From Pyramidobacter sp. YE332 (GTDB taxonomy: Bacteria; Synergistota; Synergistia; Synergistales; Dethiosulfovibrionaceae): a stretch of DNA of 64,000 bases. The translations under genes were made by a program, and so were the position numbers. The notes beneath the pieces were generated by a model that worked only from the letters and a program-made list of their open reading frames with translations, had not been told where the DNA came from and ran no database searches. Positions 1-64,000 of this stretch are shown piece by piece. The stretch is taken from positions 2,418,001-2,482,000 of the forward strand of contig NZ_CP133038.1 of NCBI RefSeq assembly GCF_033060595.1. Reading direction: 5' to 3'. Positions within the stretch are counted from its first letter, which is position 1, and each line of letters begins with the position of its first letter.

Positions 1-1940
1 TTTCAATTCACGCGCCCCACGAGGGGCGCGACGCCTTTACTCATGATCGTTGTATATCTGCCGATCTCGGTTTCAATTCACGCGCCCCACGAGGGGCGCG
101 ACAAGCAAATCCGCCCAGAGCGTGGAAAGACGTTTGTTTCAATTCACGCGCCCCACGAGGGGCGCGACCAGCACCGCAGCGCCAGCATAAATTGGGTATA
201 GACGTTTCAATTCACGCGCCCCACGAGGGGCGCGACGAGAACGGTTCCGCGTCGACGTCGAGACCGTGCAGGTTTCAATTCACGCGCCCCACGAGGGGCG
301 CGACGCCTTTACTCATGATCGTTGTATATCTGCCGATCTCGGTTTCAATTCACGCGCCCCACGAGGGGCGCGACAAGCAAATCCGCCCAGAGCGTGGAAA
401 GACGTTTGTTTCAATTCACGCGCCCCACGAGGGGCGCGACCCGTCTTTAAGCCTACCGGATATTGACGAGAGGTGTTTCAATTCACGCGCCCCACGAGGG
501 GCGCGACTAGGGGATGCACTGCCGCCATGTGGTGGTCATGCAGTTTCAATTCACGCGCCCCACGAGGGGCGCGACTGACGGCCACGTCGCACGAGGCCGT
601 CGCTTTTCCGGTTTCAATTCACGCGCCCCACGAGGGGCGCGACGCCTTTACTCATGATCGTTGTATATCTGCCGATCTCGGTTTCAATTCACGCGCCCCA
701 CGAGGGGCGCGACCTGTTAATGGTGTGCCAGAAAATTGACGAGGATGGGGTTTCAATTCACGCGCCCCACGAGGGGCGCGACCCGTCTTTAAGCCTACCG
801 GATATTGACGAGAGGTGTTTCAATTCACGCGCCCCACGAGGGGCGCGACCAGGCTATCGTCGTAGATGGTGACGATGGGGAAGCAGTTTCAATTCACGCG
901 CCCCACGAGGGGCGCGACAAAACAGCGCCCTGCGGGCCGTCAGCCGGCAAATGGTTTCAATTCACGCGCCCCACGAGGGGCGCGACCTATCTGGATGCCG
1001 TCAAAGAGGGGCGCGTGGATTCGGTTTCAATTCACGCGCCCCACGAGGGGCGCGACCGACCTGGTGTCGAAATGCGAGCGGGAAACAATGGTTTCAATTC
1101 ACGCGCCCCACGAGGGGCGCGACTTTATCTGAGAGGCCGCGTTGCTATCCGTTAGTTCGTTTCAATTCACGCGCCCCACGAGGGGCGCGACCCTCGGCGT
1201 CGAGGCTGACGATCTGGCCGGGCGTGTTTCAATTCACGCGCCCCACGAGGGGCGCGACGACGGCCGCCCTGAGTTCAACGACAAGTCGCCATGGTTTCAA
1301 TTCACGCGCCCCACGAGGGGCGCGACAAGCGGCGCGGGGAGGTATGCGGGATGAACGGACCGTTTCAATTCACGCGCCCCACGAGGGGCGCGACTGGGAC
1401 TGCACAGTTACCCTCCGGGACGTCGGGAGTTTCAATTCACGCGCCCCACGAGGGGCGCGACGTACCCCGACGCCACGCCGTATGCGCTCTGGCTCGAGTT
1501 TCAATTCACGCGCCCCACGAGGGGCGCGACTTCTTCCTTCGTCCATTATACCATGACGTACGCCGTGTTTCAATTCACGCGCCCCACGAGGGGCGCGACA
1601 TGTTGCCGACGCCCTCGTTGTGGACGGTGATGTTGTTTCAATTCACGCGCCCCACGAGGGGCGCGACAGGCGGTCGGCGGCTTCTTTCTTGAGCCGTCCT
1701 GGTTTCAATTCACGCGCCCCACGAGGGGCGCGACGATCTTTTTCAGCGGCCAGTCAAGCTTCGCCAGCTGTTTCAATTCACGCGCCCCACGAGGGGCGCG
1801 ACCGTAAACCAGACCGTTGCCCCAATACGTCATGCCATGGTTTCAATTCACGCGCCCCACGAGGGGCGCGACAGGCACAGGTGCTGCATGGCCATCTCGC
1901 GGAACTCGTTTCAATTCACGCGCCCCACGAGGGGCGCGAC
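1..1940 (-). CRISPR. Type I-C CRISPR array, at least 29 repeats
   Basis: The same 33-base repeat occurs 29 times. The first copy (1-32) is cut by the window edge and the last is 1908-1940. The repeats I compared look identical. Spacers are 33-37 bases. On the minus strand each repeat begins GTCGCGCCCC and ends GAATTGAAAC, with an 8-bp GC stem around a TCGT loop; this is the crRNA orientation of type I-C repeats. The leader end is therefore at 1940, next to cas7. Of 28 spacers 24 are unique: the spacer at 33-69 recurs at 305-341 and 644-680, 103-135 recurs at 375-407, and 441-474 recurs at 783-816. All duplicates lie in the leader-distal half. The array continues beyond the left edge. Confidence 0.98.
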
Positions 1941-2313
1941 AGTGGTACATTTGATGCTGATATTTCTCTGCTTCTTCGGAGAGATATTCGCGGAGCCCGC
2001 CACAGATCATATTTCATGGCGTCTTTTGTCACTCCATTTCAGATGAATCGCTGCATTTCCATGGGGCGCGGCAACCTCGAAGATTGTATTACGTTTTTTC
2101 AGGCAACTGAGTGGTTTTACATGTGCTTACGGAGAAAACGTTTTTTGCGCGCTTGAGGTTCGCGCTCACAGGAGCGGAGCTCACTCTGGAGCGGAACTTT
2201 TTTCGATAGGTTCGTTCTGGCTGCGATTTTGCCGCTTTGGCAGGCCCCCTTCTTTGCATAAGGACGTTCAGGGGAACGGCGCCGTTGTCCTGAATGGTGA
2301 GGCCAGCTTTTCT
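1941..2313 (-). promoter_or_regulatory. CRISPR leader region
   Basis: This gene-free stretch between cas7c and the first repeat should hold the array promoter and integration-anchoring sequence, as leaders do in other type I-C loci. Read on the minus strand it contains GCGAACCTCAAGCGCGC near 2147-2164, which resembles a motif I associate with I-C leaders. The motif lies about 200 bases from the first repeat, farther than I would expect. No Cas protein gene is visible here. Confidence 0.6.
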
Positions 2314-3270
2314 TTAGCTGACGGCGACGATCTTTTTCACTTCGGTCAGAGGCTGTCCGTCGAGCATGACGCAGTAATCGCCGAAAGAGCGGGGAGTTGA
2401 AGCGTCATTATTTTTCCTGCAAACGACGCGCTCGAACAGACTTTCCGCCGAAGCGTTGCCAAGCGGGCTGCCGTGTTTGAAGATTACAAGGCGCCTGGCG
2501 GTCATCAGGCCACGGGCGGCGGAACGGTCATATTCGAACATGTTGAGCAGTGCTTCCCAGAAAAGTTCGAGATCCTCTTCGGAAAATCCCGTTTGAGCCG
2601 CCAGCTGCGGCGAAACGAAGCCGCGCGCGCAGTACAGGGCGTAGGGAACGGTGTACTTGCGCCCCATGGTACGCTCTTTGTCGACATCCTTTTCGTTGGT
2701 GACGGCCATGCGGGTGATGCTGTGCTCGGCGACGACGATCGGATCGTACGAACGGGAAAAGGTCAGCTGGATGGGGCCGCGCACCTGCCCGGCGCTCATC
2801 TTCAAATTCTTGCCGCCATTCTTATCTTTCGTGTTATCCTTGCTCTTTTCATCTTCCTTGTTTTCTTTATCGCTCTTACTGTCTCCTGTGCTGAGCACAG
2901 CACCGAAGGTGCGGATATCGTAATAACGCTTACACAGACGCTTACGAGCCTCATCTTCAACCTTCTGAGTTTCTTTTGCAGCTTTGACTTCTTTCGGCGT
3001 TCTGCCACCAGAAGCTCCCTTCCACTCCTCCTCGATCATATTGTTGAGAACAGCCTTTTCCTTCACAAAAATGTCATAGCCTTCCCGTCCGCCCTGAGTC
3101 AGCATCACATAGTTGCGGACCTTTCTTTTCAGGCAGACGTCGGTGACGAGGCCGTAACCGGTTTCGAGGTCCATGCGCGGCTGGTTGCCGAGGTCGGGAT
3201 CGCCGTTGGGGTTGCCGTCCTGTACGTCATAGAGAAGCACGAACTCATAACGATTTTTAAGCTCAGACAT
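2314..3270 (-). CDS. cas7: Type I-C Cascade backbone protein Cas7c (Csd2)
   Basis: Cas7c forms the helical filament that coats the crRNA spacer in the I-C Cascade complex. The 318-residue product starts with the family-typical RYEFVLLYDVQDGNPNGDPD and keeps RTFGAVLSTG (about 120-129) and GQVRGPIQLTFSRS (about 161-174). Between these lies a Lys/Glu/Asp-rich low-complexity stretch at about 130-158 that typical Csd2 proteins lack, as far as I recall the family. A GGAGG ribosome site precedes the ATG. It is the last gene of the cas operon, 14 bases after cas8c, and is followed directly by leader and array rather than cas4-cas1-cas2. Confidence 0.95.
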   Translation of the reverse strand: MSELKNRYEFVLLYDVQDGNPNGDPDLGNQPRMDLETGYGLVTDVCLKRKVRNYVMLTQGGREGYDIFVKEKAVLNNMIEEEWKGASGGRTPKEVKAAKETQKVEDEARKRLCKRYYDIRTFGAVLSTGDSKSDKENKEDEKSKDNTKDKNGGKNLKMSAGQVRGPIQLTFSRSYDPIVVAEHSITRMAVTNEKDVDKERTMGRKYTVPYALYCARGFVSPQLAAQTGFSEEDLELFWEALLNMFEYDRSAARGLMTARRLVIFKHGSPLGNASAESLFERVVCRKNNDASTPRSFGDYCVMLDGQPLTEVKKIVAVS

Positions 3271-3284
3271 GGGTGTTTTCCTCC

Positions 3285-5093
3285 TTATTCTTCTTCGTTC
3301 TGTAAGCTGATTTCAGCCACGTCAGCTTCAGTGCCCTCTTTTTTTGTAAAAAGCGCTTGACGCTGATGGTAATAGCCGAGGGCGAAAGCGCCCTGCCGGA
3401 TAATGTCGAGGCGGAGCGGAAAATGGTCGTTCATCAGCGACAGGATCTCGGCCAGCATCTGATTGTAATGAATCTGCGAGCCCATGCCGAGCTTTCTCAG
3501 ATGGAAGCGCTCCATCCGCAGCAAGCGGGGGATCACCGCCGCCGGCGTGGACGAAGCGGCGCCGTAATAGCGGTCGCCGATCGTCGCGTTGATTCCAGGC
3601 AAGGCGTCCTGCTGGATTTTTTCGATGACGGCAAAAAGACGGCCCAGCACGTACCCTTCGTTTCTGTTTTCCACATCCAGGGACATTGTAAAATTCTCCT
3701 TTCCCAGTTCATAGCGATTTCTTTGCGCCCAGCGGTTGAGACTGCCCTTGACCACGGCGGCCCACTCGTCGCGCATGCGGCGCTCGGCGCGGGCGCGACC
3801 GATCACCCTTTGATACAGCGTCATCGGATAACAGGAGCCGCCGACGACGCTGTCAAGCAGCGAACCGCTCAGGTTCGGCGGCAGTTTGTCCACTTTGCCG
3901 TCCAGCGTCGTCGAACGCAGGATTTCGTAGAGCGTAAACGAGGGACGTTCTCTCTTGCTGTTCATGACCGTAAAATCTTCAATGTGTTTTTGCAGGTTCC
4001 GCTTGAACTCTTTGATCGTCCCCGTCCTCCACAGTCGCACGGAGATCCGCGCGCTGTTCGGCGAAAGGCCCAAAAGATAAAAGCGTCCGTCCTCGGCGGC
4101 AAAGTCGATGCCCTGCCGCAGGTTTTCGAAATAAGCTCTGACTTTTTCGGCGCCTTTGTCGGGATCGTCCTCTTTCGGAACGCCGACGACCGTCGCGCGC
4201 AGGAACGACGCAAACGAGTCCTCGTCGTCCGGCGGCGCGACGTCTTTCTGCCCCTCCGGCGGCATGGTCCAGAACACGTAGCTGTCGCCCGCCAGATAAA
4301 AAGAGTTCCGCTCCGAAGCCAGCATCCCGTTGAGCGCCGTGGCATATTCGAAGGCCACCTGCTGCGAGACGGGCGCGTTCAGTCCTTGTTCCTTAAAATA
4401 AGAGTCGTAGCCGGACGATTTCTGAAATCCCACCAGCTTTCCCGTCGCCTGTCCGCCGCGGATCGGCGTCTGCGGATGGAGCACCGCCAGCGGACCGGTC
4501 TCGCCGGTGATCAGGCAGCGCCCGAGCCGGACGTCCTCCGCGGCGCCGTGCTTTTCTGAAGCCAGATCGAGGATTTCCGGCAGGGCCGCCACGGGGCGCG
4601 AGTCGCCGCTGAGGCGAAACGACATTTTGCAGCCGGGGATCGACGCGCAGTCTTTCCACTTCGGATCCTGAGCGACCTTTTCTCTTTCGTTTCCATCATA
4701 AAACGCCACAACGGCCGCGACGGCCTTCTTCGTTTCCGGCTCTTTGACCCGGGGTTCCACGGACTTGACGCGCCGGGTAAAAAATTCCAGCTTGTTGGCG
4801 GCCGTTTCGCGATCGGATTCGCCGTCGGACTTGGGATGACCGAGGACAAAATCGACGCTGTCCCACATCAGGCACGGTTTCTCGTAGGCTTTCTTCCCCG
4901 AGCGGATCTCCGCCTGCGGCAGCGTGTAGATTTTTCCTCTTTTCCCTTCGCGCAGGTCCACCAGCTGGCGGAACTTGCCTTGGTCCGAAATCTCCACAAG
5001 GAACTTCAGCTCGACTTCCGCGCAACCAAGCTTCTGCCCGCGCCCCAGCGCTTCCTGGCGTTTCTGGTACTGGTAGAGCGCCTGCAGGATCAT
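3285..5093 (-). CDS. cas8c: Type I-C Cascade large subunit Cas8c (Csd1)
   Basis: Cas8c is the large subunit that recognises the PAM and helps recruit Cas3. The 602-residue product opens with MILQALYQYQKR and has the Csd1-typical C-terminal helical part, which contains the small-subunit (Cas11c) region in known I-C systems. Its length is normal for the family. The ATG overlaps the cas5c stop in an ATGA, so the two are translationally coupled. An internal start for a separate Cas11c would be expected from work on other I-C systems; I did not identify one with confidence. Confidence 0.95.
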   Translation of the reverse strand: MILQALYQYQKRQEALGRGQKLGCAEVELKFLVEISDQGKFRQLVDLREGKRGKIYTLPQAEIRSGKKAYEKPCLMWDSVDFVLGHPKSDGESDRETAANKLEFFTRRVKSVEPRVKEPETKKAVAAVVAFYDGNEREKVAQDPKWKDCASIPGCKMSFRLSGDSRPVAALPEILDLASEKHGAAEDVRLGRCLITGETGPLAVLHPQTPIRGGQATGKLVGFQKSSGYDSYFKEQGLNAPVSQQVAFEYATALNGMLASERNSFYLAGDSYVFWTMPPEGQKDVAPPDDEDSFASFLRATVVGVPKEDDPDKGAEKVRAYFENLRQGIDFAAEDGRFYLLGLSPNSARISVRLWRTGTIKEFKRNLQKHIEDFTVMNSKRERPSFTLYEILRSTTLDGKVDKLPPNLSGSLLDSVVGGSCYPMTLYQRVIGRARAERRMRDEWAAVVKGSLNRWAQRNRYELGKENFTMSLDVENRNEGYVLGRLFAVIEKIQQDALPGINATIGDRYYGAASSTPAAVIPRLLRMERFHLRKLGMGSQIHYNQMLAEILSLMNDHFPLRLDIIRQGAFALGYYHQRQALFTKKEGTEADVAEISLQNEEE

Positions 5094-5818
5094 CGCAGGA
5101 TCGCCTCGCTTTCAGCGTCGGGCAGCATGATGATGCCGTTTTCCATTTTTGCCCGGAAAAACATGGGCTGGGGATTTTTCAGATCGGAAAAGTCCATGTC
5201 GTAGAGCATGATGCCAAAATCCCGGCTCTCGGCGATCGGGCGCGGCGCCTCGCGTTTTGCATCTTCGACCAGACGGAACGACGCGCAGGAGAACTCGCGG
5301 CAGCCGAGATACGGACGGTTGAAATACTGCCCCTTCGCGGCCCGCCGCGCAAAAATGCCGTAGTACTTGCCGGGATTCTCGTCGCCTCGCAGAAGCCGTT
5401 CCTCCTCGCGCTCGCGGACAGCTTCCGACAGTTCCCCGTAGACGCACGGCCGCTCGCGTGGCGGGACGAACTCCAGCTCCGCGTAGAGCCGGTAGGCGAC
5501 GTCGCGCAGGATCATGCCGGCCTTTTGCTGGCGGCAGTCTTCGATAAACAAGCCGCTACCGCGCGGGCTGATCGTCGCGCCGACTTCGTTGCGTCGCACC
5601 GAGAACCAGCGGATCGGGTTCAGCACGTCGATGCGCTTCATGCGCCAGCGGATCGCCGGCTTCCAAAAGATCGCCGTAAAGATCCCCCGCGCCGCCGAGG
5701 GCGTGATCACGTCGTAACTGACGCGTTCCACCTTCAGTTCGGGCCTGGTGAAGCAGGCCCATTCGCCGCTCACTTCAAGACAGAACTCTTTGTTGAAATG
5801 CTCCACTCCGTTGCACAC
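5090..5818 (-). CDS. cas5: Type I-C crRNA endonuclease Cas5c (Cas5d)
   Basis: In type I-C systems, which lack Cas6, Cas5c cuts the repeat RNA and then caps the 5' handle of the crRNA in Cascade. The 242-residue product carries the characteristic block FTRPELKVERVSYDVITPSA followed by ARGIFTAIFWKPAIRW, then LNPIRWFSVRRNEV. It sits 12 bases downstream of cas3 and overlaps cas8c by 4 bases. The N-terminal start is the first ATG; a start a few residues downstream cannot be excluded. Confidence 0.95.
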   Translation of the reverse strand: MCNGVEHFNKEFCLEVSGEWACFTRPELKVERVSYDVITPSAARGIFTAIFWKPAIRWRMKRIDVLNPIRWFSVRRNEVGATISPRGSGLFIEDCRQQKAGMILRDVAYRLYAELEFVPPRERPCVYGELSEAVREREEERLLRGDENPGKYYGIFARRAAKGQYFNRPYLGCREFSCASFRLVEDAKREAPRPIAESRDFGIMLYDMDFSDLKNPQPMFFRAKMENGIIMLPDAESEAILR

Positions 5819-5830
5819 CTCCTTGTTCGT

Positions 5831-8191
5831 TTACAGGCCGATAAACACGTTGGCCGCGTTGTCTGCGGCAAAATCGAGATTGAGACCGAATTTTGGACTG
5901 TAAAGCTCCGGCAGCGTTTGGTAATAGAACCCCTCCCGCGGCGTGGCCGCGATGACGCCCTTTTGCAGCAGCGCGCCGGCGTCGTTAAGGGAAATGTTCA
6001 CGCTGTAGCGCTGAAGACGGCGCATCAGCGCGCGTTCGGGGCCGCTTTTCAGCAACCGGTCGATCAGCGCCTGGCCGTCGGCGCCCGTCTCTTCGTTCTG
6101 GTAGGCGACGAAAACGGAGATCTGGTTCTCCTCGTCGATAAGACGGAACTTCCGATCGAACGTGCGGAACCAGAATTTGAACTCCGGCGCGCCGTCGAGC
6201 AGGCGCTCCCTGAACCCCGCGCCGTCGAAGCTGTTGACGTCAGCGTAATAGCGCCTGAAATACCGCGAGATCGCGTCCCGGTCGAAGATATCGAGATTTT
6301 TGTCGTCCATCAGCATCGACTTCAGCGTCTCTTCGCCCTTGAGCAGCAGACCGCGCGGCGAAGGCTTTTCCGGCATGAACAGATACAGACGCCCCGGTTC
6401 GGCCAGCAGCCCTTCGCGGTTGCAGCGCCCCGCCGCCTGCACGGCGGAATCCAGACCGCAGGCGGCGCGGTACACCGCGGGAAAATCGAGGTTGACACCG
6501 GCTTCGATCAGCTGGGTGCTGATGACCCGGATCGGCTCTTTCGTTCCCTTCAGTCTGGACTTTATCAGGGCGATCTTGTCCGAGCGGTGTTCGGCGCACA
6601 TGCAGGCGGAAAGATGGAACAGATCTTCCGGCGCCAGCTTGTTCAGCTCGTCGTACAGCGCGCGGCAGTCCCTACGGCGATTGACCACCGCCAGCGCCCG
6701 CGGCTCCGCGGCGAGATCCCGAGCCAGATCGGGCCAGCCGACGGGTTTTGCCAGATCGTATCTGGAAACGCGCTCGACCCGCTTGAGAACGGAAAACAGT
6801 TTCGGCACGTCGCCGACGATCTCGCGCGGCTCCGGCAGCCCGTCGAAAGCGTTTCTCCCTTCGGCGAAACGACCGCTCAGCGCCGGCTGCGTCGCCGTGC
6901 ACAACAGGACGGTAACGCCGAAATGCCTGACCAAAGACTTCAGAACCGACAATACCGGCCGCAGGTGAGGCAGCGGCAGCATCTGCGCCTCGTCAAGCAC
7001 GATAACGCTGCCGGCGACGTGGTGCAGTTTGCGGCAGCGCGAGGTCTTACTGCCAAGCAACGACTCAAAAAGCTGCACGTTCGTCGTCACCACCACCGGG
7101 CTCTCCCAATTTTCCGCCGCAAGCGCCGAGCGGCGCGTCTCCTCCTGCGGATCGAGATTGGAATGGTGCTCGAGGACGTTTTCCGCCAGCGCGCTTCCCA
7201 GCGCCTTTTTCAGATCGGCCGCTGTCTGCTCGATGATACTGGTATAAGGGATCGCGATAATAACGCGCTTTTTGCCCCAGCGCAGCGCGTGCTTCAGCGC
7301 GAAGGCAAAGGAAGCGAACGTCTTGCCGCCGCCGGTCGGCACCGTCAGCGAGAAAAACCCTGGATGCTGCTCCGCGGCCGCCAGACAATCATTCAGAACG
7401 TTCTGCCGACAACGGTTCACCGGCGTATCCGCCGCAGATTCGGACAGCTTTTTCATGAAAAGGGCAAATGCCTTTTCGAGCTCCGCAAGCGTCGCATAAC
7501 CGCCGCGGTCCTGCGCCCGTTCCGGCGTCATGAAGGATTCCGTGTCGAGGAAATCCGCGTCGGTCAGGCACGAAAACAGCATCCTCACCCAGAGATGGAA
7601 ATTTTCGCTCTCGCCCAGATAATTTTCCGCCGTCAGCCCCAGAAAAGACTTTGGCAACGGCGGCTGGCAATGCAGCATCGAAGGGGTAAAATTGATCTGG
7701 GAATCCCCTTCCCCCAGACATTGTCCAATCCCTTCGACAACTTTCGTCTCATAGGCTTCTTGGAACCGGCTGACCAGCGCCGAGCGCCCGTCGCCGTCCC
7801 AGTCGGCAAGGCCAGCGTGATGCCCGGCGATCGCATAGGCCAACGCCCAGGCACACGCCGCAGGCACGTCCATCGGATCTTCGCGGCTGCGAAAATCACA
7901 AACGGCCGCCACGGCGCCGGCGACGCTGTGCTGGGGCGCGCTGCCGCCATCGCCGTCGAGCTTCTGCGCAAGCTCCGGTTCGCAGCCGCTGTCGTCTTTC
8001 AAATGTTTCTGCCAAGCCGGCGACGCCTTCCCGAGATCGTGCAGCCGGCCGGCAATGCGCCCCCAATCCTCCGAAGCGAACGCGCCGGCAAAATCCGCCG
8101 CCAGTCGCGAGACCGCCTCGAGATGCCCGATAAGCGTCTGCTTTTCCCACGAACCATCCTCGTTTTCTCTGACATGAGCAAGAGGAACCAA
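5831..8191 (-). CDS. cas3: CRISPR-associated nuclease-helicase Cas3 (type I-C)
   Basis: Cas3 unwinds and degrades target DNA after Cascade binding. It has an N-terminal HD nuclease (GRLHDLGKAS, H51-D52), then an SF2 helicase with Walker A PTGGGKTF, Walker B VLDEAQML, motif III LCTATQPAL and motif VI QAAGRCNREG. I chose a TTG start at 8191 (786 residues). It follows GAAGGTGAT at good spacing, and Cas3 proteins of this type begin close to the LAHV segment. The longer ATG frame (8227) has no ribosome site and its ATG lies only 4 bases from an extended -10 box, upstream of the expected transcript start. It is the first gene of the cas operon. Confidence 0.9.
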   Translation of the reverse strand: MVPLAHVRENEDGSWEKQTLIGHLEAVSRLAADFAGAFASEDWGRIAGRLHDLGKASPAWQKHLKDDSGCEPELAQKLDGDGGSAPQHSVAGAVAAVCDFRSREDPMDVPAACAWALAYAIAGHHAGLADWDGDGRSALVSRFQEAYETKVVEGIGQCLGEGDSQINFTPSMLHCQPPLPKSFLGLTAENYLGESENFHLWVRMLFSCLTDADFLDTESFMTPERAQDRGGYATLAELEKAFALFMKKLSESAADTPVNRCRQNVLNDCLAAAEQHPGFFSLTVPTGGGKTFASFAFALKHALRWGKKRVIIAIPYTSIIEQTAADLKKALGSALAENVLEHHSNLDPQEETRRSALAAENWESPVVVTTNVQLFESLLGSKTSRCRKLHHVAGSVIVLDEAQMLPLPHLRPVLSVLKSLVRHFGVTVLLCTATQPALSGRFAEGRNAFDGLPEPREIVGDVPKLFSVLKRVERVSRYDLAKPVGWPDLARDLAAEPRALAVVNRRRDCRALYDELNKLAPEDLFHLSACMCAEHRSDKIALIKSRLKGTKEPIRVISTQLIEAGVNLDFPAVYRAACGLDSAVQAAGRCNREGLLAEPGRLYLFMPEKPSPRGLLLKGEETLKSMLMDDKNLDIFDRDAISRYFRRYYADVNSFDGAGFRERLLDGAPEFKFWFRTFDRKFRLIDEENQISVFVAYQNEETGADGQALIDRLLKSGPERALMRRLQRYSVNISLNDAGALLQKGVIAATPREGFYYQTLPELYSPKFGLNLDFAADNAANVFIGL

Positions 8192-8227
8192 CGCATCACC
8201 TTCATTTCGATCGCTTTTTAACAACAT

Positions 8228-8241
8228 TTAAATTATACCAA
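8228..8241 (-). promoter_or_regulatory. Extended -10 promoter of the cas operon
   Basis: On the minus strand TGGTATAAT (TATAAT at 8237-8232) forms an extended -10 element. No good -35 is visible. The predicted transcript start, near 8225, supports the TTG start of cas3. The surrounding 8228-8350 is strikingly AT-rich compared with the flanking genes. Confidence 0.5.
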
Positions 8242-8453
8242 AAAACATTATTCAAAGAGTTCCACGTTCTATCGTCTAAAAAATATTTTCCAGCAGAAAA
8301 ATAACAAAAGAATGCAGCAAAATATTTCATTGTTGATGAAGAAATGGATCATAGCCTCCGCAAAAGTTCCTTCGGGTATAATAAAAAAATCCGCCGCGGT
8401 TCGCTGACGGATTCAGCGAAAATCATCAAAACCGACAGAGAGGATGAACAGCG

Positions 8454-9035
8454 ATGCATCCGCTCCTCCACTTCAAAACGATCACGCGGCACAAGCTGCT
8501 GGTGATGAAATTCTGTTTCCGCCTCGGACTGTACCGGCAAGGCCTGCTGCACGACCTGTCGAAGTACGCGCCCGTCGAATTTTTCGTGGGCGCCAGGTAT
8601 TACCAAGGCACGTGCAGCCCCAACAACGCCGAGCGCCTCGACAAGGGATACAGCGCGGCGTGGCTGCACCACAAGGGACGCAACAAGCACCATTTCGAAT
8701 ACTGGATCGACTACGCCGTCGGCGACGACGCAAACGGCGAAGCTCAGCCGATGTGCGGCATGGAGATGCCGCGGAAGTACGTAGCGGAGATGTTCTGCGA
8801 CCGCGTCGCCGCCAGCATGACCTATCTCGGCGAAAAATACACCGACGCCGCGCCATGGGAGTATTACGAAAAGTTCAAGAGCCATTACCTCATCCACCCC
8901 AACACGGCGGCGCTGCTCGAAGAGGCGCTGCGCGTCCTGAAAGACGAGGGCGAGTCGCGCGCGTTCGACTGGGTGCATACGCATATTCTGCACGGGAGAA
9001 AGGCGCCCCGCCGCGGAAAAGGACGGACCGAATGA
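8454..9035 (+). CDS. DUF5662 family protein
   Basis: The 193-residue protein belongs by its look to DUF5662, a family of unknown function. Visible features are LLHDLSKYAPVEF near residue 30, an HD-like His-Asp pair followed by a conserved aromatic, and several further His residues (LHHKGRNKHHFEYW). These could bind metal, as in HD-fold hydrolases, but this is inference. GAGAGG precedes the ATG by about 11 bases, and a TATAAT lies at 8377-8382. The gene diverges from cas3 and ends before a bidirectional terminator shared with larE. A link to CRISPR is not supported beyond adjacency. Confidence 0.75.
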   Translation: MHPLLHFKTITRHKLLVMKFCFRLGLYRQGLLHDLSKYAPVEFFVGARYYQGTCSPNNAERLDKGYSAAWLHHKGRNKHHFEYWIDYAVGDDANGEAQPMCGMEMPRKYVAEMFCDRVAASMTYLGEKYTDAAPWEYYEKFKSHYLIHPNTAALLEEALRVLKDEGESRAFDWVHTHILHGRKAPRRGKGRTE

Positions 9036-9076
9036 ATTCAAACGGAGAACCGTCGGTCATGCGCCGCCAACAGCCA

Positions 9077-9092
9077 TGTTCCACGTGGAACA
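9077..9092. promoter_or_regulatory. parS-like ParB binding site 1
   Basis: The perfect 16-bp palindrome TGTTCCACGTGGAACA matches the chromosomal parS consensus (TGTTTCACGTGAAACA and its CC/GG variant). It is intergenic, just before a terminator. Three more identical copies lie in the window. Confidence 0.85.
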
Positions 9093-9105
9093 TTCCACGA
9101 AAATC

Positions 9106-9155
9106 AAAAAGATCTCCGTTTCCGAAGCGATCGTTCGGGAACGGAGATCTTTTTT
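9106..9155. terminator. Bidirectional intrinsic terminator
   Basis: AAAAAGATCTCCGTT pairs with AACGGAGATCTTTTTT around a short loop. A-tract and T-tract on either side let it stop both the DUF5662 gene and the larBCE operon. Confidence 0.85.
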
Positions 9156-9162
9156 GCGCGAA

Positions 9163-9972
9163 TTATTCTGCGGCCAGCGTTTCGTTCATGCTGCCGGTGC
9201 GGTAGCCCTGCAGATCGAGCGCGGCGTAGCTGAAGCCGATCTTTTTGAACTCGGCGGCGAGTCGCGCGCGGTTTTGCATGATCAGGGGGAACTGTTCGGG
9301 CAGCGCCTCGATGCGGGCCACGTCGCCGTGAACGCGCACGCGCATCTGCGAGAGTCCAAGGTCGAGGAGCAGCTGTTCGGCCCGCTCCACCATGTTCAGT
9401 CTTTCTTCGGTGATCGGTTCGCCGTAGACGAAGCGCGAGGCGAGGCAGGCGAAGGACGGTTTGTCCCACGTCGACAGCCCCAGCTCTTTGGAAAGCGCGC
9501 GGATCTCCGCTTTGTACAGCCCGGCTTCGCGCAGCGGGCTTGCGACGCCTAGTTCGGCGACGGCCTGCAGGCCGGGGCGGTAATCGCCCAGGTCGTCCAT
9601 GTTGCTGCCCTCGGCGACGCAATCGAAGCCGAGCGACGCGGCCAGCGCGGTCATTTTCTCGAACAGAGAGCGTTTGCACAGATAACAGCGGTTGCGCGGG
9701 TTTTCGCGAATGCCGGGAACGCTCAGTTCGTCGCAGACGCAAATCTCGTGGCGGATGCCCTCGCGCGCGCAGAATTCGCTGGCTTCGTCGCGCTCGCGCC
9801 GGGGGAAAAAGCAGGACTGCGCGGTAATGGCGAGGACGCGGTCGCCCAGCGCCTCGCGGGCGGCCTTCAAAAGAAACGTCGAATCGACGCCGCCGGAAAA
9901 CGCCACGGCGACGCCGCCAAGTCCGCGCAGACAATCTTTGAGCCGTTCGTACTTTTCGTGAAGCTGATCCAT
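9163..9972 (-). CDS. larE: Pyridinium biscarboxylate mononucleotide sulfur transferase LarE
   Basis: LarE adds two sulfurs to the LarB product on the way to the nickel-pincer nucleotide cofactor of lactate racemase-type enzymes. The 269-residue protein has the PP-loop SGGVDS at 26-31. It has CYLC (C96, C99) and C176 in PSFACLASR. C176 falls on the sacrificial cysteine of Lactobacillus LarE, while the three-cysteine set matches the Thermotoga-type enzyme that holds a [4Fe-4S] cluster and can turn over. It is the last gene of larB-larC-larE, 21 bases after larC, with GAAAGGA before its ATG. Confidence 0.93.
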   Translation of the reverse strand: MDQLHEKYERLKDCLRGLGGVAVAFSGGVDSTFLLKAAREALGDRVLAITAQSCFFPRRERDEASEFCAREGIRHEICVCDELSVPGIRENPRNRCYLCKRSLFEKMTALAASLGFDCVAEGSNMDDLGDYRPGLQAVAELGVASPLREAGLYKAEIRALSKELGLSTWDKPSFACLASRFVYGEPITEERLNMVERAEQLLLDLGLSQMRVRVHGDVARIEALPEQFPLIMQNRARLAAEFKKIGFSYAALDLQGYRTGSMNETLAAE

Positions 9973-9993
9973 GAAGCAATTCCTTTCAGGCGT

Positions 9994-10818
9994 TTACTCG
10001 CTTTCACCGAGGAAGGCACGCACGCAGTTGGCGGCTTCGAAATCCTTTTTGCCCATGCCGTAGCCGATGGACGAAACGGTCATCACGGGCATGGGACGAA
10101 AATCGGAGACAAAGTGTCTGAGCAGCGCCGCGCCGGTGGGCGTGCACAGTTCGCCGTTCTCGTGGCCGCCGTATATGGGCACGCCGCGCAGGATCAGAGC
10201 GGTCGCCGGCGCGGGCACGGGCATGACGCCATGGGCGCAGTGCACGTGCCCACTGCCGACGTTGACGGCGGAAGCGAGCACGCGGCGCGGCGCCAGATCC
10301 TCCATCAGCGTGCAGACGGCAGCGATGTCGGCGACGGCGTCCAGGGCGCCTACTTCGTGGAAGTGGATCTCCGTCACCGGCACGCCGTGAACGGCGCTCT
10401 CGGCCGCGGCGATGATCTTGTACACTTCGAGAACCTGCGCGCGCACGCTCTCGGAAACGTTCAGACCGTTGACGACGGTCTCGATGTCGGCCATGCCGCG
10501 GTGGACGTGACGATGTCCGTGGTCGTGATCGTGACTGTGTTCGTGTCCGCCATGCTCGTGGCGGCAACCGCAGCCGCCATGCTCGTGATGATGTTCGTGC
10601 CCATCGGCGCCCTCTTCCTCGCCGTCGACCGTGACCGTCATCTGCGTGCCGGTGATGCCGCACTTGACGCCCTTCGCCGCGGCAAAACGCACGCCGGGCA
10701 CGCCGAGCGCGTTCAGCTTCGCGAGCGCCGCCTCCCGGTCGGGCGTCAGTTCCAGCAATGCGGCCGTCAGCATGTCGCCGGCCGCGCCCATCGCGCAGTC
10801 GAAATAAATCGTTTTCAT
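9994..10818 (-). CDS. larC: Nickel insertion protein LarC, N-terminal (LarC1) part only
   Basis: LarC inserts nickel into the pincer nucleotide in a CTP-dependent reaction. The 274-residue product begins IYFDCAMGAAGDM and carries a long His-rich segment (about 75-110) that probably stores or hands over nickel. It then has VTEIHFHEVGALDAVADI, and it ends at FLGESE. Full LarC proteins continue for another 120-150 residues (LarC2). Here a stop codon and then larE follow at once, so the LarC2 domain is missing from this locus. In Lactobacillus LarC2 is made by frameshifting; there is no room for that here. It overlaps larB by 4 bases. Confidence 0.9.
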   Translation of the reverse strand: MKTIYFDCAMGAAGDMLTAALLELTPDREAALAKLNALGVPGVRFAAAKGVKCGITGTQMTVTVDGEEEGADGHEHHHEHGGCGCRHEHGGHEHSHDHDHGHRHVHRGMADIETVVNGLNVSESVRAQVLEVYKIIAAAESAVHGVPVTEIHFHEVGALDAVADIAAVCTLMEDLAPRRVLASAVNVGSGHVHCAHGVMPVPAPATALILRGVPIYGGHENGELCTPTGAALLRHFVSDFRPMPVMTVSSIGYGMGKKDFEAANCVRAFLGESE

Positions 10819-11570
10819 TTTTTGACCTCCATATGATTGACCATGCTGGCAAAATAGCCCGCGCCGAAACCGTTGTCGATGTTCACGACCGTAACGCCGC
10901 TGGCGCAGGAATTGAGCATCGAGAGCAGGGCGGAAACGCCGCCGAATGACGCGCCGTAGCCCACGCTCGTCGGCACGGCGACGACGGGACAGTCGACCAG
11001 CCCGCCGATGACGCTGGCCAGCGCCCCCTCCATGCCGGCCACGGCGATAATGACGCTGGCGCTCATCAGATCGTCGAGATGCGACAGCGTGCGGTGCAGT
11101 CCGGCCACGCCCACGTCGTACAGGCGCAGCACGTCGTTGCCCAGCATCTGCGCCGTCAGCGCCGCCTCCTCGGCGACGGGGACGTCGCTCGTGCCGCCGG
11201 TGGCGACGACGACGCGGCCGATGCCGTCGGGCTTCGGAAAGCCGCCGACGAGCCCGAGCCGCGCCTCGGCATGATATTCGATCGGGAAGGCGGCGTTCAC
11301 CTCTCGCGCCGCTTCCGGCGACAGGCGCGTGATGATCGCGTTGTTCTGCCCGTGACGGGCCATGACGCCGAGAATGGCGACGATCTGCCGCGGCGTTTTG
11401 CCCGCGCCGTAGATCACTTCCGCCGCGCCCTGCCGCACCGGACGGTGCAGGTCCACCTTGGCGAAACCGATGTCCTCGAACGGCGCTTCTTTCAGGGCCA
11501 GCAGCGCCTGCTCCACCGGCACCGCACCGTCGCGCACGCCTTCGAGCAGTTTTTTGATTGAAGTTTTCAT
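10815..11570 (-). CDS. larB: Nickel-pincer cofactor biosynthesis protein LarB
   Basis: LarB carboxylates nicotinic acid adenine dinucleotide at C5 and splits the phosphoanhydride, the first step of the pincer cofactor pathway. The 251-residue protein has the C-terminal AIR-carboxylase-like domain (VVVATGGTSDVPVAEEA, then AGMEGALASVIGGL, VAVPTSVGYGASFGGVSALLSML). It is the first gene of larBCE and is coupled to larC through an ATGA overlap. No larA or nickel importer lies in the window, so the client enzyme is elsewhere. Confidence 0.95.
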   Translation of the reverse strand: MKTSIKKLLEGVRDGAVPVEQALLALKEAPFEDIGFAKVDLHRPVRQGAAEVIYGAGKTPRQIVAILGVMARHGQNNAIITRLSPEAAREVNAAFPIEYHAEARLGLVGGFPKPDGIGRVVVATGGTSDVPVAEEAALTAQMLGNDVLRLYDVGVAGLHRTLSHLDDLMSASVIIAVAGMEGALASVIGGLVDCPVVAVPTSVGYGASFGGVSALLSMLNSCASGVTVVNIDNGFGAGYFASMVNHMEVKK

Positions 11571-11626
11571 CCCGTCACTCCTCGATTCACCGCCGCTTCA
11601 CCGCAAATACGGCGCAGAGTCAGTAT

Positions 11627-11657
11627 ATTGTACCCCATGAAGTTCATTTCAGGTCAA
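11627..11657 (-). promoter_or_regulatory. Possible larBCE promoter
   Basis: The minus strand shows TTGACC (11657-11652) and TACAAT (11632-11627) with a 19-base spacer, about 57 bases upstream of larB. The spacer is long, so this is tentative. Confidence 0.4.
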
Positions 11658-11697
11658 AAAAGCTCCCCGCGCCGAAATGCTCCGACCACGGGAAGCC
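11655..11697 (-). terminator. Terminator of the Rrf2 gene
   Basis: On the minus strand GCTTCCCG pairs with CGGGGAGC and is followed by TTTTTT. It separates the Rrf2 gene from larBCE, and its T-tract abuts the putative larB -35 box. Confidence 0.7.
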
Positions 11698-11713
11698 CGA
11701 AAATTTCGCTTTT

Positions 11714-12142
11714 TCAAATACCGCCGGCGCCGGAACCGTCCTTTTTGGTCAGCTCAGCCAGCTTGCGCCCGTCAAGATAGGCGAGGATCATCGAGTCAAG
11801 TTCCTGCCACATCGGCAGCGTGCGGCATTCTTCGCGGCGGCCGCACTTTTCGCCGTGCTCCGCCAGACAGCTCACCGTCGCCAGCGCAGGCTCGGTCAGC
11901 CGCAGGATGTGCCCCACCGTCAACTCCTCCGGCGCAATGGCCAGTTTGTAGCCGCCGCCTTTGCCGCGCATGCCGGTAAGGATCTTGCCGCGCACCAGCG
12001 ACTTGAGAATGGCCTCCAGATATTTTTCGGAAATCTGCTGGCGCTCGGCGATCGCCCGCAGCGGCACATAATCCCCAGTCTGATGCTCGGCCAGATCGAT
12101 CAGCACGCGCAGAGCGTAGCGCCCCTTCGTCGAAACAAGCAT
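11714..12142 (-). CDS. Rrf2 family transcriptional regulator
   Basis: This 142-residue protein has the Rrf2 winged helix-turn-helix at its N-terminus (STKGRYALRVLIDLAEH, then ISEKYLEAILKSLVRGKI and GKGGGYKLA). A three-cysteine cluster (C-x7-C-x5-C in SCLAEHGEKCGRREEC) lies where IscR and NsrR bind an iron-sulfur cluster, so it is probably a redox- or iron-sulfur-sensing repressor. Its targets are unknown. It is encoded alone, divergent from the tryptophan transporter and separated from larB by a terminator. Confidence 0.9.
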   Translation of the reverse strand: MLVSTKGRYALRVLIDLAEHQTGDYVPLRAIAERQQISEKYLEAILKSLVRGKILTGMRGKGGGYKLAIAPEELTVGHILRLTEPALATVSCLAEHGEKCGRREECRTLPMWQELDSMILAYLDGRKLAELTKKDGSGAGGI

Positions 12143-12250
12143 ATGATATTTCTCCCTCGTCCACGATAAAACCCCGTTCGATGTCAGCGCTATTATACAT
12201 CAACTCACGAATCCGCACTCGACCGTCCGCGACGGACGGTAAAAAAGCAC

Positions 12251-12279
12251 TTGCTTTTTTCGGATTTCGTGCTTAAATA
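12251..12279 (+). promoter_or_regulatory. Putative promoter of the T-box transcript
   Basis: TTGCTT (12251-12256) and TAAATA (12274-12279) are 17 bases apart, just upstream of the T-box leader. The -10 is a moderate match. Confidence 0.5.
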
Positions 12280-12286
12280 ATCCCAA

Positions 12287-12582
12287 CAACTTCACAACGT
12301 CAAACCGAAGAAGCGGAGATAAAACCGCAGCGCGCGCTCACAGAGAGCCGGGGCAGCTGAGATCCCGGCAGAAATGCGGCTCGGACAAATGGACCGCCGA
12401 GGGCGGACCCCAACGGCGAGAGATCGCCCAGTAGGGCCCGACGGGAGCTCCCGTAACAGAGCGGGGATGTGTTGGCATCCCGCGAGCGGCCTTTTTCGCG
12501 AAAGGCAATCAAGGTGGCACCGCAGGCCTTTTTTCGAGACCTGTCCTTGAACGTATCCGTTCAGGGGCAGGCCTCGTTTTTT
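12287..12582 (+). ncRNA. T-box leader, tryptophan specifier
   Basis: The leader shows the T-box core AAGGTGGCACCGC (12511-12523), which pairs with the uncharged tRNA acceptor end. It is followed by an intrinsic terminator (GAGACCTG at 12536 pairing with CAGGCCTC, then TTTTTT ending 12582). Upstream, Stem I is recognisable: CCGCA (12326) pairs with TGCGG (12375), CAGAGAG is followed by a GC hairpin, and the 3' side of the specifier loop reads CAAATGGA before a GC helix. UGG followed by A is the natural specifier register, so low tryptophan charging should allow read-through into the transporter operon. Confidence 0.9.
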
Positions 12583-12676
12583 GAAAGGAGGAAAGGCGCT
12601 GCCCCGGCATTACGCGTCGGCCGTTGTGAATTTTGCCGTTCCCGAAAAAATCATTTTCGAAAGAGAGGTTTTTGTC

Positions 12677-13612
12677 ATGATCATGAAAAAGCTCTTCACG
12701 GCCTGCATCCTGATGGCCTTGTGCGCCTCCGCGGCTCTGGCCGCTCCGAAGTTCAGCGTCGGCATCGTCCAGTTGGTCGAACATCCTTCGCTCGACGAAG
12801 TGCGTCTCGCCATCCTCGACGAACTGAACGCGGCCGGCTACGGCCCCGACGTGGTCGAAATCGACTATCAAAATGGACAGAACTCGCCGGCGCTGATCAG
12901 CACCATCTGCCAGAAGTTCGTCGCCCGCGAAGTGAACGTCATCGTGCCCATCGCCACACCCGCCGCACAGGGCGCCGCTGCGGCCACGGAAACGATCCCC
13001 GTGATCTTCGCCGCCGTCTCCGACCCTGTCGCCGCCGGTCTGGTAAAGGATCCCGCTCATCCCGACGGCAACGTCACCGGCGTCAGCGACGCCATTCACC
13101 CCGGCAACGTGCTTGACCTCGCCGAAGAGCTCACGCCCGGCCTGAAGAACTACGGCGTCGTCTACAACACCGCCGAGGCCAACTCCACCAACACGGCGCG
13201 CAAGGCCGAGGCCGAGATGGCGAAGCGCGGCATCGCCTTCCGCGAAGCGATCGTCTCCACCGCCGCCGAGGTCGTCCCCGCCGTCAACTCGCTGATGGGC
13301 AAGGTCGACGCCATTTACGTGCCCGACGACAACACCACCGCTCTGGCCATGCCGCTGCTGTCGCAGGTAGCCATAGAGCACAAGGTCCCCGTCTACGCCG
13401 CGGTAGACTCGCTCGTGCGCGACGGCGGTCTGGCCACGAGCGGGATCAATTACACGAATCTGGGACGCCAGGCGGGGCAGATGATCATCCGCGTGCTGAA
13501 CGGCGCGAAGATCGCCGACACGCCCGTGGAAGTGCTGCACGAAGTCTCCGTCGTGGTCAACAAGGAAACGGCCGCCGCGATCGGCGTCGACGTGTCCAAG
13601 TACGCCCAATAG
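12677..13612 (+). CDS. trpX: Tryptophan ABC transporter substrate-binding protein (TrpX-like)
   Basis: This is an ABC substrate-binding protein of the COG2984 family. A lipid-free signal peptide (MIMKKLFTACILMALCASAA) is followed by APKFSVGIVQLVEHPSLDEV. The fold has two Rossmann-like lobes typical of the BMP/LivK type. I start at ATG 12677, which follows AGAGAGG by eight bases, rather than at frames reaching into the T-box terminator. The UGG T-box directly upstream and the trpXYZ order found in Firmicutes point to tryptophan as substrate; the binding specificity itself is not visible in the sequence. Confidence 0.85.
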   Translation: MIMKKLFTACILMALCASAALAAPKFSVGIVQLVEHPSLDEVRLAILDELNAAGYGPDVVEIDYQNGQNSPALISTICQKFVAREVNVIVPIATPAAQGAAAATETIPVIFAAVSDPVAAGLVKDPAHPDGNVTGVSDAIHPGNVLDLAEELTPGLKNYGVVYNTAEANSTNTARKAEAEMAKRGIAFREAIVSTAAEVVPAVNSLMGKVDAIYVPDDNTTALAMPLLSQVAIEHKVPVYAAVDSLVRDGGLATSGINYTNLGRQAGQMIIRVLNGAKIADTPVEVLHEVSVVVNKETAAAIGVDVSKYAQ

Positions 13613-13633
13613 CCTGACGGGGCTTTTGTCTTC

Positions 13634-14548
13634 ATGAGTCTTCTTCTCGTTCGCGGCGCCGTCGAGCAGGGGCTGATCTACAGCCTTGTGGCGCTGGGAC
13701 TGTACCTTTCCTTCCGCACGCTGAACATCGCCGACATGACTGTCGACGGCAGCTACACGTTGGGGGCGGCCGTCTCGGCGGCGCTGACGGCGGCGGGACA
13801 CCCGTTTTGGGCGCTGTTCTGCGCCGTGCTGGCCGGCGCGGGAGCCGGACTGGTCTCGGCTTTTTTGCAGACGAAGCTGAAGATCCAGTCGATCCTCGCC
13901 GGCATCGTCACGATGACGGCGCTTTACTCGGTCAACCTGCGCGTCATGGGCGGCCGCGCCAATCTGACGCTGCTGCGTCTGGACACCGTATTTTCTCTGC
14001 TGAAATCCGTCCTGCCGCGCGCCGTTCAGCCTTGGGCGCGCCTGCTGATCGCCGCGGGCGCAGCCGTAATCGTGGGACTTCTGCTCGTGTTCTTTCTGCG
14101 CACGCGGCTGGGACTTTCGATCCGCGCCACCGGCGACAATCCGCGCATGGTCAGCGCCTCGTCCATCAATCCGCAGTACACGATCACCGTCGGCCTGTGC
14201 CTGGGCAACGCCATGCCGGCCCTGTCCGGCGCGCTGATCGCCCAATACCAGCAGTTCTGCGACATCACCATGGGCACGGGCATGGTCGTCATCGGCCTCG
14301 CTTCGCTGATCATCGGCGAGGTGCTCACCGGCGCCATGCGCTGGCCGTCGGTGCGCCGCGGCGTTTTTGCGGCGCTGCTGGGCGGCGCCGTGTACTGGCT
14401 CATCATCGCCGGCGCCATTTCCTCGTCGGTGTCGGCCAACGACCTCAAGCTGCTCTCGGCGCTGATCGTGGCGGCGGCCATCTCCTGGCCGGTGCTGGTG
14501 TCGCGCGTGAAGTTCGCGCTGCGGAAGAAGGCGAACCGCCGATGCTGA
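13634..14548 (+). CDS. trpY: ABC transporter permease (TrpY-like)
   Basis: The 304-residue membrane protein belongs to the COG4120/branched-chain permease family, with about eight hydrophobic segments and the typical GLIYSLVALGLYLSFRTLNIADMTVDG opening (shown here only in part of its length: TLNIADMTVDGSY at about 34-46). It lies 21 bases after the binding protein and overlaps the ATPase gene by seven bases. It should form the transmembrane channel of the T-box-controlled tryptophan importer. Confidence 0.85.
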   Translation: MSLLLVRGAVEQGLIYSLVALGLYLSFRTLNIADMTVDGSYTLGAAVSAALTAAGHPFWALFCAVLAGAGAGLVSAFLQTKLKIQSILAGIVTMTALYSVNLRVMGGRANLTLLRLDTVFSLLKSVLPRAVQPWARLLIAAGAAVIVGLLLVFFLRTRLGLSIRATGDNPRMVSASSINPQYTITVGLCLGNAMPALSGALIAQYQQFCDITMGTGMVVIGLASLIIGEVLTGAMRWPSVRRGVFAALLGGAVYWLIIAGAISSSVSANDLKLLSALIVAAAISWPVLVSRVKFALRKKANRRC

Positions 14549-15336
14549 CGCTCGACAGGATCAGCAAGACCTTCGACCCCGGCACGGCCGGCGAGAAGAA
14601 GGTGCTGGAGGACTTCTCGCTGCATCTCGACCGCGGCGAGTTCGTGACCGTCATCGGCTCCAACGGCGCCGGCAAATCGACGATCATCAACGCCGTCAGC
14701 GGCGCTTTTTACGTGGACAGCGGCCGCATCATGCTCGACGGGCAGGACGTCACGTTCATGAAGGATTACCGGCGCGCCCATTTCATCGGCCGTCTGTTTC
14801 AGGATCCGATGCAGGGAACGGCGCCGTCGATGTCGGTGGAGGAAAACCTTTCGCTGGCCTTCATCCGCAACGACGAGCACGTCTCGCCGTTCGGCCTGTC
14901 GGCGCGCGAGAAAAAATATCTGCGCGACCGCGTCGCCACGCTCGGTCTGGGGCTGGAAAATCGCATGAACGCGCGCGTCGGCACGCTCTCGGGCGGCCAA
15001 CGCCAGGCATTGACGCTGCTGATGGCGACGCTGGTGACGCCGAAGCTGCTGATGCTCGACGAACACACGGCGGCGCTCGACCCGGCCACGGCGGAGAAGG
15101 TGCTGGCGCTGACGAAGAGCATCGTCGCCGAAAACAAGCTGACCTGCATGATGATCACGCACAATATCAGTTCGGCGCTGGCGCTCGGCTCGCGCACGAT
15201 CATGATGGACAACGGGCGCATCCTCTTCGATCTGCGCGGCGAGGAGCGCGCCCGCATGACCGTGCCCGCGCTTCTGGACCGCTTCAAAGAGGCGGTGCAG
15301 AAGAATCTGGACAACGACCGCATGCTGCTCAGCTGA
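14542..15336 (+). CDS. trpZ: ABC transporter ATP-binding protein (TrpZ-like)
   Basis: The 264-residue ATPase has Walker A GSNGAGKST, a Q-loop (LFQDPMQG), signature LSGGQRQAL, Walker B LLMLDEHTAALD and the switch His in MITHN. It belongs to COG1101, the usual partner of COG2984/COG4120 transporters. The start ATG lies inside the end of trpY. A strong terminator follows, so trpXYZ forms one T-box-regulated operon. Confidence 0.9.
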   Translation: MLTLDRISKTFDPGTAGEKKVLEDFSLHLDRGEFVTVIGSNGAGKSTIINAVSGAFYVDSGRIMLDGQDVTFMKDYRRAHFIGRLFQDPMQGTAPSMSVEENLSLAFIRNDEHVSPFGLSAREKKYLRDRVATLGLGLENRMNARVGTLSGGQRQALTLLMATLVTPKLLMLDEHTAALDPATAEKVLALTKSIVAENKLTCMMITHNISSALALGSRTIMMDNGRILFDLRGEERARMTVPALLDRFKEAVQKNLDNDRMLLS

Positions 15337-15350
15337 AATCAAACGCAAAG

Positions 15351-15401
15351 GAATCCGCCGGACGCCTCCAAAAAAACGGAGCGTCCGGCGGATTTCTTTT
15401 G
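15351..15401 (+). terminator. Terminator of the trpXYZ operon
   Basis: AATCCGCCGGACGCCTCC pairs with GGAGCGTCCGGCGGATT across an A-rich loop and is followed by TCTTTT. Confidence 0.85.
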
Positions 15402-15428
15402 CCGCCTTATGAACCGGCAAAAAAGCGG

Positions 15429-15716
15429 CTATTTCTTTTTGACGTCGACAAATTCTACCTTGAGCGCCATGCCCAGCCCCTTGGCAAGATTGTTGAGCGT
15501 CCGTAGCGACGGATTGCCGCGCCCGTTCTCGAGACGGCTGATGTCGGGCTGCGTGATGCCCGTCATCTCGGCAAGCTGCTTCTGCGTGACGTTCTTCTTG
15601 CGGCGGGCCTCGATCAGAGTCTTGATGACCTGATACTCGGGATCGTAAGCGTCCCACTTCGCTTTGTACTCGGGATCGCGAAGCTTCTTCTCCAGTTTCT
15701 TTTTGAAATCGTTCAT
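15429..15716 (-). CDS. XRE family regulator, HigA-like antitoxin
   Basis: The 95-residue protein has a Lys-rich N-terminus and a HTH_3 domain (KNVTQKQLAEMTGITQPDIS, then RLENGRGNPSLRTLNNLAKGL). This build is typical of HigA-type antitoxins whose HigB toxin gene lies just upstream. No toxin frame is visible on either side; upstream is a strong promoter and then the IS30 insertion at 15979. It may therefore be an orphan antitoxin or a free-standing regulator. Confidence 0.8.
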   Translation of the reverse strand: MNDFKKKLEKKLRDPEYKAKWDAYDPEYQVIKTLIEARRKKNVTQKQLAEMTGITQPDISRLENGRGNPSLRTLNNLAKGLGMALKVEFVDVKKK

Positions 15717-15913
15717 CGCGGAATCTCTCCCCCTGTCGAAAATGGCAAAAAATTATTTACACAGAAACATTTTACACTGCATTACACGAACACTCCCCGG
15801 CTCCCCCGTACTTCAAGACTAGGAATTCCCCCACGCCGCCTCGACTCCGAGCGTATCGCACGATTCCTACCTTGACAGCAAAATAATTTGAGCACACACT
15901 TATTTTCTTGGTT

Positions 15914-15942
15914 ATTATATGGAATCGTTCTTATAGTGTCAA
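15914..15942 (-). promoter_or_regulatory. Consensus sigma-70 promoter
   Basis: The minus strand carries TTGACA (15942-15937), a 17-base spacer and TATAAT (15919-15914), a perfect consensus. It would transcribe toward the XRE gene with a 5' leader of about 190 bases. In that leader a minus-strand frame ending at 15782 exists but matches nothing I know. Confidence 0.75.
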
Positions 15943-15978
15943 TAGGCTTTACAATTTTCGGATCCCAATGCATTAGCC

Positions 15979-17666
15979 TGAAATTCTTCAAGGTAAATGC
16001 AACGCAACATCCGGTACCCCGTTGCATTAAATCTGAATTAAAAGAAGCTTGCATTTAGTCTGAATTGATGAAAGACCTTTCTTACGAGACAACAGATCTC
16101 GGAAAGGAGTTCATCATCATGAACAAACATTTGACTCTGGCTGAAAGAAAAGCCATTGAAAGCGCCCTCAACCGGCGAGAATCTCTCAGAAGTATTGCCT
16201 CAACGGTTCTGAAGTCGCCGAGTACGATCTCCAGAGAGATCAGAAAACATGCAGAGACTGTCTTCAAAGGCTGTTATGGCCGGACAGCAAACTGCTGCCT
16301 TCACCGGTATGACTGCTCCGTTACTTCCCTTTGTAACACCTCTCCGAAATGCCGTTCACTGTGTTTCCGGTGCTCAAGATGTAATACGATGTGTCCTGAC
16401 TTTAAGGAGGAGGTCTGCCCGCAGCTTTCGGTTCCTCCGTATGTCTGTAACGGCTGCCCCAGCCGTCACCGCTGCACTTTAAAAAAACGGATCTATTCTG
16501 CTAAATCTGCAAATGACTCTTACGGGAAAACTTTGCATGAGGCTCGTGAAGGCTTCAATATCTCCGATGCCGAGCTTGCAGATATTGATTCTTTTTCTCT
16601 CCTCTCATCAAACAGGGGCAGTCTCTCTATCATATTATCCGTAATAATCGAGATACTGTTCCCTGTTCTGAAAGTACCGCCAGACGGCTCCTGCTTTCGG
16701 GTATTTTAGAGGCACGGAAAATAGACTTGCCCCGAGCTGTCCGTTTTAAGAAGAGAAAGGGAAAAAGAAATAACATGAAGGTGGATAAAAAATGTCGTGA
16801 AGGCCGTACCTACAATGATTTTCTCTCTTTTTCGGAGAAACATCCGGACATGCTTATTACCGAAATCGACAGTGTCGTTGGCACCGCAGGAGGAAAAGTT
16901 CTTCTGACTGTCATCTTAAGAAACTGCAACTTTATGCTGGCTTTTTTGAGAGATAAAAATACTGCTCAATCTGTTGAGCAGATTTTTACAATGCTCTTCA
17001 CTCTTCTGGGCAGGAAACGCTATAAGTCCATGTTTCAGGTCCTTCTTGCTGACAACGGTACAGAGTTTTCCAATCCGACGGCTATCGAAAAAGGTCCGGA
17101 CGGAGAAAGAAAATCATATATGTTCTATTGCAATCCACAAGCACCGCAGGAAAAACCGAAGGTTGAAAATAATCATACTCTCATTCGAAGGATCCTTCCC
17201 AAGGGAACAACTTTCGACAATTTATCCCAAACTGATATCAACCTGATGATGTCTCATATAAACTCATACGGGAGGAAAAAATTTAACGGAAAATCTCCTG
17301 CAGAGATCTTTATCAACCTGTATGGCGAGGACGTATTGCATTTACTCGGACTCGAACTTATTCCGCCACAGGATATCTGTTTAAAGCGGACTCTTCTCGC
17401 CGGTAAATAACGGCTCCTTTTTAATTTCTTGATTGCATTAACTCTGAACTGAAAATTTTGCTTTCAGTTGAGGATCACTTTTGTATGCACTTTTTTCGGA
17501 CAATTTCCTCGTAACAGCTTTTCATCCCCTTGAATTTGTTCCGTTAGCGCAATCTTGATCGTTATTATGTGTTCGTAATGACTGCTTGCTGCTTTTGTCC
17601 TGTTAAAGTAAATGCAACCCCGTCGCATTTACTTTGACGAGGTTGCATTTACTCTGAAAATTTACC
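15979..17666 (+). mobile_element. IS30-family insertion sequence, copy 1 (frameshifted)
   Basis: This element is 1688 bp. Its ends are set by comparison with copy 2 and by a 13-bp direct repeat, CAATGCATTAGCC, at 15966-15978 and 17667-17679. The ends form an imperfect 25-bp inverted repeat whose inner half, GTAAATGCAAC, is perfect. Inside each end are extra copies of TTGCATTNANTCTGAA (16022, 16049, 17433, 17643), probably transposase binding sites. It differs from copy 2 by about seven substitutions and one missing T. A 13-bp duplication is long for IS30, which usually makes 2-3 bp. Confidence 0.88.
16119..17410 (+). pseudogene. IS30-family transposase, frameshifted
   Basis: The N-terminal helix-turn-helix (LTLAERKAIESALNRRESL, SPSTISREIRKH), a Cys-rich zinc-ribbon-like region, and a DDE catalytic core (EIDSVVG, LLADNGTEF, KPKVENNH) are those of IS30 transposases. 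The reading frame breaks at 16592-16596, where copy 2 has six T and this copy has five. The two halves are 16119-16709 and 16727-17410. AAAGGAG precedes the ATG at 16119. The copy is presumably inactive unless the missing base is a sequencing error. Confidence 0.9.
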
Positions 17667-17680
17667 CAATGCATTAGCCC

Positions 17681-17842
17681 TCACTTCAGAAAGGACTGAA
17701 CTCCCAAGATAAACAGCATGATGACCGCCAAGACTTTCAGCCCAAAGCGACAGATCTCTTTCAGCGTGACTTGATTTTCCAAAGCTTCTTTTTCCTTCAG
17801 GAAGTCGCGCACGACCGATTCTCCTCCGTCAGCGGCAGTCAT
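17681..17842 (-). CDS. Possible small membrane protein
   Basis: A 53-codon frame encodes a charged N-terminus followed by one hydrophobic helix (GLKVLAVIMLFILGVQSFL) at the C-terminus. It ends one base outside the right target repeat of the IS30 copy. The ribosome site (GGCAGG) is weak and a longer TTG start at 17920 also exists. I do not recognise it. The helix makes it plausible, but it may be chance. Confidence 0.3.
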   Translation of the reverse strand: MTAADGGESVVRDFLKEKEALENQVTLKEICRFGLKVLAVIMLFILGVQSFLK

Positions 17843-18181
17843 CCTGCCGCTTCGCACTGCGCGCGCAGCGTCGCGACCGCGGTAATCGCGGAAATTCCAA
17901 AAACGCTCTGAAGTTCCCAACGCGTCGCCGCGGCCGCTGCCTCAAAAACGACGACGATCGACTGACGCCGGATCCTTTCGCTGCGGCGGGGGCGTCGGCC
18001 CGATCGGGGGAGGGGGAGTGAAGCCGGCGTAACATCCGCGGCTCTCCATCGGCCCCGTGCCGCAGGTTTCGATCAGATGCGGGCGATACAAGACGTTTGC
18101 CAGACGAGGATTTCTCATGAAAGTGCAGATGATATAATGGATCTGCAACGATAGCAGAGAAGCGGAAAGGGAAAACGGCAC
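17843..18181. other. Gene-free stretch
   Basis: No convincing gene or structured RNA is visible. Near the right end TGATATAAT (18131-18139) is an extended -10 box that could drive the acetyltransferase gene. Confidence 0.4.
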
Positions 18182-18628
18182 ATGAAAATCGTAAAAATCG
18201 ATGATAGCGATAAAACAAAGTATATGGAACTTCTGCTGATCGCGGACGAACAGATCCATATGATAGAAAAATATTTGCAGCGCGGCGACATGTTTGCTTT
18301 ATGCGACGACGACGTAAGGGCGATCTGTGTCGTTACGCAAGAGCACGCAGGGAGATACGAGCTTAAAAATATCGTTACCGTTCCTGAATACCAACGGAAA
18401 GGATATGGGCAAAAGCTCATTGCCTTTATCGTTGATCACTACAAGGAGCCTGGCGGCGAGTTATACGCAGGGACAGGCGACACTCCTGCGATACTTCGTT
18501 TCTACGAAAGATGCGGATTTGTAAGATCACACATCGTCAAAAATTTCTTTGTAGAGAATTATGACCACCCCATATATGAAGATGGTCGACAGCTGATCGA
18601 TATGATTTACTTGAAAAGGGATCTATAA
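18182..18628 (+). CDS. GNAT family N-acetyltransferase
   Basis: The 148-residue protein has the GNAT acetyl-CoA binding motif in VPEYQRKGYGQKLIAF (about 70-85) and the C-terminal ILRFYERCGFVRSH. It most resembles small stand-alone acetyltransferases of unknown substrate. Its base composition is clearly more AT-rich than the neighbouring NlpC/P60 and transglutaminase genes, which hints at recent transfer. It is a single-gene unit with its own extended -10 promoter and terminator. Confidence 0.9.
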   Translation: MKIVKIDDSDKTKYMELLLIADEQIHMIEKYLQRGDMFALCDDDVRAICVVTQEHAGRYELKNIVTVPEYQRKGYGQKLIAFIVDHYKEPGGELYAGTGDTPAILRFYERCGFVRSHIVKNFFVENYDHPIYEDGRQLIDMIYLKRDL

Positions 18629-18677
18629 AGAGCCGTCGTTGCGGCGGCCGGTTTAGGCGCCTGAACGAAATACGGCA

Positions 18678-18728
18678 GCCTCACGGCGGTTTTGAAATAA
18701 CGATCAAAGCCGCCGTTTTTCTTTTTGA
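18678..18728 (+). terminator. Terminator of the GNAT gene
   Basis: CGGCGG pairs with CCGCCG and is followed by TTTTTCTTTTTG. It lies between the convergent GNAT and NlpC/P60 genes. Confidence 0.6.
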
Positions 18729-20107
18729 AGATCGTCCCCCAAGCCCTTCTCCGCCGGCTCGAAGCCCGGCAGGAAGGTCAGCGTGGTGACGCGGTCGAGC
18801 AGTCCGCCGGGCGCGACCATGCCGCGGCGCTCGACGCCGGGGCGGAGCGTGGTGACGACGACGCGGCCGACCACGATGCGCCCGCTCAGATCGGGATCGT
18901 CCTCCGACGCCAGCCGCACGCCCCACAGGTTGTGCAGGATCGCCGGCTCGCCCTGGGGCGACAGCCCGACGAACAGGGCCACATGCCCTTTCATGCCGAC
19001 CAGCGTGCGGAAGGGGACGCCGCGCGCGCGGATGATCTTCAGTTTTTCCTCGTTGCTCTTTCCGGTCAAATCGACGAAAACGCCGCACTTCGCCTGCAAG
19101 GAACTGTGGTGCGGCAGGCCAATGCCGAAGGGCAGGAACAGATCGTGCATGGTGGCCGAGCAGTCGCGGTCTTCGAACAGGCCGCCCCAGCCGTAATTCA
19201 CGCCCATGAAGCGGTCGGCCAGAGCGCCGACGCCGGCGGCGTCCAGCGGCAGCGGCCAACGCTGCGCCGCTCCGGCGGCGGCACAGGCATGAGCGATCCT
19301 TGCCGTGCCGCTTGCGGTGCGCACGGGCACGTTCAGCACCAGCATGCCGTCGCGCTCCGCCGCCGCGGGGAAAATCGCGCCCGCGTGAACGACGGCCAAA
19401 GTGCGCCCCTTGGCGTCGCGCAACGGCGTGTCGTCGGCCACGATCACGCCGTAACGGCCGGTGTCGTACTTCTCCATGAACGAACGCCCCGCCAGCGCCA
19501 CGTCGGCGGCTCTGATCCAGCCGGAAAACAGCCCGGACTCGCACAGATACCAAGCGCCGCTGCGGTCGGCGTGTTTCACGCGCAGCGGCGTGCCGGCCCA
19601 AACGGCGCCGCACTGCATGTAATCGAACGGGAAGCCTTCGCCGGCGGCGGCGGGATCGGCGAGAGCGGGACGTCCCGTGGGCAGCGCCCGGGCGCTGGTG
19701 TTGACGACAGCGACGGCGGCGCGGTCCATGGAGGGGAAACGATCCATGGCGGCCTGCCCGCGCAGGGCTATCTTTTTCTCCTCCGTCAGCGGCCGCAGAT
19801 TTTCGCCCCAGCGCGGCGCGTCGAGCACGTCGAAGCCCCATCCGGAAACGAGAGGATCGTCCACGGCGCCGCCGCGCCACGGCGCAAAAAATTTCGCCAT
19901 GGCCGCCGCGGCCAGTTCGTGCTGTTTTTTTCCGTCAAGCCAGCGCACGTTCAGCGCGCCGCGCAGATACGACGACGGCACCTGAGAAAGTTCGTCCAGA
20001 TCGGCGATGCGTTCGCCCGTCAGGTTCAGCGCCGGGCGCGCCGCCGCCGGCGCAGCCAGCAAAGCCAGCAGCAGCGAAACGCCGCCAAGCATATCAAATC
20101 TCATCAT
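18704..20107 (-). CDS. Secreted NlpC/P60 (C40) peptidase with SH3-like domains
   Basis: This is a probable peptidoglycan endopeptidase of the YkfC/SH3b1-NLPC_P60 type. A signal peptide (LLLALLAAPAAA) is followed by an N-terminal domain and one or two SH3-like domains (WYLCESGLFSGWIRAADV region). The catalytic domain has Cys in YGWGGLFEDRDCSATM, His in KGHVALFVG and a third polar residue near LHNLWG. I start at ATG 20107, preceded by AAAGGAG, giving 467 residues. Upstream is a dispersed repeat and then the transglutaminase-like gene on the same strand. Confidence 0.88.
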   Translation of the reverse strand: MMRFDMLGGVSLLLALLAAPAAARPALNLTGERIADLDELSQVPSSYLRGALNVRWLDGKKQHELAAAAMAKFFAPWRGGAVDDPLVSGWGFDVLDAPRWGENLRPLTEEKKIALRGQAAMDRFPSMDRAAVAVVNTSARALPTGRPALADPAAAGEGFPFDYMQCGAVWAGTPLRVKHADRSGAWYLCESGLFSGWIRAADVALAGRSFMEKYDTGRYGVIVADDTPLRDAKGRTLAVVHAGAIFPAAAERDGMLVLNVPVRTASGTARIAHACAAAGAAQRWPLPLDAAGVGALADRFMGVNYGWGGLFEDRDCSATMHDLFLPFGIGLPHHSSLQAKCGVFVDLTGKSNEEKLKIIRARGVPFRTLVGMKGHVALFVGLSPQGEPAILHNLWGVRLASEDDPDLSGRIVVGRVVVTTLRPGVERRGMVAPGGLLDRVTTLTFLPGFEPAEKGLGDDLQKEKRRL

Positions 20108-20169
20108 GATCGAAAACTCCTTTAAAAGACGGATCGCGCGGACGAGCATGAAGTCCGCGCGATCTATTT

Positions 20170-20241
20170 TATACTGATTTTCGATAGAAAGCATTACCAC
20201 ATTTTGCTGAGCGTGGTCTTTTAACAAAGAAACAGAGTTAC
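20170..20241 (-). repeat. Dispersed inverted-repeat element, copy E
   Basis: This 72-bp element starts TATACTGATTTTCGATAGAAAG and ends CTTTTAACAAAGAAACAGAG, ends that are imperfect inverted repeats of each other and resemble those of copies A-D. It lacks most of the middle part seen in copy B. It overlaps the stop codon of the upstream gene by a few bases. Confidence 0.55.
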
Positions 20242-21629
20242 TCCAACTCCTCGCAGGAAACGACCTCTTTCGCGCTCGTGAACTCATACCAGCGCAGACC
20301 GCGCCCGTCGCAGAGCATTTCGCCCGACTGGTTGTCGTACGGATCGCAGCGCCAGCCTTCCCACGGCACGGGAAAATCCGCCTGAAAGGCCGTGTTGGCC
20401 GCCATGCGCCACGGGTCGAGATGGCCGAAATAAAACTGCCGCCGCGCCTCGTTTCCGTCGCGCGCCGCGCCGCCGCCGAAGGACGGATCGGCGTACAGCC
20501 AGCCGAACGGAGGCGCGTAGAACATCATCCAGTCGTGTCCGCTGCAGAAGTTCGGCCGCGTCACCCAGCCGCTTTCCCAGCGCGCCGGTATGCCCGACAC
20601 CCGGCACAGGGCGATCAGCAGCAGCGCCTGCACGCCGCAGTCGCCCGTCAGGTTGCGGGCACAGCTGGCGGCGATGTCCTCAAGGCAGAAATAATCGGGC
20701 ATGAAGCGATACTTCACGTTCAGCGTGATGAAATCGTAAAAACGCCGCGCTTTTTCCAGCGCCGTTTCGGCGCCGCCGGCGATCTCGCGCGCCAGACTCT
20801 TCATGAAAGGCGTAAAGAGCACGTGCGGCGGCAGTTCGGCCGTGTCGTCCAGCTGCGGAGCCTCGCCGCGGGGCTGCTGCGGCGGCCGGGACAGATCGAC
20901 AAAGTTTTGACGGCGCGTGAACGAGAACTCCACGGAAAAATCGTGATTCCACTCCATCGTCTCGTTCCAGACGACGACGCGCTGCGGCGCGTCCTCCGGC
21001 GCGAGCAGCGACGGCTGCGGCGAGACCAAGTCGATCGCAACGCCGCTCTGGGAAGGACAGGCGCAGGGCAATGGCAGCGCCGCGCTCACCTTCATGCCGG
21101 GGCGGAACAGCTCGTCTTTGACGCGCAGCGAAGCGCGGCAGCGAAAGCGCACCGCCATGCTCCCCTTCTCGCGCATCAGGCGCGCAGCGCGGTCGAGCCG
21201 CGACTCGCCGTTTTCGTCCGGCGGCTCGGTTCCGGCGGGGACGACGCCCGCCCGCGCGGCAAAACGCGCGTCCACCTTACAGAGCGTCTCGAAAAAACGC
21301 CCGAAATAGCGCGGTTCGCCGTTCACGTAGATCCATTCGACGCGCCCGTCGCGGACCATCTCATCGAACTCGTCAGCGCCGAAATCGGCGATATGCGCCC
21401 GCACCAACTCCAGCGCCTCGTCGCGGCGGTAAGGGAAGTTCCCCGGCAGGCGGCGGATCATCTCCGCCTGCGCCGTCAGGGCGTACCGCATCTCCGCCGG
21501 CATGTTCCCGCAAGCCAGACGCCGCTCGATCGCCGCCAGAGCGCCTTCGAAATCCCCGTGTTCCTTCATGCGCCGAACATCCTCCGGCAGGCCGGCGTGA
21601 AGCGCGCGAAAATTTCCGTTCAGTTCCAT
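20238..21629 (-). CDS. Transglutaminase-like domain protein
   Basis: The 463-residue protein has a C-terminal transglutaminase/protease core with Cys in TGDCGVQALLLIALCR, His in CSGHDWMMFY and Asp in YADPSFGG, so the papain-like triad is complete. The N-terminal half (about 1-250) is of unknown fold. No signal peptide is evident, suggesting a cytoplasmic site. A role as a cysteine protease or amidase is likely, but the substrate is not visible. A terminator separates it from the DUF819 gene upstream. Confidence 0.8.
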   Translation of the reverse strand: MELNGNFRALHAGLPEDVRRMKEHGDFEGALAAIERRLACGNMPAEMRYALTAQAEMIRRLPGNFPYRRDEALELVRAHIADFGADEFDEMVRDGRVEWIYVNGEPRYFGRFFETLCKVDARFAARAGVVPAGTEPPDENGESRLDRAARLMREKGSMAVRFRCRASLRVKDELFRPGMKVSAALPLPCACPSQSGVAIDLVSPQPSLLAPEDAPQRVVVWNETMEWNHDFSVEFSFTRRQNFVDLSRPPQQPRGEAPQLDDTAELPPHVLFTPFMKSLAREIAGGAETALEKARRFYDFITLNVKYRFMPDYFCLEDIAASCARNLTGDCGVQALLLIALCRVSGIPARWESGWVTRPNFCSGHDWMMFYAPPFGWLYADPSFGGGAARDGNEARRQFYFGHLDPWRMAANTAFQADFPVPWEGWRCDPYDNQSGEMLCDGRGLRWYEFTSAKEVVSCEELE

Positions 21630-21647
21630 TCAGATCCTCCGTTCCGT

Positions 21648-21688
21648 CAAAAACAGCCCCGCCGCGGGGACGGGGCTGCGCCGTTTTT
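21648..21688 (-). terminator. Terminator after the DUF819 gene
   Basis: CAGCCCCG pairs with CGGGGCTG, with A/T tracts on both sides. On the minus strand the stem is followed by TTTTTGAC. Confidence 0.75.
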
Positions 21689-21696
21689 CGCTGTTA

Positions 21697-22875
21697 TCAC
21701 GCGAACATTTTCATCAGATACGCGGCCGCAAAGCCGAGAATGTTGCCCGCCGCGGCGCCGATCACGCCCATGACCACGCCGATAGCGGTATAGCCGGGAT
21801 TGTAGGCTGCCGCCACGATCGGGGCCGAGGCCGCGCCGCCGATGTTGGCCAGCGACGCCGTGGAGACCATGCACAGGTCGAAGTGGAACAGCTTCGAGAA
21901 GATCACCATGGCGACGATGTGGACGATGAACACGAACAGCCCGGCCATCAGCCACATCGGCGCGTCGAGCAGTTCGTTCAGTCCGGCGCGGGAAGCCAGC
22001 AGCGAGATGACGGCGTAAAGGTACATCGTCGACAGCGCGTCGGCGCCGGCGATGCGCCCGATCGGCGACAGCGCCGCGAGCAGGCCGAACGCCGTGACGA
22101 TCAGCATCGTGCAGGTGGAGCCGTTGAACACATCCTTGAGCATGCCGGGCATCAGGCCGGCCACGTACTTGCCCGCCACCTGCGACAGCGCCGAAACCAT
22201 CAGCGACAGGCCGAGCAGGATGGTGAGCGTGGCGCCGCTCATCTTCGCCGTGCCTTCCTCGGCGGCCTTCTGAGCGTCTTCCGCCTCTTCGAACGTCACC
22301 GTGCGCGCGTTGCAGAAACGGTTCCACGCCTTCTCGAGCGGCACCGCCATCAGCAGCAGCGCGATCCAGACCGAGTAATAGATCGTGTCGACGATCAGCG
22401 CGCAGGCGTAATCGCCCTCCGGCACCTCCAGCGCGCCCTGCAGCGCCGCCATGTTGGCCGAGCCGCCGATCCACGAGGCGCACAGAGCGCCCATGGCGCG
22501 CCAGGATTCGGCACCGATCCTGCTCTTGAACATCACGTACGCCGCCACAAAGCCGGCCATGATCGTAAAGGCGCAGCAGAAGAAGATCGCCAGCATGCGC
22601 GGCCCGATCTTGACCATCTTGCGGATGTCGCAGCGCAGCAGCATCACGAAGATCATGCCGTACAGCAGATTGTTCTTCACCGCCGAGTAGGCCGGCGCCG
22701 TGGCCTTCATGTCCCACAGGCCGACCGTGCAGAAGAGCATGTTGAACAGATAGACCATGACGATCGGCGGCACGAAATCGAAGATTTTCCAGTTGGTCGC
22801 TTTCTGGCACCACACGAGCAGTCCGGCGAAGAACACGAGGAACGCCACATAGGTAAATCCGCTGGTAATCAACAT
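21697..22875 (-). CDS. DUF819 family membrane transporter (YjcL-like)
   Basis: This 392-residue protein has about ten hydrophobic segments and the DUF819 hallmarks SWIGGSANMAALQ and LANIGGAASAPIVAAAYNPG, two repeated Gly/Asn-rich loops of an inverted-repeat transporter fold. Family members are predicted secondary transporters of unknown substrate. It is encoded alone, after a short AT-rich gap, and is followed by a terminator. Confidence 0.85.
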   Translation of the reverse strand: MLITSGFTYVAFLVFFAGLLVWCQKATNWKIFDFVPPIVMVYLFNMLFCTVGLWDMKATAPAYSAVKNNLLYGMIFVMLLRCDIRKMVKIGPRMLAIFFCCAFTIMAGFVAAYVMFKSRIGAESWRAMGALCASWIGGSANMAALQGALEVPEGDYACALIVDTIYYSVWIALLLMAVPLEKAWNRFCNARTVTFEEAEDAQKAAEEGTAKMSGATLTILLGLSLMVSALSQVAGKYVAGLMPGMLKDVFNGSTCTMLIVTAFGLLAALSPIGRIAGADALSTMYLYAVISLLASRAGLNELLDAPMWLMAGLFVFIVHIVAMVIFSKLFHFDLCMVSTASLANIGGAASAPIVAAAYNPGYTAIGVVMGVIGAAAGNILGFAAAYLMKMFA

Positions 22876-22955
22876 TTTTCTTCCCCCTTATTAAATAAAA
22901 ATCTCATGTCATAGACGACGGCAAAACAAAGACGCCCGCTTCCGCCACCGCAGTT

Positions 22956-23630
22956 TTATGACGTCTTGTGAATTATCAGAAAAACGCTGGAATCGTCCAC
23001 TTCCGTCACCTGATAGGGGAAGCCGGAAGCCGCTCCGATCCTCTCAAAATCATCGGGCGTGTGAGTCACCGCTTTGAATCCGTCCGCGCAAACGATAACG
23101 CCGTCTTTCGTCCTTTCGGGATCGATCGCTCCCAGCAGTCCTTTGGAAGCCTGCTCCTCAAACCATTTCAGGCGGAAATCCCAGAACTTCGCGCTGTAGC
23201 TGCTGAAATAGGCCGCGCCTCCGGGAGCCAGCAAACCGATGATATCCTTAATGACCCTATCGTCGGCTCTCATCGCGGAAAGGCCGTTCTGCAAACAGAG
23301 CACGACGTCGAACTGACGGTCGAAACTCATGTCGTGTACGTCCATCACCACCATGTCCGCATTGGGGAAATCCTTCACGTACCGTTTTCCCAATTTGACG
23401 TTCTCTTCCGAGATATCCATACCGACGATAGAGGCGCAGCAAGGAGCAAGCTCTTTTACAATTCGCCCATACCCGGCGCCGAGCTCCAGAACGCGCTCGC
23501 GCCCGGACAGCCGCGTTCTGACAAACTCGATCTCCGCTTCAAGATATTGCTTTATCCGCGGGAGAGAGGTCTCATATACCTGATACAGTTTCTGAGAATT
23601 GAGGTTCTCGGCATAGTAATTCTTTTTCAT
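22956..23630 (-). CDS. Class I SAM-dependent methyltransferase
   Basis: The 224-residue protein has the SAM-binding motif I VLELGAGYGRIVKEL, motif II acidic IVGMDIS, and FDVVLCLQNGLSAM, typical of Methyltransf_11/25 proteins. The substrate cannot be told. I start at ATG 23630, which is preceded by GGGAGG, rather than at upstream non-ATG starts that only extend into intergenic sequence. Confidence 0.85.
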   Translation of the reverse strand: MKKNYYAENLNSQKLYQVYETSLPRIKQYLEAEIEFVRTRLSGRERVLELGAGYGRIVKELAPCCASIVGMDISEENVKLGKRYVKDFPNADMVVMDVHDMSFDRQFDVVLCLQNGLSAMRADDRVIKDIIGLLAPGGAAYFSSYSAKFWDFRLKWFEEQASKGLLGAIDPERTKDGVIVCADGFKAVTHTPDDFERIGAASGFPYQVTEVDDSSVFLIIHKTS

Positions 23631-24039
23631 CGGTCCTCCCTTTCCAGATCCTCCCCATGCGATCATCCGTTCCACTTCACGCCGGGGACGCGCGAGGCGG
23701 CTCCGCGCCGCGGGGTTTTGTCCGCTTGCCATGGCTTCAATGATTATATCTTTTCAAAGGCAAGAGCGCAATAAACAAAAACGCGACGCCCGGCGCGGAA
23801 GCCTCCGTTACCAAGAGGTGACCCGGACACTGTATTGTGCCTTCTTCCGCTCGGAAACGTCCTGCGGTTAAAATAGCGCCGTCGGGAACGAACGGCCGCT
23901 TCTTTTTCGGCGGCACGGCGGCAATTCATCAGACAAAGTCAGTCCCCTGACACTTTTTCGAGCGCCGTTTTCGGACAAAAGAACGCGGCGGCGCTACAAT
24001 GGACATATGATTCGTACAAATGGAAAGGAAGGTGCCGTC
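23631..24039. other. Gene-free divergent intergenic stretch
   Basis: About 400 bases lie between the divergent methyltransferase and macrodomain genes. I see no gene, terminator or structured RNA that I can support. Promoters for both directions are expected but no clear boxes stand out. Confidence 0.4.
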
Positions 24040-24819
24040 ATGAACCAGTCGGAACGCTGCCTATGGCTCATCGAAAAGCTGCTCGCCGAAAAACCGTCGC
24101 AATATGCCGACGTAAAAATCCCCGCCGCGCCCGAGGAACGGAAACGTCTGCTGCGCGCGCTGATGAACGTGCGTCAGCCGGCCCCCGTTGCCGAGGAATT
24201 TCTGCGGATCCAAGACGAATATCTGCAGGAGGAGACGCGGCTGAAAGGCGTGGTCACGATCGCGTCGCTCTCCCCCGCCGAGCCGGGGATCTTCCTGTGG
24301 CAGGGCGACATCACACGGCTGGCCGCCGACGCCATCGTCAACGCCGCCAACGGCTCGCTGCTGGGCTGTTTCGTCCCTTGTCACGGCTGCATCGACAACG
24401 CCATCCATTCGGCGGCGGGCGTGCAGCTGCGGAACGAATGCGCGGCGCTTATGGAGCGGCTGGGCGGCAGCGAGCCGCCGGGACGCGCGCGGATCACCGG
24501 CGCGTACAATCTGCCCTGCCGCTTCGTGATTCACACCGTCGGGCCGGTCGTCGGCGGCACGGTCACGGACGAGGACCGCAGGCTGCTGGCGTCGTGCTAC
24601 CGCTCCTGTCTGGCGCTGGCGGCGGAAAGGAACCTGCGCTCGATCGCGTTCTGCTGCGTCTCCACCGGCGAGTTCCGCTTCCCCAACGAGGAAGCGGCGG
24701 CCATCGCCGTCGCCGCGGTCAAAGGCTTTCTTGCCGAGCACAAAGGGATGGAGGTCGTCTTCGATGTCTTTAAAGAACTGGATCGAAAAATATATTCCCG
24801 TCTCCTCGGCGCCCGCTGA
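24040..24819 (+). CDS. Zinc macrodomain ADP-ribosyl hydrolase
   Basis: The protein removes ADP-ribose from modified proteins. The 259-residue product has an N-terminal helical part and a macrodomain with NAANGSLLG (about 101-109). The zinc-binding loop GCFVPCHGCIDNAIHSAAG has C110, C114, H115 and C117, which define the Zn-Macro class. I start at ATG 24040 after AAGGAAGG. It overlaps the SirTM gene by 56 bases; this pairing is the hallmark of SirTM operons, where the macrodomain reverses the sirtuin's modification. Confidence 0.92.
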   Translation: MNQSERCLWLIEKLLAEKPSQYADVKIPAAPEERKRLLRALMNVRQPAPVAEEFLRIQDEYLQEETRLKGVVTIASLSPAEPGIFLWQGDITRLAADAIVNAANGSLLGCFVPCHGCIDNAIHSAAGVQLRNECAALMERLGGSEPPGRARITGAYNLPCRFVIHTVGPVVGGTVTDEDRRLLASCYRSCLALAAERNLRSIAFCCVSTGEFRFPNEEAAAIAVAAVKGFLAEHKGMEVVFDVFKELDRKIYSRLLGAR

Positions 24820-25711
24820 AGTTTCCCGTGAGGAAATCCAAAAGCTGCGCTCGGCGCTGCGCGAATGCCCGACGGTCGTGCTCGGCGCGGGCGCGGGGCT
24901 TTCCACGGCGGCGGGCTTCGACTACGAGGGCGAGCGGTTCCGCAAATACTTCGGCGACTTTGCGGCGCGCTGCGGTTTTTCCGACATGTATTCAGGCGGT
25001 TTTTACCGTTACGAGACGCTCGAAGAGCAGTGGGCGTTCTGGAGCCGCTGCATCTACGTCAATCGCTACATGGACGCGCCCCGGCCGACGTACCGCCATC
25101 TGCGCGCGCTGCTGCGCGGCAAGGATTATTTCGTCGTCACCACCAACGTCGATCACTGCTTCCAGAAAGCGCGCTTCGACAAGGAGCGCCTGTTTTACAC
25201 GCAGGGCGATTACGGCCTCTGGCAATGCTCCATACCGTGCCACCAACTCACCTACGACAATAGGGAAACGGTGCGGCAAATGGTGCTGGCGCAGGGCTTC
25301 GCCATCGACGCCGACGGCCGGCTCGAACCGCCTTTGCATGAAAAGCCGAAAATGCGCGTGCCTTCGAAGCTGATCCCGCTCTGCCCGAAATGCGGCAAGC
25401 CGATGACCATGAACCTGCGCTCCGACGACGCGTTCGTCGAGGACGAAGGCTGGCACGCGGCGGCGCGACGCTACGAGGAATTCCTGAAAAAACACAAAAC
25501 GGGAAAAGTGCTTTATCTCGAACTCGGCGTCGGCTCCAACACGCCGGGCATCATCAAGTACCCGTTCCAGATCCGCACGCTCCGGAACCCCGACGCCGTG
25601 TACGCGCTCGTCAACGAGCGGCCGCAAAGCGTCCCTGAGGAGATCCGCGCCCGCTCCATCGCCGTGACCGCCGACATCGGCGCCACGCTCGAAGCGCTGC
25701 GTGGAGCCTGA
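24764..25711 (+). CDS. Class M sirtuin (SirTM), protein ADP-ribosyltransferase
   Basis: SirTM enzymes use NAD to ADP-ribosylate proteins rather than deacetylate them. The 315-residue product has the NAD-binding GAGAGLSTAAG at 41-51, TTNVDH, and FYTQGDYG, where the Gln replaces the deacetylase His of ordinary sirtuins. It also has a CPKCG zinc-finger remnant. The ATG at 24764 follows GGAGG within the macrodomain gene, so translation is coupled. Known partners GcvH-L (the modified target) and LplA2 are absent from this window. Confidence 0.9.
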   Translation: MSLKNWIEKYIPVSSAPAEVSREEIQKLRSALRECPTVVLGAGAGLSTAAGFDYEGERFRKYFGDFAARCGFSDMYSGGFYRYETLEEQWAFWSRCIYVNRYMDAPRPTYRHLRALLRGKDYFVVTTNVDHCFQKARFDKERLFYTQGDYGLWQCSIPCHQLTYDNRETVRQMVLAQGFAIDADGRLEPPLHEKPKMRVPSKLIPLCPKCGKPMTMNLRSDDAFVEDEGWHAAARRYEEFLKKHKTGKVLYLELGVGSNTPGIIKYPFQIRTLRNPDAVYALVNERPQSVPEEIRARSIAVTADIGATLEALRGA

Positions 25712-25766
25712 AAGGCAGGACAAAAAGCCACCACGGAGACACGAAAAAAAAGCATATAATTGGCAT

Positions 25767-25782
25767 TGTTCCACGTGGAACA
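25767..25782. promoter_or_regulatory. parS-like ParB binding site 2
   Basis: TGTTCCACGTGGAACA, identical to the other three sites, lies between the SirTM gene and a terminator hairpin. Confidence 0.85.
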
Positions 25783-25788
25783 TTCCAT

Positions 25789-25832
25789 ACGCAAAAAGCC
25801 TGGCGATCGAGCGACCGTCAGGCTTTTTGCGT
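25789..25832. terminator. Bidirectional terminator after the SirTM gene
   Basis: ACGCAAAAAGCCTG pairs with CAGGCTTTTTGCGT. The A- and T-tracts inside the stem ends suit termination in both directions. Confidence 0.8.
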
Positions 25833-25912
25833 GTCTTCGCCTTGTTTTCCCCGCGTTCCGCGGCGGATCCTGTCCCGTGGTCCGGGCCCCTTCAAAAAAT
25901 GCCGCCCGAGCG

Positions 25913-27252
25913 CAGGGCAATCGCTTACGAAAATCCACTCGAGGAAATTGCCATTAAGCTCACGAGAAGAAGAAAGCCGCAACGCAGAAAAGTAAGTTCA
26001 TCCCAAGAAAGCCTCCCTGCGGTAGAATACAAAGAAACACCGAAAACGCCCCAAAACACCGACAGGAGGCACGAAAATGAACCAGACATTTCTGGAACTG
26101 CTGGCAGAAATTGAAGATTTCCGCACAGGCAACGCGATCCACTATCGGCTCCAGGATATCCTTCTGGTCAGCGTGCTGGCCGTGATCTGCAACATGGATA
26201 CCTATACGGAAATGGCCATGTTTGCCGATCATCAGAAGAAATATCTGGCGCCGTTCTGCGACTTCCGCCACGGCACCCCTTCTCACGATACCTTTGGCAA
26301 GGTGTTGAGCCGCCTCGATCCCCGCGTGTTGTCCGAACGCTTCAACGCCTGGATGAGCGAGCTGTACGTCCACCTGGGCAAGTTGGCGGAGTCAAGAGGC
26401 ATGACCGTCGCCATCGACGGCAAGACCATATGCCGCAGCGGCAGTTCCGAACGGAAAGCCAGTCACGTGCTCACCGCTTTTGCCAGTCGGGCGCAGCTGG
26501 TCCTCGGTCAGATCAAGACCGACGAGAAGAGCAACGAGATCACGGCCATCCCCGAACTGCTGGATCTCTTTCAGGTCAAAGACACCGTCGTCACCATCGA
26601 CGCCATGGGGACGCAGAAGGACATCGCCGCCAAGATCATCGAAAAGGGCGGAGATTACGTCCTCGCCGTCAAAGGCAATCAGAAGAAACTGCACGACGAC
26701 ATCATCTGGCACCTGCGCAGCGAAGCGCAGGACACAAGCACAAGAGAACTCAAAGCCAAAGGACAGTATGCCAGCACCCTGGAGAAGGATCATGGGCGCA
26801 TCGAGAGAAGAGAATGTTACCTTTCCAACGACCTGAGCTGGTTCGAAGGACTTGAAGACTGGCGAGGCATCACGGGCGTCGCCTGGATCCACAACACCCG
26901 GAACGTCGATAACAAGACCAGCACTGAAGACCATTACTTCATCTACAGCCTGAAAGGAGCCCGGGCGCAAGACCTTCTGCGCATCAAGAGAGAGCACTGG
27001 GCGATCGAGAACAACTTACACTGGATGCTAGACATGGCCTTCAGGGAGGATGACTGCCGTGCGAGAGCGAAGAACGCGGCGGAAGTGATGAACATTCTGC
27101 GAAAACTCGCTTTGCAGATGCTGAAGACCTGTGAAACATGCAAATGCGGGATGAGGAGCAAGCGCAAGCTCTGCGGGCTTGGCATTCCTACGGCTCTGCA
27201 GATCCTGGGGCTGGTGCCGACGGGCTTGCTTATTTCGTAAGCGATTGCCCTG
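25913..27252 (+). mobile_element. ISAs1-family insertion sequence, intact
   Basis: The element is 1340 bp, bounded by the inverted repeat CAGGGCAATCGCTTACGAAA and flanked by a 9-bp direct repeat GCCCGAGCG (25904-25912 and 27253-27261). A duplication of 8-10 bp and a CAGGG end fit the ISAs1 family. One intact transposase gene fills it. Confidence 0.93.
26077..27240 (+). CDS. ISAs1-family transposase
   Basis: The 387-residue DDE transposase starts with the ISAs1 N-terminal domain (EIEDFRTGNAIHYRLQDIL). It continues with AIDGKTICRSG (first catalytic Asp), VVTIDAMGTQKDIAAKII (second Asp) and DYVLAVKGNQK, and reaches the acidic Glu region around IKREHWAIENNLHW. It is full length with no frameshift and its stop lies inside the right end of the element. 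ACAGGAGG precedes the ATG. Confidence 0.95.
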   Translation: MNQTFLELLAEIEDFRTGNAIHYRLQDILLVSVLAVICNMDTYTEMAMFADHQKKYLAPFCDFRHGTPSHDTFGKVLSRLDPRVLSERFNAWMSELYVHLGKLAESRGMTVAIDGKTICRSGSSERKASHVLTAFASRAQLVLGQIKTDEKSNEITAIPELLDLFQVKDTVVTIDAMGTQKDIAAKIIEKGGDYVLAVKGNQKKLHDDIIWHLRSEAQDTSTRELKAKGQYASTLEKDHGRIERRECYLSNDLSWFEGLEDWRGITGVAWIHNTRNVDNKTSTEDHYFIYSLKGARAQDLLRIKREHWAIENNLHWMLDMAFREDDCRARAKNAAEVMNILRKLALQMLKTCETCKCGMRSKRKLCGLGIPTALQILGLVPTGLLIS

Positions 27253-27400
27253 GCCCGAGCGCGCTCAACTTGCATATTTCTGGTAGAATGTAAAAAATAA
27301 GCAAAGTCCTTTCGCCCGGGGCCGCGCAGCAGAATTTTCGCGGCCCCGGGGCCGGTCGGTTTTCGTCGCGACGGCGTCCCGTTTTTTTTGAAAACGGCGG

Positions 27401-27429
27401 TTGCAAAAAAATACCGATGCGTTTATACT
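27401..27429 (+). promoter_or_regulatory. guaB promoter
   Basis: TTGCAA (27401-27406), a 17-base spacer and TATACT (27424-27429) lie 67 bases upstream of the guaB start. A second weaker extended -10, TGGTAGAAT, lies upstream near 27283. Confidence 0.65.
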
Positions 27430-27496
27430 GCGGCATAATTTCCACTCGGCACGGGAACACCCGGCGAGCGAATTCCCATCTTTCAGGAGGTTTAGA

Positions 27497-29002
27497 ATGG
27501 CAACCTACATCAACGAACCGGCGCATACTTTCAACGAATATCTTCTGATCCCCGGCTACTCGTCCAGCGAATGCCGGCCGGAAAACGTCTCGCTGCACAC
27601 CCCGCTGGTCAAGTTCAAAAAGGGCGAATCTCCCGCCATCAAGCTCTCCATCCCCATGGTCTCCGCCATCATGCAGTCCGTTTCCAACGACACCATGGGC
27701 ATCGCCCTCGCCAAAGCCGGCGGCGTGTCCTTCATCTACGGCTCGCAGTCCATCGAGAGCGAAGCCGCCATGGTCGCCAAAGTCAAAAGCCACAAAGCCG
27801 GCTTCGTCCCCAGCGACTCCAATATCCGCCCCGACGCCACGCTGGCCGACATCCTCGCCCTGAAAGAGAAGACCGGACATTCCACCGTCGCCGTCACCGA
27901 CGACGGCACCGCCAACGGCAAACTCGTGGGCATCGTTTCCAGCCGCGATTACCGCGTCAGCCGCATGGACCCCGCCGACAAAGTGTCCGGCTTCATGACC
28001 CCTCTCGCCCGCCTCATCACCGCCCCCGACGGCACCTCGCTGAGCGAGGCCAACGACATCATCTGGGACAAAAAACTCAACTCGCTGCCCATCGTCGCCA
28101 AGGACGGCCGCCTCACCGCCTTCGTGTTCCGCAAGGACTACTCCGAGCACAAGGAGAACCCCAACGAACTGCTCGACGACCACAAGCGCTACGTCGTCGG
28201 CGCGGGCATCAACTCCCGCGACTACAAGGAGCGCGTGCCGGCGCTGGTCAAGGCCGGAGCCGACGTGCTCTGCATCGACTCGTCCGAAGGTTTTTCCGAG
28301 TGGCAGAAACTGACGCTGGAATGGATCCGCAAAGAGTACGGCGACACCGTCAAGGTCGGCGCCGGCAACGTCGTCGACCGAGAAGGCTTCCTCTTCCTCG
28401 CCGAGTGCGGCGCCGATTTCGTCAAAGTCGGCATCGGCGGCGGCTCCATCTGCATCACCCGCGAGACCAAGGGCATCGGCCGCGGCCAGGCCACGTCCGT
28501 CATCGAAGTCTGTCAGGCCCGCGACGAATATTACCGCAAGACCGGCGTCTACATCCCCGTCTGCTCCGACGGCGGCATCGTCTACGACCACCACATCACG
28601 CTCGCCCTCGCCATGGGCGCCGACTTCGTCATGCTCGGCCGCTACTTCGCCCGCTTCGACGAAAGTCCCTCGGAAAAACTGCTCGTCGGCGGCACCTTCG
28701 TCAAGGAATACTGGGGCGAAGGCTCCAACCGCGCCCGCAACTGGCAGCGCTACGACCTCGGCGGCGCCGGCAAGCTCTCCTTCGAGGAAGGCGTGGACAG
28801 CTACGTGCCCTACGCCGGCCCGCTCAAGGAGAACGTGGAGCGCACCTGCCTGAAGATCAAGTCCACGATGTGCAACTGCGGCGCCGTCACCATCGCCGAG
28901 CTCCAGAAAAAAGCCAAGCTCACCCTCGTCAGCGCCACCAGCATCGTCGAAGGCGGCGCGCACGACGTGATCCGCAAGGAGAAGACCGCCACGGAAAAAT
29001 AG
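27497..29002 (+). CDS. guaB: IMP dehydrogenase
   Basis: This cytoplasmic enzyme oxidises IMP to XMP with NAD, the committed step to GMP. The 501-residue protein has the (beta/alpha)8 barrel interrupted by a CBS pair (about 95-230, [12 protein letters not shown]). The catalytic Cys is in [20 protein letters not shown], followed by the flap region containing [20 protein letters not shown] lies six bases before ATG 27497. It is monocistronic, with its own promoter, and a dispersed repeat plus terminator follow. The [10 protein letters not shown] variant is typical of one IMPDH subgroup. Confidence 0.95.
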
Positions 29003-29030
29003 CTTCAACGGAAAACGCCCGCGCAAACGA

Positions 29031-29126
29031 CTCATACAATTTCTCAATTAAAATGCCGAATACAGAGGCGCTGCGGACGAAATTCACAAAAACTATGCTG
29101 ATACTTTCATCAAGAATCAGTATGAC
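29031..29126 (-). repeat. Dispersed inverted-repeat element, copy A
   Basis: The 96-bp element begins CTCATACAATTTCTCAATT and its opposite end, read in reverse complement, begins GTCATACTGATTCTTGATG. These are imperfect terminal inverted repeats. It shares TTTTAATTGAGAAAT and TGTGAAT blocks with copies B and D and GATTCTTGAT with copy C. It lies between guaB and its terminator. Confidence 0.65.
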
Positions 29127-29138
29127 AATGAAACGGCA

Positions 29139-29190
29139 AGCCGCCGCGCGGGATCTTAAAATTCCCGCACGGCGGCTCGTTTTCATTTTT
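29139..29190 (+). terminator. Terminator of guaB
   Basis: AGCCGCCGCGCGGGA pairs with TCCCGCACGGCGGCT and is followed by CGTTTTCATTTTT. Confidence 0.75.
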
Positions 29191-29974
29191 CGGGGATTTC
29201 TTCCGGCTCCTTCACGTTTTCATCGCGCTCCCCCGCCGACGCGTCCGACGCTGATCCGCCGCGCAGGCTTTCGGCGCTGACGGGGAAGTCGAAGGCGGTC
29301 GTCGGGCAGGGTTCGTCTTTCAGCGTGAAGTGCCACCACTCGCCGGAAATGGCGCGGAAGCCGCGCTTCGTCATGGCGTCGCGCAGCAGGCGGCGGTTGG
29401 CGCGCTGCCGCTTCGTCAGCGCCGGCGTGCCGTCGAAGCGCGAGATCTCGCCGAAGAAGTCGAACGGGCTGCCCATATCGGCATCGCGCCCGGAGCTCAT
29501 CTCGAACAGCGTCACGTCGACGGTGCTGCCGCGGCAGTGCGCGGATCGGGCGCTGACGTAGCCTTTTTCGAAGATCTGGCTCTTGTCCAGCGCCGGATAG
29601 AACCAAGGCTTCATCGAGTCGTCTCCGGCGTCCCGAGCCCAGCGCACGAAATGGTCGACGGCGCGCTGGGGGCGGTAAGCGTCGTAGATCTTGAGCCGGT
29701 AACCTTGACGGATCAGGTCGTCGCTGACGTTTTTCAGCGCCTCGGCGGCCTCGCGGGTGAGCAGCGCGCAGGGCTGCTCGTAGCCGTCGATGCGGCGCCC
29801 CACGAAGTTGAAGGTCGTGGCGTAGCGGATCTCCTGGATCACGTCGGGAACGGCCTCGGCCACCAGCACAAAGCCGGAAGCGTCCCGCGACGGTTCGGCG
29901 GCCGCCGGACATCCCGGGACGAACGCCAGCAGCACGATGCAGCACAGCGCGACGGCGCGTCTTTTCATGTTCAT
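29183..29974 (-). CDS. D-alanyl-D-alanine dipeptidase, VanX family
   Basis: The protein hydrolyses D-Ala-D-Ala-type dipeptides in VanX/DdpX relatives. It has 263 residues, an N-terminal signal (CCIVLLAFVPGCPAAA, a weak lipobox) suggesting export, the zinc motif SAHCRGSTVD and the catalytic/zinc EWWHF. Its location outside the cytoplasm favours a role in peptidoglycan fragment recycling rather than glycopeptide resistance, as no vanH or vanA neighbour exists. The C-terminus is a charged Glu/Ser-rich tail. I start at ATG 29974, following GGAAGG. Confidence 0.85.
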   Translation of the reverse strand: MNMKRRAVALCCIVLLAFVPGCPAAAEPSRDASGFVLVAEAVPDVIQEIRYATTFNFVGRRIDGYEQPCALLTREAAEALKNVSDDLIRQGYRLKIYDAYRPQRAVDHFVRWARDAGDDSMKPWFYPALDKSQIFEKGYVSARSAHCRGSTVDVTLFEMSSGRDADMGSPFDFFGEISRFDGTPALTKRQRANRRLLRDAMTKRGFRAISGEWWHFTLKDEPCPTTAFDFPVSAESLRGGSASDASAGERDENVKEPEEIPEK

Positions 29975-30234
29975 GGTGTATCGCCTTCCTTTCCTCGCTC
30001 GGCGCCGTATCACGGCGCCGAGCTTTATTATACCGCGGCCGGAAAGCCGCGTCGGACGGCCGGAGAAACATCACAAAATGAGAATAAAGAGATTGATTAT
30101 TCCTGACTTTATATTCACGACGGCAGAACCGTCCGCAGACTGAGGGAATTCCGTCCGCGTCCTCGCGTCTCCCCTCCCCTGCGAACGCCGTCCGATCATT
30201 TTTTTCGCCGCCGTTGGACGTCCGCCCTCCGCCC

Positions 30235-30316
30235 TTGTAAATCGTTGCCGATACCATATAATAAGCGGCAAACGGAATCCCCTCGAAAGGATCGAACGCC
30301 GTGAGGGGATTTTTCT
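30235..30316 (+). promoter_or_regulatory. feo promoter and leader hairpin (possible attenuator)
   Basis: TTGTAA (30235-30240), a 16-base spacer and TATAAT (30257-30262) make a good promoter. About 17 bases beyond the -10, AATCCCCTC (30279) pairs with GAGGGGATT and is followed by TTTCTTT, the form of an intrinsic terminator before the feoAB start at 30343. It could attenuate feoAB, or end a transcript from further upstream. Confidence 0.55.
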
Positions 30317-30342
30317 TTAATAGGGGGCAGGGGGAATCTTTC

Positions 30343-32700
30343 ATGACCTTGGACGAACTGAAAATCGGCCAGTCGGCGGTCGTCGTTTCCGTGGGCGGCG
30401 CGGGGGCGCTGCGCCAGCATTTTCTCGACATGGGGGTTATTCCCGGCGCGCGGGTGAGCGTCACCCAGTTCGCGCCCATGGGCGACCCAATGGAACTGAT
30501 GATCCACGATTACGAGCTCACGCTTCGTCTCGCCGACGCGGCGCGGATCCAGATCCGCGGGCTGACCGAAGCGGAACGGAACGGCGGCGAAACGCCCGCG
30601 CCCGGCCGCAAAGAGCCGGAGCACCCCGGCCTTGGCGAAGGCGGACGCTATCACGCGAAGGCCGACGAACACCCGCTGTCCGAGGGCGCAGCGCTGACTT
30701 TTGCGTTGGCCGGCAACCAGAACAGCGGCAAGACGACGCTGTTCAACCGGCTCACGGGAGCCAACCAGCACGTGGGCAATTTTCCCGGCGTCACGGTCGA
30801 CCGCAAGGACGGCGTGATCAAAGGGCATCCTGGCACGCGGGTCACGGATCTGCCGGGCATTTACTCGCTCTCCCCCTATTCCAGCGAAGAGATCGTCTCG
30901 CGCCGCTTTATCCTTGACGAACACCCCGCCGGCATCATCAATATCGTCGACGCCACCAGCATCGAACGCAGTCTGTATCTGACCATGCAGCTGCTGGAGC
31001 TGAACGTGCCCATGGTGCTGGCGCTGAACATGATGGACGAGGTGCGCGGCAACGGCGGTTCGATCCGTATCAACGAACTCGAGGCGGAATTGGGCATTCC
31101 CGTGGTGCCGATCTCGGCGTCCAAAGGCGAGGGACTCCGCGAACTGGTGGATCACGCCGTGCACGTGGCGAAGTATCAGGAGCGCCCCGGCCGTCAGGAC
31201 TTCTGCGACCGCAACGAAGACGGCGGCGCCGTGCACCGCTGCATCCACGGCATTATGCATCTGATCGAGGATCACGCCCGCGACGCGGGCCTCCCCGTGC
31301 GTTTCGCCGCCAGCAAGCTGATCGAAGGCGACCGGTTCGTGCTGGAAGCGCTGCATCTGACGGAGAACGAGAAGGAGATGCTCGAGCGCATCGTCGCGCA
31401 GATGGAACGGGAGCGCGGCCTCGACCGCGCCGCCGCCATCGCCGACATGCGCTTTGACTTTATCCGCAAGCTCTGCCGGCGCACGGTCGTGAAGCCGCGG
31501 CAGAGCAAAGAGCGCGAGCGCAGCCGCCGCATCGACCGCCTTCTGACCGGGCGCTTCACGGCCATTCCCGCTTTCGCCGCCATCATGGGCACCGTGTTCT
31601 GGCTGACGTTCAACGTCGTCGGCGCCTGGCTGCAGGACTTTCTCGAACAGGGCATCGGCGCGCTGACCGCAGAGGTCTCAGCGCTGCTGGCGTCGCTGGA
31701 TGTCAATCCGGCCGTTCGCTCGCTGGTGGTCGACGGCGTTTTCGGCGGCGTGGGCAGCGTCGTCAGTTTCGTGCCGATCATCGTCGTGCTGTTTTTCTTC
31801 CTGTCCATGCTGGAGGACAGCGGTTACATGGCGCGCGTGGCGTTTGTCATGGATCATCTGCTGCGCCGCATCGGCCTGTCGGGACGCAGCATCGTGCCGA
31901 TGCTGATCGGCTTCGGCTGCACGGTGCCGGCCGTCATGGCCAGCCGCACGCTGCCGTCGGAGCGCGACCGGCGCATGACCGTCATGCTGACGCCGTTCAT
32001 GAGCTGTTCGGCCAAGCTGCCGATCTACGGTTTCTTCACGGCGGCGTTCTTCCCGCGGCACAGCGGCCTGATCATGATCGGGCTGTACGCGCTCGGCATC
32101 GTCATCGCCGTCCTCGCCGCTCTGCTGAGCAAGAACACGGTCTTCAAGGGCGAGGCGGTGCCCTTCGTGCTGGAGCTGCCCAACTACCGCCTGCCCGCTC
32201 TGAAGAACGTGCTGCGGCTGATGTGGGACAAAGCGAAGGACTTCCTGCAGCGCGCTTTCACGATCATCTTCATGGCCACGATCGCGATCTGGTTCCTGCA
32301 AACGTTCGACTTTCATCTGAACGCGGTCGCCGATTCGCAGGACAGCATGCTCGCCTCCGTCTCCGGCTTCGTCGCGCCGCTGTTCGCGCCGCTGGGCTTC
32401 GGCGACTGGCGCGTGTCCGCGGCGCTGGTGACGGGCTTCATCGCCAAGGAGAGCGTCGTCGCCACGCTGACGGTCATGCTCGGCAGCACGGAGCGTCTGC
32501 TGGCGCTGATCTCGCCGCTCTCGGCCGCGGCGCTGCTGGTGTTCTGCCTGCTTTATACGCCCTGCGTGGCCGCCGTCGCCGCGATCAGGCGCGAACTGGG
32601 CGGACGCTGGGCAGCCGGCATCGTCGTCGGCCAGTGCGCCGCGGCGTGGCTGTGCGCTTACGCCGTCAGGCTGGCCGGCGCGCTGCTGGGGTGGGCGTGA
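30343..32700 (+). CDS. feoB: Ferrous iron transporter, FeoA-FeoB fusion
   Basis: This is the GTP-dependent inner-membrane Fe(II) importer. The 785-residue protein starts with a FeoA SH3-like domain (about 1-78, MTLDELKIGQSAVVVSVGG). A charged linker follows, then a G domain with G1 GNQNSGKTT, G3 DLPG and G4 NMMD. The FeoB membrane domain has two Gate motifs (MLIGFGCTVPAVMASRTL and VTGFIAKESVVATL). FeoA is usually a separate protein; fusions are known in some anaerobes. The following gene overlaps its stop. Confidence 0.95.
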   Translation: MTLDELKIGQSAVVVSVGGAGALRQHFLDMGVIPGARVSVTQFAPMGDPMELMIHDYELTLRLADAARIQIRGLTEAERNGGETPAPGRKEPEHPGLGEGGRYHAKADEHPLSEGAALTFALAGNQNSGKTTLFNRLTGANQHVGNFPGVTVDRKDGVIKGHPGTRVTDLPGIYSLSPYSSEEIVSRRFILDEHPAGIINIVDATSIERSLYLTMQLLELNVPMVLALNMMDEVRGNGGSIRINELEAELGIPVVPISASKGEGLRELVDHAVHVAKYQERPGRQDFCDRNEDGGAVHRCIHGIMHLIEDHARDAGLPVRFAASKLIEGDRFVLEALHLTENEKEMLERIVAQMERERGLDRAAAIADMRFDFIRKLCRRTVVKPRQSKERERSRRIDRLLTGRFTAIPAFAAIMGTVFWLTFNVVGAWLQDFLEQGIGALTAEVSALLASLDVNPAVRSLVVDGVFGGVGSVVSFVPIIVVLFFFLSMLEDSGYMARVAFVMDHLLRRIGLSGRSIVPMLIGFGCTVPAVMASRTLPSERDRRMTVMLTPFMSCSAKLPIYGFFTAAFFPRHSGLIMIGLYALGIVIAVLAALLSKNTVFKGEAVPFVLELPNYRLPALKNVLRLMWDKAKDFLQRAFTIIFMATIAIWFLQTFDFHLNAVADSQDSMLASVSGFVAPLFAPLGFGDWRVSAALVTGFIAKESVVATLTVMLGSTERLLALISPLSAAALLVFCLLYTPCVAAVAAIRRELGGRWAAGIVVGQCAAAWLCAYAVRLAGALLGWA

Positions 32701-32846
32701 TGAACGCCGCCAGCTGGCTGACGCTCGGCGTTATCGGCGCCGCCGTCTTCCTTGCCCTGCGAACCCGGCGGCGTTCCGGCGATTGCGGCAGCTGCCGCGG
32801 TTGCGACGGCTGCCGGCCGCAGGACAAAAAACGGCCGGAGCGATAA
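32700..32846 (+). CDS. FeoB-associated Cys-rich membrane protein
   Basis: This 48-residue product has one membrane helix (TLGVIGAAVFLALRT) and a short cytoplasmic tail with four cysteines (CGSCRGCDGC). That matches the small FeoB-associated family found downstream of feoB in many anaerobes, a likely FeoC substitute. The ATG overlaps the feoB stop by one base (TGATG), so the two are coupled. Confidence 0.85.
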   Translation: MNAASWLTLGVIGAAVFLALRTRRRSGDCGSCRGCDGCRPQDKKRPER

Positions 32847-32928
32847 AAAAACATCCTTCGGCGGCAAGGTATCGGCTATAATCGAACCGCTTCAGGTTTG
32901 AACATCTTCGGCAAAGGAGCTGTTATTG

Positions 32929-33642
32929 ATGAAAGACCGGGCAAAAGTGATCTGCCACATGATGACGACCATCGACGGCAAGATCGACGTCGAGTTCGAG
33001 CCGAGCGCCGACTACGACAAGGTCGGCGATGAATACGACCGCCTGCTGCTCAGCTACGGCCAGGCTTACGGGCTGGGACGCACGACCTGCCAGAGCGGGC
33101 TTGAAGTCGATCTTTCCAAGACTGAAGTCGACCTTTCCAAGTACAAAGGCGTGCCGGTGACGTACGAGGACACGGCGTACCGCTATCCCGAGGGCACGAT
33201 CATCTGCGTCGCCTTCGACCGTTGGGGTAAGCTGAGGTGGCCGAGCAACGTCATGGACTACGCCGGGCGCCGCATGCCCATCGTCGAGGTGATCACCGAA
33301 AAATGCGCGCCCGAGTTCCTCGCCTATCTGAACGATCTGCAGATGCCCTACATCGTCGCCGGCAAAGACGATCTCGACCTCGAACTGTTTTTGCAAAAGA
33401 TCAAGTCGCTCTGCGGCGTCGAAACGTTCGTCATCGGCGGCGGTTCGCAGATCAACGGCGAGTTCATCCGCCGCGGGCTCGCCGACGAGATCAGCATCGT
33501 CGTCGCTCCCGCCGTGGACGGCACGCGCGGCGCCCTGACCATGGCCGGCACGGACGACCTGACGGGATTCCCGCAATATTACCATCTCAAGGACGTGCAG
33601 AAACTCCCCTGCGACGGCCTGCTGATCCGCTGGAGCAAATAA
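32929..33642 (+). CDS. RibD C-terminal domain (DHFR-like) reductase
   Basis: The 237-residue protein has the DHFR-like fold of the RibD reductase domain: MTTIDGKIDVEFEPSAD at the N-terminus, YGLGRTTCQSG, ETFVIGGGSQINGEFIRRGL and DEISIVVAPAVDGT. No deaminase domain is attached and no riboflavin genes are near, so it is probably an NADPH-dependent reductase of unknown substrate. AAAGGAG precedes ATG 32929 by nine bases, and a terminator follows. Confidence 0.85.
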   Translation: MKDRAKVICHMMTTIDGKIDVEFEPSADYDKVGDEYDRLLLSYGQAYGLGRTTCQSGLEVDLSKTEVDLSKYKGVPVTYEDTAYRYPEGTIICVAFDRWGKLRWPSNVMDYAGRRMPIVEVITEKCAPEFLAYLNDLQMPYIVAGKDDLDLELFLQKIKSLCGVETFVIGGGSQINGEFIRRGLADEISIVVAPAVDGTRGALTMAGTDDLTGFPQYYHLKDVQKLPCDGLLIRWSK

Positions 33643-33667
33643 ACGGAGACTTTCCAAAAGACGAAAA

Positions 33668-33715
33668 AGCGTTCGCCGGTCGATGAGATTCGACTCATCG
33701 ACCGGCGAATGTTTT
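33668..33715 (+). terminator. Terminator of the RibD-like gene
   Basis: TTCGCCGGTCGATGAG pairs with CTCATCGACCGGCGAA, then TGTTTTCATT. A parS-like site follows four bases later. Confidence 0.8.
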
Positions 33716-33718
33716 CAT

Positions 33719-33734
33719 TGTTCCACGTGGAACA
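33719..33734. promoter_or_regulatory. parS-like ParB binding site 3
   Basis: TGTTCCACGTGGAACA lies between the convergent RibD-like and D-serine dehydratase-like genes, next to a terminator as at sites 1 and 2. Confidence 0.85.
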
Positions 33735-33844
33735 TTATCCTCAAGAAACAGTCTTCGATCCAGACTCTGACGCGCATCAGCGCCTCTTCATTTTTGCCGT
33801 TTCCAAAAAGACTTCTGCCGAAGAACGGCTCCGCCGCTCCGCTT

Positions 33845-34954
33845 CTATTGCAGTTTGCCGCGCGCGCTCACGGGCAGACGGTCGATCACCTCGTCGCCGC
33901 TGACCAGGTAGGCATATTCATACAGATTGCACACAGGACAAATGTGCACGGGGATGACGCGCACGCGGTCGCCGACGCGCACCTTTTCGCGGAACGCCGC
34001 GTCGTTGACGATGGCGTGTTCGTCGAAGACTTTGTCGATGTGCACGCCGGGATGCTCGAGCAGCGTGCCGTGTCCCGGCGTGGCGCAGACGCCTTCGCTG
34101 CGGCGCTGCATGGTCAGTCCCTTGGCGCCGACGTCGAGAATGACGCGCTCCGCCGTGGGGCGGCTGATCACGGTCGCCAGCACGGTGGCGGCGCAGCGCG
34201 CCAGCGTGCCGATGGCGTGCCCCTGCGAGGCGTCCATGAAGATGAACGTGCCGGGGCGCAGTTCGGTGATGCCGCCGAGGATCGGCACTTCGTTCATAAA
34301 AGTCGGCGTGGCCCCGTAACTGACGGTCTCGCAGGGCATGCCGGCCGCCGCGGCGAGGCGGGCGAAGCGCAGCGTGCGCTCCTGCGCGCCGACGGCGATA
34401 CGGATCAGTTCCTCGCGGTCTTTGGCGCCATAACTGTTGCCGTCGTGCGAAAAGATCCCCTTGAACCGCACCGCAGGATAGCGGCGGATCTCCTCCAGCA
34501 AAGCGGCGAAATCGCTTTCCTCGACGACGCCCGAGCGTCCCTCGCCCACTTCGATCTCGATCAGCACTTCGGCGGGACGGTCGGCGCCGGCGAAAACTTT
34601 TTGGATGCCGGGCAGCGTCTCGGGACTGTCGACGCCGAAGCCGACTTTCACGCCGCGCTGCGCCAGGGCGCGGATGCGCTCCCATTTCCGCGCGCCGACG
34701 ATTTCGTTGGCGATGAAGATATCGTCCAGCCCCGCGGCGGCCATGGCTTCGGCTTCGCCGACTTTGGCCACGGCGATGCCGCTCGCGCCCATTTCCACCT
34801 GCAGGCGCGCCACGGCGGGCATCTTGTGCGTTTTTGTGTGCGGGCGCAGCCTGACGCCGTGGCAGGCGGCGTAATCAAGCATGAACCGCATGTTGTCCCG
34901 CATGATCTCGCGATCAATCAGCAGCGACGGCGTATCGAGTGCGGCGATTTTCAC
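33845..34954 (-). CDS. D-serine dehydratase / D-threonine aldolase family PLP enzyme
   Basis: This fold-type III PLP enzyme is related to alanine racemase. The 369-residue protein has the PLP lysine in RPHTKTHKMP (K41), the phosphate-binding area near GATPTFMN, and a C-terminal metal site HICPVCN. His-x-Cys is the zinc pair of eukaryotic-type D-serine dehydratase, whereas D-threonine aldolases have His-x-Asp, so I lean to D-serine or another D-hydroxy-amino acid. I start at GTG 34954, eight bases after AAGGAGG. It fits an amino-acid-fermenting host. Confidence 0.85.
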   Translation of the reverse strand: MKIAALDTPSLLIDREIMRDNMRFMLDYAACHGVRLRPHTKTHKMPAVARLQVEMGASGIAVAKVGEAEAMAAAGLDDIFIANEIVGARKWERIRALAQRGVKVGFGVDSPETLPGIQKVFAGADRPAEVLIEIEVGEGRSGVVEESDFAALLEEIRRYPAVRFKGIFSHDGNSYGAKDREELIRIAVGAQERTLRFARLAAAAGMPCETVSYGATPTFMNEVPILGGITELRPGTFIFMDASQGHAIGTLARCAATVLATVISRPTAERVILDVGAKGLTMQRRSEGVCATPGHGTLLEHPGVHIDKVFDEHAIVNDAAFREKVRVGDRVRVIPVHICPVCNLYEYAYLVSGDEVIDRLPVSARGKLQ

Positions 34955-35057
34955 GTTTTTCTCCTCCTTGGGGTGATACAATAATGACGTTTCCGCACAT
35001 AATCTACAAAAAATTCCGGCGTTTTTCAAGCGCCGAAAATCCACGGAGGCACGCGGC

Positions 35058-35351
35058 ATGGAACTGAACTTGGCCGGCCCGGCGCTGGGCGCCGCCTCGC
35101 TGTTCATCATGGGAGCCTATTATCCCGTGGTGATCTGGGGCGAATACTGGTTTTCCGAGCGCGTCTGGCCGCTGTTTCTACTCGCCGGCGCGGCGCTGAT
35201 CGGAGCTTCGCTGTTTCTCAGCGGCACGGGCTGTTATCTGGCCGCTTTTACGGGGGCCGTCAACCTCTGGGCCATCGCCGAGATCAAGGAACAGGCGCGA
35301 CGCGTCCGCGACGGCAAATATCCGCGCAATCCCCGCCGTCGCTATGACTGA
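35058..35351 (+). CDS. DUF4491 small membrane protein (paralog 1)
   Basis: The 97-residue protein has three hydrophobic segments and the DUF4491 signature PVVIWGEYWFSERVWPLF, then NLWAIAEIKEQARRVRDG and a basic C-terminus NPRRRY. Function is unknown. A paralog at 45117 shares GEYWF/AEYWF, RVWPLF and the NPRRKY end. Unlike that copy it has no DUF4405 partner. It diverges from the PLP enzyme gene and is convergent with the NSS transporter. Confidence 0.85.
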   Translation: MELNLAGPALGAASLFIMGAYYPVVIWGEYWFSERVWPLFLLAGAALIGASLFLSGTGCYLAAFTGAVNLWAIAEIKEQARRVRDGKYPRNPRRRYD

Positions 35352-35380
35352 AAAAACGAAAAGGGCGGGGAAAGAAAAGG

Positions 35381-35421
35381 CCGGCATCGCGCTTGGAGTG
35401 CGCGATGCCGGTCCCCATATG
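35381..35421 (-). terminator. Terminator of the NSS transporter gene
   Basis: CCGGCATCGCGC pairs with GCGCGATGCCGG (35381-35411). Read on the minus strand it is followed by CCTTTTCTTT. Confidence 0.7.
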
Positions 35422-35446
35422 AACCCGAACGTTTTTCGAAGATCCC

Positions 35447-36910
35447 CTAGATGAGCCCGAAGTCCTGCAGCTGAGCCAGAAGCACCACGACGAGGATAAC
35501 GGGCACGATGACCTTGAAGCAGAGATCTACCAACCACTCAAAGCGGAGTTTCTTGCCAGGCGTGAGGGCCACTTCGTCGGCAATGACCTTCGTGCCCACA
35601 ACCCAGCCGAACATGACGCTCATGAGCAGAGAGCCGAGAGGCATCATCACGCCTTCGGAGAGCATATCGTAGAAGTCAAGCCAGCAGTCGAAGGCCACTG
35701 GAACCTTCGTGAGCCCCATCATCACGCCGGGGCTGTTCATCGCCGCGCCGCCGGCTACGTTGCTGCCCAGCCCGTCCAGCGCGACGGGGAAGCTCACGAC
35801 GAAGAGCACCGCCGCGAGGACAATGGTCGTTGTGGCGCGCGCGGGGGCCTTCCCCTTGCGGATCTGACGGTCAAGCAAGTAGGCTACGCAGACTTCAAGC
35901 AGGGACATCGAGGAGGAAATGGCGGCCAGGAACACCAGGAAATAGAAGAGGAATCCCACAAAGGAACCGCTGAAGCCTCCCATACCGGTCACGAAGACCT
36001 CGTGCAGAGACACGAAGAGCAGCGAGGGGCCGCCGGCAGGGGCAAGGCCGAAGGCAAAGCACGCCGGCATGACGACCATACCGGCCAGGACCGCGATGAT
36101 GGTGTCGGCCAGCGGGATGATGTACATCTCCCGGGAGAGATCCTGCTCCTTCGACAGGTAGGAACCGTAGGTGATCATGACTCCCATGCCGAGAGACAGA
36201 GAGAAGAACATCTGCCCTGCCGCCGTTTTCAAGACCTTGAAAAAGCCGATCTCAGGATCCGAGAATACCGCGAAGTTCGGCTTGAACATGAAGTCCAAAC
36301 CCTTTTCAGCGCCTGGGAAGGTGTAGACGTAAGCGGCCAGCCCGACGAGAATGATGGCAAGGGCGGGAATGGCGTACTTGTTGAAGCGCTCGATGCCGCT
36401 TTCGACGCCGCTCATGACGACCACGATGTTGAGGACCTGGAAGATCGCCAGATAGAGGAGCATGTCGGAGCCGCTGCAGATGAACTCTCCGAAGTAAGCG
36501 CCGCTTTTGATGTTCGCGAAATTCGCGCCCCCCGAGAACATCGATTCGACGAAAGCGACCATGTACTTCAAGACCATGCCGCCCAAGACGTTGTAAAAAG
36601 CGAGAATGATAAACGGCGAAGCCACGCCCAGATATCCCACCCAGGCGAACTTCTTCGAGAGAGCCTGATAGGCCTCCACGGCGCCCTTACCGGTCTTGCG
36701 TCCCAGGGCCAACTCTCCAAGCATAATGACAACGCCGACCAACAGGACCACTGCCAGGTACACGACCAGGAACGCCCCGCCGCCGCTTTTTCCCATCTTA
36801 TAGGGGAACCCCCAGAGGTTGCCCAAGCCAACGGCAGAACCGATCGCCGCCATCAAGAAGCCGAACTTGGACTTCCACTGCCCTCTTGCAACATCCTTCT
36901 CACGTGACAT
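35447..36910 (-). CDS. Neurotransmitter:sodium symporter family transporter
   Basis: This Na+-coupled amino-acid symporter has the LeuT fold. The 487-residue protein has the family signature near the start (FLMAAIGSAVGLGNLWGFPY), about eleven to twelve hydrophobic segments, and the unwound TM6 region around FFSLSLGMGVMITYGSYL. The likely substrate is a hydrophobic or aromatic amino acid, inferred from the family. I start at ATG 36910, nine bases after GGGAG, not at the ATG three codons upstream, which is too close to that site. Confidence 0.92.
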   Translation of the reverse strand: MSREKDVARGQWKSKFGFLMAAIGSAVGLGNLWGFPYKMGKSGGGAFLVVYLAVVLLVGVVIMLGELALGRKTGKGAVEAYQALSKKFAWVGYLGVASPFIILAFYNVLGGMVLKYMVAFVESMFSGGANFANIKSGAYFGEFICSGSDMLLYLAIFQVLNIVVVMSGVESGIERFNKYAIPALAIILVGLAAYVYTFPGAEKGLDFMFKPNFAVFSDPEIGFFKVLKTAAGQMFFSLSLGMGVMITYGSYLSKEQDLSREMYIIPLADTIIAVLAGMVVMPACFAFGLAPAGGPSLLFVSLHEVFVTGMGGFSGSFVGFLFYFLVFLAAISSSMSLLEVCVAYLLDRQIRKGKAPARATTTIVLAAVLFVVSFPVALDGLGSNVAGGAAMNSPGVMMGLTKVPVAFDCWLDFYDMLSEGVMMPLGSLLMSVMFGWVVGTKVIADEVALTPGKKLRFEWLVDLCFKVIVPVILVVVLLAQLQDFGLI

Positions 36911-36971
36911 TTTTCTCATCTCCCTTTTAAGAAATTACGGATGCCCTTTTTATACGGACAAATCCTACCAT

Positions 36972-37000
36972 ATTATACAAACTGAATATAAAAAAACCAA
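36972..37000 (-). promoter_or_regulatory. Promoter of the NSS transporter gene
   Basis: The minus strand shows TTGGTT (37000-36995), 17 bases, then TATAAT (36977-36972). IS30 copy 2 begins 31 bases upstream of the -35, so native upstream control may have been cut off. Confidence 0.65.
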
Positions 37001-37109
37001 CCATTTCCTTTTAATTATATTCAGAATAATTGAAATTCTTCAAGGTAAATGCAACGCAACATCCGGTACCCCGTTGCATTAAATCTGAATTAAAAGGAGC
37101 TTGCATTTA

Positions 37110-37989
37110 GGGCTTGTTTAAAAAACATTTCAGCTTGTATTATTTCAATAAAATAACACTGGCAGCGACAAGAACAAAAGCGAAAAACGAAGCGTCAAGT
37201 TTGTCATAGCGGGTGAAAATTCTACGGAACCATTTGATTTTCTGAAAGAAACATTCAACCAAGTGTCGTTCCTTGTAAACATGCTCATCTATAAACCACG
37301 GTTCGGGATTATCGCTCTTCGGCGGGATAGTGTAACTTCCCTCCCGAGAAGTAATGTACTCTCTGATGGCTTGCGAACCGTAAGCCTTATCGCCGATGAC
37401 GTTGCTCCCTCTGATTTCCGCTTGCCCGAGCAAGGACACGGCATGGCGGGAATCGTGGTCATTGCCGGGACTGAGCAGGAGCGCCAGCGGATTGCCTAAA
37501 CCATCTACTATCGCATGAATTTTCGTATTCTTGCCGCCTCTGGACATGCCAATCGCTTGAGCCCCTTTTTTCCCCCTTCCGGGGTTTTCCCTCTCCCGTT
37601 GGCACTTTGATGTACTTTGCAGGACGTGGAGTCGATAGAGAGATTTTCCATGTCGGCATCAGCGCTTAGGGCGGCAAAGATCGCCTCGAATATTCCCCGC
37701 TGTTTCCACAGCCTGAAACGTGCGTAAACTGCCTGCCATTTGCCGTAACGCTCCGGAAGATCTCTCCATGGCGCTCCACTTCTGGCAAGCCACAGAATCC
37801 CATTGATGATCCTGCGGTTATCGTATTTTGCCGGGCGTCCACGTTGACCTGATTTCGGGTGTTCGGGCGGCAGCATTCTCTTGATTCGATTCCACTCGCT
37901 GGAGGTCAGTTCATATCTTCTCTCTTCCATGAGAAAAGTTTAAGCGATTGGATCGATTTAGGCAACTTTGACGTTTTTTAAACAAGCCC
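37110..37989 (-). mobile_element. IS5-family (IS427-type) insertion sequence nested in IS30
   Basis: The 880-bp element has perfect 17-bp terminal inverted repeats GGGCTTGTTTAAAAAAC and a TA target duplication (37108-37109, 37990-37991). Removing it and one TA restores the exact IS30 sequence seen in copy 1 (TTGCATTTAGTCTGAATT), which proves the boundaries. Confidence 0.95.
37140..37930 (-). CDS. IS5/IS427-type transposase, two frames joined by -1 frameshift
   Basis: ORF A (37508-37930) has the DUF4096-like N-terminal domain (MEERRYELTSSEWNRIKRML, RSGAPWRDLPERYG) and the first catalytic Asp in SIDSTSCKVH. ORF B (ending 37140) has GDKAYGSQAIRE and ERHLVECFFQKIKWFRR with the second Asp and Glu. 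The frames meet at A AAA AAG (37571-37565), a canonical -1 slippery heptamer in the right phase. Slipping yields KKGAQAIGMSRGGKNTK, the joined sequence expected for the group. The element therefore looks functional. Confidence 0.9.
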
Positions 37990-38052
37990 TAGTCTGAATT
38001 GATGAAAGACCTTTCTTACGAGACAACAGATCTCGGAAAGGAGTTCATCATC

Positions 38053-39345
38053 ATGAACAAACATTTGACTCTGGCTGAAAGAAAAGCCATTGAAAGCGCC
38101 CTCAACCGGCGAGAATCTCTCAGAAGTATTGCCTCAACAGTTCTGAAGTCGCCGAGTACGATCTCCAGAGAGATCAGAAAACATGCAGAGACTGTCTTCA
38201 AAGGCTGTTATGGCCGGACAGCAAACTGCTGCCTTCACCGGTATGACTGCTCCGTTACTTCCCTTTGTAACACCTCTCCGAAATGCCGTTCACTGTGTTT
38301 CCGGTGCTCAAGATGTAATACGATGTGTCCTGACTTTAAGGAGGAGGTCTGCCCGCAGCTTTCGGTTCCTCCGTATGTCTGTAACGGCTGCCCCAACCGT
38401 CACCGCTGCACTTTAAAAAAACGGATCTATTCTGCTAAATCTGCAAATGACTCTTACGAGAAAACTTTGCATGAGGCTCGTGAAGGCTTCAATATCTCCG
38501 ATGCCGAGCTTGCAGATATTGATTCTTTTTTCTCTCCTCTCATCAAACAGGGGCAGTCTCTCTATCATATTATCCGTAATAATCGAGATACTGTTCCCTG
38601 TTCTGAAAGTACCGCCAGACGGCTCCTGCTTTCGGGTATTTTAGAGGCACGGAAAATAGACTTGCCCCGAGCTGTCCGTTTTAAGAAGAGAAAGGGAAAA
38701 AGAAATAACATGAAGGTGGATAAAAAATGTCGTGAAGGCCGTACCTACAATGATTTTCTCTCTTTTTCGGAGAAACATCCGGACATGCTTATTACCGAAA
38801 TCGACAGTGTCGTTGGCACCGCAGGAGGAAAAGTTCTTCTGACTGTCATCTTAAGAAACTGCAACTTTATGCTGGCTTTTTTGAGAGATAAAAATACTGC
38901 TCAATCTGTTGAGCAGATTTTTACAATGCTCTTCACTCTTCTGGGCAGGAAACGCTATAAGTCCATGTTTCAGGTCCTTCTTGCTGACAACGGTACAGAG
39001 TTTTCCAATCCGACGGCTATCGAAAAAGGTCCGGACGGAGAAAGAAAATCATATATGTTCTATTGCAATCCACAAGCACCGCAGGAAAAACCGAAGGTTG
39101 AAAATAATCATACTCTCATTCGAAGGATCCTTCCCAAGGGAACAACTTTCGACAATTTATCCCAAACTGATATCAACCTGATGATGTCTCATATAAACTC
39201 ATACGGGAGGAAAAAATTTAACGGAAAATCTCCTGCAGAGATCTTTATCAACCTGTATGGCGAGGACGTATTGCATTTACTCGGACTCGAACTTATTCCG
39301 CCACAGGATATCTGTTTAAAGCGGACTCTTCTCGCCGGTAAATAA
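38053..39345 (+). CDS. IS30-family transposase, intact
   Basis: The 430-residue protein has an N-terminal helix-turn-helix (ERKAIESALNRRESLRSIA), a middle region with about fourteen cysteines (CCLHRYDC, CFRCSRCNTMC, CPQLSVPPYVCNGC) likely to bind zinc, and the DDE core EIDSVVG, LLADNGTEF and KPKVENNH. AAAGGAG precedes the ATG. The nested IS5 element separates it from its own left end, so this copy may not be able to move normally, although it can still supply transposase. Confidence 0.93.
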   Translation: MNKHLTLAERKAIESALNRRESLRSIASTVLKSPSTISREIRKHAETVFKGCYGRTANCCLHRYDCSVTSLCNTSPKCRSLCFRCSRCNTMCPDFKEEVCPQLSVPPYVCNGCPNRHRCTLKKRIYSAKSANDSYEKTLHEAREGFNISDAELADIDSFFSPLIKQGQSLYHIIRNNRDTVPCSESTARRLLLSGILEARKIDLPRAVRFKKRKGKRNNMKVDKKCREGRTYNDFLSFSEKHPDMLITEIDSVVGTAGGKVLLTVILRNCNFMLAFLRDKNTAQSVEQIFTMLFTLLGRKRYKSMFQVLLADNGTEFSNPTAIEKGPDGERKSYMFYCNPQAPQEKPKVENNHTLIRRILPKGTTFDNLSQTDINLMMSHINSYGRKKFNGKSPAEIFINLYGEDVLHLLGLELIPPQDICLKRTLLAGK

Positions 39346-39614
39346 CGGCTCCTTTTTAATTTCTTGATTGCATTAACTCTGAACTGAAAATTTTGCTTTC
39401 AGTTGAGGGTCACTTTTGTATGCTCTTTTTTCGGACAATTTCCTCGTAACAGCTTTTCATCCCCTTGAATTTGTTCCGTTAGCGCAATCTTGATCGTTAT
39501 TATGTGTTCGTAATGACTGCTTGCTGCTTTTGTCCTGTCAAAGTAAATGCAACCCCGTCGCATTTACTTTGACGAGGTTGCATTTACTCTGAAAATTTAC
39601 CTTCAGAATAAAAT

Positions 39615-39880
39615 ACTTTAATTAATAACATTTCACATTAAGTTTATGCTGCACGTAAAACAGAAACGGTCCTATGTCTGCAACAAATTGAGAAGCGGCA
39701 TAAACCATCAGCTCAAACCCCCGTTTTGATATTGAACCAAACACGTTTGTTTATGAATCTCGCTTTCAGCGCCGGATCAATGGAGAGAAGAATGAACAGG
39801 CCCACTGCCTCTTCTATCGGATCTCCCTCGCAGCACCCGGCAAACTATGTCGATACTTTCTATCAAGAATCAGAATGATA
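39615..39880 (-). repeat. Intergenic stretch with dispersed repeat copy C
   Basis: Read on the minus strand, 39879-39821 (TCATTCTGATTCTTGATAG, CATAGTTT, GCTGCGAGGGAGATC) matches the left half of copy B and the end of copy A. The other end of the element is not recognisable; it may have decayed or been rearranged when IS30 copy 2 inserted alongside. The remaining 39615-39820 shows no gene. Confidence 0.5.
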
Positions 39881-39888
39881 AAGCCCCC

Positions 39889-39928
39889 AAAAAAACAGAC
39901 CGGCCCCGCAGGGTCGGCCTGGTTTTTT
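39889..39928 (-). terminator. Terminator of the folate transporter gene
   Basis: On the minus strand a GC stem (AGGCCGACCC with GGGGCCGGTCT) overlapping the stop codon is followed by GTTTTTTT. Confidence 0.6.
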
Positions 39929-40523
39929 ATGTACGTCCTGAAAAACGCCCGCCGAAAAGCGGCAGGATCGCGCGCTCGACGGTCTTCAGCAGCAGATAGG
40001 TGACCAGCACGTCGCCGGGCAGGCAGATCAGGTTGGTCATGGCGCGCGCGGGGAAAATGGCCCACACGGCTTTTTTGTAGAGGATCACGAGCCACAGCGT
40101 GTTGCAGCCGAGGTTGACGATCAGCTTGACGAGCAGATGGGCGACGAACACGCGCGTCACCGTGAGCGGGCGGCGGTACAGTATCGTGCCGTAAATCACG
40201 CCGGCCAGAACGGCGCTGAGCGTGAAACCCGGAAAGTAAACGCCCTCGGGTTTGATCATGAACTTGATCACTTCCAGCGCGCCGGAGAACAAAGCCCCCG
40301 CGGCGGGGCCGAAGAGGTAGTCGACCACTTGGTTCGGGAAGCCCGACAGGCCGATCCTCAGATACGGCCCAAGGGAAATGGTGGCCACGGCGCGGAGGAT
40401 CACGGCCAGCGCGCACATGACGCCGCAGAACGCCACCACGCGGATGGAACGGAACTCGCGCAGCGAAGCGAGCCAACGGTTTTCGCCAGCGCCCAACGAA
40501 CGCGGATTGCCTGATGTCATCAT
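39927..40523 (-). CDS. folT: Folate-family ECF transporter S component
   Basis: This is the membrane substrate-binding subunit of an energy-coupling factor importer. The 198-residue protein has about six hydrophobic segments and family features (GPYLRIGLSGFPNQVVDYLFGP, GVYFPGFTLSAVLAGVIYG). The tetrahydrofolate riboswitch directly upstream supports folate as ligand. The shared EcfA/A'/T module is not in the window. The first of two tandem ATGs (40523) follows AAGGAGG by nine bases, and that ribosome site is part of a sequestering stem. Confidence 0.9.
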   Translation of the reverse strand: MMTSGNPRSLGAGENRWLASLREFRSIRVVAFCGVMCALAVILRAVATISLGPYLRIGLSGFPNQVVDYLFGPAAGALFSGALEVIKFMIKPEGVYFPGFTLSAVLAGVIYGTILYRRPLTVTRVFVAHLLVKLIVNLGCNTLWLVILYKKAVWAIFPARAMTNLICLPGDVLVTYLLLKTVERAILPLFGGRFSGRT

Positions 40524-40530
40524 ACAAAAG

Positions 40531-40732
40531 CGCCTCCTTCGCAGTAATTTCCTCTTACTACATAAGGAGGCGGACTCGCCCGATATGCAGCAGCGGGATG
40601 CAAAACCCGACACCGCAAGCCCGGAAGGCTTTTCGTCCAGCTGTCAACTCCCCGTTCAGCCGGCACTTGACGCATCGGTTTTTACTCTGCTTTGAGATGC
40701 CTCTATTATAATCGCCGTTTTGGACAATGCAA
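40531..40732 (-). ncRNA. Tetrahydrofolate (THF) riboswitch with promoter and RBS-sequestering stem
   Basis: On the minus strand the aptamer (40690-40587) has the THF-I core: GCAGAGTA, GCGTCAAGTGCCGG, GAACGGGGAGTTGAC, GACGAAAAG, GCGGTG, TTTTGCATCCCGCTGC, with GCAG/CTGC closing P1. Downstream, GCCTCCTT (40571-40564) can pair perfectly with the ribosome site AAGGAGGC of the S-component gene, so control is probably translational. The promoter is TTGCAT (40732-40727), 16 bases, TATAAT (40710-40705). Confidence 0.88.
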
Positions 40733-40835
40733 GACTCTTTTCGGAAAACGGCCGGCGTGCTACCATAATCACGGAAGAAAATCGTCAGCTCCGGCTTTCC
40801 ACGGGCGAGGACTGGCGCAAAAAGGCGGAAACGTC

Positions 40836-41863
40836 ATGAAAAGAATTCTCAGTTTTGCAGCCGTCGCCCTATTGGCGCTGGGGGGATGGATCGGCTGGAA
40901 CCAATTCGCAAAAACTCGGAAGCACAGCGTGAGCTTCTACGCCATGGACACGCCGATCACGCTGACGGCGTACGGGCCCCGCGGCAAGAGGGCGCTGTCG
41001 CTGGCCCGCGCGCGCGTCAAACAGATCGAAAGCAAGCTGTCCGTCACCGATCCGCGCAGCGACGTCGGCCGCCTCAACGCCGCCGGCGGCGCGCCGGTAC
41101 AGGTCGGCGAAGACGCGGCAGCGCTGACGGCCTTCGCGCTGCGCATGAACGCCCTGACGGACGGCGCGTTCGACCCCACGCTCTATCCCGCGCTGCGCGC
41201 CTGGGGCTTCACGACGGAGGAACGCCGCGTGCCCGAAGCCGCCGAATTGGCGGAACTGCTCAAACTCGCCGGCGCGGAGCGCGTCCACCTCTCTGGACGA
41301 ACGCTGCGCCTCGACGAAGGCAGCATGCTCGACCTCGGCGCCGTCGGCAAAGGATTCGCCGGCGACGAAGCGCTGGCCGCCATGGCCGCCGCGGGCGTTG
41401 AATCGGCGCTGGTCAACCTGGGCGGCAACGTGCAGACGCTAGGGGTGCGCCCCGACGGCCAAAGATGGCGCATCGGCATCAAGTCCCCGACGGCGGCCTG
41501 ATCGGCGTGCTGCGCACGGCGGCGGAGGCCGTCGTCACTTCCGGCGGCTACGAACGTTTCTTCACCGGCCCCGACGGCCAGATCTACTGGCACATCCTCG
41601 ATCCGCGCACGGGCGCCCCGGCGCGCAGCGGCGTGATCTCCGCCACGGCTGTCGGCCCCGAAGGCAGAATCTGCGACGCGATGTCCACGGCGTACTTCGT
41701 CATGGGCGCGGAAAAAACCGCCGCGTTTTGGAAAGAACACGGCAGTCCCGGCTTCGTGCTGCTCGCCGAAGACGGCGAACTGTGGGTCAGCGAGGATCTG
41801 AACGCGCGCTTCGCCGTCGATCCCGCTTACGCGGACGCGAAAGTAACGGTGGTGCGGCGATGA
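40836..41863 (+). pseudogene. apbE: FAD:protein FMN transferase ApbE, frameshifted
   Basis: ApbE attaches FMN to Thr/Ser of exported flavoproteins. The first frame (40836-41501) has an N-terminal membrane anchor, FYAMDTPITLTAYG, DPRSDVGRLNAAGG, and DLGAVGKGFAGDEAL with NLGGNVQTLG. The second frame (to 41863) resumes as VPDGGLIGVLRTAAEAVVTSGGYERFF and HILDPRTGAP, so nothing but the frame is lost. The break is at CCCC 41485-41488 and is restored by one added base. It may be a real mutation or a sequencing error. The stop overlaps the next gene in ATGA. Confidence 0.88.
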
Positions 41864-42219
41864 AAAAATTCATCCCCGCCGCCCTGCTGCTCCTGATCGG
41901 CTGGTGCCTGTGGCGCTGGTTCGCGCCGCCCGGCCGGATCGTCGAGATCGTGCAACGCGGCAAAGTGATCGCCCGCCTCGACCTGAGCCGCGAAACGGGT
42001 TCGCGCACCATCAACATCCGCGCTCCCGGCGGCGGTTATAACCGCCTGCTCGTCGAACGGGGACGCGTCAAAGTGCTGTGCGCCGACTGTCCGGGACAGG
42101 ACTGCGTAAGAATGGGCTGGCTGCGCTCGGCCTCGCTGCCGCTGATCTGCCTGCCGCACGGACTGACGGTGCGTTACGCGCCGCGCAGCGAGGGCGAGCT
42201 CGACAGTCTGTCGCAATAG
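41860..42219 (+). CDS. NusG domain II-containing small protein
   Basis: The 119-residue product has one N-terminal membrane helix (IPAALLLLIGWCLWRW) and an extracytoplasmic NusG_II-type beta domain with VLCADCPGQDCVRMGWL and LPLICLPHGLTVRY. The CADC and C-x-P cysteines suggest metal or redox binding. Genes of this family regularly sit between apbE and a Gx transporter, as here (4-base overlap upstream, 9-base gap downstream), and a role in a membrane redox or quinone pathway is often assumed, but not shown. Confidence 0.85.
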   Translation: MKKFIPAALLLLIGWCLWRWFAPPGRIVEIVQRGKVIARLDLSRETGSRTINIRAPGGGYNRLLVERGRVKVLCADCPGQDCVRMGWLRSASLPLICLPHGLTVRYAPRSEGELDSLSQ

Positions 42220-42228
42220 GAGGGAAAG

Positions 42229-42759
42229 ATGAACACGAAAAACTTCGCCCGACTGGCGCTGCTCACGGCGCTGTCGCTGATCCTCTTCGCCGCCGAGATG
42301 GCTCTGCCCGCGCCCATCCCCGTGCCCGGCGCCAAGCTGGGGCTGGCCAACGTCGTCACTGTCTGGGCGCTCTACCACTGCACCGCTCGCGAAACGTTGC
42401 TGGTGCTGCTGGCCCGCATTTTGCTCGGCGCGCTGCTCACCGGCAATGCGGCCGCACTGATCTTCAGCCTGTCGGGCGGAATGCTCTGTTTGGCCGGCAC
42501 GCTGCCGCTGCGCCGCGTCATCCCGGAACGTCGCCTGTGGCTGTGCAGCGCCGCCGGCGGCGCGCTGCACAACGTCGGGCAGCTGGCGGCCGCCATTGCC
42601 GTGACGCAGACCGCGGGGCTGCTCTCCTACCTGCCGTTTCTGCTGGTCAGCGGCATCGTCTGCGGTTCGCTGACGGGACAGATCGCCCAGCAGACCTCTG
42701 CGCGGCTGCGCTATTACCGTACGCGCGACCGCGACGATCTGCCGGCGCAGAATCTTTGA
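42229..42759 (+). CDS. Gx transporter family protein (Hpre_diP_synt_I)
   Basis: This 176-residue membrane protein has five to six hydrophobic segments and the family motif LPAPIPVPGAKLGLANVVTV. It is often misnamed heptaprenyl diphosphate synthase component I; the fold is that of an ECF-type S component. It is the last gene of the apbE-NusG_II-Gx unit. GGAGG lies seven bases before its ATG. IS110 sequence begins somewhere in the 200 bases that follow. Confidence 0.85.
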   Translation: MNTKNFARLALLTALSLILFAAEMALPAPIPVPGAKLGLANVVTVWALYHCTARETLLVLLARILLGALLTGNAAALIFSLSGGMLCLAGTLPLRRVIPERRLWLCSAAGGALHNVGQLAAAIAVTQTAGLLSYLPFLLVSGIVCGSLTGQIAQQTSARLRYYRTRDRDDLPAQNL

Positions 42760-42966
42760 CCGCAGGCTTCTGATTCACAAGGAGACCAGCTATTAAAAGT
42801 CAAGTAGGAAATTCGAGCTCATGCCCGAAGTATTTCTAGCCGGTTGCCCGCGTGAAAAAGCCAAAGCGCCCCTGAAAACGGCATATTGGACAGAACTCAG
42901 ACAAAACAAGCACGCGAACGAGCTCACACGGAAGCGACACGAGCAGGGAACCCCGCGGGAACAGGA
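42760..42966 (-). other. Non-coding stretch downstream of the IS110 transposase
   Basis: This holds the distal end of the IS110-family element, but the boundary cannot be set because the family lacks long terminal inverted repeats. No gene or terminator that I can support is visible. Confidence 0.4.
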
Positions 42967-44154
42967 TCATTCTATGCCCTGGCGGCGTACCTCGTAAGGT
43001 TTGTTGGCTTTCAGAACAGCGTAAATCGTATAAAGCAGTTTTCTCGACACAGCCCCCAATGCAGTCCCATGCGCTTTCCCCTCACCGCGCTTCTTTTCGT
43101 AGAACGCTTTGAAGACAGGATCGCATCTGACTGCTATCAGCGCCGACATCCAGACAGCTCGTCTCAGGTAGGGGGATCCTTTCTTGGACAAGCGGTTGTG
43201 CTGGCCGACATAGTTCCCCGATTGAAACGAAGTCGGATCGATCCCGGCAAAGGCGACGAGTTTCTTGGGATTGGAGAAACGACTGATATCGCCGATCTCA
43301 CCGAGGATCACGGCGCCCGTCGCCGGCCCCACGCCGGGGACAGTGAGGATGACAGAGCTAAACTTCCTCAGCTGCCGGGCGATCTTCTTGTCGATCTCAT
43401 CGATCTGCTTCTCCGTGAATTCGATCTGTTCGATGAGAATCCTGATTTGAAAGGCAAAGGCATCCGAACACAGAGTCAGGCCGACCGAACGCGCCGCCAG
43501 AGACTTGAGCTCACGGGCTTTGTCAGTACCGTGCCGGCCCCGGCTGGTTTTTCTGAGCAAAGCGGCCAGCGATTTCGTGTTCACGTCGACCACCTGTTCC
43601 GGAGTGCCGTACGTCTTGAGAAATGCCTTTGAACTCTCGCCAAAGACGTTGGAGAACAAGGCGGCATACTCCGGAAACACCTGATCCAGAACGGTGACGA
43701 CCTGTCGCTTGTAGTCGGCGCAGGAGTCCTTGAGCGACTCTCTGAAACGGGCCAGATTGCGCAGCGCCATGATATCTTCATCAGCCAGATGAGTTGCGCT
43801 GAACGAGCCGAAACGGATCACCTCAGCCACCAGAAAGCAGTCGACCGCATCCGTTTTCTGCTTCCGGATGTGGAAGTTCCTCAGACTGTCGGATTGGATC
43901 GGGTTGATCACATGCAGAGCAAAACCCTGCTCCCGCAGAAAGGAGTAGAGCGCGAGCCAGTAATGACCGGTCGCCTCCATGCCGATACAGAAGGCCTCCC
44001 GCTCGGGAAGACTCTGTTCGAGAAAGAGCAGAAGCTGCTGAAAGCCCTCCTGCGCATTGGCGAAACGCAGCGACTTGCCGACGTGGCTGCCGTCCTCCCT
44101 GATAAGCCCTGCTTCGTGATTGTTCTTCCCGATGTCAATACCAAGATAGTACAT
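42967..44154 (-). CDS. IS110-family transposase
   Basis: IS110 recombinases combine a RuvC-like DEDD domain with a Tnp2 domain carrying a catalytic Ser. The 395-residue protein has YYLGIDIGKNNHEAG (first Asp), GMEATGHYW (Glu), KTDAVDCFLVAE (Asp pair), a coiled-coil middle, and TVPGVGPATGAVILGEIGD with AFAGIDPTSFQSGNY, which supplies the Ser. It is full length. GAGG lies close before the ATG. The longer non-coding flank is on the transposase 5' side, as in the IS110 group rather than IS1111. Confidence 0.93.
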   Translation of the reverse strand: MYYLGIDIGKNNHEAGLIREDGSHVGKSLRFANAQEGFQQLLLFLEQSLPEREAFCIGMEATGHYWLALYSFLREQGFALHVINPIQSDSLRNFHIRKQKTDAVDCFLVAEVIRFGSFSATHLADEDIMALRNLARFRESLKDSCADYKRQVVTVLDQVFPEYAALFSNVFGESSKAFLKTYGTPEQVVDVNTKSLAALLRKTSRGRHGTDKARELKSLAARSVGLTLCSDAFAFQIRILIEQIEFTEKQIDEIDKKIARQLRKFSSVILTVPGVGPATGAVILGEIGDISRFSNPKKLVAFAGIDPTSFQSGNYVGQHNRLSKKGSPYLRRAVWMSALIAVRCDPVFKAFYEKKRGEGKAHGTALGAVSRKLLYTIYAVLKANKPYEVRRQGIE

Positions 44155-44345
44155 GAGTCACCTCACCACAACGTATTTGCAGGTGAATTCTCACGCTTCC
44201 TGCGGCTCACAACCTCCTTGGACAGACGGAGAAGACTTTCGGTCTCAACATCCAGCTCATTCGTGAACTGCCGCAAGAGGTGAGGCGCCACTCTCCTTTA
44301 CGAGGAAATGTCCCCAAGGAAACAAACGGCGACGCTCACACTGCA
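44155..44345 (-). ncRNA. Candidate bridge-RNA region of the IS110 element
   Basis: About 190 non-coding bases precede the transposase. In IS621 and relatives the equivalent left end encodes a bridge RNA that pairs with donor and target DNA. On the minus strand several stem-loops are visible, for example AGACCGAAAGTCT and CTCCGTCTGTCCAAGGAG near 44217-44256. No homology search was possible, so RNA borders and loops are undefined. Confidence 0.5.
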
Positions 44346-44424
44346 TGCTGACATTATCGCAGATTGTTCCGTTCAATAATCTGTCAACAAGTGCGACTAC
44401 ATTATTCTAGGAGGAGAAAATTTC

Positions 44425-45120
44425 ATGAACGCCAACGCGCTTACGCGCCTTGCCGTGGATTTCGCGATGACGGCGCTGATGGTCGCGCTGATGGCCTATC
44501 AGGTCGTCGGCGACGTTGCCCACGAGGTCCTCGGCACCCTTATCGGCGTGCTTTTCATCGTTCACGCCGTCCTCAACCGGCACTGGTTCGCGCGCTTTTT
44601 CAGCGGGCGTTACACGCTTCTGCGCGTACTGCAAGACTTCGCGATCCTGCTGATGCTGCTCGACGCCGCGGTGATCATGATCACGGGCGTGATGATCTCG
44701 GGGACGGTTTTCGCCTTCCTCGACATCACCCGCGGCGTCGGCGCGGCCCGTACGCTGCATCTGGCCGCGTCCTACTGGGGCATGGTGCTCATGAGCGTCC
44801 ACATTGGCCTGCACTGGAGCATGGTCATGGGCATGACGCGCACCGTCTTCAAGGTCAAGGGCCATCGCGGCGCGGCCGCTTGGCTGATGCGTTTCGGCGC
44901 GGCGGCGCTGGCCGTCTGCGGGGCGCGCGCCTTCGGACGCATGAACGTGTGGGGATTCCTGACGCTACGCAGCCAGTTCGCTTTCTTCGACGAAACGCAG
45001 AGCGATCTCGCGGTGTTGTTCAACTATTTCTCCATCATGGCGCTGTTCATTTTCCTTTCCTATTACGCGGGCAAGGGGTTGCGGGCGTTTCCGACGTCGT
45101 GGAAGGACGCCGCGCGGTGA
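44425..45120 (+). CDS. DUF4405 membrane protein, cytochrome b-like
   Basis: The 231-residue protein has about six hydrophobic segments with His at helix positions (HEVLGTLIGVLFIVHAVLNRHW, RTLHLAASYWGMVLMSVHIGLHW), the arrangement of diheme b-type cytochromes. DUF4405 members are therefore predicted membrane electron carriers. AGGAGG precedes the ATG by about 9 bases. The gene is coupled to a DUF4491 gene through GTGA, which suggests joint function. The promoter region may have been altered by the adjacent IS110 insertion. Confidence 0.85.
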   Translation: MNANALTRLAVDFAMTALMVALMAYQVVGDVAHEVLGTLIGVLFIVHAVLNRHWFARFFSGRYTLLRVLQDFAILLMLLDAAVIMITGVMISGTVFAFLDITRGVGAARTLHLAASYWGMVLMSVHIGLHWSMVMGMTRTVFKVKGHRGAAAWLMRFGAAALAVCGARAFGRMNVWGFLTLRSQFAFFDETQSDLAVLFNYFSIMALFIFLSYYAGKGLRAFPTSWKDAAR

Positions 45121-45410
45121 ATCTGAACTATGAGGGCGTCGTTCTCGCCGCCGCTTCGCTGCTGATCATCGCCGCCTACCATCCGCTCGTGATCAAGGCG
45201 GAATATTGGTTCGGGACGCGCGTCTGGCCGCTATTCGCCGTGGCCGGGCTGATCTGCCTGTCCGCTTCCGCCTGCCTGCGCGGCGTCGCCTCGCCTATCC
45301 TCGCCTTTCTCGGCGCCACCAATTTGTGGAGCGTCGTCGAGCTGAAAGCTCAGGCGAAACGCGTCAGAAAAGGCTGGTTCCCCAAAAATCCGCGGCGGAA
45401 ATACGAATGA
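45117..45410 (+). CDS. DUF4491 small membrane protein (paralog 2)
   Basis: The 97-residue product starts at GTG, overlapping the DUF4405 stop. It has three membrane segments, the signature PLVIKAEYWFGTRVWPLF, NLWSVVELKAQAKRVRKGWF and the basic end PKNPRRKYE. It is closer to the common DUF4491 pattern than the copy at 35058. The function is unknown; coupling with a b-type cytochrome candidate suggests a membrane redox unit. Confidence 0.85.
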   Translation: MNLNYEGVVLAAASLLIIAAYHPLVIKAEYWFGTRVWPLFAVAGLICLSASACLRGVASPILAFLGATNLWSVVELKAQAKRVRKGWFPKNPRRKYE

Positions 45411-45427
45411 AAAACATGACTCTCGCA

Positions 45428-45491
45428 CGAAAGAAGCGGGACGGCACGCTGAGATTGTCTCCGGCGCGCCGTCCCGCTTCTCTTTTTTTGA
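45428..45491 (+). terminator. Terminator of the DUF4405-DUF4491 operon
   Basis: AGAAGCGGGACGGC pairs with GCCGTCCCGCTTCT and is followed by CTTTTTTT. Confidence 0.85.
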
Positions 45492-45581
45492 CGCTCTTCT
45501 CTTATATTTAGCCTGGCGGTACGGGTAACAGCGGCTTTGAATGTATACTGTATATTAATCGATGGGAGAGCGTTCTTTTGA

Positions 45582-45610
45582 TTGACAAGACTATAATCTG
45601 CTGATAGTAT
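45582..45610 (+). promoter_or_regulatory. Probable promoter of the carboxylate cluster
   Basis: TTGACA (45582-45587), 17 bases, then TAGTAT (45605-45610) in an AT-rich block upstream of the oxidoreductase gene. An overlapping TATAAT at 45608 would give a 20-base spacer. Confidence 0.5.
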
Positions 45611-45663
45611 AATTTCAGTTATTAAATATCTTTTTTTCAAATATAGGAAAGAAGGACGATGTG

Positions 45664-46563
45664 ATGAGCGTAAAACTTGGCTACATCGGTTTCGGCGAAG
45701 CGGCCTACCACATGGGCAAGGGGCTGAAGAGCGAAGGGATCGGGGACATTCGCGCCTTTGACGTGGCGCTCGACATGGGCGGCGCGTACAAGGACACGGT
45801 GCTCAAGCGCTGCGCCGACGCCGGCGTCGCGGCGGCGGCGTCGGCCGAAGAGGTCGTGAAGAATTGCGACATCGTCGTCATCTGCGTGCCGGCGCGCTTC
45901 ACCGCCTCCACGGCCGAGGGGCTGCTGCCTTTCGCGAAGGAAGGCCAGCTGTTCGTCGATGTGACCACGGCGCTGCCCCACGTCAAAGAAAAGGAAGCGG
46001 CTCTGTTCGCCGGGAAAAAAGCGCAGTACGTGGACTCGGCCATGCTCGGCTCGCTGGTCGTCTCCGCTCACAAGGTGCCGATGCTCGCCTCCGGCGACGG
46101 CGCAGAACGCTGGAAAGAGGCGATGACGCCCTACGGCATGAAGATCGCGTTGGCCGGCGCCGGCTCGAAAGCCGGCGAAGCCTCGCGCATCAAGCTGGTG
46201 CGCAGCGTTTTCATGAAAGGCTTCGAAGCGCTGGTTGTCGAAACGTTCCTGTTCGCCCGCAAATGCGGCGTCGAGGAGCGCATCATGGACTCCGTCGCCG
46301 GCACGATGGACAAAGAGTCGTTCAAGGACATTGCCCGACGGATGGCCGGCGCCGACCTGATCCACTCGGAGCGGCGTTCTTTCGAGGTGGGCGAGTCGAT
46401 GGAACTGATGAAAGAAGTCGGCGTCGAGCCGTTGGTCGCCGCCGGAGCCAAGGAGCGTCTGGCCCGTTCGGCGGCGCTTGGGATGAACAAGGAACTGAGC
46501 GGCGTAGCGCCCCAAACCATGGAAGCGATCTATTCCATTTGGGAGAAAAAGGAGTACAAATAA
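45664..46563 (+). CDS. NAD(P)-dependent oxidoreductase, DUF1932 type
   Basis: This 299-residue protein of the beta-hydroxyacid / 6-phosphogluconate dehydrogenase superfamily has an N-terminal Rossmann domain (LGYIGFGEAAYHMGKGL) and the substrate-site Lys region SKAGEASRIKLVRSVFMKG. The C-terminal DUF1932 helical domain contains the GVEERIMDSVAG and LAAGAK-like segments. It probably oxidises or reduces a hydroxy acid handled by the downstream transporters. It leads the cluster with tctCBA, RraA and SLC13, and GAAGG precedes ATG 45664. Confidence 0.85.
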   Translation: MSVKLGYIGFGEAAYHMGKGLKSEGIGDIRAFDVALDMGGAYKDTVLKRCADAGVAAAASAEEVVKNCDIVVICVPARFTASTAEGLLPFAKEGQLFVDVTTALPHVKEKEAALFAGKKAQYVDSAMLGSLVVSAHKVPMLASGDGAERWKEAMTPYGMKIALAGAGSKAGEASRIKLVRSVFMKGFEALVVETFLFARKCGVEERIMDSVAGTMDKESFKDIARRMAGADLIHSERRSFEVGESMELMKEVGVEPLVAAGAKERLARSAALGMNKELSGVAPQTMEAIYSIWEKKEYK

Positions 46564-46638
46564 ATTCCAGCTTTGGGCGGACACGGAACATGATCCCGAT
46601 CCGCTTTAAAATCTGAAACCGAAAGGAAGGATCCCGTA

Positions 46639-47607
46639 ATGAAAATGAATCGTCGCATTTCGGCTTTACTTGTCGCAACAGCAGCGTTTCTAATCCCCGC
46701 GTGCGGTTTCGCCGCCGACTATCCCGCCAAGCCCGTCAAGATCATCGTTCCCTTCGCCGCCGGCGGCGCCGCCGACATGACCACCCGTCTGGCGGCAAAG
46801 GTCGCCGAAAAATATCTCGGCCAGCCCATGGCGGTCGAGAATCGTCCCGGAGGCGGCGGCGTGACCGGTTATGCCGAAGTCGCCAAATCCCGCCCCGACG
46901 GTTATACGCTCAGCGAAGTGGGGCCCAGCGTCGTCATAGCGCCCCTGACCAAGAAGACCAATTTCACGGTCGATTCCTTTACGCCCATCGTCAATATGGT
47001 GTACGAACCGGAAACGATCGCCTGCCTGAGCGATCGCTTCAAGACATGGGAAGAGCTTGTCGCCGCCTCGCAGGCCAACCCCGGCGGCGTCAAGATCAGC
47101 GTCTCCGGCGCCATGGCCAGCGACCACCTCGCCGTGCTCCGCGTGCTCAAGAAGAGCGGACTGAAGTGGGTCTGCGTGCCCACCAACGGCAGTTCTCAGG
47201 CCATCACGGCCATGCTGGGCGGCCACGTCGACCTGACGATCGTCTCGCCTTCCGAGCTTTCCGAGCAGGTGCGCAGCGGCCAGGTCGCCTATCTGCTGAC
47301 GCTGGCTCCCAAGCGTCTCGGGGAGTATCCCGAACTGCCCATCGCCGCCGAAAAGGGCATCGAGGTTGTGGACGGCCCCTGGCGCGGTCTTGTCGCTCCC
47401 AAGGGAACGCCCGAAGAAGTGGTGGCCGCGATCGAAGCGGCTTTCCTGAAGGCGTTTGCGGATCCTGAGTTCGTCGACGCTTACAGCAAAGCGGGGCTGC
47501 CCGCCAACATGTGGATGAACCGCGCCGACTTCACGGCGCTGGTCGATCAGCAGAAGGTGGACATCGCCGAAGTGATCGCCGAGACCGGCGTGAAGACGAA
47601 CAAGTAG
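46639..47607 (+). CDS. tctC: Tripartite tricarboxylate transporter binding protein (TctC/Bug)
   Basis: This periplasmic Bug-family receptor captures a carboxylate for the TctAB permease. The 322-residue product has a signal peptide (LLVATAAFLIPACGFAA), the Bug opening DYPAKPVKIIVPFAAGGAAD with the ENRPGGGGVTG loop, and GGHVDLTIVSP. Substrate type cannot be told. A GC hairpin with a T-run follows before tctB, a common way to produce more receptor than permease. Confidence 0.92.
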   Translation: MKMNRRISALLVATAAFLIPACGFAADYPAKPVKIIVPFAAGGAADMTTRLAAKVAEKYLGQPMAVENRPGGGGVTGYAEVAKSRPDGYTLSEVGPSVVIAPLTKKTNFTVDSFTPIVNMVYEPETIACLSDRFKTWEELVAASQANPGGVKISVSGAMASDHLAVLRVLKKSGLKWVCVPTNGSSQAITAMLGGHVDLTIVSPSELSEQVRSGQVAYLLTLAPKRLGEYPELPIAAEKGIEVVDGPWRGLVAPKGTPEEVVAAIEAAFLKAFADPEFVDAYSKAGLPANMWMNRADFTALVDQQKVDIAEVIAETGVKTNK

Positions 47608-47622
47608 TTTTTCGACCGATGA

Positions 47623-47657
47623 AGAGGGTTCCTCGTTCCCGCAGGGACCCTCTTTTT
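47623..47657 (+). terminator. Intra-operon hairpin between tctC and tctB
   Basis: AGAGGGTTCCT pairs with AGGGACCCTCT and is followed by TTTTT. It is probably a partial terminator, because tctB and tctA follow without another promoter that I can see. Confidence 0.65.
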
Positions 47658-47679
47658 CACAGCGAAGGAGGAAAATCCC

Positions 47680-48114
47680 GTGTTTCTTGTCAGAACGCTT
47701 TCCCTCGAGGTCGTTTTCGTCCTGTTTTTCTTATGGCGATCGCTGTACGAGCCCGCCGAAGTGCGCGCTTATCCGCAGGCGCTGCTGGTCCTGATGGGGC
47801 TGTGCGCCTTGACCTCGCTGTATTACGCCTGGAAGATCCGCAACACGTCGCAGGGCTCCGCCGACGAGATCCGTTTCAACAAGTACTTTTCCATCGGCTC
47901 GTTCTTCTGCTATCTGTTGTCGTTCCACACTCTCGGCTTCATCGTGGCGACGTTTCTTTTCTATGGCATCTGGATGGCGGTGATCGAGCGCAGGCTGAAG
48001 GTCAGCCACGTCCTCATCGCGGCGGTCTTTGCCGGATTGCTGTACTACGTGTTCCACAACGTTCTCGGGGTCCTGCTGCCGGCCGGACTGCTGGCAAACG
48101 TTCTGCCCGATTAG
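47680..48114 (+). CDS. tctB: Tripartite tricarboxylate transporter small subunit TctB
   Basis: This 144-residue membrane protein has four hydrophobic segments, as expected for TctB (DUF1468). The start is GTG at 47680, eight bases after GAAGGAGG. It lies between tctC and tctA in the standard order and should form the small membrane subunit with TctA. Confidence 0.88.
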   Translation: MFLVRTLSLEVVFVLFFLWRSLYEPAEVRAYPQALLVLMGLCALTSLYYAWKIRNTSQGSADEIRFNKYFSIGSFFCYLLSFHTLGFIVATFLFYGIWMAVIERRLKVSHVLIAAVFAGLLYYVFHNVLGVLLPAGLLANVLPD

Positions 48115-48129
48115 GAAGGAGCGACGCAT

Positions 48130-49650
48130 ATGTTAGATTGGCTCGAAGCTTTGAAACTCGCCCTGGTTCCCAGCGTGCTGCTCTCAAACTTTATCGGCAC
48201 GGCGGTCGGCATCGTGATCGGCGCGCTGCCCGGTCTGACCTCGACGATGGGCGTGGCGCTGGCGGTGCCCCTCACTTACGGCATGGCGCCCGCCTCGGGA
48301 TTCGCCATGCTCTGCGGCATTTACTGCGGCTCAGTCTACGGCGGCGCCATCACGGCCATCCTCATCAACACGCCGGGCACGCCCGCCGGCGCGGCAACGA
48401 CGTTGGACGGCTATCCGATGGCGCAGAAGGGACGCGCCGTGGAGGCTCTCGGCATCGCAGCGATCAGTTCGTTCATCGGCGGGCTGTTCAGCGTCGCAGT
48501 ATTGAGCTTCTGCGCGCCGGCGCTGGCCAAGGTAGCGCTGTCTTTCGGCCCGGCCGAGTACTTCGCGGTGATGGTTTTCGGCATCACGATCATCTCCAGC
48601 ATCTCGGGCAAGTCCATGTCGCGCGGGCTCTTTGCCGGGCTGCTGGGGATGTTCCTCGGCACCTTCGGCACTGATCCGCTGACAGGCTATCCGCGTTTCG
48701 CCGACGGCATTCCCGGCCTGTACGGCGGCATCGAGATCGTACCCTGTCTGATCGGCCTGTTCTCGTTCCCACAGGCGATCGACATGGTGGTCAAAAAGGC
48801 GAAAGAGTCGAGCATGAACGCTTTGACGGGCAAGGTGCCGCCGCTGCGCGAGTTTGCCAGACGCTGGGTGAATCTGCTGCGTTCGGCGGTGATCGGCACG
48901 TTCGTCGGCATCCTTCCCGGCGCCGGAACGAGCATCGCCACGTTCATCTCCTACAACGAAGCGATGCGCTTTTCCAAGCACAAGGAAGAGTTCGGCACGG
49001 GCTGCATGGACGGCGTCGTCGCCACGGAAACTTCGAACAACGCCGTCGTCGGCGGTTCTCTGGTGCCGCTGCTGACGCTGGGAATCCCCGGCAACGCGGT
49101 GTCGGCCATCTTCTTGGGCGCTCTGACGATCCAGGGACTGAAGCCCGGACCGTTCCTGTTCCAGGAACAGGCGCCGCTGATTTACAGCTTGTTCCTCAGC
49201 CTCGGCATCGCCCACTTTTTCTTCCTCGCCATCGGCCTCGGCGGCGTGAGGATTTTCCCCAGGATCCTGAAGATTTCGCCCACGGTGCTCTCCGGCGGCA
49301 TCCTCATTCTCGGTACGGTGGGAGCGTATGCGCTGCGCAACGAGCCTTTCGACATTTGGGTCGTACTGGCGTTCGGCCTGCTGGGATATTTCCTGAAAAC
49401 GATCAGGACGCCCACGGCCCCCGTCGTGCTGGGCTTCATCCTCGGGCCGATGATCGAAGCCAACTTCGAGCAAGCCATGCTGATCGGCGACGGCAAATGG
49501 TCGTTCTTCTTCGGCAAGCCGATTTCCTGCGTTTTTCTGATCCTCGCCGCCGTCTCCTTCGTGACGCCCTTCATCTTCCGCTGGCGCAAAATCCGCAACG
49601 TCTCCTCCCTGGCCGAAGAGGAGAGCCATACCGAGGAAGAAGAGCTGTAA
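48130..49650 (+). CDS. tctA: Tripartite tricarboxylate transporter large subunit TctA
   Basis: The 506-residue protein has about twelve membrane segments and the family repeat motifs GIVIGALPGLTSTMGVALAVPLTYGM and TFVGILPGAGTSIATFISYN, plus YGGAITAILINTPGTPA. It is full length with a charged Glu-rich C-terminus. Together with TctB and the Bug protein it forms a Na+ or H+ driven importer of a carboxylate. Confidence 0.95.
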   Translation: MLDWLEALKLALVPSVLLSNFIGTAVGIVIGALPGLTSTMGVALAVPLTYGMAPASGFAMLCGIYCGSVYGGAITAILINTPGTPAGAATTLDGYPMAQKGRAVEALGIAAISSFIGGLFSVAVLSFCAPALAKVALSFGPAEYFAVMVFGITIISSISGKSMSRGLFAGLLGMFLGTFGTDPLTGYPRFADGIPGLYGGIEIVPCLIGLFSFPQAIDMVVKKAKESSMNALTGKVPPLREFARRWVNLLRSAVIGTFVGILPGAGTSIATFISYNEAMRFSKHKEEFGTGCMDGVVATETSNNAVVGGSLVPLLTLGIPGNAVSAIFLGALTIQGLKPGPFLFQEQAPLIYSLFLSLGIAHFFFLAIGLGGVRIFPRILKISPTVLSGGILILGTVGAYALRNEPFDIWVVLAFGLLGYFLKTIRTPTAPVVLGFILGPMIEANFEQAMLIGDGKWSFFFGKPISCVFLILAAVSFVTPFIFRWRKIRNVSSLAEEESHTEEEEL

Positions 49651-49714
49651 ACATTTTTTCGGCTGCGTTTTCTCACTTAAAATCTGTCTCTTATTTGGAA
49701 AGGAAGTTTTTCAC

Positions 49715-50413
49715 ATGTCCGTAGGATTTCGCGTGTACACCAAAAGGAACCTGCCGCCCCAAGAGCTCGTCGAGGCGTTCCGTCACATTCCCGCCTCCAA
49801 CATCGCCGATACGATGAACCGCCTCTGCGCCATCCACTCCGACATTCATCTGATGACAAAGCCCGGCGACGGCAACATGGTCGGCGTGGCGCTGACCATC
49901 AAGGCCCGTCCCGGCGACAATCTGATGCTGCACAAGGCGCTGAACATGATCGAACCCGGCGACGTGGTCGTCGTTTCCAACGAGGGTGACCGCAGCCAGT
50001 CCCTGATGGGCGAGGTCATGGCCGCTTACGCCAAATCGCGCGGCGTGGCCGGTTTCGTCTTCGACGGACCGATGCGCGACATCGACAGCCTTTATGACGG
50101 CGGCGTGCCGTTCTACGCGACGGGCACCACTCCCGGCGGCCCCTTCAAGGAGGGGCCCGGCGAGATCAACGTTCCCATCGCCTGCGGCGGCATCATGGTC
50201 AATCCCGGCGACATCATCGTCGGCGATCCCGACGGCGTGATCGTCATTCCCCGTCAGGATGCCGAAAGGGTGCTGGAAGCGGCGCGAAAGTTCATGGAAC
50301 AGGACCAAAGCAAGCTGAAGGCGGCGCAGGAGGGGCACGCCAAGCGCGACTGGGTCGACAAGAAGCTGGAAGAAAAAGGCTGCGAGATCATCGACGGCGC
50401 GTATCCCGCGTAA
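49715..50413 (+). CDS. RraA family protein (HMG/CHA aldolase-like), paralog 1
   Basis: The 232-residue protein has the RraA-like fold with IPASNIADTMNRL, the metal/substrate region GEVMAAYAKSRGVAGFVFDGPMRD and VNPGDIIVGDPDGV. Members include 4-hydroxy-4-methyl-2-oxoglutarate / 4-carboxy-4-hydroxy-2-oxoadipate aldolases and oxaloacetate decarboxylases. Here the GEVMAAYA and D-x-R sequences are kept, so catalysis is plausible. The setting beside carboxylate transporters suits an aldolase or decarboxylase acting on the imported acid. Confidence 0.88.
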   Translation: MSVGFRVYTKRNLPPQELVEAFRHIPASNIADTMNRLCAIHSDIHLMTKPGDGNMVGVALTIKARPGDNLMLHKALNMIEPGDVVVVSNEGDRSQSLMGEVMAAYAKSRGVAGFVFDGPMRDIDSLYDGGVPFYATGTTPGGPFKEGPGEINVPIACGGIMVNPGDIIVGDPDGVIVIPRQDAERVLEAARKFMEQDQSKLKAAQEGHAKRDWVDKKLEEKGCEIIDGAYPA

Positions 50414-50445
50414 GCTCGCCAAATAACGCCAAAGGAGACACCATC

Positions 50446-51699
50446 ATGAGCCAAATGGCAATCGCGCTGATCATTCTCGCCGCCACGATCGTTCTGTTCA
50501 TCTGGGAGCCGGTGCCCATCCTCGTCACTGCCATCGGCGCTTCGATCGCTTACGCCTACGCGGGCATTATTCCCGTCGGCGACATCTTCAAGGGCTACAA
50601 CAGCAACACCATCGTGTTGCTGGCCGGCATGATGATCGTCGGATCGTCGCTGTTCCACACCGGCCTGACCGACATCATCGGCGAAAAGATGGTGAAGATC
50701 ACGGGAAAAAGCGAGCGCAACATCGTCCTCGCCACGCTGATCGTTTCCTGCGCCCTCAGTTCGGTGTGCAGCAACATCGGCGTGATGACGGCCATGGCCC
50801 CGCTGGTCACGGCCATGTGTTTCTCCGCTGGCTGCGGTCCTTCGCGCACGTTGATGGCGCTGCTTTTCGGCGCTCAATTCGGCGGCTTCGTGACGCTGGT
50901 CGGCGTCGGTTCCAACGCTTCCGCGGCCAACGCCATGGCCGACCTCGGCCTAACGCCGTTCGGGTTCTTCGGCATCACGCCCTTTGGTCTCGGCATCTGC
51001 GTTCTCGGCACGCTGTACTTCACTTTCGTGGGCATGAAGTTCCTGCCCGACACGGGATATGTCCCCGAGTTCGCCAAGGTCGAGAAGAAACCCTTCGACA
51101 AAAACAAGGCCGCCATCGCCTGCATCACCATGGCCGCCGTGTTGGTAGTCATCGCGCTGAGTCCCAAGAAGATGCCCATGCACGTGGCGGCGGTGATCGG
51201 CTCGCTGGTTATCATGGGCACCAAGTGCATGACCGTTCGGGAAGCCATCGCCGCCATCGACTGGAATTGCATGCTGCTGGTCGGTTCGTTGACCGCCATT
51301 TCCACAGGCGTGCAGAAAAGCGGCGCCGGCGCCGCCATGGCTGAACTGATTTTGCAGATCCTCGGCGAACATCCCAGTACGTTCATGATCACGACGGTGA
51401 TCTTCATCGCCGCCGTAATTCTCACTCAGGTGATGTCCAATATTCCCACGATCATGTTGTTCATGCCCATCGGCGTTTCCATCGCCAAAGCGATCAACGT
51501 CAGTCCTTATCCCATCTGCATGATCATCACGCTGGCCGGCGCCGCGTCTTACGCCACGCCTTTCGCCGCCCCGCAGAACATGATGACCGTCGGCTGGACG
51601 CAGTACCGCTTCATGGACTACATCAAAGCAGGACTGCCGATGCTGCTGGTAACCTATCTGGTCATTGTCGCCGTCATCCCTTTCTATCTGCCCTATTAA
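50446..51699 (+). CDS. SLC13/ArsB-type anion permease
   Basis: This 417-residue membrane protein of the ion transporter superfamily has about eleven hydrophobic segments. SNIGVMTAMAPLVTAM and SNIPTIMLFMPIGVSIAKAI are the paired hairpin motifs that bind Na+ and carboxylate in SLC13 proteins. A dicarboxylate is the likely substrate. It lies 32 bases after the RraA-like gene in the same unit and is followed by a strong hairpin terminator. Confidence 0.85.
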   Translation: MSQMAIALIILAATIVLFIWEPVPILVTAIGASIAYAYAGIIPVGDIFKGYNSNTIVLLAGMMIVGSSLFHTGLTDIIGEKMVKITGKSERNIVLATLIVSCALSSVCSNIGVMTAMAPLVTAMCFSAGCGPSRTLMALLFGAQFGGFVTLVGVGSNASAANAMADLGLTPFGFFGITPFGLGICVLGTLYFTFVGMKFLPDTGYVPEFAKVEKKPFDKNKAAIACITMAAVLVVIALSPKKMPMHVAAVIGSLVIMGTKCMTVREAIAAIDWNCMLLVGSLTAISTGVQKSGAGAAMAELILQILGEHPSTFMITTVIFIAAVILTQVMSNIPTIMLFMPIGVSIAKAINVSPYPICMIITLAGAASYATPFAAPQNMMTVGWTQYRFMDYIKAGLPMLLVTYLVIVAVIPFYLPY

Positions 51700-51710
51700 A
51701 CTGAATTTCC

Positions 51711-51765
51711 GAAAAAAGCGCGCCCTCGGTACGCCCGCTGCGGGCTGTGAGGGCGCGCTTTTTCG
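51711..51765 (+). terminator. Terminator after the SLC13 gene
   Basis: AAAAAAGCGCGCCCTC pairs with GAGGGCGCGCTTTTT. The DUF6282 gene starts 23 bases later, so some read-through or an undetected promoter is needed for it. Confidence 0.8.
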
Positions 51766-51787
51766 CGACGAACTGGAGGCACAACAC

Positions 51788-52633
51788 ATGAGAGACTGTC
51801 TTCGCGGCGCTTACGAGATGCACGTCCACACTTCGCCCGACGTGACGGCACGCAAATGCAGCGATCTCGAACTGGCGCGGCGCTTTCGCGACGCCGGGCT
51901 GGCGGGGGCTCTGATCAAATGCCACTACGCCGACACGGCGGCTCGCGCGGCGCTGCTGAACGAGCAATTTGCGCAACTGCATTTCGCCGGCGGCGTGACG
52001 CTGAACAATTCAGTCGGCGGGCTCAATCCCGAAGCAGTCGCCGCCAGCGACAAGATGGGCGGCCGAATCGTCTGGTTCCCGACGATGGACTCGCGCAGCT
52101 ATCAGGAATTCCGCAAGCAAAACGGAACGCCCGGCGCGGATCCGAGCAGGTGCATTGACGTCCTTGACGGTCGGGGAAACTTGGTTCCCGAAGCGCTCGC
52201 GGTGCTGGAAACGGCGAAACGCTGCGGGATGCTGGTCGGCACGGGGCATGTCAGCGCCGCGGAAGGACTGGCGCTGGCACGCGCCGGCGCAAAGACGGGC
52301 TGTCAGGTGATCCTGACGCACGCCGACAATCCTGCCGACGTTTACACAACGGACCAGCAGCGCGAGGCCGCGGCGCTGGGGGCGATCGTCGAACATTGTT
52401 ACTTCACGACCTATTACAAACGCACGCCCATCGAGACGATCGCCGCGCAGATCCGGGCCGTAGGCGTGGAACGGGTGATCCTTTCCACCGATTTCGGGCA
52501 ACCGCAATCGCCCTACTCCGACGAGGGACTTTTACAATACGCGAATCTGCTCGCGGCGCAGGGCTTCAACGACGCCGAACTGGGCATGATGTTCCGCGAC
52601 ACGCCGGCTCGCCTGCTCGGCTTTGAACGCTGA
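51788..52633 (+). CDS. DUF6282 family amidohydrolase-like protein
   Basis: The 281-residue protein looks like a metal-dependent hydrolase of the amidohydrolase/PHP type: YEMHVHTSPD supplies the His-x-His metal motif, LVGTGHVSAAEG and ILTHADNPAD supply further His, and ILSTDFGQPQSP supplies the late Asp. Such proteins split lactone or amide bonds. CTGGAGG precedes the ATG. It likely acts on the same carboxylate-type compound as the genes upstream, but this is inferred from position only. Confidence 0.8.
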   Translation: MRDCLRGAYEMHVHTSPDVTARKCSDLELARRFRDAGLAGALIKCHYADTAARAALLNEQFAQLHFAGGVTLNNSVGGLNPEAVAASDKMGGRIVWFPTMDSRSYQEFRKQNGTPGADPSRCIDVLDGRGNLVPEALAVLETAKRCGMLVGTGHVSAAEGLALARAGAKTGCQVILTHADNPADVYTTDQQREAAALGAIVEHCYFTTYYKRTPIETIAAQIRAVGVERVILSTDFGQPQSPYSDEGLLQYANLLAAQGFNDAELGMMFRDTPARLLGFER

Positions 52634-52663
52634 GCCATAAAAAACGCGGCGCGCCACGAAAAA

Positions 52664-52716
52664 CGGGAGCCTGTCCCTTGCTCTTTGAGCAGGGTTCAGG
52701 CTCCCGTTCTTTTACA
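52664..52716 (+). terminator. Terminator of the carboxylate cluster
   Basis: AACGGGAGCCTGTCCC pairs with GGTTCAGGCTCCCGTT and is followed by CTTTTAC. Confidence 0.8.
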
Positions 52717-52722
52717 GCGGCG

Positions 52723-52886
52723 CTCATACTATTTCTTGATAAAAAGCACTAACATAGTTTCAAGACGCTGCGGGGGAGTTCAGTCGCTCGAACTACCTCG
52801 ACTGCTGCGCAGTCTGCGCAGCTCGCTTTGTGAATCTTCCTCGCAACGCCCTTGGGTTCAGCCTTTTAATTGAGAAATAGTATCAG
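52723..52886 (+). repeat. Dispersed inverted-repeat element, copy B (longest)
   Basis: The 164-bp element begins CTCATACTATTTCTTGAT and ends, in reverse complement, with CTGATACTATTTCTCAAT. These are near-perfect terminal inverted repeats with ATACTATTTCT identical on both ends. The middle carries an internal hairpin GCTGCGCA/TGCGCAGC. Blocks shared with the other copies are CATAGTTT, GTGAATCTTCCTCG and TTTTAATTGAGAAA. The right end overlaps the stop of the next gene by four bases. Confidence 0.7.
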
Positions 52887-53494
52887 TCGCGCACGGTCGC
52901 TTTGCCGACTTTGGGCATCTTTTCGACCGTGATGGCCTCGATGTAGTAAAAAGGCTCCATCGTGTCCTTTTCGAAGACGGAGGGCACGCTGCCCTCGCGC
53001 AGGATACCGCGCACCTTGACCCATGACTTTTCGGACTGGAGCGCCGACAGGTCGCGGTCGTACTTGAACTCGAAGTTCACGTATCCGCCCGTGCAGAACG
53101 GGCAGATCGGCCCTTTGCGCCCCACGTAGGTGAAGCCGTCGAAGTCCATGTAAAAGCCCTCGATCTCCACCGACTTGCCCGCGTATTTGTCGAAGTTCAG
53201 GAACCAGTCGTTGATCTGGGTCATGTAGAGGCGGTTGCCGACGACGATGTCGATTTTACGCGGATCGAAGGCGGCGCGGTCCTTCTCGATGTCGTGAGGA
53301 TAGTTGTAAAGCGAGATGTCCGGCCCCTCGAGGATCAGCATCCCCGCCTGGGCGTCGATCTCCGCCAGATAGTCCTCCAGCTTCTCCGCCTCCTCTTCCG
53401 GCAGAGGCACGGCGGCGAAAAGAGCCGGCGCGAGCAGCGCCAGCAGAAACGCCCCAAACGCGCTTTTTCCTCTGAATTTCATCATTTCTTTCAT
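52883..53494 (-). CDS. Secreted protein with a COG3689/DUF1980-like domain
   Basis: The 203-residue protein has a signal peptide (AFGAFLLALLAPALFA) and a beta-rich domain with YAGKSVEIEGFYM, the GPICPFCTGGYVNFEF cysteine motif and EKSWVKVRGIL. This resembles the C-terminal part of YcgQ/TIGR03943 proteins, which are linked to zinc homeostasis. It follows znuB by 22 bases on the same strand, so it is probably the last gene of the zinc operon and may act as an external metal chaperone. Confidence 0.6.
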   Translation of the reverse strand: MKEMMKFRGKSAFGAFLLALLAPALFAAVPLPEEEAEKLEDYLAEIDAQAGMLILEGPDISLYNYPHDIEKDRAAFDPRKIDIVVGNRLYMTQINDWFLNFDKYAGKSVEIEGFYMDFDGFTYVGRKGPICPFCTGGYVNFEFKYDRDLSALQSEKSWVKVRGILREGSVPSVFEKDTMEPFYYIEAITVEKMPKVGKATVRD

Positions 53495-53516
53495 CGTCCT
53501 TTTCAGCCCGCCTGCG

Positions 53517-54347
53517 TCACTGCGGCCGCCGGAACCCGTGAAAGTGCGAGCCGGCGACGGCGGCGGCGAAAAGCGCCATATTGACGATCACGATGCACGA
53601 TCCGGTGGGAATCGAATACAGATAGGAAAGGAACATGCCCGTGAAAAAACAGCCGACCGAGATCGCCGCCGACAGCAGCACCGTGCTCCTGAAACGGCGG
53701 CAGATCCGCATCGCCGTCAACGACGGGAAAACGATCAGGCTGGAGATCAGCAGCGTCCCCATCATGCGCATTCCCAAAACGACCGTTACGGACGTGAGCA
53801 GGGCGATGATCATGTTGTAGCGCCCTGTATGGATCCCCGCCGCCTGCGCGAACGTCTCGTCGAAGGTGACGGCGAAGATGCGGTTGTAGAACAAGACGTA
53901 GAGCAACAGCACCGCGCAGCTCAGCGCCGCCGAGAGGATCACGTCGGAACGGCTCATGGCGAGAATGCTGCCGAACATGTAATTGCACACGTCCACGTTC
54001 ATTCCCGTCGAAAGCGAGACCGCCGCCACGCCGACCGCCAGCGCGCCGCTGCACAGCACGGCCGTCGCCGAATCGCCGCGGATCCGCGAACTGCTCTTGA
54101 TCTGCAGCAGCAGGAAGGCCGCCACAATGCAGGCGGGAATCGCCAGGCTCAGCGGCGCGAGGTCGAGCGCTTTCGCCAGGGCCAGCGCCGCGAAGGCCAC
54201 GTGAGCCAGACCGTCGCCGATCATCGAATAACGCTTCAGGACCAGGCTGGTCCCCAGCAGCGAAGCGCAGAGCGAGACCAGGCAGCCGACGATCAGCGCG
54301 TTGACCACGAAAGGATAGGACAGCATCTGCAAAAGTTCGTTCAGCAT
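53517..54347 (-). CDS. znuB: Zinc/manganese ABC transporter permease (ZnuB-like)
   Basis: The 276-residue membrane protein of the ABC-3 family has about eight hydrophobic segments, with CLVSLCASLLGTSLVLKRYSM and IGDGLAHVAFAALAL near the N-terminus and RMMGTLLISSLIVFPSLTAM, all typical. It overlaps the ATPase gene by seven bases. The His-rich binding protein and the COG3689-like neighbour favour zinc over manganese. Confidence 0.92.
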   Translation of the reverse strand: MLNELLQMLSYPFVVNALIVGCLVSLCASLLGTSLVLKRYSMIGDGLAHVAFAALALAKALDLAPLSLAIPACIVAAFLLLQIKSSSRIRGDSATAVLCSGALAVGVAAVSLSTGMNVDVCNYMFGSILAMSRSDVILSAALSCAVLLLYVLFYNRIFAVTFDETFAQAAGIHTGRYNMIIALLTSVTVVLGMRMMGTLLISSLIVFPSLTAMRICRRFRSTVLLSAAISVGCFFTGMFLSYLYSIPTGSCIVIVNMALFAAAVAGSHFHGFRRPQ

Positions 54348-55096
54348 AACTTCGCCCCGCCCTCTTCCGCAGCCGCACCGCTCAAGACGCGGAACGGGCC
54401 GCCGTCGATAAAACGGCGGCCGGCCGCGCTTTGCGAGTATTCCTCAACGGAGCCGAAAAACAGCTGGCGGCCGTTGAGATGAAGGATCTGCCGGGCGCAG
54501 CGCAGGGCGCTCCGCACGTCGTGAGTGATCATGACGATCGTCATGCCCTGCTCGCGGTTCAGCTCGTTCAGGATCTGGTACATTTCGTCCTGCATGCGGG
54601 GATCCAGCCCCGCCGCCGGTTCGTCCAGCAGCAGGAGCGAACGCGTGGCGCACAGGGCCCGGGCCAACAGCACCCGGCGCTGCTGGCCGCCGGAAAGATC
54701 GCGGAAACATTTCTTTCTGAAATCCTGCATCCGCACCAGCCGCAGCTTCGCCTCGGCTTCCCGACGGTCGCCCTTGCCGAAAAAGGGACGCAGGCCGCAG
54801 CGCCGCAGCTGGCCCGACAACACCACTTCCTCGACGCTGGCGGGAAAGTCTTTCTGCACCGCCGTCTGTTGGGGAAGATATCCGATGCCTCCCATGCGCG
54901 CCTCTGCGCCAACTTCCACAGAACCGCCGACCGGCTTGACGAGGCCCAGCAGTCCCTGCATCAGCGTGCTCTTGCCGGCTCCGTTTTCGCCGACGATGCA
55001 AAGGTAGCCGCCGGAGGAGACCTCAAAGCTGACGTCCTCCAGGACCTTCCTGCCGTCGTAGGCGAAGCTCGCATTACGGCACGCGAGGAGGCTCAT
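54341..55096 (-). CDS. znuC: Zinc ABC transporter ATPase (ZnuC-like)
   Basis: The 251-residue ATPase has Walker A GENGAGKST, signature LSGGQQRRVLLARAL, Walker B SLLLLDEPAAGLD and switch His in MITHD. Its start is one base from the end of znuA and its end overlaps znuB, so the three are translated together. It energises metal uptake from the cytoplasmic face. Confidence 0.93.
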   Translation of the reverse strand: MSLLACRNASFAYDGRKVLEDVSFEVSSGGYLCIVGENGAGKSTLMQGLLGLVKPVGGSVEVGAEARMGGIGYLPQQTAVQKDFPASVEEVVLSGQLRRCGLRPFFGKGDRREAEAKLRLVRMQDFRKKCFRDLSGGQQRRVLLARALCATRSLLLLDEPAAGLDPRMQDEMYQILNELNREQGMTIVMITHDVRSALRCARQILHLNGRQLFFGSVEEYSQSAAGRRFIDGGPFRVLSGAAAEEGGAKLC

Positions 55097-55097
55097 T

Positions 55098-56134
55098 TTA
55101 GTTCAGCGCCTCTTTGAGGACGTTCAGATTGTGGCGCATCAGGTCGAGGTAGGTGATCCCCTTTTCGAAATCCTCGGCGCTGACGTTGTGCACCGCGTTC
55201 AGCAGCCGCACCTGGGCGCCCGTGGCGTCGGCGATGGCGCGGGCCATCTGGCCGTTCGACAGCTCGATGTGGAACACGACGGGGATCCCGTCCTGCTTCA
55301 CCTTGTCGATCAGGAAAGCAACCGTCTCGGGATTCGGTTCCGTCTCGGTCGAGCAGCCGGGGAACGCAGCGTAGTACTTCAGGCCAAATTCGCGGCAGAA
55401 GTACAGGAAGGGGAAGCGGTCACCGACGATGATCTCGCGGCGCTTCGAGCCCTCGATCAATTTGCGGAAATCATCGTCAAGCCGGCGCAACTGCTCAAGA
55501 TACACGGCGGCGCGGCTGGCGTACTGGCCCCTGTTCCCGGGATCCAGCTCAGCAACCACTTCGCTGAGCTTCTTCACGATCTGGATCGCGTTTTCGGGCG
55601 CCGTCCACACGTGCTCGTCCAGCTCCGGCTCCTCGCCGTCGTGGTGATGATGCCCCTCTTCCTTGGCGTCATGATCGTGCCCGTGGTCACAGTCGGGACC
55701 GTGGTCATGGTGAGCATGACCGTGATCATTGCCGCCGTCGTGGTCGTGATCGTGCTGCATGCCCTCGACGATCTCCTCCGGAACCGTCTTCACCAAGTCC
55801 ATCAGCTTCACGACGCGGGGCCTTTGCCCTTGTCGAAAGAGGCCAGCACCTTGTCGACCCAGGCATCGGAATCGCCGCCGACGTAAACGAACAGCCCGCA
55901 GTTCTGCAGGTCGAGAATGTCTTTTACCGTCGGGTCGAAGCTGTGGCTTTCCATGCCCGGGCGCAGCAGCATCTTCACGTTGGCCAGGTCGCCCGTGATC
56001 TGACGGACGAAATCGTACTCGGCAAAGTTGGAACAAATGACGCTGAGCTTTTCAGCGTCCGCCGCCGGAGCGGCAAAAGCGGCGCCGCAAGCGAAAACCA
56101 TCGCGGCACACAGAGCGAAAAATTTTTTCTTCAT
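55098..56134 (-). pseudogene. znuA: Zinc ABC transporter binding protein ZnuA-like, frameshifted
   Basis: The first frame (56134-55808) has a signal peptide (FALCAAMVFACGAAFA), NFAEYDFVRQITGD and GMESHSFDPTVKDI, which carries a metal-ligand His. The second frame resumes at about 55822 as RPRVVKLMDLVKTVPEEI. It carries a long His/Asp-rich loop (about 25 His) typical of ZnuA, then DEHVWTAPENA, GDRFPFLYFCREFGL and ETEPNPETV. The frames meet at GGCCCC (55817-55822) and one added base would join them. It could be a sequencing error, since the operon is otherwise complete. Confidence 0.88.
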
Positions 56135-56207
56135 CTAAGGGATCTCTCCAATTCTATTCAAAAATTCGACTTGCAAACCGACACGCGCATGAAAAAACGC
56201 GCGCCGT

Positions 56208-56503
56208 CTAATTGGAGAGCTTGACCTTCAGAGCCACCAGCGTCACATTTTCGCGCCGGAGACTCTTCCTCTGCGCGGAAGCGCAGGCCGCACCGACATA
56301 CCGCGCGGCGTAAAAGTACGCGCCCGCCACGCCGACGGCGAAGCCCGCCAGCGCCTTGACGCACTCGTCCATCTGCGCGCAGATGGGACAGCCGTGCCCG
56401 TGGCAGTCGTGAACGGCCTCGATGAACAGATACGCCACCGAACAGAGCACCGAAAGGGCCAGGAAAAGACAGACCACGAGGTTCAATATTCTTTTTTCTT
56501 CAT
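56208..56503 (-). CDS. Small Cys/His membrane protein at the head of the zinc operon, start possibly frameshifted
   Basis: The frame gives one N-terminal membrane segment (LVVCLFLALSVLCSVAYLF), the motif HDCHGHGCPICAQMDEC and a second hydrophobic stretch. Similar small proteins accompany zinc transport genes in some anaerobes. The only in-frame start is TTG 56486. However, ATG 56503 leads into AAGAAAAAAG and stops after six codons; one more A would give MKKKRILNLVVC in frame. A single missing base in the A-run is therefore likely. It precedes znuA by 73 bases. Confidence 0.6.
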
Positions 56504-56585
56504 GCCTGCCTCTCCTCCAGTCCGAAAAAATCGCCGTCCATACTGCCGCCGGCGGCTCCGGGCATTCGTCCAGCCCTTATTTTTC

Positions 56586-56614
56586 ATTATACAGAGCGGT
56601 ATTAGCACTGTCAA
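56586..56614 (-). promoter_or_regulatory. Consensus promoter of the zinc operon
   Basis: The minus strand shows TTGACA (56614-56609), 17 bases, TATAAT (56591-56586): a perfect sigma-70 promoter about 83 bases before the first gene. Such a strong promoter should need a repressor, but no Zur box is obvious. Confidence 0.8.
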
Positions 56615-56835
56615 ACTCGCTTGTTTCACATGATACGGCAGGCCGCCCCGCACGCTGCCTTCGGCACGGCGCCGGCCGATAAAAAACGCGCGGCAAAAGA
56701 GCGAAACACGCGGCTCTTCATCGTGCGTCGGTTAAATTATAACACCGCGGTCAACTTGCTTTCCGCGAAAACAACAAAAACAAAACGCGAAATGGCGGCG
56801 GCTCTCGTCTATAATGGAACGGCGAGGTGACGATC

Positions 56836-58212
56836 ATGCCCTACAATTCCTTCGACGACTATCCGATGAGCTGGCGGCCGAAGCTGGACCGCAGCGAACG
56901 CGCGCTCTATCTGACGCTGGCGCGCACGCTCGAGGAGGATATCGCGTCGGGCGCGCTCAAGCCCGGCACGCGTCTGCCGCCGCAGCGCGAACTGGCCGAC
57001 TTTCTCGACGTCAACGTCAGTACCGTGGCCAAAGCCTTCAAGCTCTGCGAGCTCAAGGGGCTGCTCACCGCCACCGTCGGCAGCGGCACGTTCGTGGCGT
57101 ACAGCGCGCTCACCGACAAACGGTTTCTCGAACGCGCCGAAGGAGCGCACGTTATCGACATGGGCAGCGTCCAGCCGGAGGATTCTGCCAACGCCGCGCT
57201 GCTGGAGATGGCCCGCTCGCTCTTCCGCAGCGACGAGGCCGCCGCGCTGTTCAGCTTCCACGCCCAGGGCGAGGACGAGTGGCAGAAGGACGCCGCCGTT
57301 ACGTTCATGCGCCTGTGCGGACATGAGGCGCACCGCGAGCAGATCCTGTTTGCCAACGGCGCCCAGAACGCGATCTCGGCCATCTTCGCCTCGCTGTTCC
57401 GCCGCGGCGAAAAGATCGCCGTGGACGACCACACTTATCCCGGCGTCAAGTCGGCCGCCGCCATGTTCGGCGTCAAACTCGTCCCCGTCAGGAGCGGCGA
57501 TGAGGGCATGGAACCGGCCGACCTCGAACGTCTTTGCCGCAGCGAAAAGATCCACGGCGTCTACCTGATCTCCGCCTGCCACAACCCCACCACTGCCACG
57601 CTCCCGGAAGACCGCCGCCGCGAGATCGCCGCCGTTTTGCGCGCCCACGACGCGCTGCTGATCGAGGACGGCACCAACCAGCTCATGCAGCGCGGCGTGC
57701 CCTCCGTGTCGAGTTTCGCGCCGGAGCGCAGCCTCTACATCGCCACGATGTCGAAAGTGATCGCTCCGGGGCTGCGCGCCGCCTGCGTGGCCGTGCCCGA
57801 CGCCTGCAAAGAGGCCGTCGCCGGCGCGCTGTACAGCCTCAACGTCGGCGTCGTGCCGATGATGGCCGAACTGGCGGCCCGCGTCATCGCCTCCGGCCAG
57901 TTCGAGCGTATCATCGCCGCGCACCGGCGGCACACCGGCGAGCGCAGCCGTCTCGTGCGCGCGATTTTGCCCGACGCGACATGCCGCGGCGGCGACGCCG
58001 ACATCTTCCGTTGGCTGACGCTGCCCGAACGCTTCGCGAGCGTCCAGTTCGAGCAGGCGGCCCTGGCGCGGGGCGTCCGCGTCGCCGCCGCCGAACGCTT
58101 CGCCGTCGGCAAAACGCCGCCCGCCCGCGCCGTGCGTGTCGCCTTCTGCACGCCGCCGCGCGACCAACTCGAAAAAGGGCTGCGCGTCCTTGCCGAATTG
58201 ATCGCCGATTAG
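56836..58212 (+). CDS. MocR-type regulator (GntR HTH plus aminotransferase domain)
   Basis: The 458-residue protein joins an N-terminal GntR winged helix (LARTLEEDIASGALKPGTRL, PPQRELADFLDVNVSTVAKA) to a fold-type I PLP domain, with the PLP Lys in IATMSKVIAPGLR and the NPTTATLP loop. MocR regulators often control vitamin B6, GABA or amino-acid genes, and the target here is unknown. I start at ATG 56836, which GAGGTG precedes at proper distance; GTG 56827 is the alternative. It diverges from the zinc operon. Confidence 0.9.
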   Translation: MPYNSFDDYPMSWRPKLDRSERALYLTLARTLEEDIASGALKPGTRLPPQRELADFLDVNVSTVAKAFKLCELKGLLTATVGSGTFVAYSALTDKRFLERAEGAHVIDMGSVQPEDSANAALLEMARSLFRSDEAAALFSFHAQGEDEWQKDAAVTFMRLCGHEAHREQILFANGAQNAISAIFASLFRRGEKIAVDDHTYPGVKSAAAMFGVKLVPVRSGDEGMEPADLERLCRSEKIHGVYLISACHNPTTATLPEDRRREIAAVLRAHDALLIEDGTNQLMQRGVPSVSSFAPERSLYIATMSKVIAPGLRAACVAVPDACKEAVAGALYSLNVGVVPMMAELAARVIASGQFERIIAAHRRHTGERSRLVRAILPDATCRGGDADIFRWLTLPERFASVQFEQAALARGVRVAAAERFAVGKTPPARAVRVAFCTPPRDQLEKGLRVLAELIAD

Positions 58213-58233
58213 CCGTCCAAAAACAAAAGCGTT

Positions 58234-58271
58234 TGCCATGCAATTTTATTATTGCATGGCGATTTTTTTGT
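58234..58271 (+). terminator. Terminator of the mocR-type gene
   Basis: GCCATGCAAT pairs with ATTGCATGGC around TTTATT and is followed by GATTTTTTTG. Confidence 0.85.
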
Positions 58272-58358
58272 TCTATAATACGTTCTGCAACGAAAGACCG
58301 TTTCCGCGCCGGCGGCGCGGAAAAAGGGATCCAGCCGCCGACTGTCGTGCGATGAAAA

Positions 58359-58374
58359 TGTTCCACGTGGAACA
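58359..58374. promoter_or_regulatory. parS-like ParB binding site 4
   Basis: TGTTCCACGTGGAACA sits here within a longer perfect palindrome (58351-58382, arms GATGAAAA/TTTTCATC). It lies in the leader between the mocR-type terminator and the binding-protein gene. Confidence 0.85.
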
Positions 58375-58427
58375 TTTTCATCACACAGCGGCCGTCAACG
58401 CCGGTCATTTTCAAGGAGGCAATGAGG

Positions 58428-59180
58428 ATGAAATTTTTCGGGAAAACCGTCGCCGCGCTTGCAGCGCTCGTGATCGTGCCGCTGGCGGCCCGCGCCGATT
58501 TGCGCGTGGCCACCGCCAGCACCTACCCGCCCTACGAGTTCCTCAACGAAAAAGGCGAACTGGACGGCTTCGACAAAGATTTGATGGAAGAGATCGGCCG
58601 CCGTCTCGGCGAAAAGATCGTCTGGCTCGACACGGGCCATTACGACATGGTCATCCCCTCGCTGGTCACCGACCGCGCCGACGTCATCGCCGCCGGCATG
58701 AGCGCCACGCCCATCCGCGCCAAGCGCGTGCTCTTCTCCACTCCCTACGTGCCCACCATGGCCTCCTTCGTCACCGCGCCCAACGTCGCCGTGAAAAAGC
58801 TCGAAGACCTGCGCGGCCTGCGCGGCTGCGTGCCCGTCGGCACCACGCAGGACGTTTTTCTCACGCCGCTGGCGGGCAAACTGGGTTTTCAGATCAAGAA
58901 CTTCGCCAAGATCGAAGAGTGTCTATGGGACATCGTCACCGGCCGCAGCGACTTCACCCTCATGGACGTGCCCGTGGCCAACAAGATCCTCGAACTGCCC
59001 AGCTTCAAAGGCAAAGCCGTGCGCGGTTACACCTTCCAGCTCACCGGCGCCGGCAAAGCGCTGGCCGTCAACCTCGGCAACACCGCGCTGAAAAACGAAC
59101 TCGACGGCGCCATCGCCGCCATGGAAGCCGACGGCACCCTCCCCGCCCTGCGCAAGAAGTGGAAGCTGGGAAAAAAGTAA
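58428..59180 (+). CDS. Family 3 extracellular solute-binding protein (amino-acid type)
   Basis: The 250-residue product has a signal peptide (KTVAALAALVIVPLAARA), the SBP_bac_3 opening LRVATASTYPPYEFLNEKG, DGFDKDLMEEIGRRLG, and the hinge SATPIRAKRVLFSTPY. It should bind a polar amino acid for an ABC importer, but no permease or ATPase gene is adjacent, so it is an orphan receptor. AAGGAGG is eight bases before ATG 58428, which makes that start better than the ATG six bases upstream. Confidence 0.9.
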   Translation: MKFFGKTVAALAALVIVPLAARADLRVATASTYPPYEFLNEKGELDGFDKDLMEEIGRRLGEKIVWLDTGHYDMVIPSLVTDRADVIAAGMSATPIRAKRVLFSTPYVPTMASFVTAPNVAVKKLEDLRGLRGCVPVGTTQDVFLTPLAGKLGFQIKNFAKIEECLWDIVTGRSDFTLMDVPVANKILELPSFKGKAVRGYTFQLTGAGKALAVNLGNTALKNELDGAIAAMEADGTLPALRKKWKLGKK

Positions 59181-59210
59181 TCCGCGCGCCACAATCCGCT
59201 TTATAAAGAC

Positions 59211-59253
59211 CGAGTCCCCCGAACTGATGGAAGTTCGGGGGGCTCGATTTTCT
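59211..59253 (+). terminator. Terminator of the solute-binding protein gene
   Basis: CGAGTCCCCCGAAC pairs with GTTCGGGGGGCTCG and is followed by ATTTTC. Confidence 0.85.
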
Positions 59254-59296
59254 GGAGTAATCATTTCAATTCAGAATCCGGAATCAATCAGCAATA

Positions 59297-59324
59297 TTGA
59301 CATCACATGAGTATTGTTTACAAT
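59297..59324 (+). promoter_or_regulatory. Promoter of the RraA-nitrilase-TRAP operon
   Basis: TTGACA (59297-59302), 16 bases, TACAAT (59319-59324), 76 bases before the RraA-like start. Confidence 0.7.
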
Positions 59325-59400
59325 GTTATCTATTATCAGCGCAAGGCCGGTTCTTCTGTTCGCGTTCCGTTTATTCTCAATAAAAGGAGACGTACCGTCA

Positions 59401-60072
59401 ATGATCATCAATCCCAGCGTTGTCACTCTGTCCAATGAGGAACTTGCCGCCATCGAGGAGGCCGAACCGGCGACAATCGGGCACTTCCGCAATTTCGGCT
59501 TTAACACTGCGCCGCTTTTTATCTCCCTCCCGGGCAAAAGGTTTACCGGGCGCGCCGTGACCGTCAAGCTGGCGTCCAATGATTCCACCCTGCTGCACAA
59601 AGTCACCGAAATGGTCGGCCCCGGCGACGTGCTTGTGATCGACCGCGCCGGAGACCAGCAGTACGCCGCTTTGGGCGGAGTGGTTTCCTGGGCGCTGCAC
59701 ATCAGCGGTGTAGAAGGAGTCATCGTCGACGGAGCCGCCACCGACATCGAAGAGATCCGCGAGATGGGGCTGGTCGTATTGTATCGCCGTCTGTCAGCCA
59801 TCACCACGCGCCTGTTCGGTCTTGACGGCGAGATCAACACGACCGTCAGTTGCTGCGGCGTAACGGTCAATCCCGGCGACATCATCGTGGCCGACGAAAA
59901 CGGTTTCGTGGCGCTTCCCGCCGGCGAGGCCGCGGCTGTTTGCAAGAAAGCCATCGAGATTCAGAACGCCGAGCCCGGCAAAAAGGATCGCATTGCCAAG
60001 GGCGAACATATGGCCGACGTGACTCGCGCCGGCGCTCTGATCAAAGAATATTTCGAGAAAAACGCCAAATAA
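59401..60072 (+). CDS. RraA family protein, paralog 2
   Basis: The 223-residue protein has the RraA-like fold with EPATIGHFRNFGF, GRAVTVKLASNDSTLLHKV, GGVVSWALHISGVEGVIVDG and VNPGDIIVADENGFV. Compared with paralog 1 it has GGVVSWAL and DGAATD in place of GEVMAAYA and DGPMRD. The Glu and Arg expected near the metal site are thus not evident, and the reaction may differ. I start at ATG 59401, after AAAGGAG. It is followed within 14 bases by a nitrilase-family gene and then TRAP genes. Confidence 0.85.
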   Translation: MIINPSVVTLSNEELAAIEEAEPATIGHFRNFGFNTAPLFISLPGKRFTGRAVTVKLASNDSTLLHKVTEMVGPGDVLVIDRAGDQQYAALGGVVSWALHISGVEGVIVDGAATDIEEIREMGLVVLYRRLSAITTRLFGLDGEINTTVSCCGVTVNPGDIIVADENGFVALPAGEAAAVCKKAIEIQNAEPGKKDRIAKGEHMADVTRAGALIKEYFEKNAK

Positions 60073-60086
60073 GGAGAGAACCGACC

Positions 60087-60914
60087 ATGAGCAAATTTTT
60101 AATGGCCGTGCTGCAGATCGACTCGCAGGCCGATAAGAAAGCCAATCTCGACAAGGTCGGCCGTTTTATCGACGAAGCGGCGTCTCATGGCGCGCGGTTC
60201 GTCGCCATGGCGGAGAACATTCACTACTGCGGCCCAAAGGATGGCGTCTTCGCCAGCGCCGAACCGATTCCCGGGCCGATGAGCGAATTTTTCGCCGCCA
60301 AGGCCAAGCAGCACAGGATCTGGCTGCACTGCGGCAGTATCGGCGAAGTCGTTCCCGGCGAGAGCAGGCTCTACAACACGACGCTGCTTTACAATCCTCG
60401 GGGAGATCTGGCCGCCCGCTACGAGAAGATCCACATGTACGACGTGGAGATCGAGAACGGGCCTTCCACGCGCGAGTCGGACACGAAAAAACCGGGGCAT
60501 AAGATCGTCGTCGTCGACACCGAGTTCTGCAAAGTGGGGCTGTCGATCTGCTACGACATGCGCTTCCCCGAAATGTACCGCATCATGGCCCTTCAAGGCG
60601 CGAAGGTGATGTTCGTGCCAGCCAACTACACGCTGTTCACGGGCAAGGACCACTGGGAATGCATCCTCAAAACCCGCGCCATCGAGAATCAATGCTACGT
60701 GGTCGCTCCCGCTCAGATCGGCAAGAAGCCGGCGTTCCAGGCTTACGGCCGTTCCATGATCATCAATCCCTGGGGCGTTACGGTCGCCTGCGCCGAAGAC
60801 CGCGAAACGATCATCTACGCCGAGATCGATCCCGATTATGTAAATCAGATCCGCGAACAGCTGCCCAGCCTCAAAAACCGGCAGCCGGGCGCTTACGTAT
60901 GGCCGGCTGAGTGA
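60087..60914 (+). CDS. Carbon-nitrogen hydrolase (nitrilase superfamily amidase)
   Basis: The 275-residue enzyme has the full Glu-Lys-Cys triad: E43 in AMAENIHY, Lys in RYEKIHMYD and Cys in GLSICYDMRFPEMYR. The sequence is closest in style to Nit2/omega-amidase branches, which release ammonia from omega-amides of oxo acids. Between an RraA-like gene and a TRAP transporter it probably opens an amide-bearing carboxylate after uptake. AAGGAGA precedes ATG 60087. Confidence 0.9.
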   Translation: MSKFLMAVLQIDSQADKKANLDKVGRFIDEAASHGARFVAMAENIHYCGPKDGVFASAEPIPGPMSEFFAAKAKQHRIWLHCGSIGEVVPGESRLYNTTLLYNPRGDLAARYEKIHMYDVEIENGPSTRESDTKKPGHKIVVVDTEFCKVGLSICYDMRFPEMYRIMALQGAKVMFVPANYTLFTGKDHWECILKTRAIENQCYVVAPAQIGKKPAFQAYGRSMIINPWGVTVACAEDRETIIYAEIDPDYVNQIREQLPSLKNRQPGAYVWPAE

Positions 60915-60991
60915 TTTCCACCGAAAGTCCTTTCTCTGTCACTGAACACAGCGAACCATTCGCTGTGAATTTCGAAAAGGAGAGTATTCTG

Positions 60992-61984
60992 ATGCTAAAA
61001 CGTATCGCTCTGTCCCTGCTTTGCGTCTGCGCCGCCATGAACGCCGTTCCTTCCGAAGCCGCGACGAAACTTCGCCTCGGCAACAAGATGATCGAGGATC
61101 ACTACGAGAGCCAGGCTTTGAAGATGATGGCCGAGAACGTAAAAACCCGTACCAACGGCGAAGTGGAGATTCAATGTTACTTCGGCGAAGTTCTCGGCGA
61201 CAACAAGAAACAGATCGAGAACATGGTCCGCGGCGTACAGGATTTCTACGCCGACGGCTACGGCTATTACGATATGTACTCGCCCCTCGTGCGCGTGTCC
61301 TCGCTGCCCTACTTATTTCGCGACAACGAGCACTATCGGCGTTTTCTGCTCAGCGACGTCGAGAAAGAAATCGAGGAGCCCCTGCTCAAGAAAGCGGGAC
61401 TTCGCGTCGTCGACAGGAAGCGCAACTGGCTGCGCGGTCCTTTCCGGGTCATCGCCTCGCGCAAACCGATCCGCTCGCTGGAAGACCTTCAGGGACTGAA
61501 ACTGCGCATGAACTCCAACCCCACCAGCGTCAAGGCATGGGAAGCCCTTGGCTGCGCCGTCACCGTCATTCCTTATTCCGAGACGTATCTCGCCCTCAAA
61601 CAGGGAACAGTGGATGCCGTCACGTGCCCGGTCGTCGACGCCTATTTTCAAAAATTCTGCGAAGTCGCTCCCTACCTGACCGTCACGAACGAATACCCTC
61701 AGCAGGTCGCCGTGGTCATGAACGACCGTAAATTCCAGCGTTTGACAGCGGAACAGCAGGAAATCCTTCTCGACGAAGTCGACAAAGCCGGCGACTACGT
61801 GACCGAACAGGCCAACAAACGCAGCGCCGAGATCATCGAACTCATGAAAAAAGAATACAACGTCGAGATCATCGAAGTCGATCTCGCCCCATGGAGAGCG
61901 AAGATGGACGGCTTTCTCGAAGAACTCGAGAACAGCAACTATATCCCCAAAGGATTTGCCGAACGTATCCGCGCCATCCAGTAA
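60992..61984 (+). CDS. dctP: TRAP transporter binding protein DctP
   Basis: The 330-residue receptor has a signal peptide (ALSLLCVCAAMNAVPSEA) and the DctP pattern: LRLGNKMIEDHYESQALK, the organic-acid-binding Arg in LQGLKLRMNSNP, and YSETYLALKQGTVDAV. It binds a carboxylate in the periplasm for the DctQM permease. AAAAGGAGAG precedes ATG 60992. A near-perfect 18-bp hairpin follows before dctQ, in line with excess receptor production. Confidence 0.93.
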   Translation: MLKRIALSLLCVCAAMNAVPSEAATKLRLGNKMIEDHYESQALKMMAENVKTRTNGEVEIQCYFGEVLGDNKKQIENMVRGVQDFYADGYGYYDMYSPLVRVSSLPYLFRDNEHYRRFLLSDVEKEIEEPLLKKAGLRVVDRKRNWLRGPFRVIASRKPIRSLEDLQGLKLRMNSNPTSVKAWEALGCAVTVIPYSETYLALKQGTVDAVTCPVVDAYFQKFCEVAPYLTVTNEYPQQVAVVMNDRKFQRLTAEQQEILLDEVDKAGDYVTEQANKRSAEIIELMKKEYNVEIIEVDLAPWRAKMDGFLEELENSNYIPKGFAERIRAIQ

Positions 61985-62005
61985 GCCAGCTTTCCCATCT
62001 GTACG

Positions 62006-62045
62006 ATGTGGAGCAGAGGGTCCGGGGGGACCCTCTGCTCCACAT
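62006..62045 (+). terminator. Intra-operon hairpin between dctP and dctQ
   Basis: An 18-bp perfect stem (ATGTGGAGCAGAGGGTCC with its complement) closes a GGGG loop. There is no T-run, so it probably protects the dctP message 3' end rather than terminating outright. Confidence 0.75.
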
Positions 62046-62078
62046 CTGGAGAGAATCTTTTGAGAGAGGGAGATCCCT

Positions 62079-62573
62079 GTGGCTAAGAAGATCGCAAAAA
62101 TCATCGACTGGATTCTCGCCCTGAACGGCTGCCTCATGATCGCAACGGCCACGCTCCAGATCGTTTCACGCATGATGGGGCGTCCTGTCGCGTGGACGGT
62201 GGAACTGCTGACGTTTTTGGGTTTGTTCTCCATCATTCCCGGCGTCGCCTCGCATTTCCTCAAGAACACCGAGACCCGGGTCGGCATTATCGTGGACTAT
62301 CTCCCCCGTACGCTGCGGCGTCTTACTGAATTTGCCATCAACGCCGCCTGCGTCGTTTTCGGCTTTATCCTGCTGTACGCCACCTACGACTACACCGGCC
62401 TTGTCGGCATGGGCACGCCCGAACAGTACCTTCCCTTCCCGCCCGAGACCAACTTGCTGCCCGTCTATCTGCTGAGTTTTGCCGTCATTTGGAACGGCCT
62501 GTACAACCTGCACCGCATCGCCGTCGGTAAAATTGAAAAATCCGGTCCTGCGCCCGAAGGAGGAGAGCGGTAA
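62079..62573 (+). CDS. dctQ: TRAP transporter small permease DctQ
   Basis: The 164-residue membrane protein has four hydrophobic segments and the DctQ motif RMMGRPVAWTVELLTFLGLF (WT.E region). It starts at GTG 62079, after GAGAGAGGGAG. Its stop lies right before the dctM ATG. It forms the small membrane subunit with DctM. Confidence 0.9.
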   Translation: MAKKIAKIIDWILALNGCLMIATATLQIVSRMMGRPVAWTVELLTFLGLFSIIPGVASHFLKNTETRVGIIVDYLPRTLRRLTEFAINAACVVFGFILLYATYDYTGLVGMGTPEQYLPFPPETNLLPVYLLSFAVIWNGLYNLHRIAVGKIEKSGPAPEGGER

Positions 62574-63854
62574 ATGGTATCCGTCGGTCTTATTTCAACG
62601 CTGATCATGATGCTGTTCCTCAAAGCGCCGGTCATTGTCGCCATGGGTACGTCGGTCGCCGTGGGCTGTTGGCTGGGAGACTTGCCGCTGTATCTGATCG
62701 CGCAGGGCATCATCGACGGTTCCATGTCCTGGAGCCTTCTGTCCATTTTCTTCTTCATGATGGCCGGCAACATCATGGGCGTCTGCGGCGTCGCCGATCA
62801 GATCTTCAGCTTCGCCAATGCCTGCGTGGGGCACTGGCCCGGCGGACTGGCGCACGTCAACTGTCTGTGTTCCATGGTCTTCGCCGGCATTTCCGGCGCG
62901 GCCGCCGCTGACTGCGCCGCGCTCGGGCCGATCGAGATCAAGTCCATGACCGACAAGGGATATGACTTGAGATACAGCACCGGCATCACGCTGGCGTCAT
63001 CCATGGTCGGGCCGATCATCCCGCCCAGCGTGTTCTTTATCATGTTCGGCGTCGTTACCAACACGTCCATCGCCAAACTGTTCATCGCCGGCATTGTTCC
63101 CGGCGTCGTCATCAGCCTGGCGCTGATGCTTGTCTGCGCGCGCATCTCCATCAGACGGCCCGACATTTTTCCGCGCGGCAGTTACACCCCTATGAAGGAA
63201 CGTTGGCGCATCTTCAAAAAATCGGTATGGTCGCTGCTGGCTCCCGTTATTATCGTCATCGGCATGACCTCCGGTTCCGTCAGCCCCACCGAAGCCGGCG
63301 TCGTGGCCGTACTTTACTCGCTGCTGCTGGGCGTCATTTACCGCACGCTGAAGTGGAACGCGCTGTGGAACGCCGTCAGAGATTCGATGATCATGGCCGC
63401 CTCGAGCCTGATCCTGTTCGGTTTCGCCTCCACCATGTCCTACATTCTCACCATGGAGATGCTGCCCACAAAACTAGCGACGCTGATCCTCAGCCTGACG
63501 CAGAACAAGTACCTCGTGCTTTTTCTGATCGATCTGCTGCTTCTGGTTCTGGGCTGTTTCATGTCCGCTTCCAGCGCCATGATCCTGCTCACGCCCATCC
63601 TTCTGCCCTTGATGGAAAAACTCGGCGTCAGCACGATCCAGCTGGGAGTGTTGATGTGTTTCGCCCTCACTATCGGCATCGCCACTCCGCCCGTCGGCAT
63701 GGGACTGTATATCCTTGCAGACATCACGCACCAGAAGATCGAAGAGGTTTTCGAAGGCTTCATGCCCTTCTTCCCCGCGCTGGTCGTCATGCTCATCGTG
63801 CTGACGCTGGTGCCGCAGATTTCCACCTGGTTGCCCAATCTGCTGATGCCCTAG
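62574..63854 (+). CDS. dctM: TRAP transporter large permease DctM
   Basis: The 426-residue protein has about twelve hydrophobic segments and the DctM motifs FAGISGAAAADCAALGPIEI, GIATPPVGMGLYILADIT and VSPTEAGVVAVLYSL. It is the Na+-driven transport channel that works with DctP and DctQ. GGAGGAGAG lies inside the dctQ end. It is the last gene of the operon and of the window. Confidence 0.95.
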   Translation: MVSVGLISTLIMMLFLKAPVIVAMGTSVAVGCWLGDLPLYLIAQGIIDGSMSWSLLSIFFFMMAGNIMGVCGVADQIFSFANACVGHWPGGLAHVNCLCSMVFAGISGAAAADCAALGPIEIKSMTDKGYDLRYSTGITLASSMVGPIIPPSVFFIMFGVVTNTSIAKLFIAGIVPGVVISLALMLVCARISIRRPDIFPRGSYTPMKERWRIFKKSVWSLLAPVIIVIGMTSGSVSPTEAGVVAVLYSLLLGVIYRTLKWNALWNAVRDSMIMAASSLILFGFASTMSYILTMEMLPTKLATLILSLTQNKYLVLFLIDLLLLVLGCFMSASSAMILLTPILLPLMEKLGVSTIQLGVLMCFALTIGIATPPVGMGLYILADITHQKIEEVFEGFMPFFPALVVMLIVLTLVPQISTWLPNLLMP

Positions 63855-63856
63855 TA

Positions 63857-64000
63857 TATATTGCTCAATCGAAATCCCGTCTTTTTCGTAAAATTCCCGC
63901 GTCCTCTCAGAGCATTCCTTATAAAAAGTTTGAATTTAAAGGCGCCGTGAATCTTCCTCGGGACGCTCTGCCCATTTAATATTTTAATCGAGAAACTGTA
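63857..64000 (+). repeat. Dispersed inverted-repeat element, copy D, cut by window edge
   Basis: GTGAATCTTCCTCG (63948-63961) followed by TTTTAATCGAGAAACTGTA matches the right half of copy B. The left end near 63857 (TATATTGCTCAATCGAAA) is a weak inverted match of that right end. No gene is visible in this stretch. Confidence 0.55.

Follow-up and report, generated by a model that had tools for sequence, protein, structure and literature searches.

At this locus a folate-transporter gene, folT, lies on the minus strand of a 64,000-nt stretch of Pyramidobacter DNA (the window), and its leader combines a promoter motif, a THF-I riboswitch aptamer and a hairpin that contains the Shine-Dalgarno (SD) sequence. 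The features are as follows:

39927-40523, minus strand: folT, folate-family ECF S component of 198 aa (TIGR04518, PF12822 and PDB matches)
40533-40539, minus strand: Shine-Dalgarno sequence AAGGAGG, 9 nt upstream of the ATG (sequence)
40540-40547, minus strand: UUACUGCG, partner of UGUAGUAA (40562-40555) in the OFF hairpin (MFE folds)
40556-40564, minus strand: putative anti-P1' strand UAUGUAGUA (complementarity and comparison of leaders)
40564-40572, minus strand: anti-Shine-Dalgarno CGCCUCCUU (sequence, MFE folds and shuffle test)
40568-40581, minus strand: possible 5-bp mini-hairpin GGGCG-AGUC-CGCCU, which would mask the anti-SD without THF (suggested by the sequence)
40584-40592, minus strand: UGCUGCAUA, most of the P1 3' strand plus 5 nt, anti-P1' partner in the proposed THF-free state (complementarity, with comparative support)
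40589-40593, minus strand: P1 3' strand CUGCU (RF01831 alignment)
40589-40691, minus strand: THF-I aptamer (RF01831, full length, 83.1 bits, gathering score 36)
40687-40691, minus strand: P1 5' strand AGCAG (RF01831 alignment)
40705-40710, minus strand: -10 box TATAAT (sequence; present in 6/6 Pyramidobacter leaders)
40727-40732, minus strand: weak -35-like hexamer TTGCAT (3/6 consensus positions; 6/6 Pyramidobacter leaders)

The THF-I aptamer of the original prediction is confirmed by an Rfam search of the window: RF01831 matches at 40691-40589 (-) from end to end (model positions 1-99), scoring 83.1 bits (gathering score 36; E-value 1e-17), and the 3' end of the match lies 65 nt upstream of the ATG of the TIGR04518 gene on the same strand. 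This segment is a genuine THF-I aptamer, and from its sequence would be expected to bind THF. No other Rfam family reaches its gathering threshold in the window, so there is no THF-II match and other riboswitch classes are excluded for this leader; RF01831 itself matches once in the 2.8-Mb genome, which thus has no second THF riboswitch by this search. All six Pyramidobacter genomes retain the aptamer, at 81.3 to 85.2 bits. The "good promoter" claimed upstream of it stood up in one half: TATAAT (40710-40705) is perfect and ends 13 nt upstream of the aptamer, whereas the -35 hexamer TTGCAT (40732-40727, spacer 16) is weak, with 3/6 identity to TTGACA, and is not reported by a consensus promoter scan of the window. 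The combination TTGCAT-16-TATAAT is found in 6/6 Pyramidobacter leaders, 12-13 nt from the aptamer but 93 nt from it in L006.

The passages on THF-I in PMC9881143 and PMC6800512 place the class in Gram-positive bacteria, and those in PMC9881143 name folC, folE and folT as its genes. With the RF01831 riboswitches of folT, folE and folC leaders in Firmicutes, the window leader shares the aptamer, a folT gene downstream, P1 as the switch helix and the expected OFF logic; it differs in its host phylum, Synergistota. We found no open-access report of THF-I in Synergistota; the founding paper (Ames 2010) lay outside this comparison and may already show the anti-P1' pairing described below or Synergistota members of the class. 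A THF-II riboswitch resembles the window leader in sensing THF and hiding the SD, but its aptamer is described as another one, in which the right arm of P1 contains the SD (PMC9881143, in the part on THF-II). What is unusual in the window system is its host and the pocket residues of its FolT; as a riboswitch it is otherwise ordinary.

The gene downstream of the aptamer is, as had been proposed, that of a folate S component. Its product scores 104 bits against TIGR04518 (cut-off 60) and 40.8 bits against PF12822 (cut-off 30.7), matches folate S components in the PDB with E-values of 5e-22 to 2e-13, and is 99% identical in Pyramidobacter sp. C12-8; the window's genome holds no further match over the FolT cut-off. 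In an alignment to 4z7f, Phe80, Thr81, Asn117 and Arg142 of EfFolT are kept, whereas four contacts are changed (Lys36 to Arg, Asp64 to Glu, Lys145 to Thr and Thr121 to Asn) and the position of Arg26 is uncertain. The view that the riboswitch assigns folate as the ligand agrees with the TIGR04518 match, but the changes at Asp64 and Lys145, which recur in six Pyramidobacter genomes, make the assignment provisional; in the window protein the two positions are residues 84 and 163. A change of preference is possible: the protein might carry a related pterin or a special form of folate and not folic acid, which we consider rather unlikely and which is compatible with our main reading of the RNA. All 7 Pyramidobacter rows of our FolT alignment (6 genomes) have Glu in place of Asp64 and Thr, Ala or Gly in place of Lys145, whereas Asp is present in 42/43 of the other rows; the branch that leads to the Pyramidobacter proteins is long (0.98), and the mutagenesis results given in PMC4525288 for E. 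faecalis FolT are that D64A abolishes binding and that K145A/T lowers it ~110-fold. Weighing against such a shift are the TIGR04518 score, the four retained residues, and the position of the gene, the only one in this likely folate-auxotrophic genome to exceed the FolT cut-off, behind a THF sensor. A further point against it is that Lys145 is also missing from riboswitch-linked rows elsewhere: none of the 10 other Synergistota rows has it, and many Lachnospirales rows carry Q, S or V in its place.

Between aptamer and gene, the pairing that had been claimed for the ribosome site is present without a mismatch. GCCTCCTT lies at 40571-40564 and AAGGAGGC at 40539-40532 (-), and the extended strands CGCCUCCUU (40572-40564) and AAGGAGGCG (40539-40531) form 9 perfect pairs, with 8 more above one bulged A; the resulting 42-nt hairpin has a stem of 17 bp and an MFE of -24.0 kcal/mol. 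The folT start ATG is at 40523, with a second ATG after it. When the 49 nt preceding the SD side were dinucleotide-shuffled 20,000 times, GCCTCCTT arose 23 times and CGCCTCCTT 7 times, indicating that chance does not explain an 8- or 9-nt anti-SD without mismatch. Counting both strands, AAGGAGGC occurs 4 times in the window, and GCCTCCTT lies at most 60 nt upstream in 2 of these, both of which are the single folT-leader hairpin counted once per strand.

A stem of this kind could also be, or mainly be, an intrinsic terminator, with THF causing premature termination and not a block of translation alone. We judge this unlikely. CUUUUGU follows directly 3' of the 17-bp stem (UUUUUGU in L003 and L008), and three Synergistota relatives (L010, L013 and L017) have clear terminators at that place. 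Further, at least 5 T occur in the 8 nt right after the SD core in 67/97 distinct leaders of the wider set described below, the window's among them; these T-rich tails led us to give more weight to termination, and less to the translational reading. Against it, the terminator scan gave no site in the window leader, with the caveat that its stem model may disallow the bulge; the SD itself is part of the stem, at 9 nt from the start codon, in keeping with translational control; and in L002, L007 and L009 no more than 4 T come after the SD hairpin. Our preferred reading remains that the hairpin acts on translation.

Since the SD stem alone would not respond to THF, we searched for a strand that competes for P1. 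The strand UAUGUAGUA, beside the anti-SD, is likely the element that couples the aptamer to the SD hairpin. A candidate of this kind, located between anti-SD and SD and able to pair with the 3' strand of P1 plus the nucleotides next to it, exists in 16/19 Synergistota leaders; the remaining three are those with a clear terminator at that place (L010, L013, L017). The candidate strand adjoins the anti-SD in 13/16 leaders, a count that includes the duplicate leaders L005 and L016, and lies 10 to 20 nt farther away in L002, L007 and L009. For 10 of the 16 leaders no more than 1 of 300 shuffles was as good; for each of the six from Pyramidobacter between 23 and 45 were. The match in the window leader is accordingly unexceptional by itself, as 44/300 shuffles gave an equally stable duplex and 14% of swapped P1' strands equalled it. 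Among the Pyramidobacter leaders, P1 5', P1 3' and anti-P1' change together at one position, which reads A-U-A in L001, L003 and L008 versus G-C-G in L004 and L006.

A larger comparison was made with 110 leaders: 19 from Synergistota, 90 from the order of a Lachnospiraceae MAG, in which 98/246 genomes carry the riboswitch (104 matches), and a single leader from a Candidatus Scybalousia MAG. An SD and a start could be recognised in 102 of the 110, of which 97 are distinct, and in 91 of these 97 at least 3 of the 5 SD-core nucleotides pair with upstream sequence in the MFE of the 3' part of the leader. We scored pairing of each leader's own P1' strand in the 20 nt beside the anti-SD and compared the counts with those from 500 rounds in which P1' strands were exchanged among leaders. 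In 23/91 leaders 9 or more of the 10 pairs form (swap mean 6.8, maximum 15), and in 36/91 leaders 8 or more do (swap mean 22.7, maximum 33); shuffled windows, given with the latter cut, had a mean of 5.9 and a maximum of 13. Covariation was scored in 51 leaders, with the anti strand chosen by its own motif: a terminal C of P1 stands opposite G in 20/20 cases, and the 27 terminal U face A in 19 cases and G in 8, while P1 ends in A or G in the remaining 4. The Fisher p-value of 4e-7 does not correct for kinship and is too small because the leaders are related. The alternative P1'/anti-P1' helix is thus supported across the 91 folded leaders, with covariation, and weakly so for the window leader alone. 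A match of at least 8 of 10 is absent beside the anti-SD in 55/91 leaders, and other platforms therefore occur. In one leader of the Lachnospiraceae-order set (L088), the ORF downstream of the THF-I riboswitch has no phmmer match to FolT.

Taken together, the sequence and its relatives suggest that this THF-I riboswitch quite probably shuts off folT translation when THF is plentiful. Transcription would start just past TATAAT, and the aptamer would then fold. With THF, or a one-carbon form of it, bound, P1 would be kept closed; the free anti-P1' strand would then zip up with UUACUGCG and pull the anti-SD onto the SD, and the 17-bp hairpin would block the start of the ribosome (OFF). Without THF, the anti-P1' strand would pair with the P1 3' strand (UGCUGCAUA/UAUGUAGUA), keeping the anti-SD apart, perhaps held by GGGCG/CGCCU, and leaving the SD open (ON). 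The choice between the folds would be made during transcription, once P1' and anti-P1' have been made and with the SD still to come; we infer both this kinetic choice and the direction of the switch. THF binding near P1 is described as the regulatory step in the relevant part of PMC11477058. The "simple translational switch" of the original prediction is in this way supported as to SD sequestration, but it omits the anti-P1' strand that would couple the aptamer to the stem, and termination may have a share in the control. The proposal gives the THF-I platform a concrete three-strand link between ligand and ribosome access, with covariation across leaders.

The folding energies bear on how such a switch could work. 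With the aptamer forced, the window leader folds at -64.3 kcal/mol and with anti-P1' forced at -63.9, i.e. nearly equal, whereas the free MFE is -73.2 kcal/mol with P1 unformed. The SD core is paired in all three folds. Four of the GGGCG/CGCCU mini-hairpin pairs are present in the forced ON fold, and forcing this fold frees all five SD core nucleotides in only 2/16 Synergistota leaders (L012, L014). Simple equilibrium switching is not supported by the forced folds, in which the window's SD stays paired throughout; since equilibrium folds do not show an open SD, a working switch would need kinetic control or help from the ribosome. It is very improbable that the SD hairpin is instead effectively permanent and the aptamer decaying, with folT expressed at a low, unswitched level, since, although the hairpin alone (-24.0 kcal/mol) is far more stable than the alternative helix (-10.3) and every fold of the window leader has its SD paired, the aptamer scores strongly against the family model (83.1 bits), is kept with its promoter motif in all 6 Pyramidobacter genomes, and has a P1 that co-varies with anti-P1'.

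In the switch that we favour, FolT would associate with the shared ECF module of the genome, feeding folate to a cell seemingly unable to make it. Control in the absence of transport ATPases nearby, which had been pointed out for this locus, is true but usual: the module lies ~1.57 Mb along the contig from folT (at G000:C1 ~881-884 kb, the window being at 2.42-2.48 Mb) and comprises two ABC ATPase ORFs and a T component (PF02361, 138.5 bits), followed by a tRNA pseudouridine synthase gene. The best names for the ATPases are ECF_ATPase_1, for an ORF truncated at the end of the locus, and ECF_ATPase_2, with 303 bits; neither reaches its curated cut-off. A second T component at 2.40 Mb probably belongs to a cobalt transporter, its neighbour ORF having been judged by eye. 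The arrangement resembles that of group II ECF folate transporters, in which a solitary FolT uses a shared A-A'-T module encoded elsewhere; the window FolT differs in its two changed pocket residues. Our search for folate synthesis covered FolK, GTP cyclohydrolase I and the pterin-binding domain. Neither HPPK (FolK) nor GTP cyclohydrolase I was found in the genome, and its sole pterin-binding domain is in a MetH-like ORF that scores under the methionine synthase cut-off; HPPK was likewise not found in 6/6 Pyramidobacter genomes, two of them 82-83% complete. With no FolK and no GTP cyclohydrolase I detected, this Pyramidobacter is likely a folate auxotroph. PMC6593275 names Synergistetes as one of the phyla in which vitamin auxotrophs are most numerous. 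Across Synergistota, carriage of the riboswitch goes with undetected FolK: no HPPK was detected in 14/19 genomes with the riboswitch versus 23/166 without, counts that include some genomes 77-85% complete and are uncorrected for kinship and completeness.

Not every THF-I leader in this phylum precedes folT. In L010 (genome G034) and L017 (G037) the riboswitch and a terminator lie directly 5' of a DUF3798 gene, and the G034 locus corresponds to L028:2742-4141, with the DUF3798 gene at 2918-4141. The G034 protein scores 361 bits in Pfam, and the partly masked G037 protein matches it in phmmer with 116.6 bits. No FolT over the cut-off was found in G034 (best 28.6 of 60 bits) or in G037 (no match; genome 89% complete), and HPPK has no match in G034 and two in G037. 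In G108 a similar leader lies 5' of a folT start cut by the contig end (53.6 bits), the remainder of that gene apparently being on another contig (79.8 bits). DUF3798 genes adjoin an ABC ATPase and a permease in the window's own genome (L170); in G034 one is upstream of a permease (L168) and another just 5' of gcvT and a glycine-cleavage P gene (L169:2902-7496). The glycine-cleavage pathway uses THF. These neighbourhoods fit the binding protein of an importer; a signal-like N-terminus, judged by eye, would place the protein outside the membrane, and the riboswitch is the one pointer to folate as its ligand. We tentatively propose, as a possible but somewhat doubtful reading, that a THF-I leader in Synergistota marks a folate importer that is not always FolT, with the DUF3798 protein, located outside the membrane and binding folate or a pterin, in the place of FolT and feeding an ABC permease of the type that neighbours other DUF3798 genes. 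A family devoted to folate is ruled out, DUF3798 being present in 157/185 Synergistota genomes, often in several copies. None of 30 loci of the best-scoring DUF3798 genes holds a riboswitch at the gathering threshold, where seven tRNAs, all in L053, were found. An operon of the riboswitch-linked gene with NMT1-type ABC genes (L028) is doubtful because of a 1.6 kb gap downstream. We found no substrate for DUF3798 in the published literature, and a THF switch on such a gene in genomes with no recognised FolT makes this function-unassigned family testable.

The origin of the window's folT appears to lie outside the phylum. Our FolT tree has 50 rows, 48 of them different, and samples two groups, with 7 Pyramidobacter rows from 6 genomes. 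The Pyramidobacter proteins form a fork (99/95) with 12 rows from Lachnospirales-order genomes and a Scybalousia MAG, while the ten other Synergistota rows stand apart from it (98/94); a constraint joining all Synergistota FolT, tested after the tree was seen, is rejected (p-AU 0.002). Candidatus Scybalousia (L022, L065) is labelled Bacteroidota in the tree output. The window FolT thus groups with Firmicutes-type FolT and not with that of other Synergistota, and the gene probably came by transfer from a distant group. Three folT leaders of the Lachnospiraceae-MAG order (L066, L068 and L095) have the window's order of P1', anti-SD, anti-P1', loop, partner and SD. Two of them, L066 and L068, belong to genes inside the Pyramidobacter FolT fork, and the simplest reading of the fork and the shared platform order would be a joint lateral transfer of riboswitch and folT, i.e. 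regulator and transporter apparently moved jointly into a lineage that lacks folate synthesis. The L066 and L068 proteins have the Asp and Lys of the pocket, whereas Pyramidobacter FolT has Glu and Thr/Ala/Gly at those places. The folT locus is flanked by transposase-like ORFs at 37140-39345 and 42967-44154, of which the ORF at 37999-39345 has an HTH_38 match and the others were judged by eye. Divergent from folT is an ApbE gene (40836-41863, +) that is split into two frames (PF02424 positions 1-179 and 178-258); the same neighbour is one open frame in L005, L003 and L008, and the split in the window is either a sequencing error or a real frameshift.
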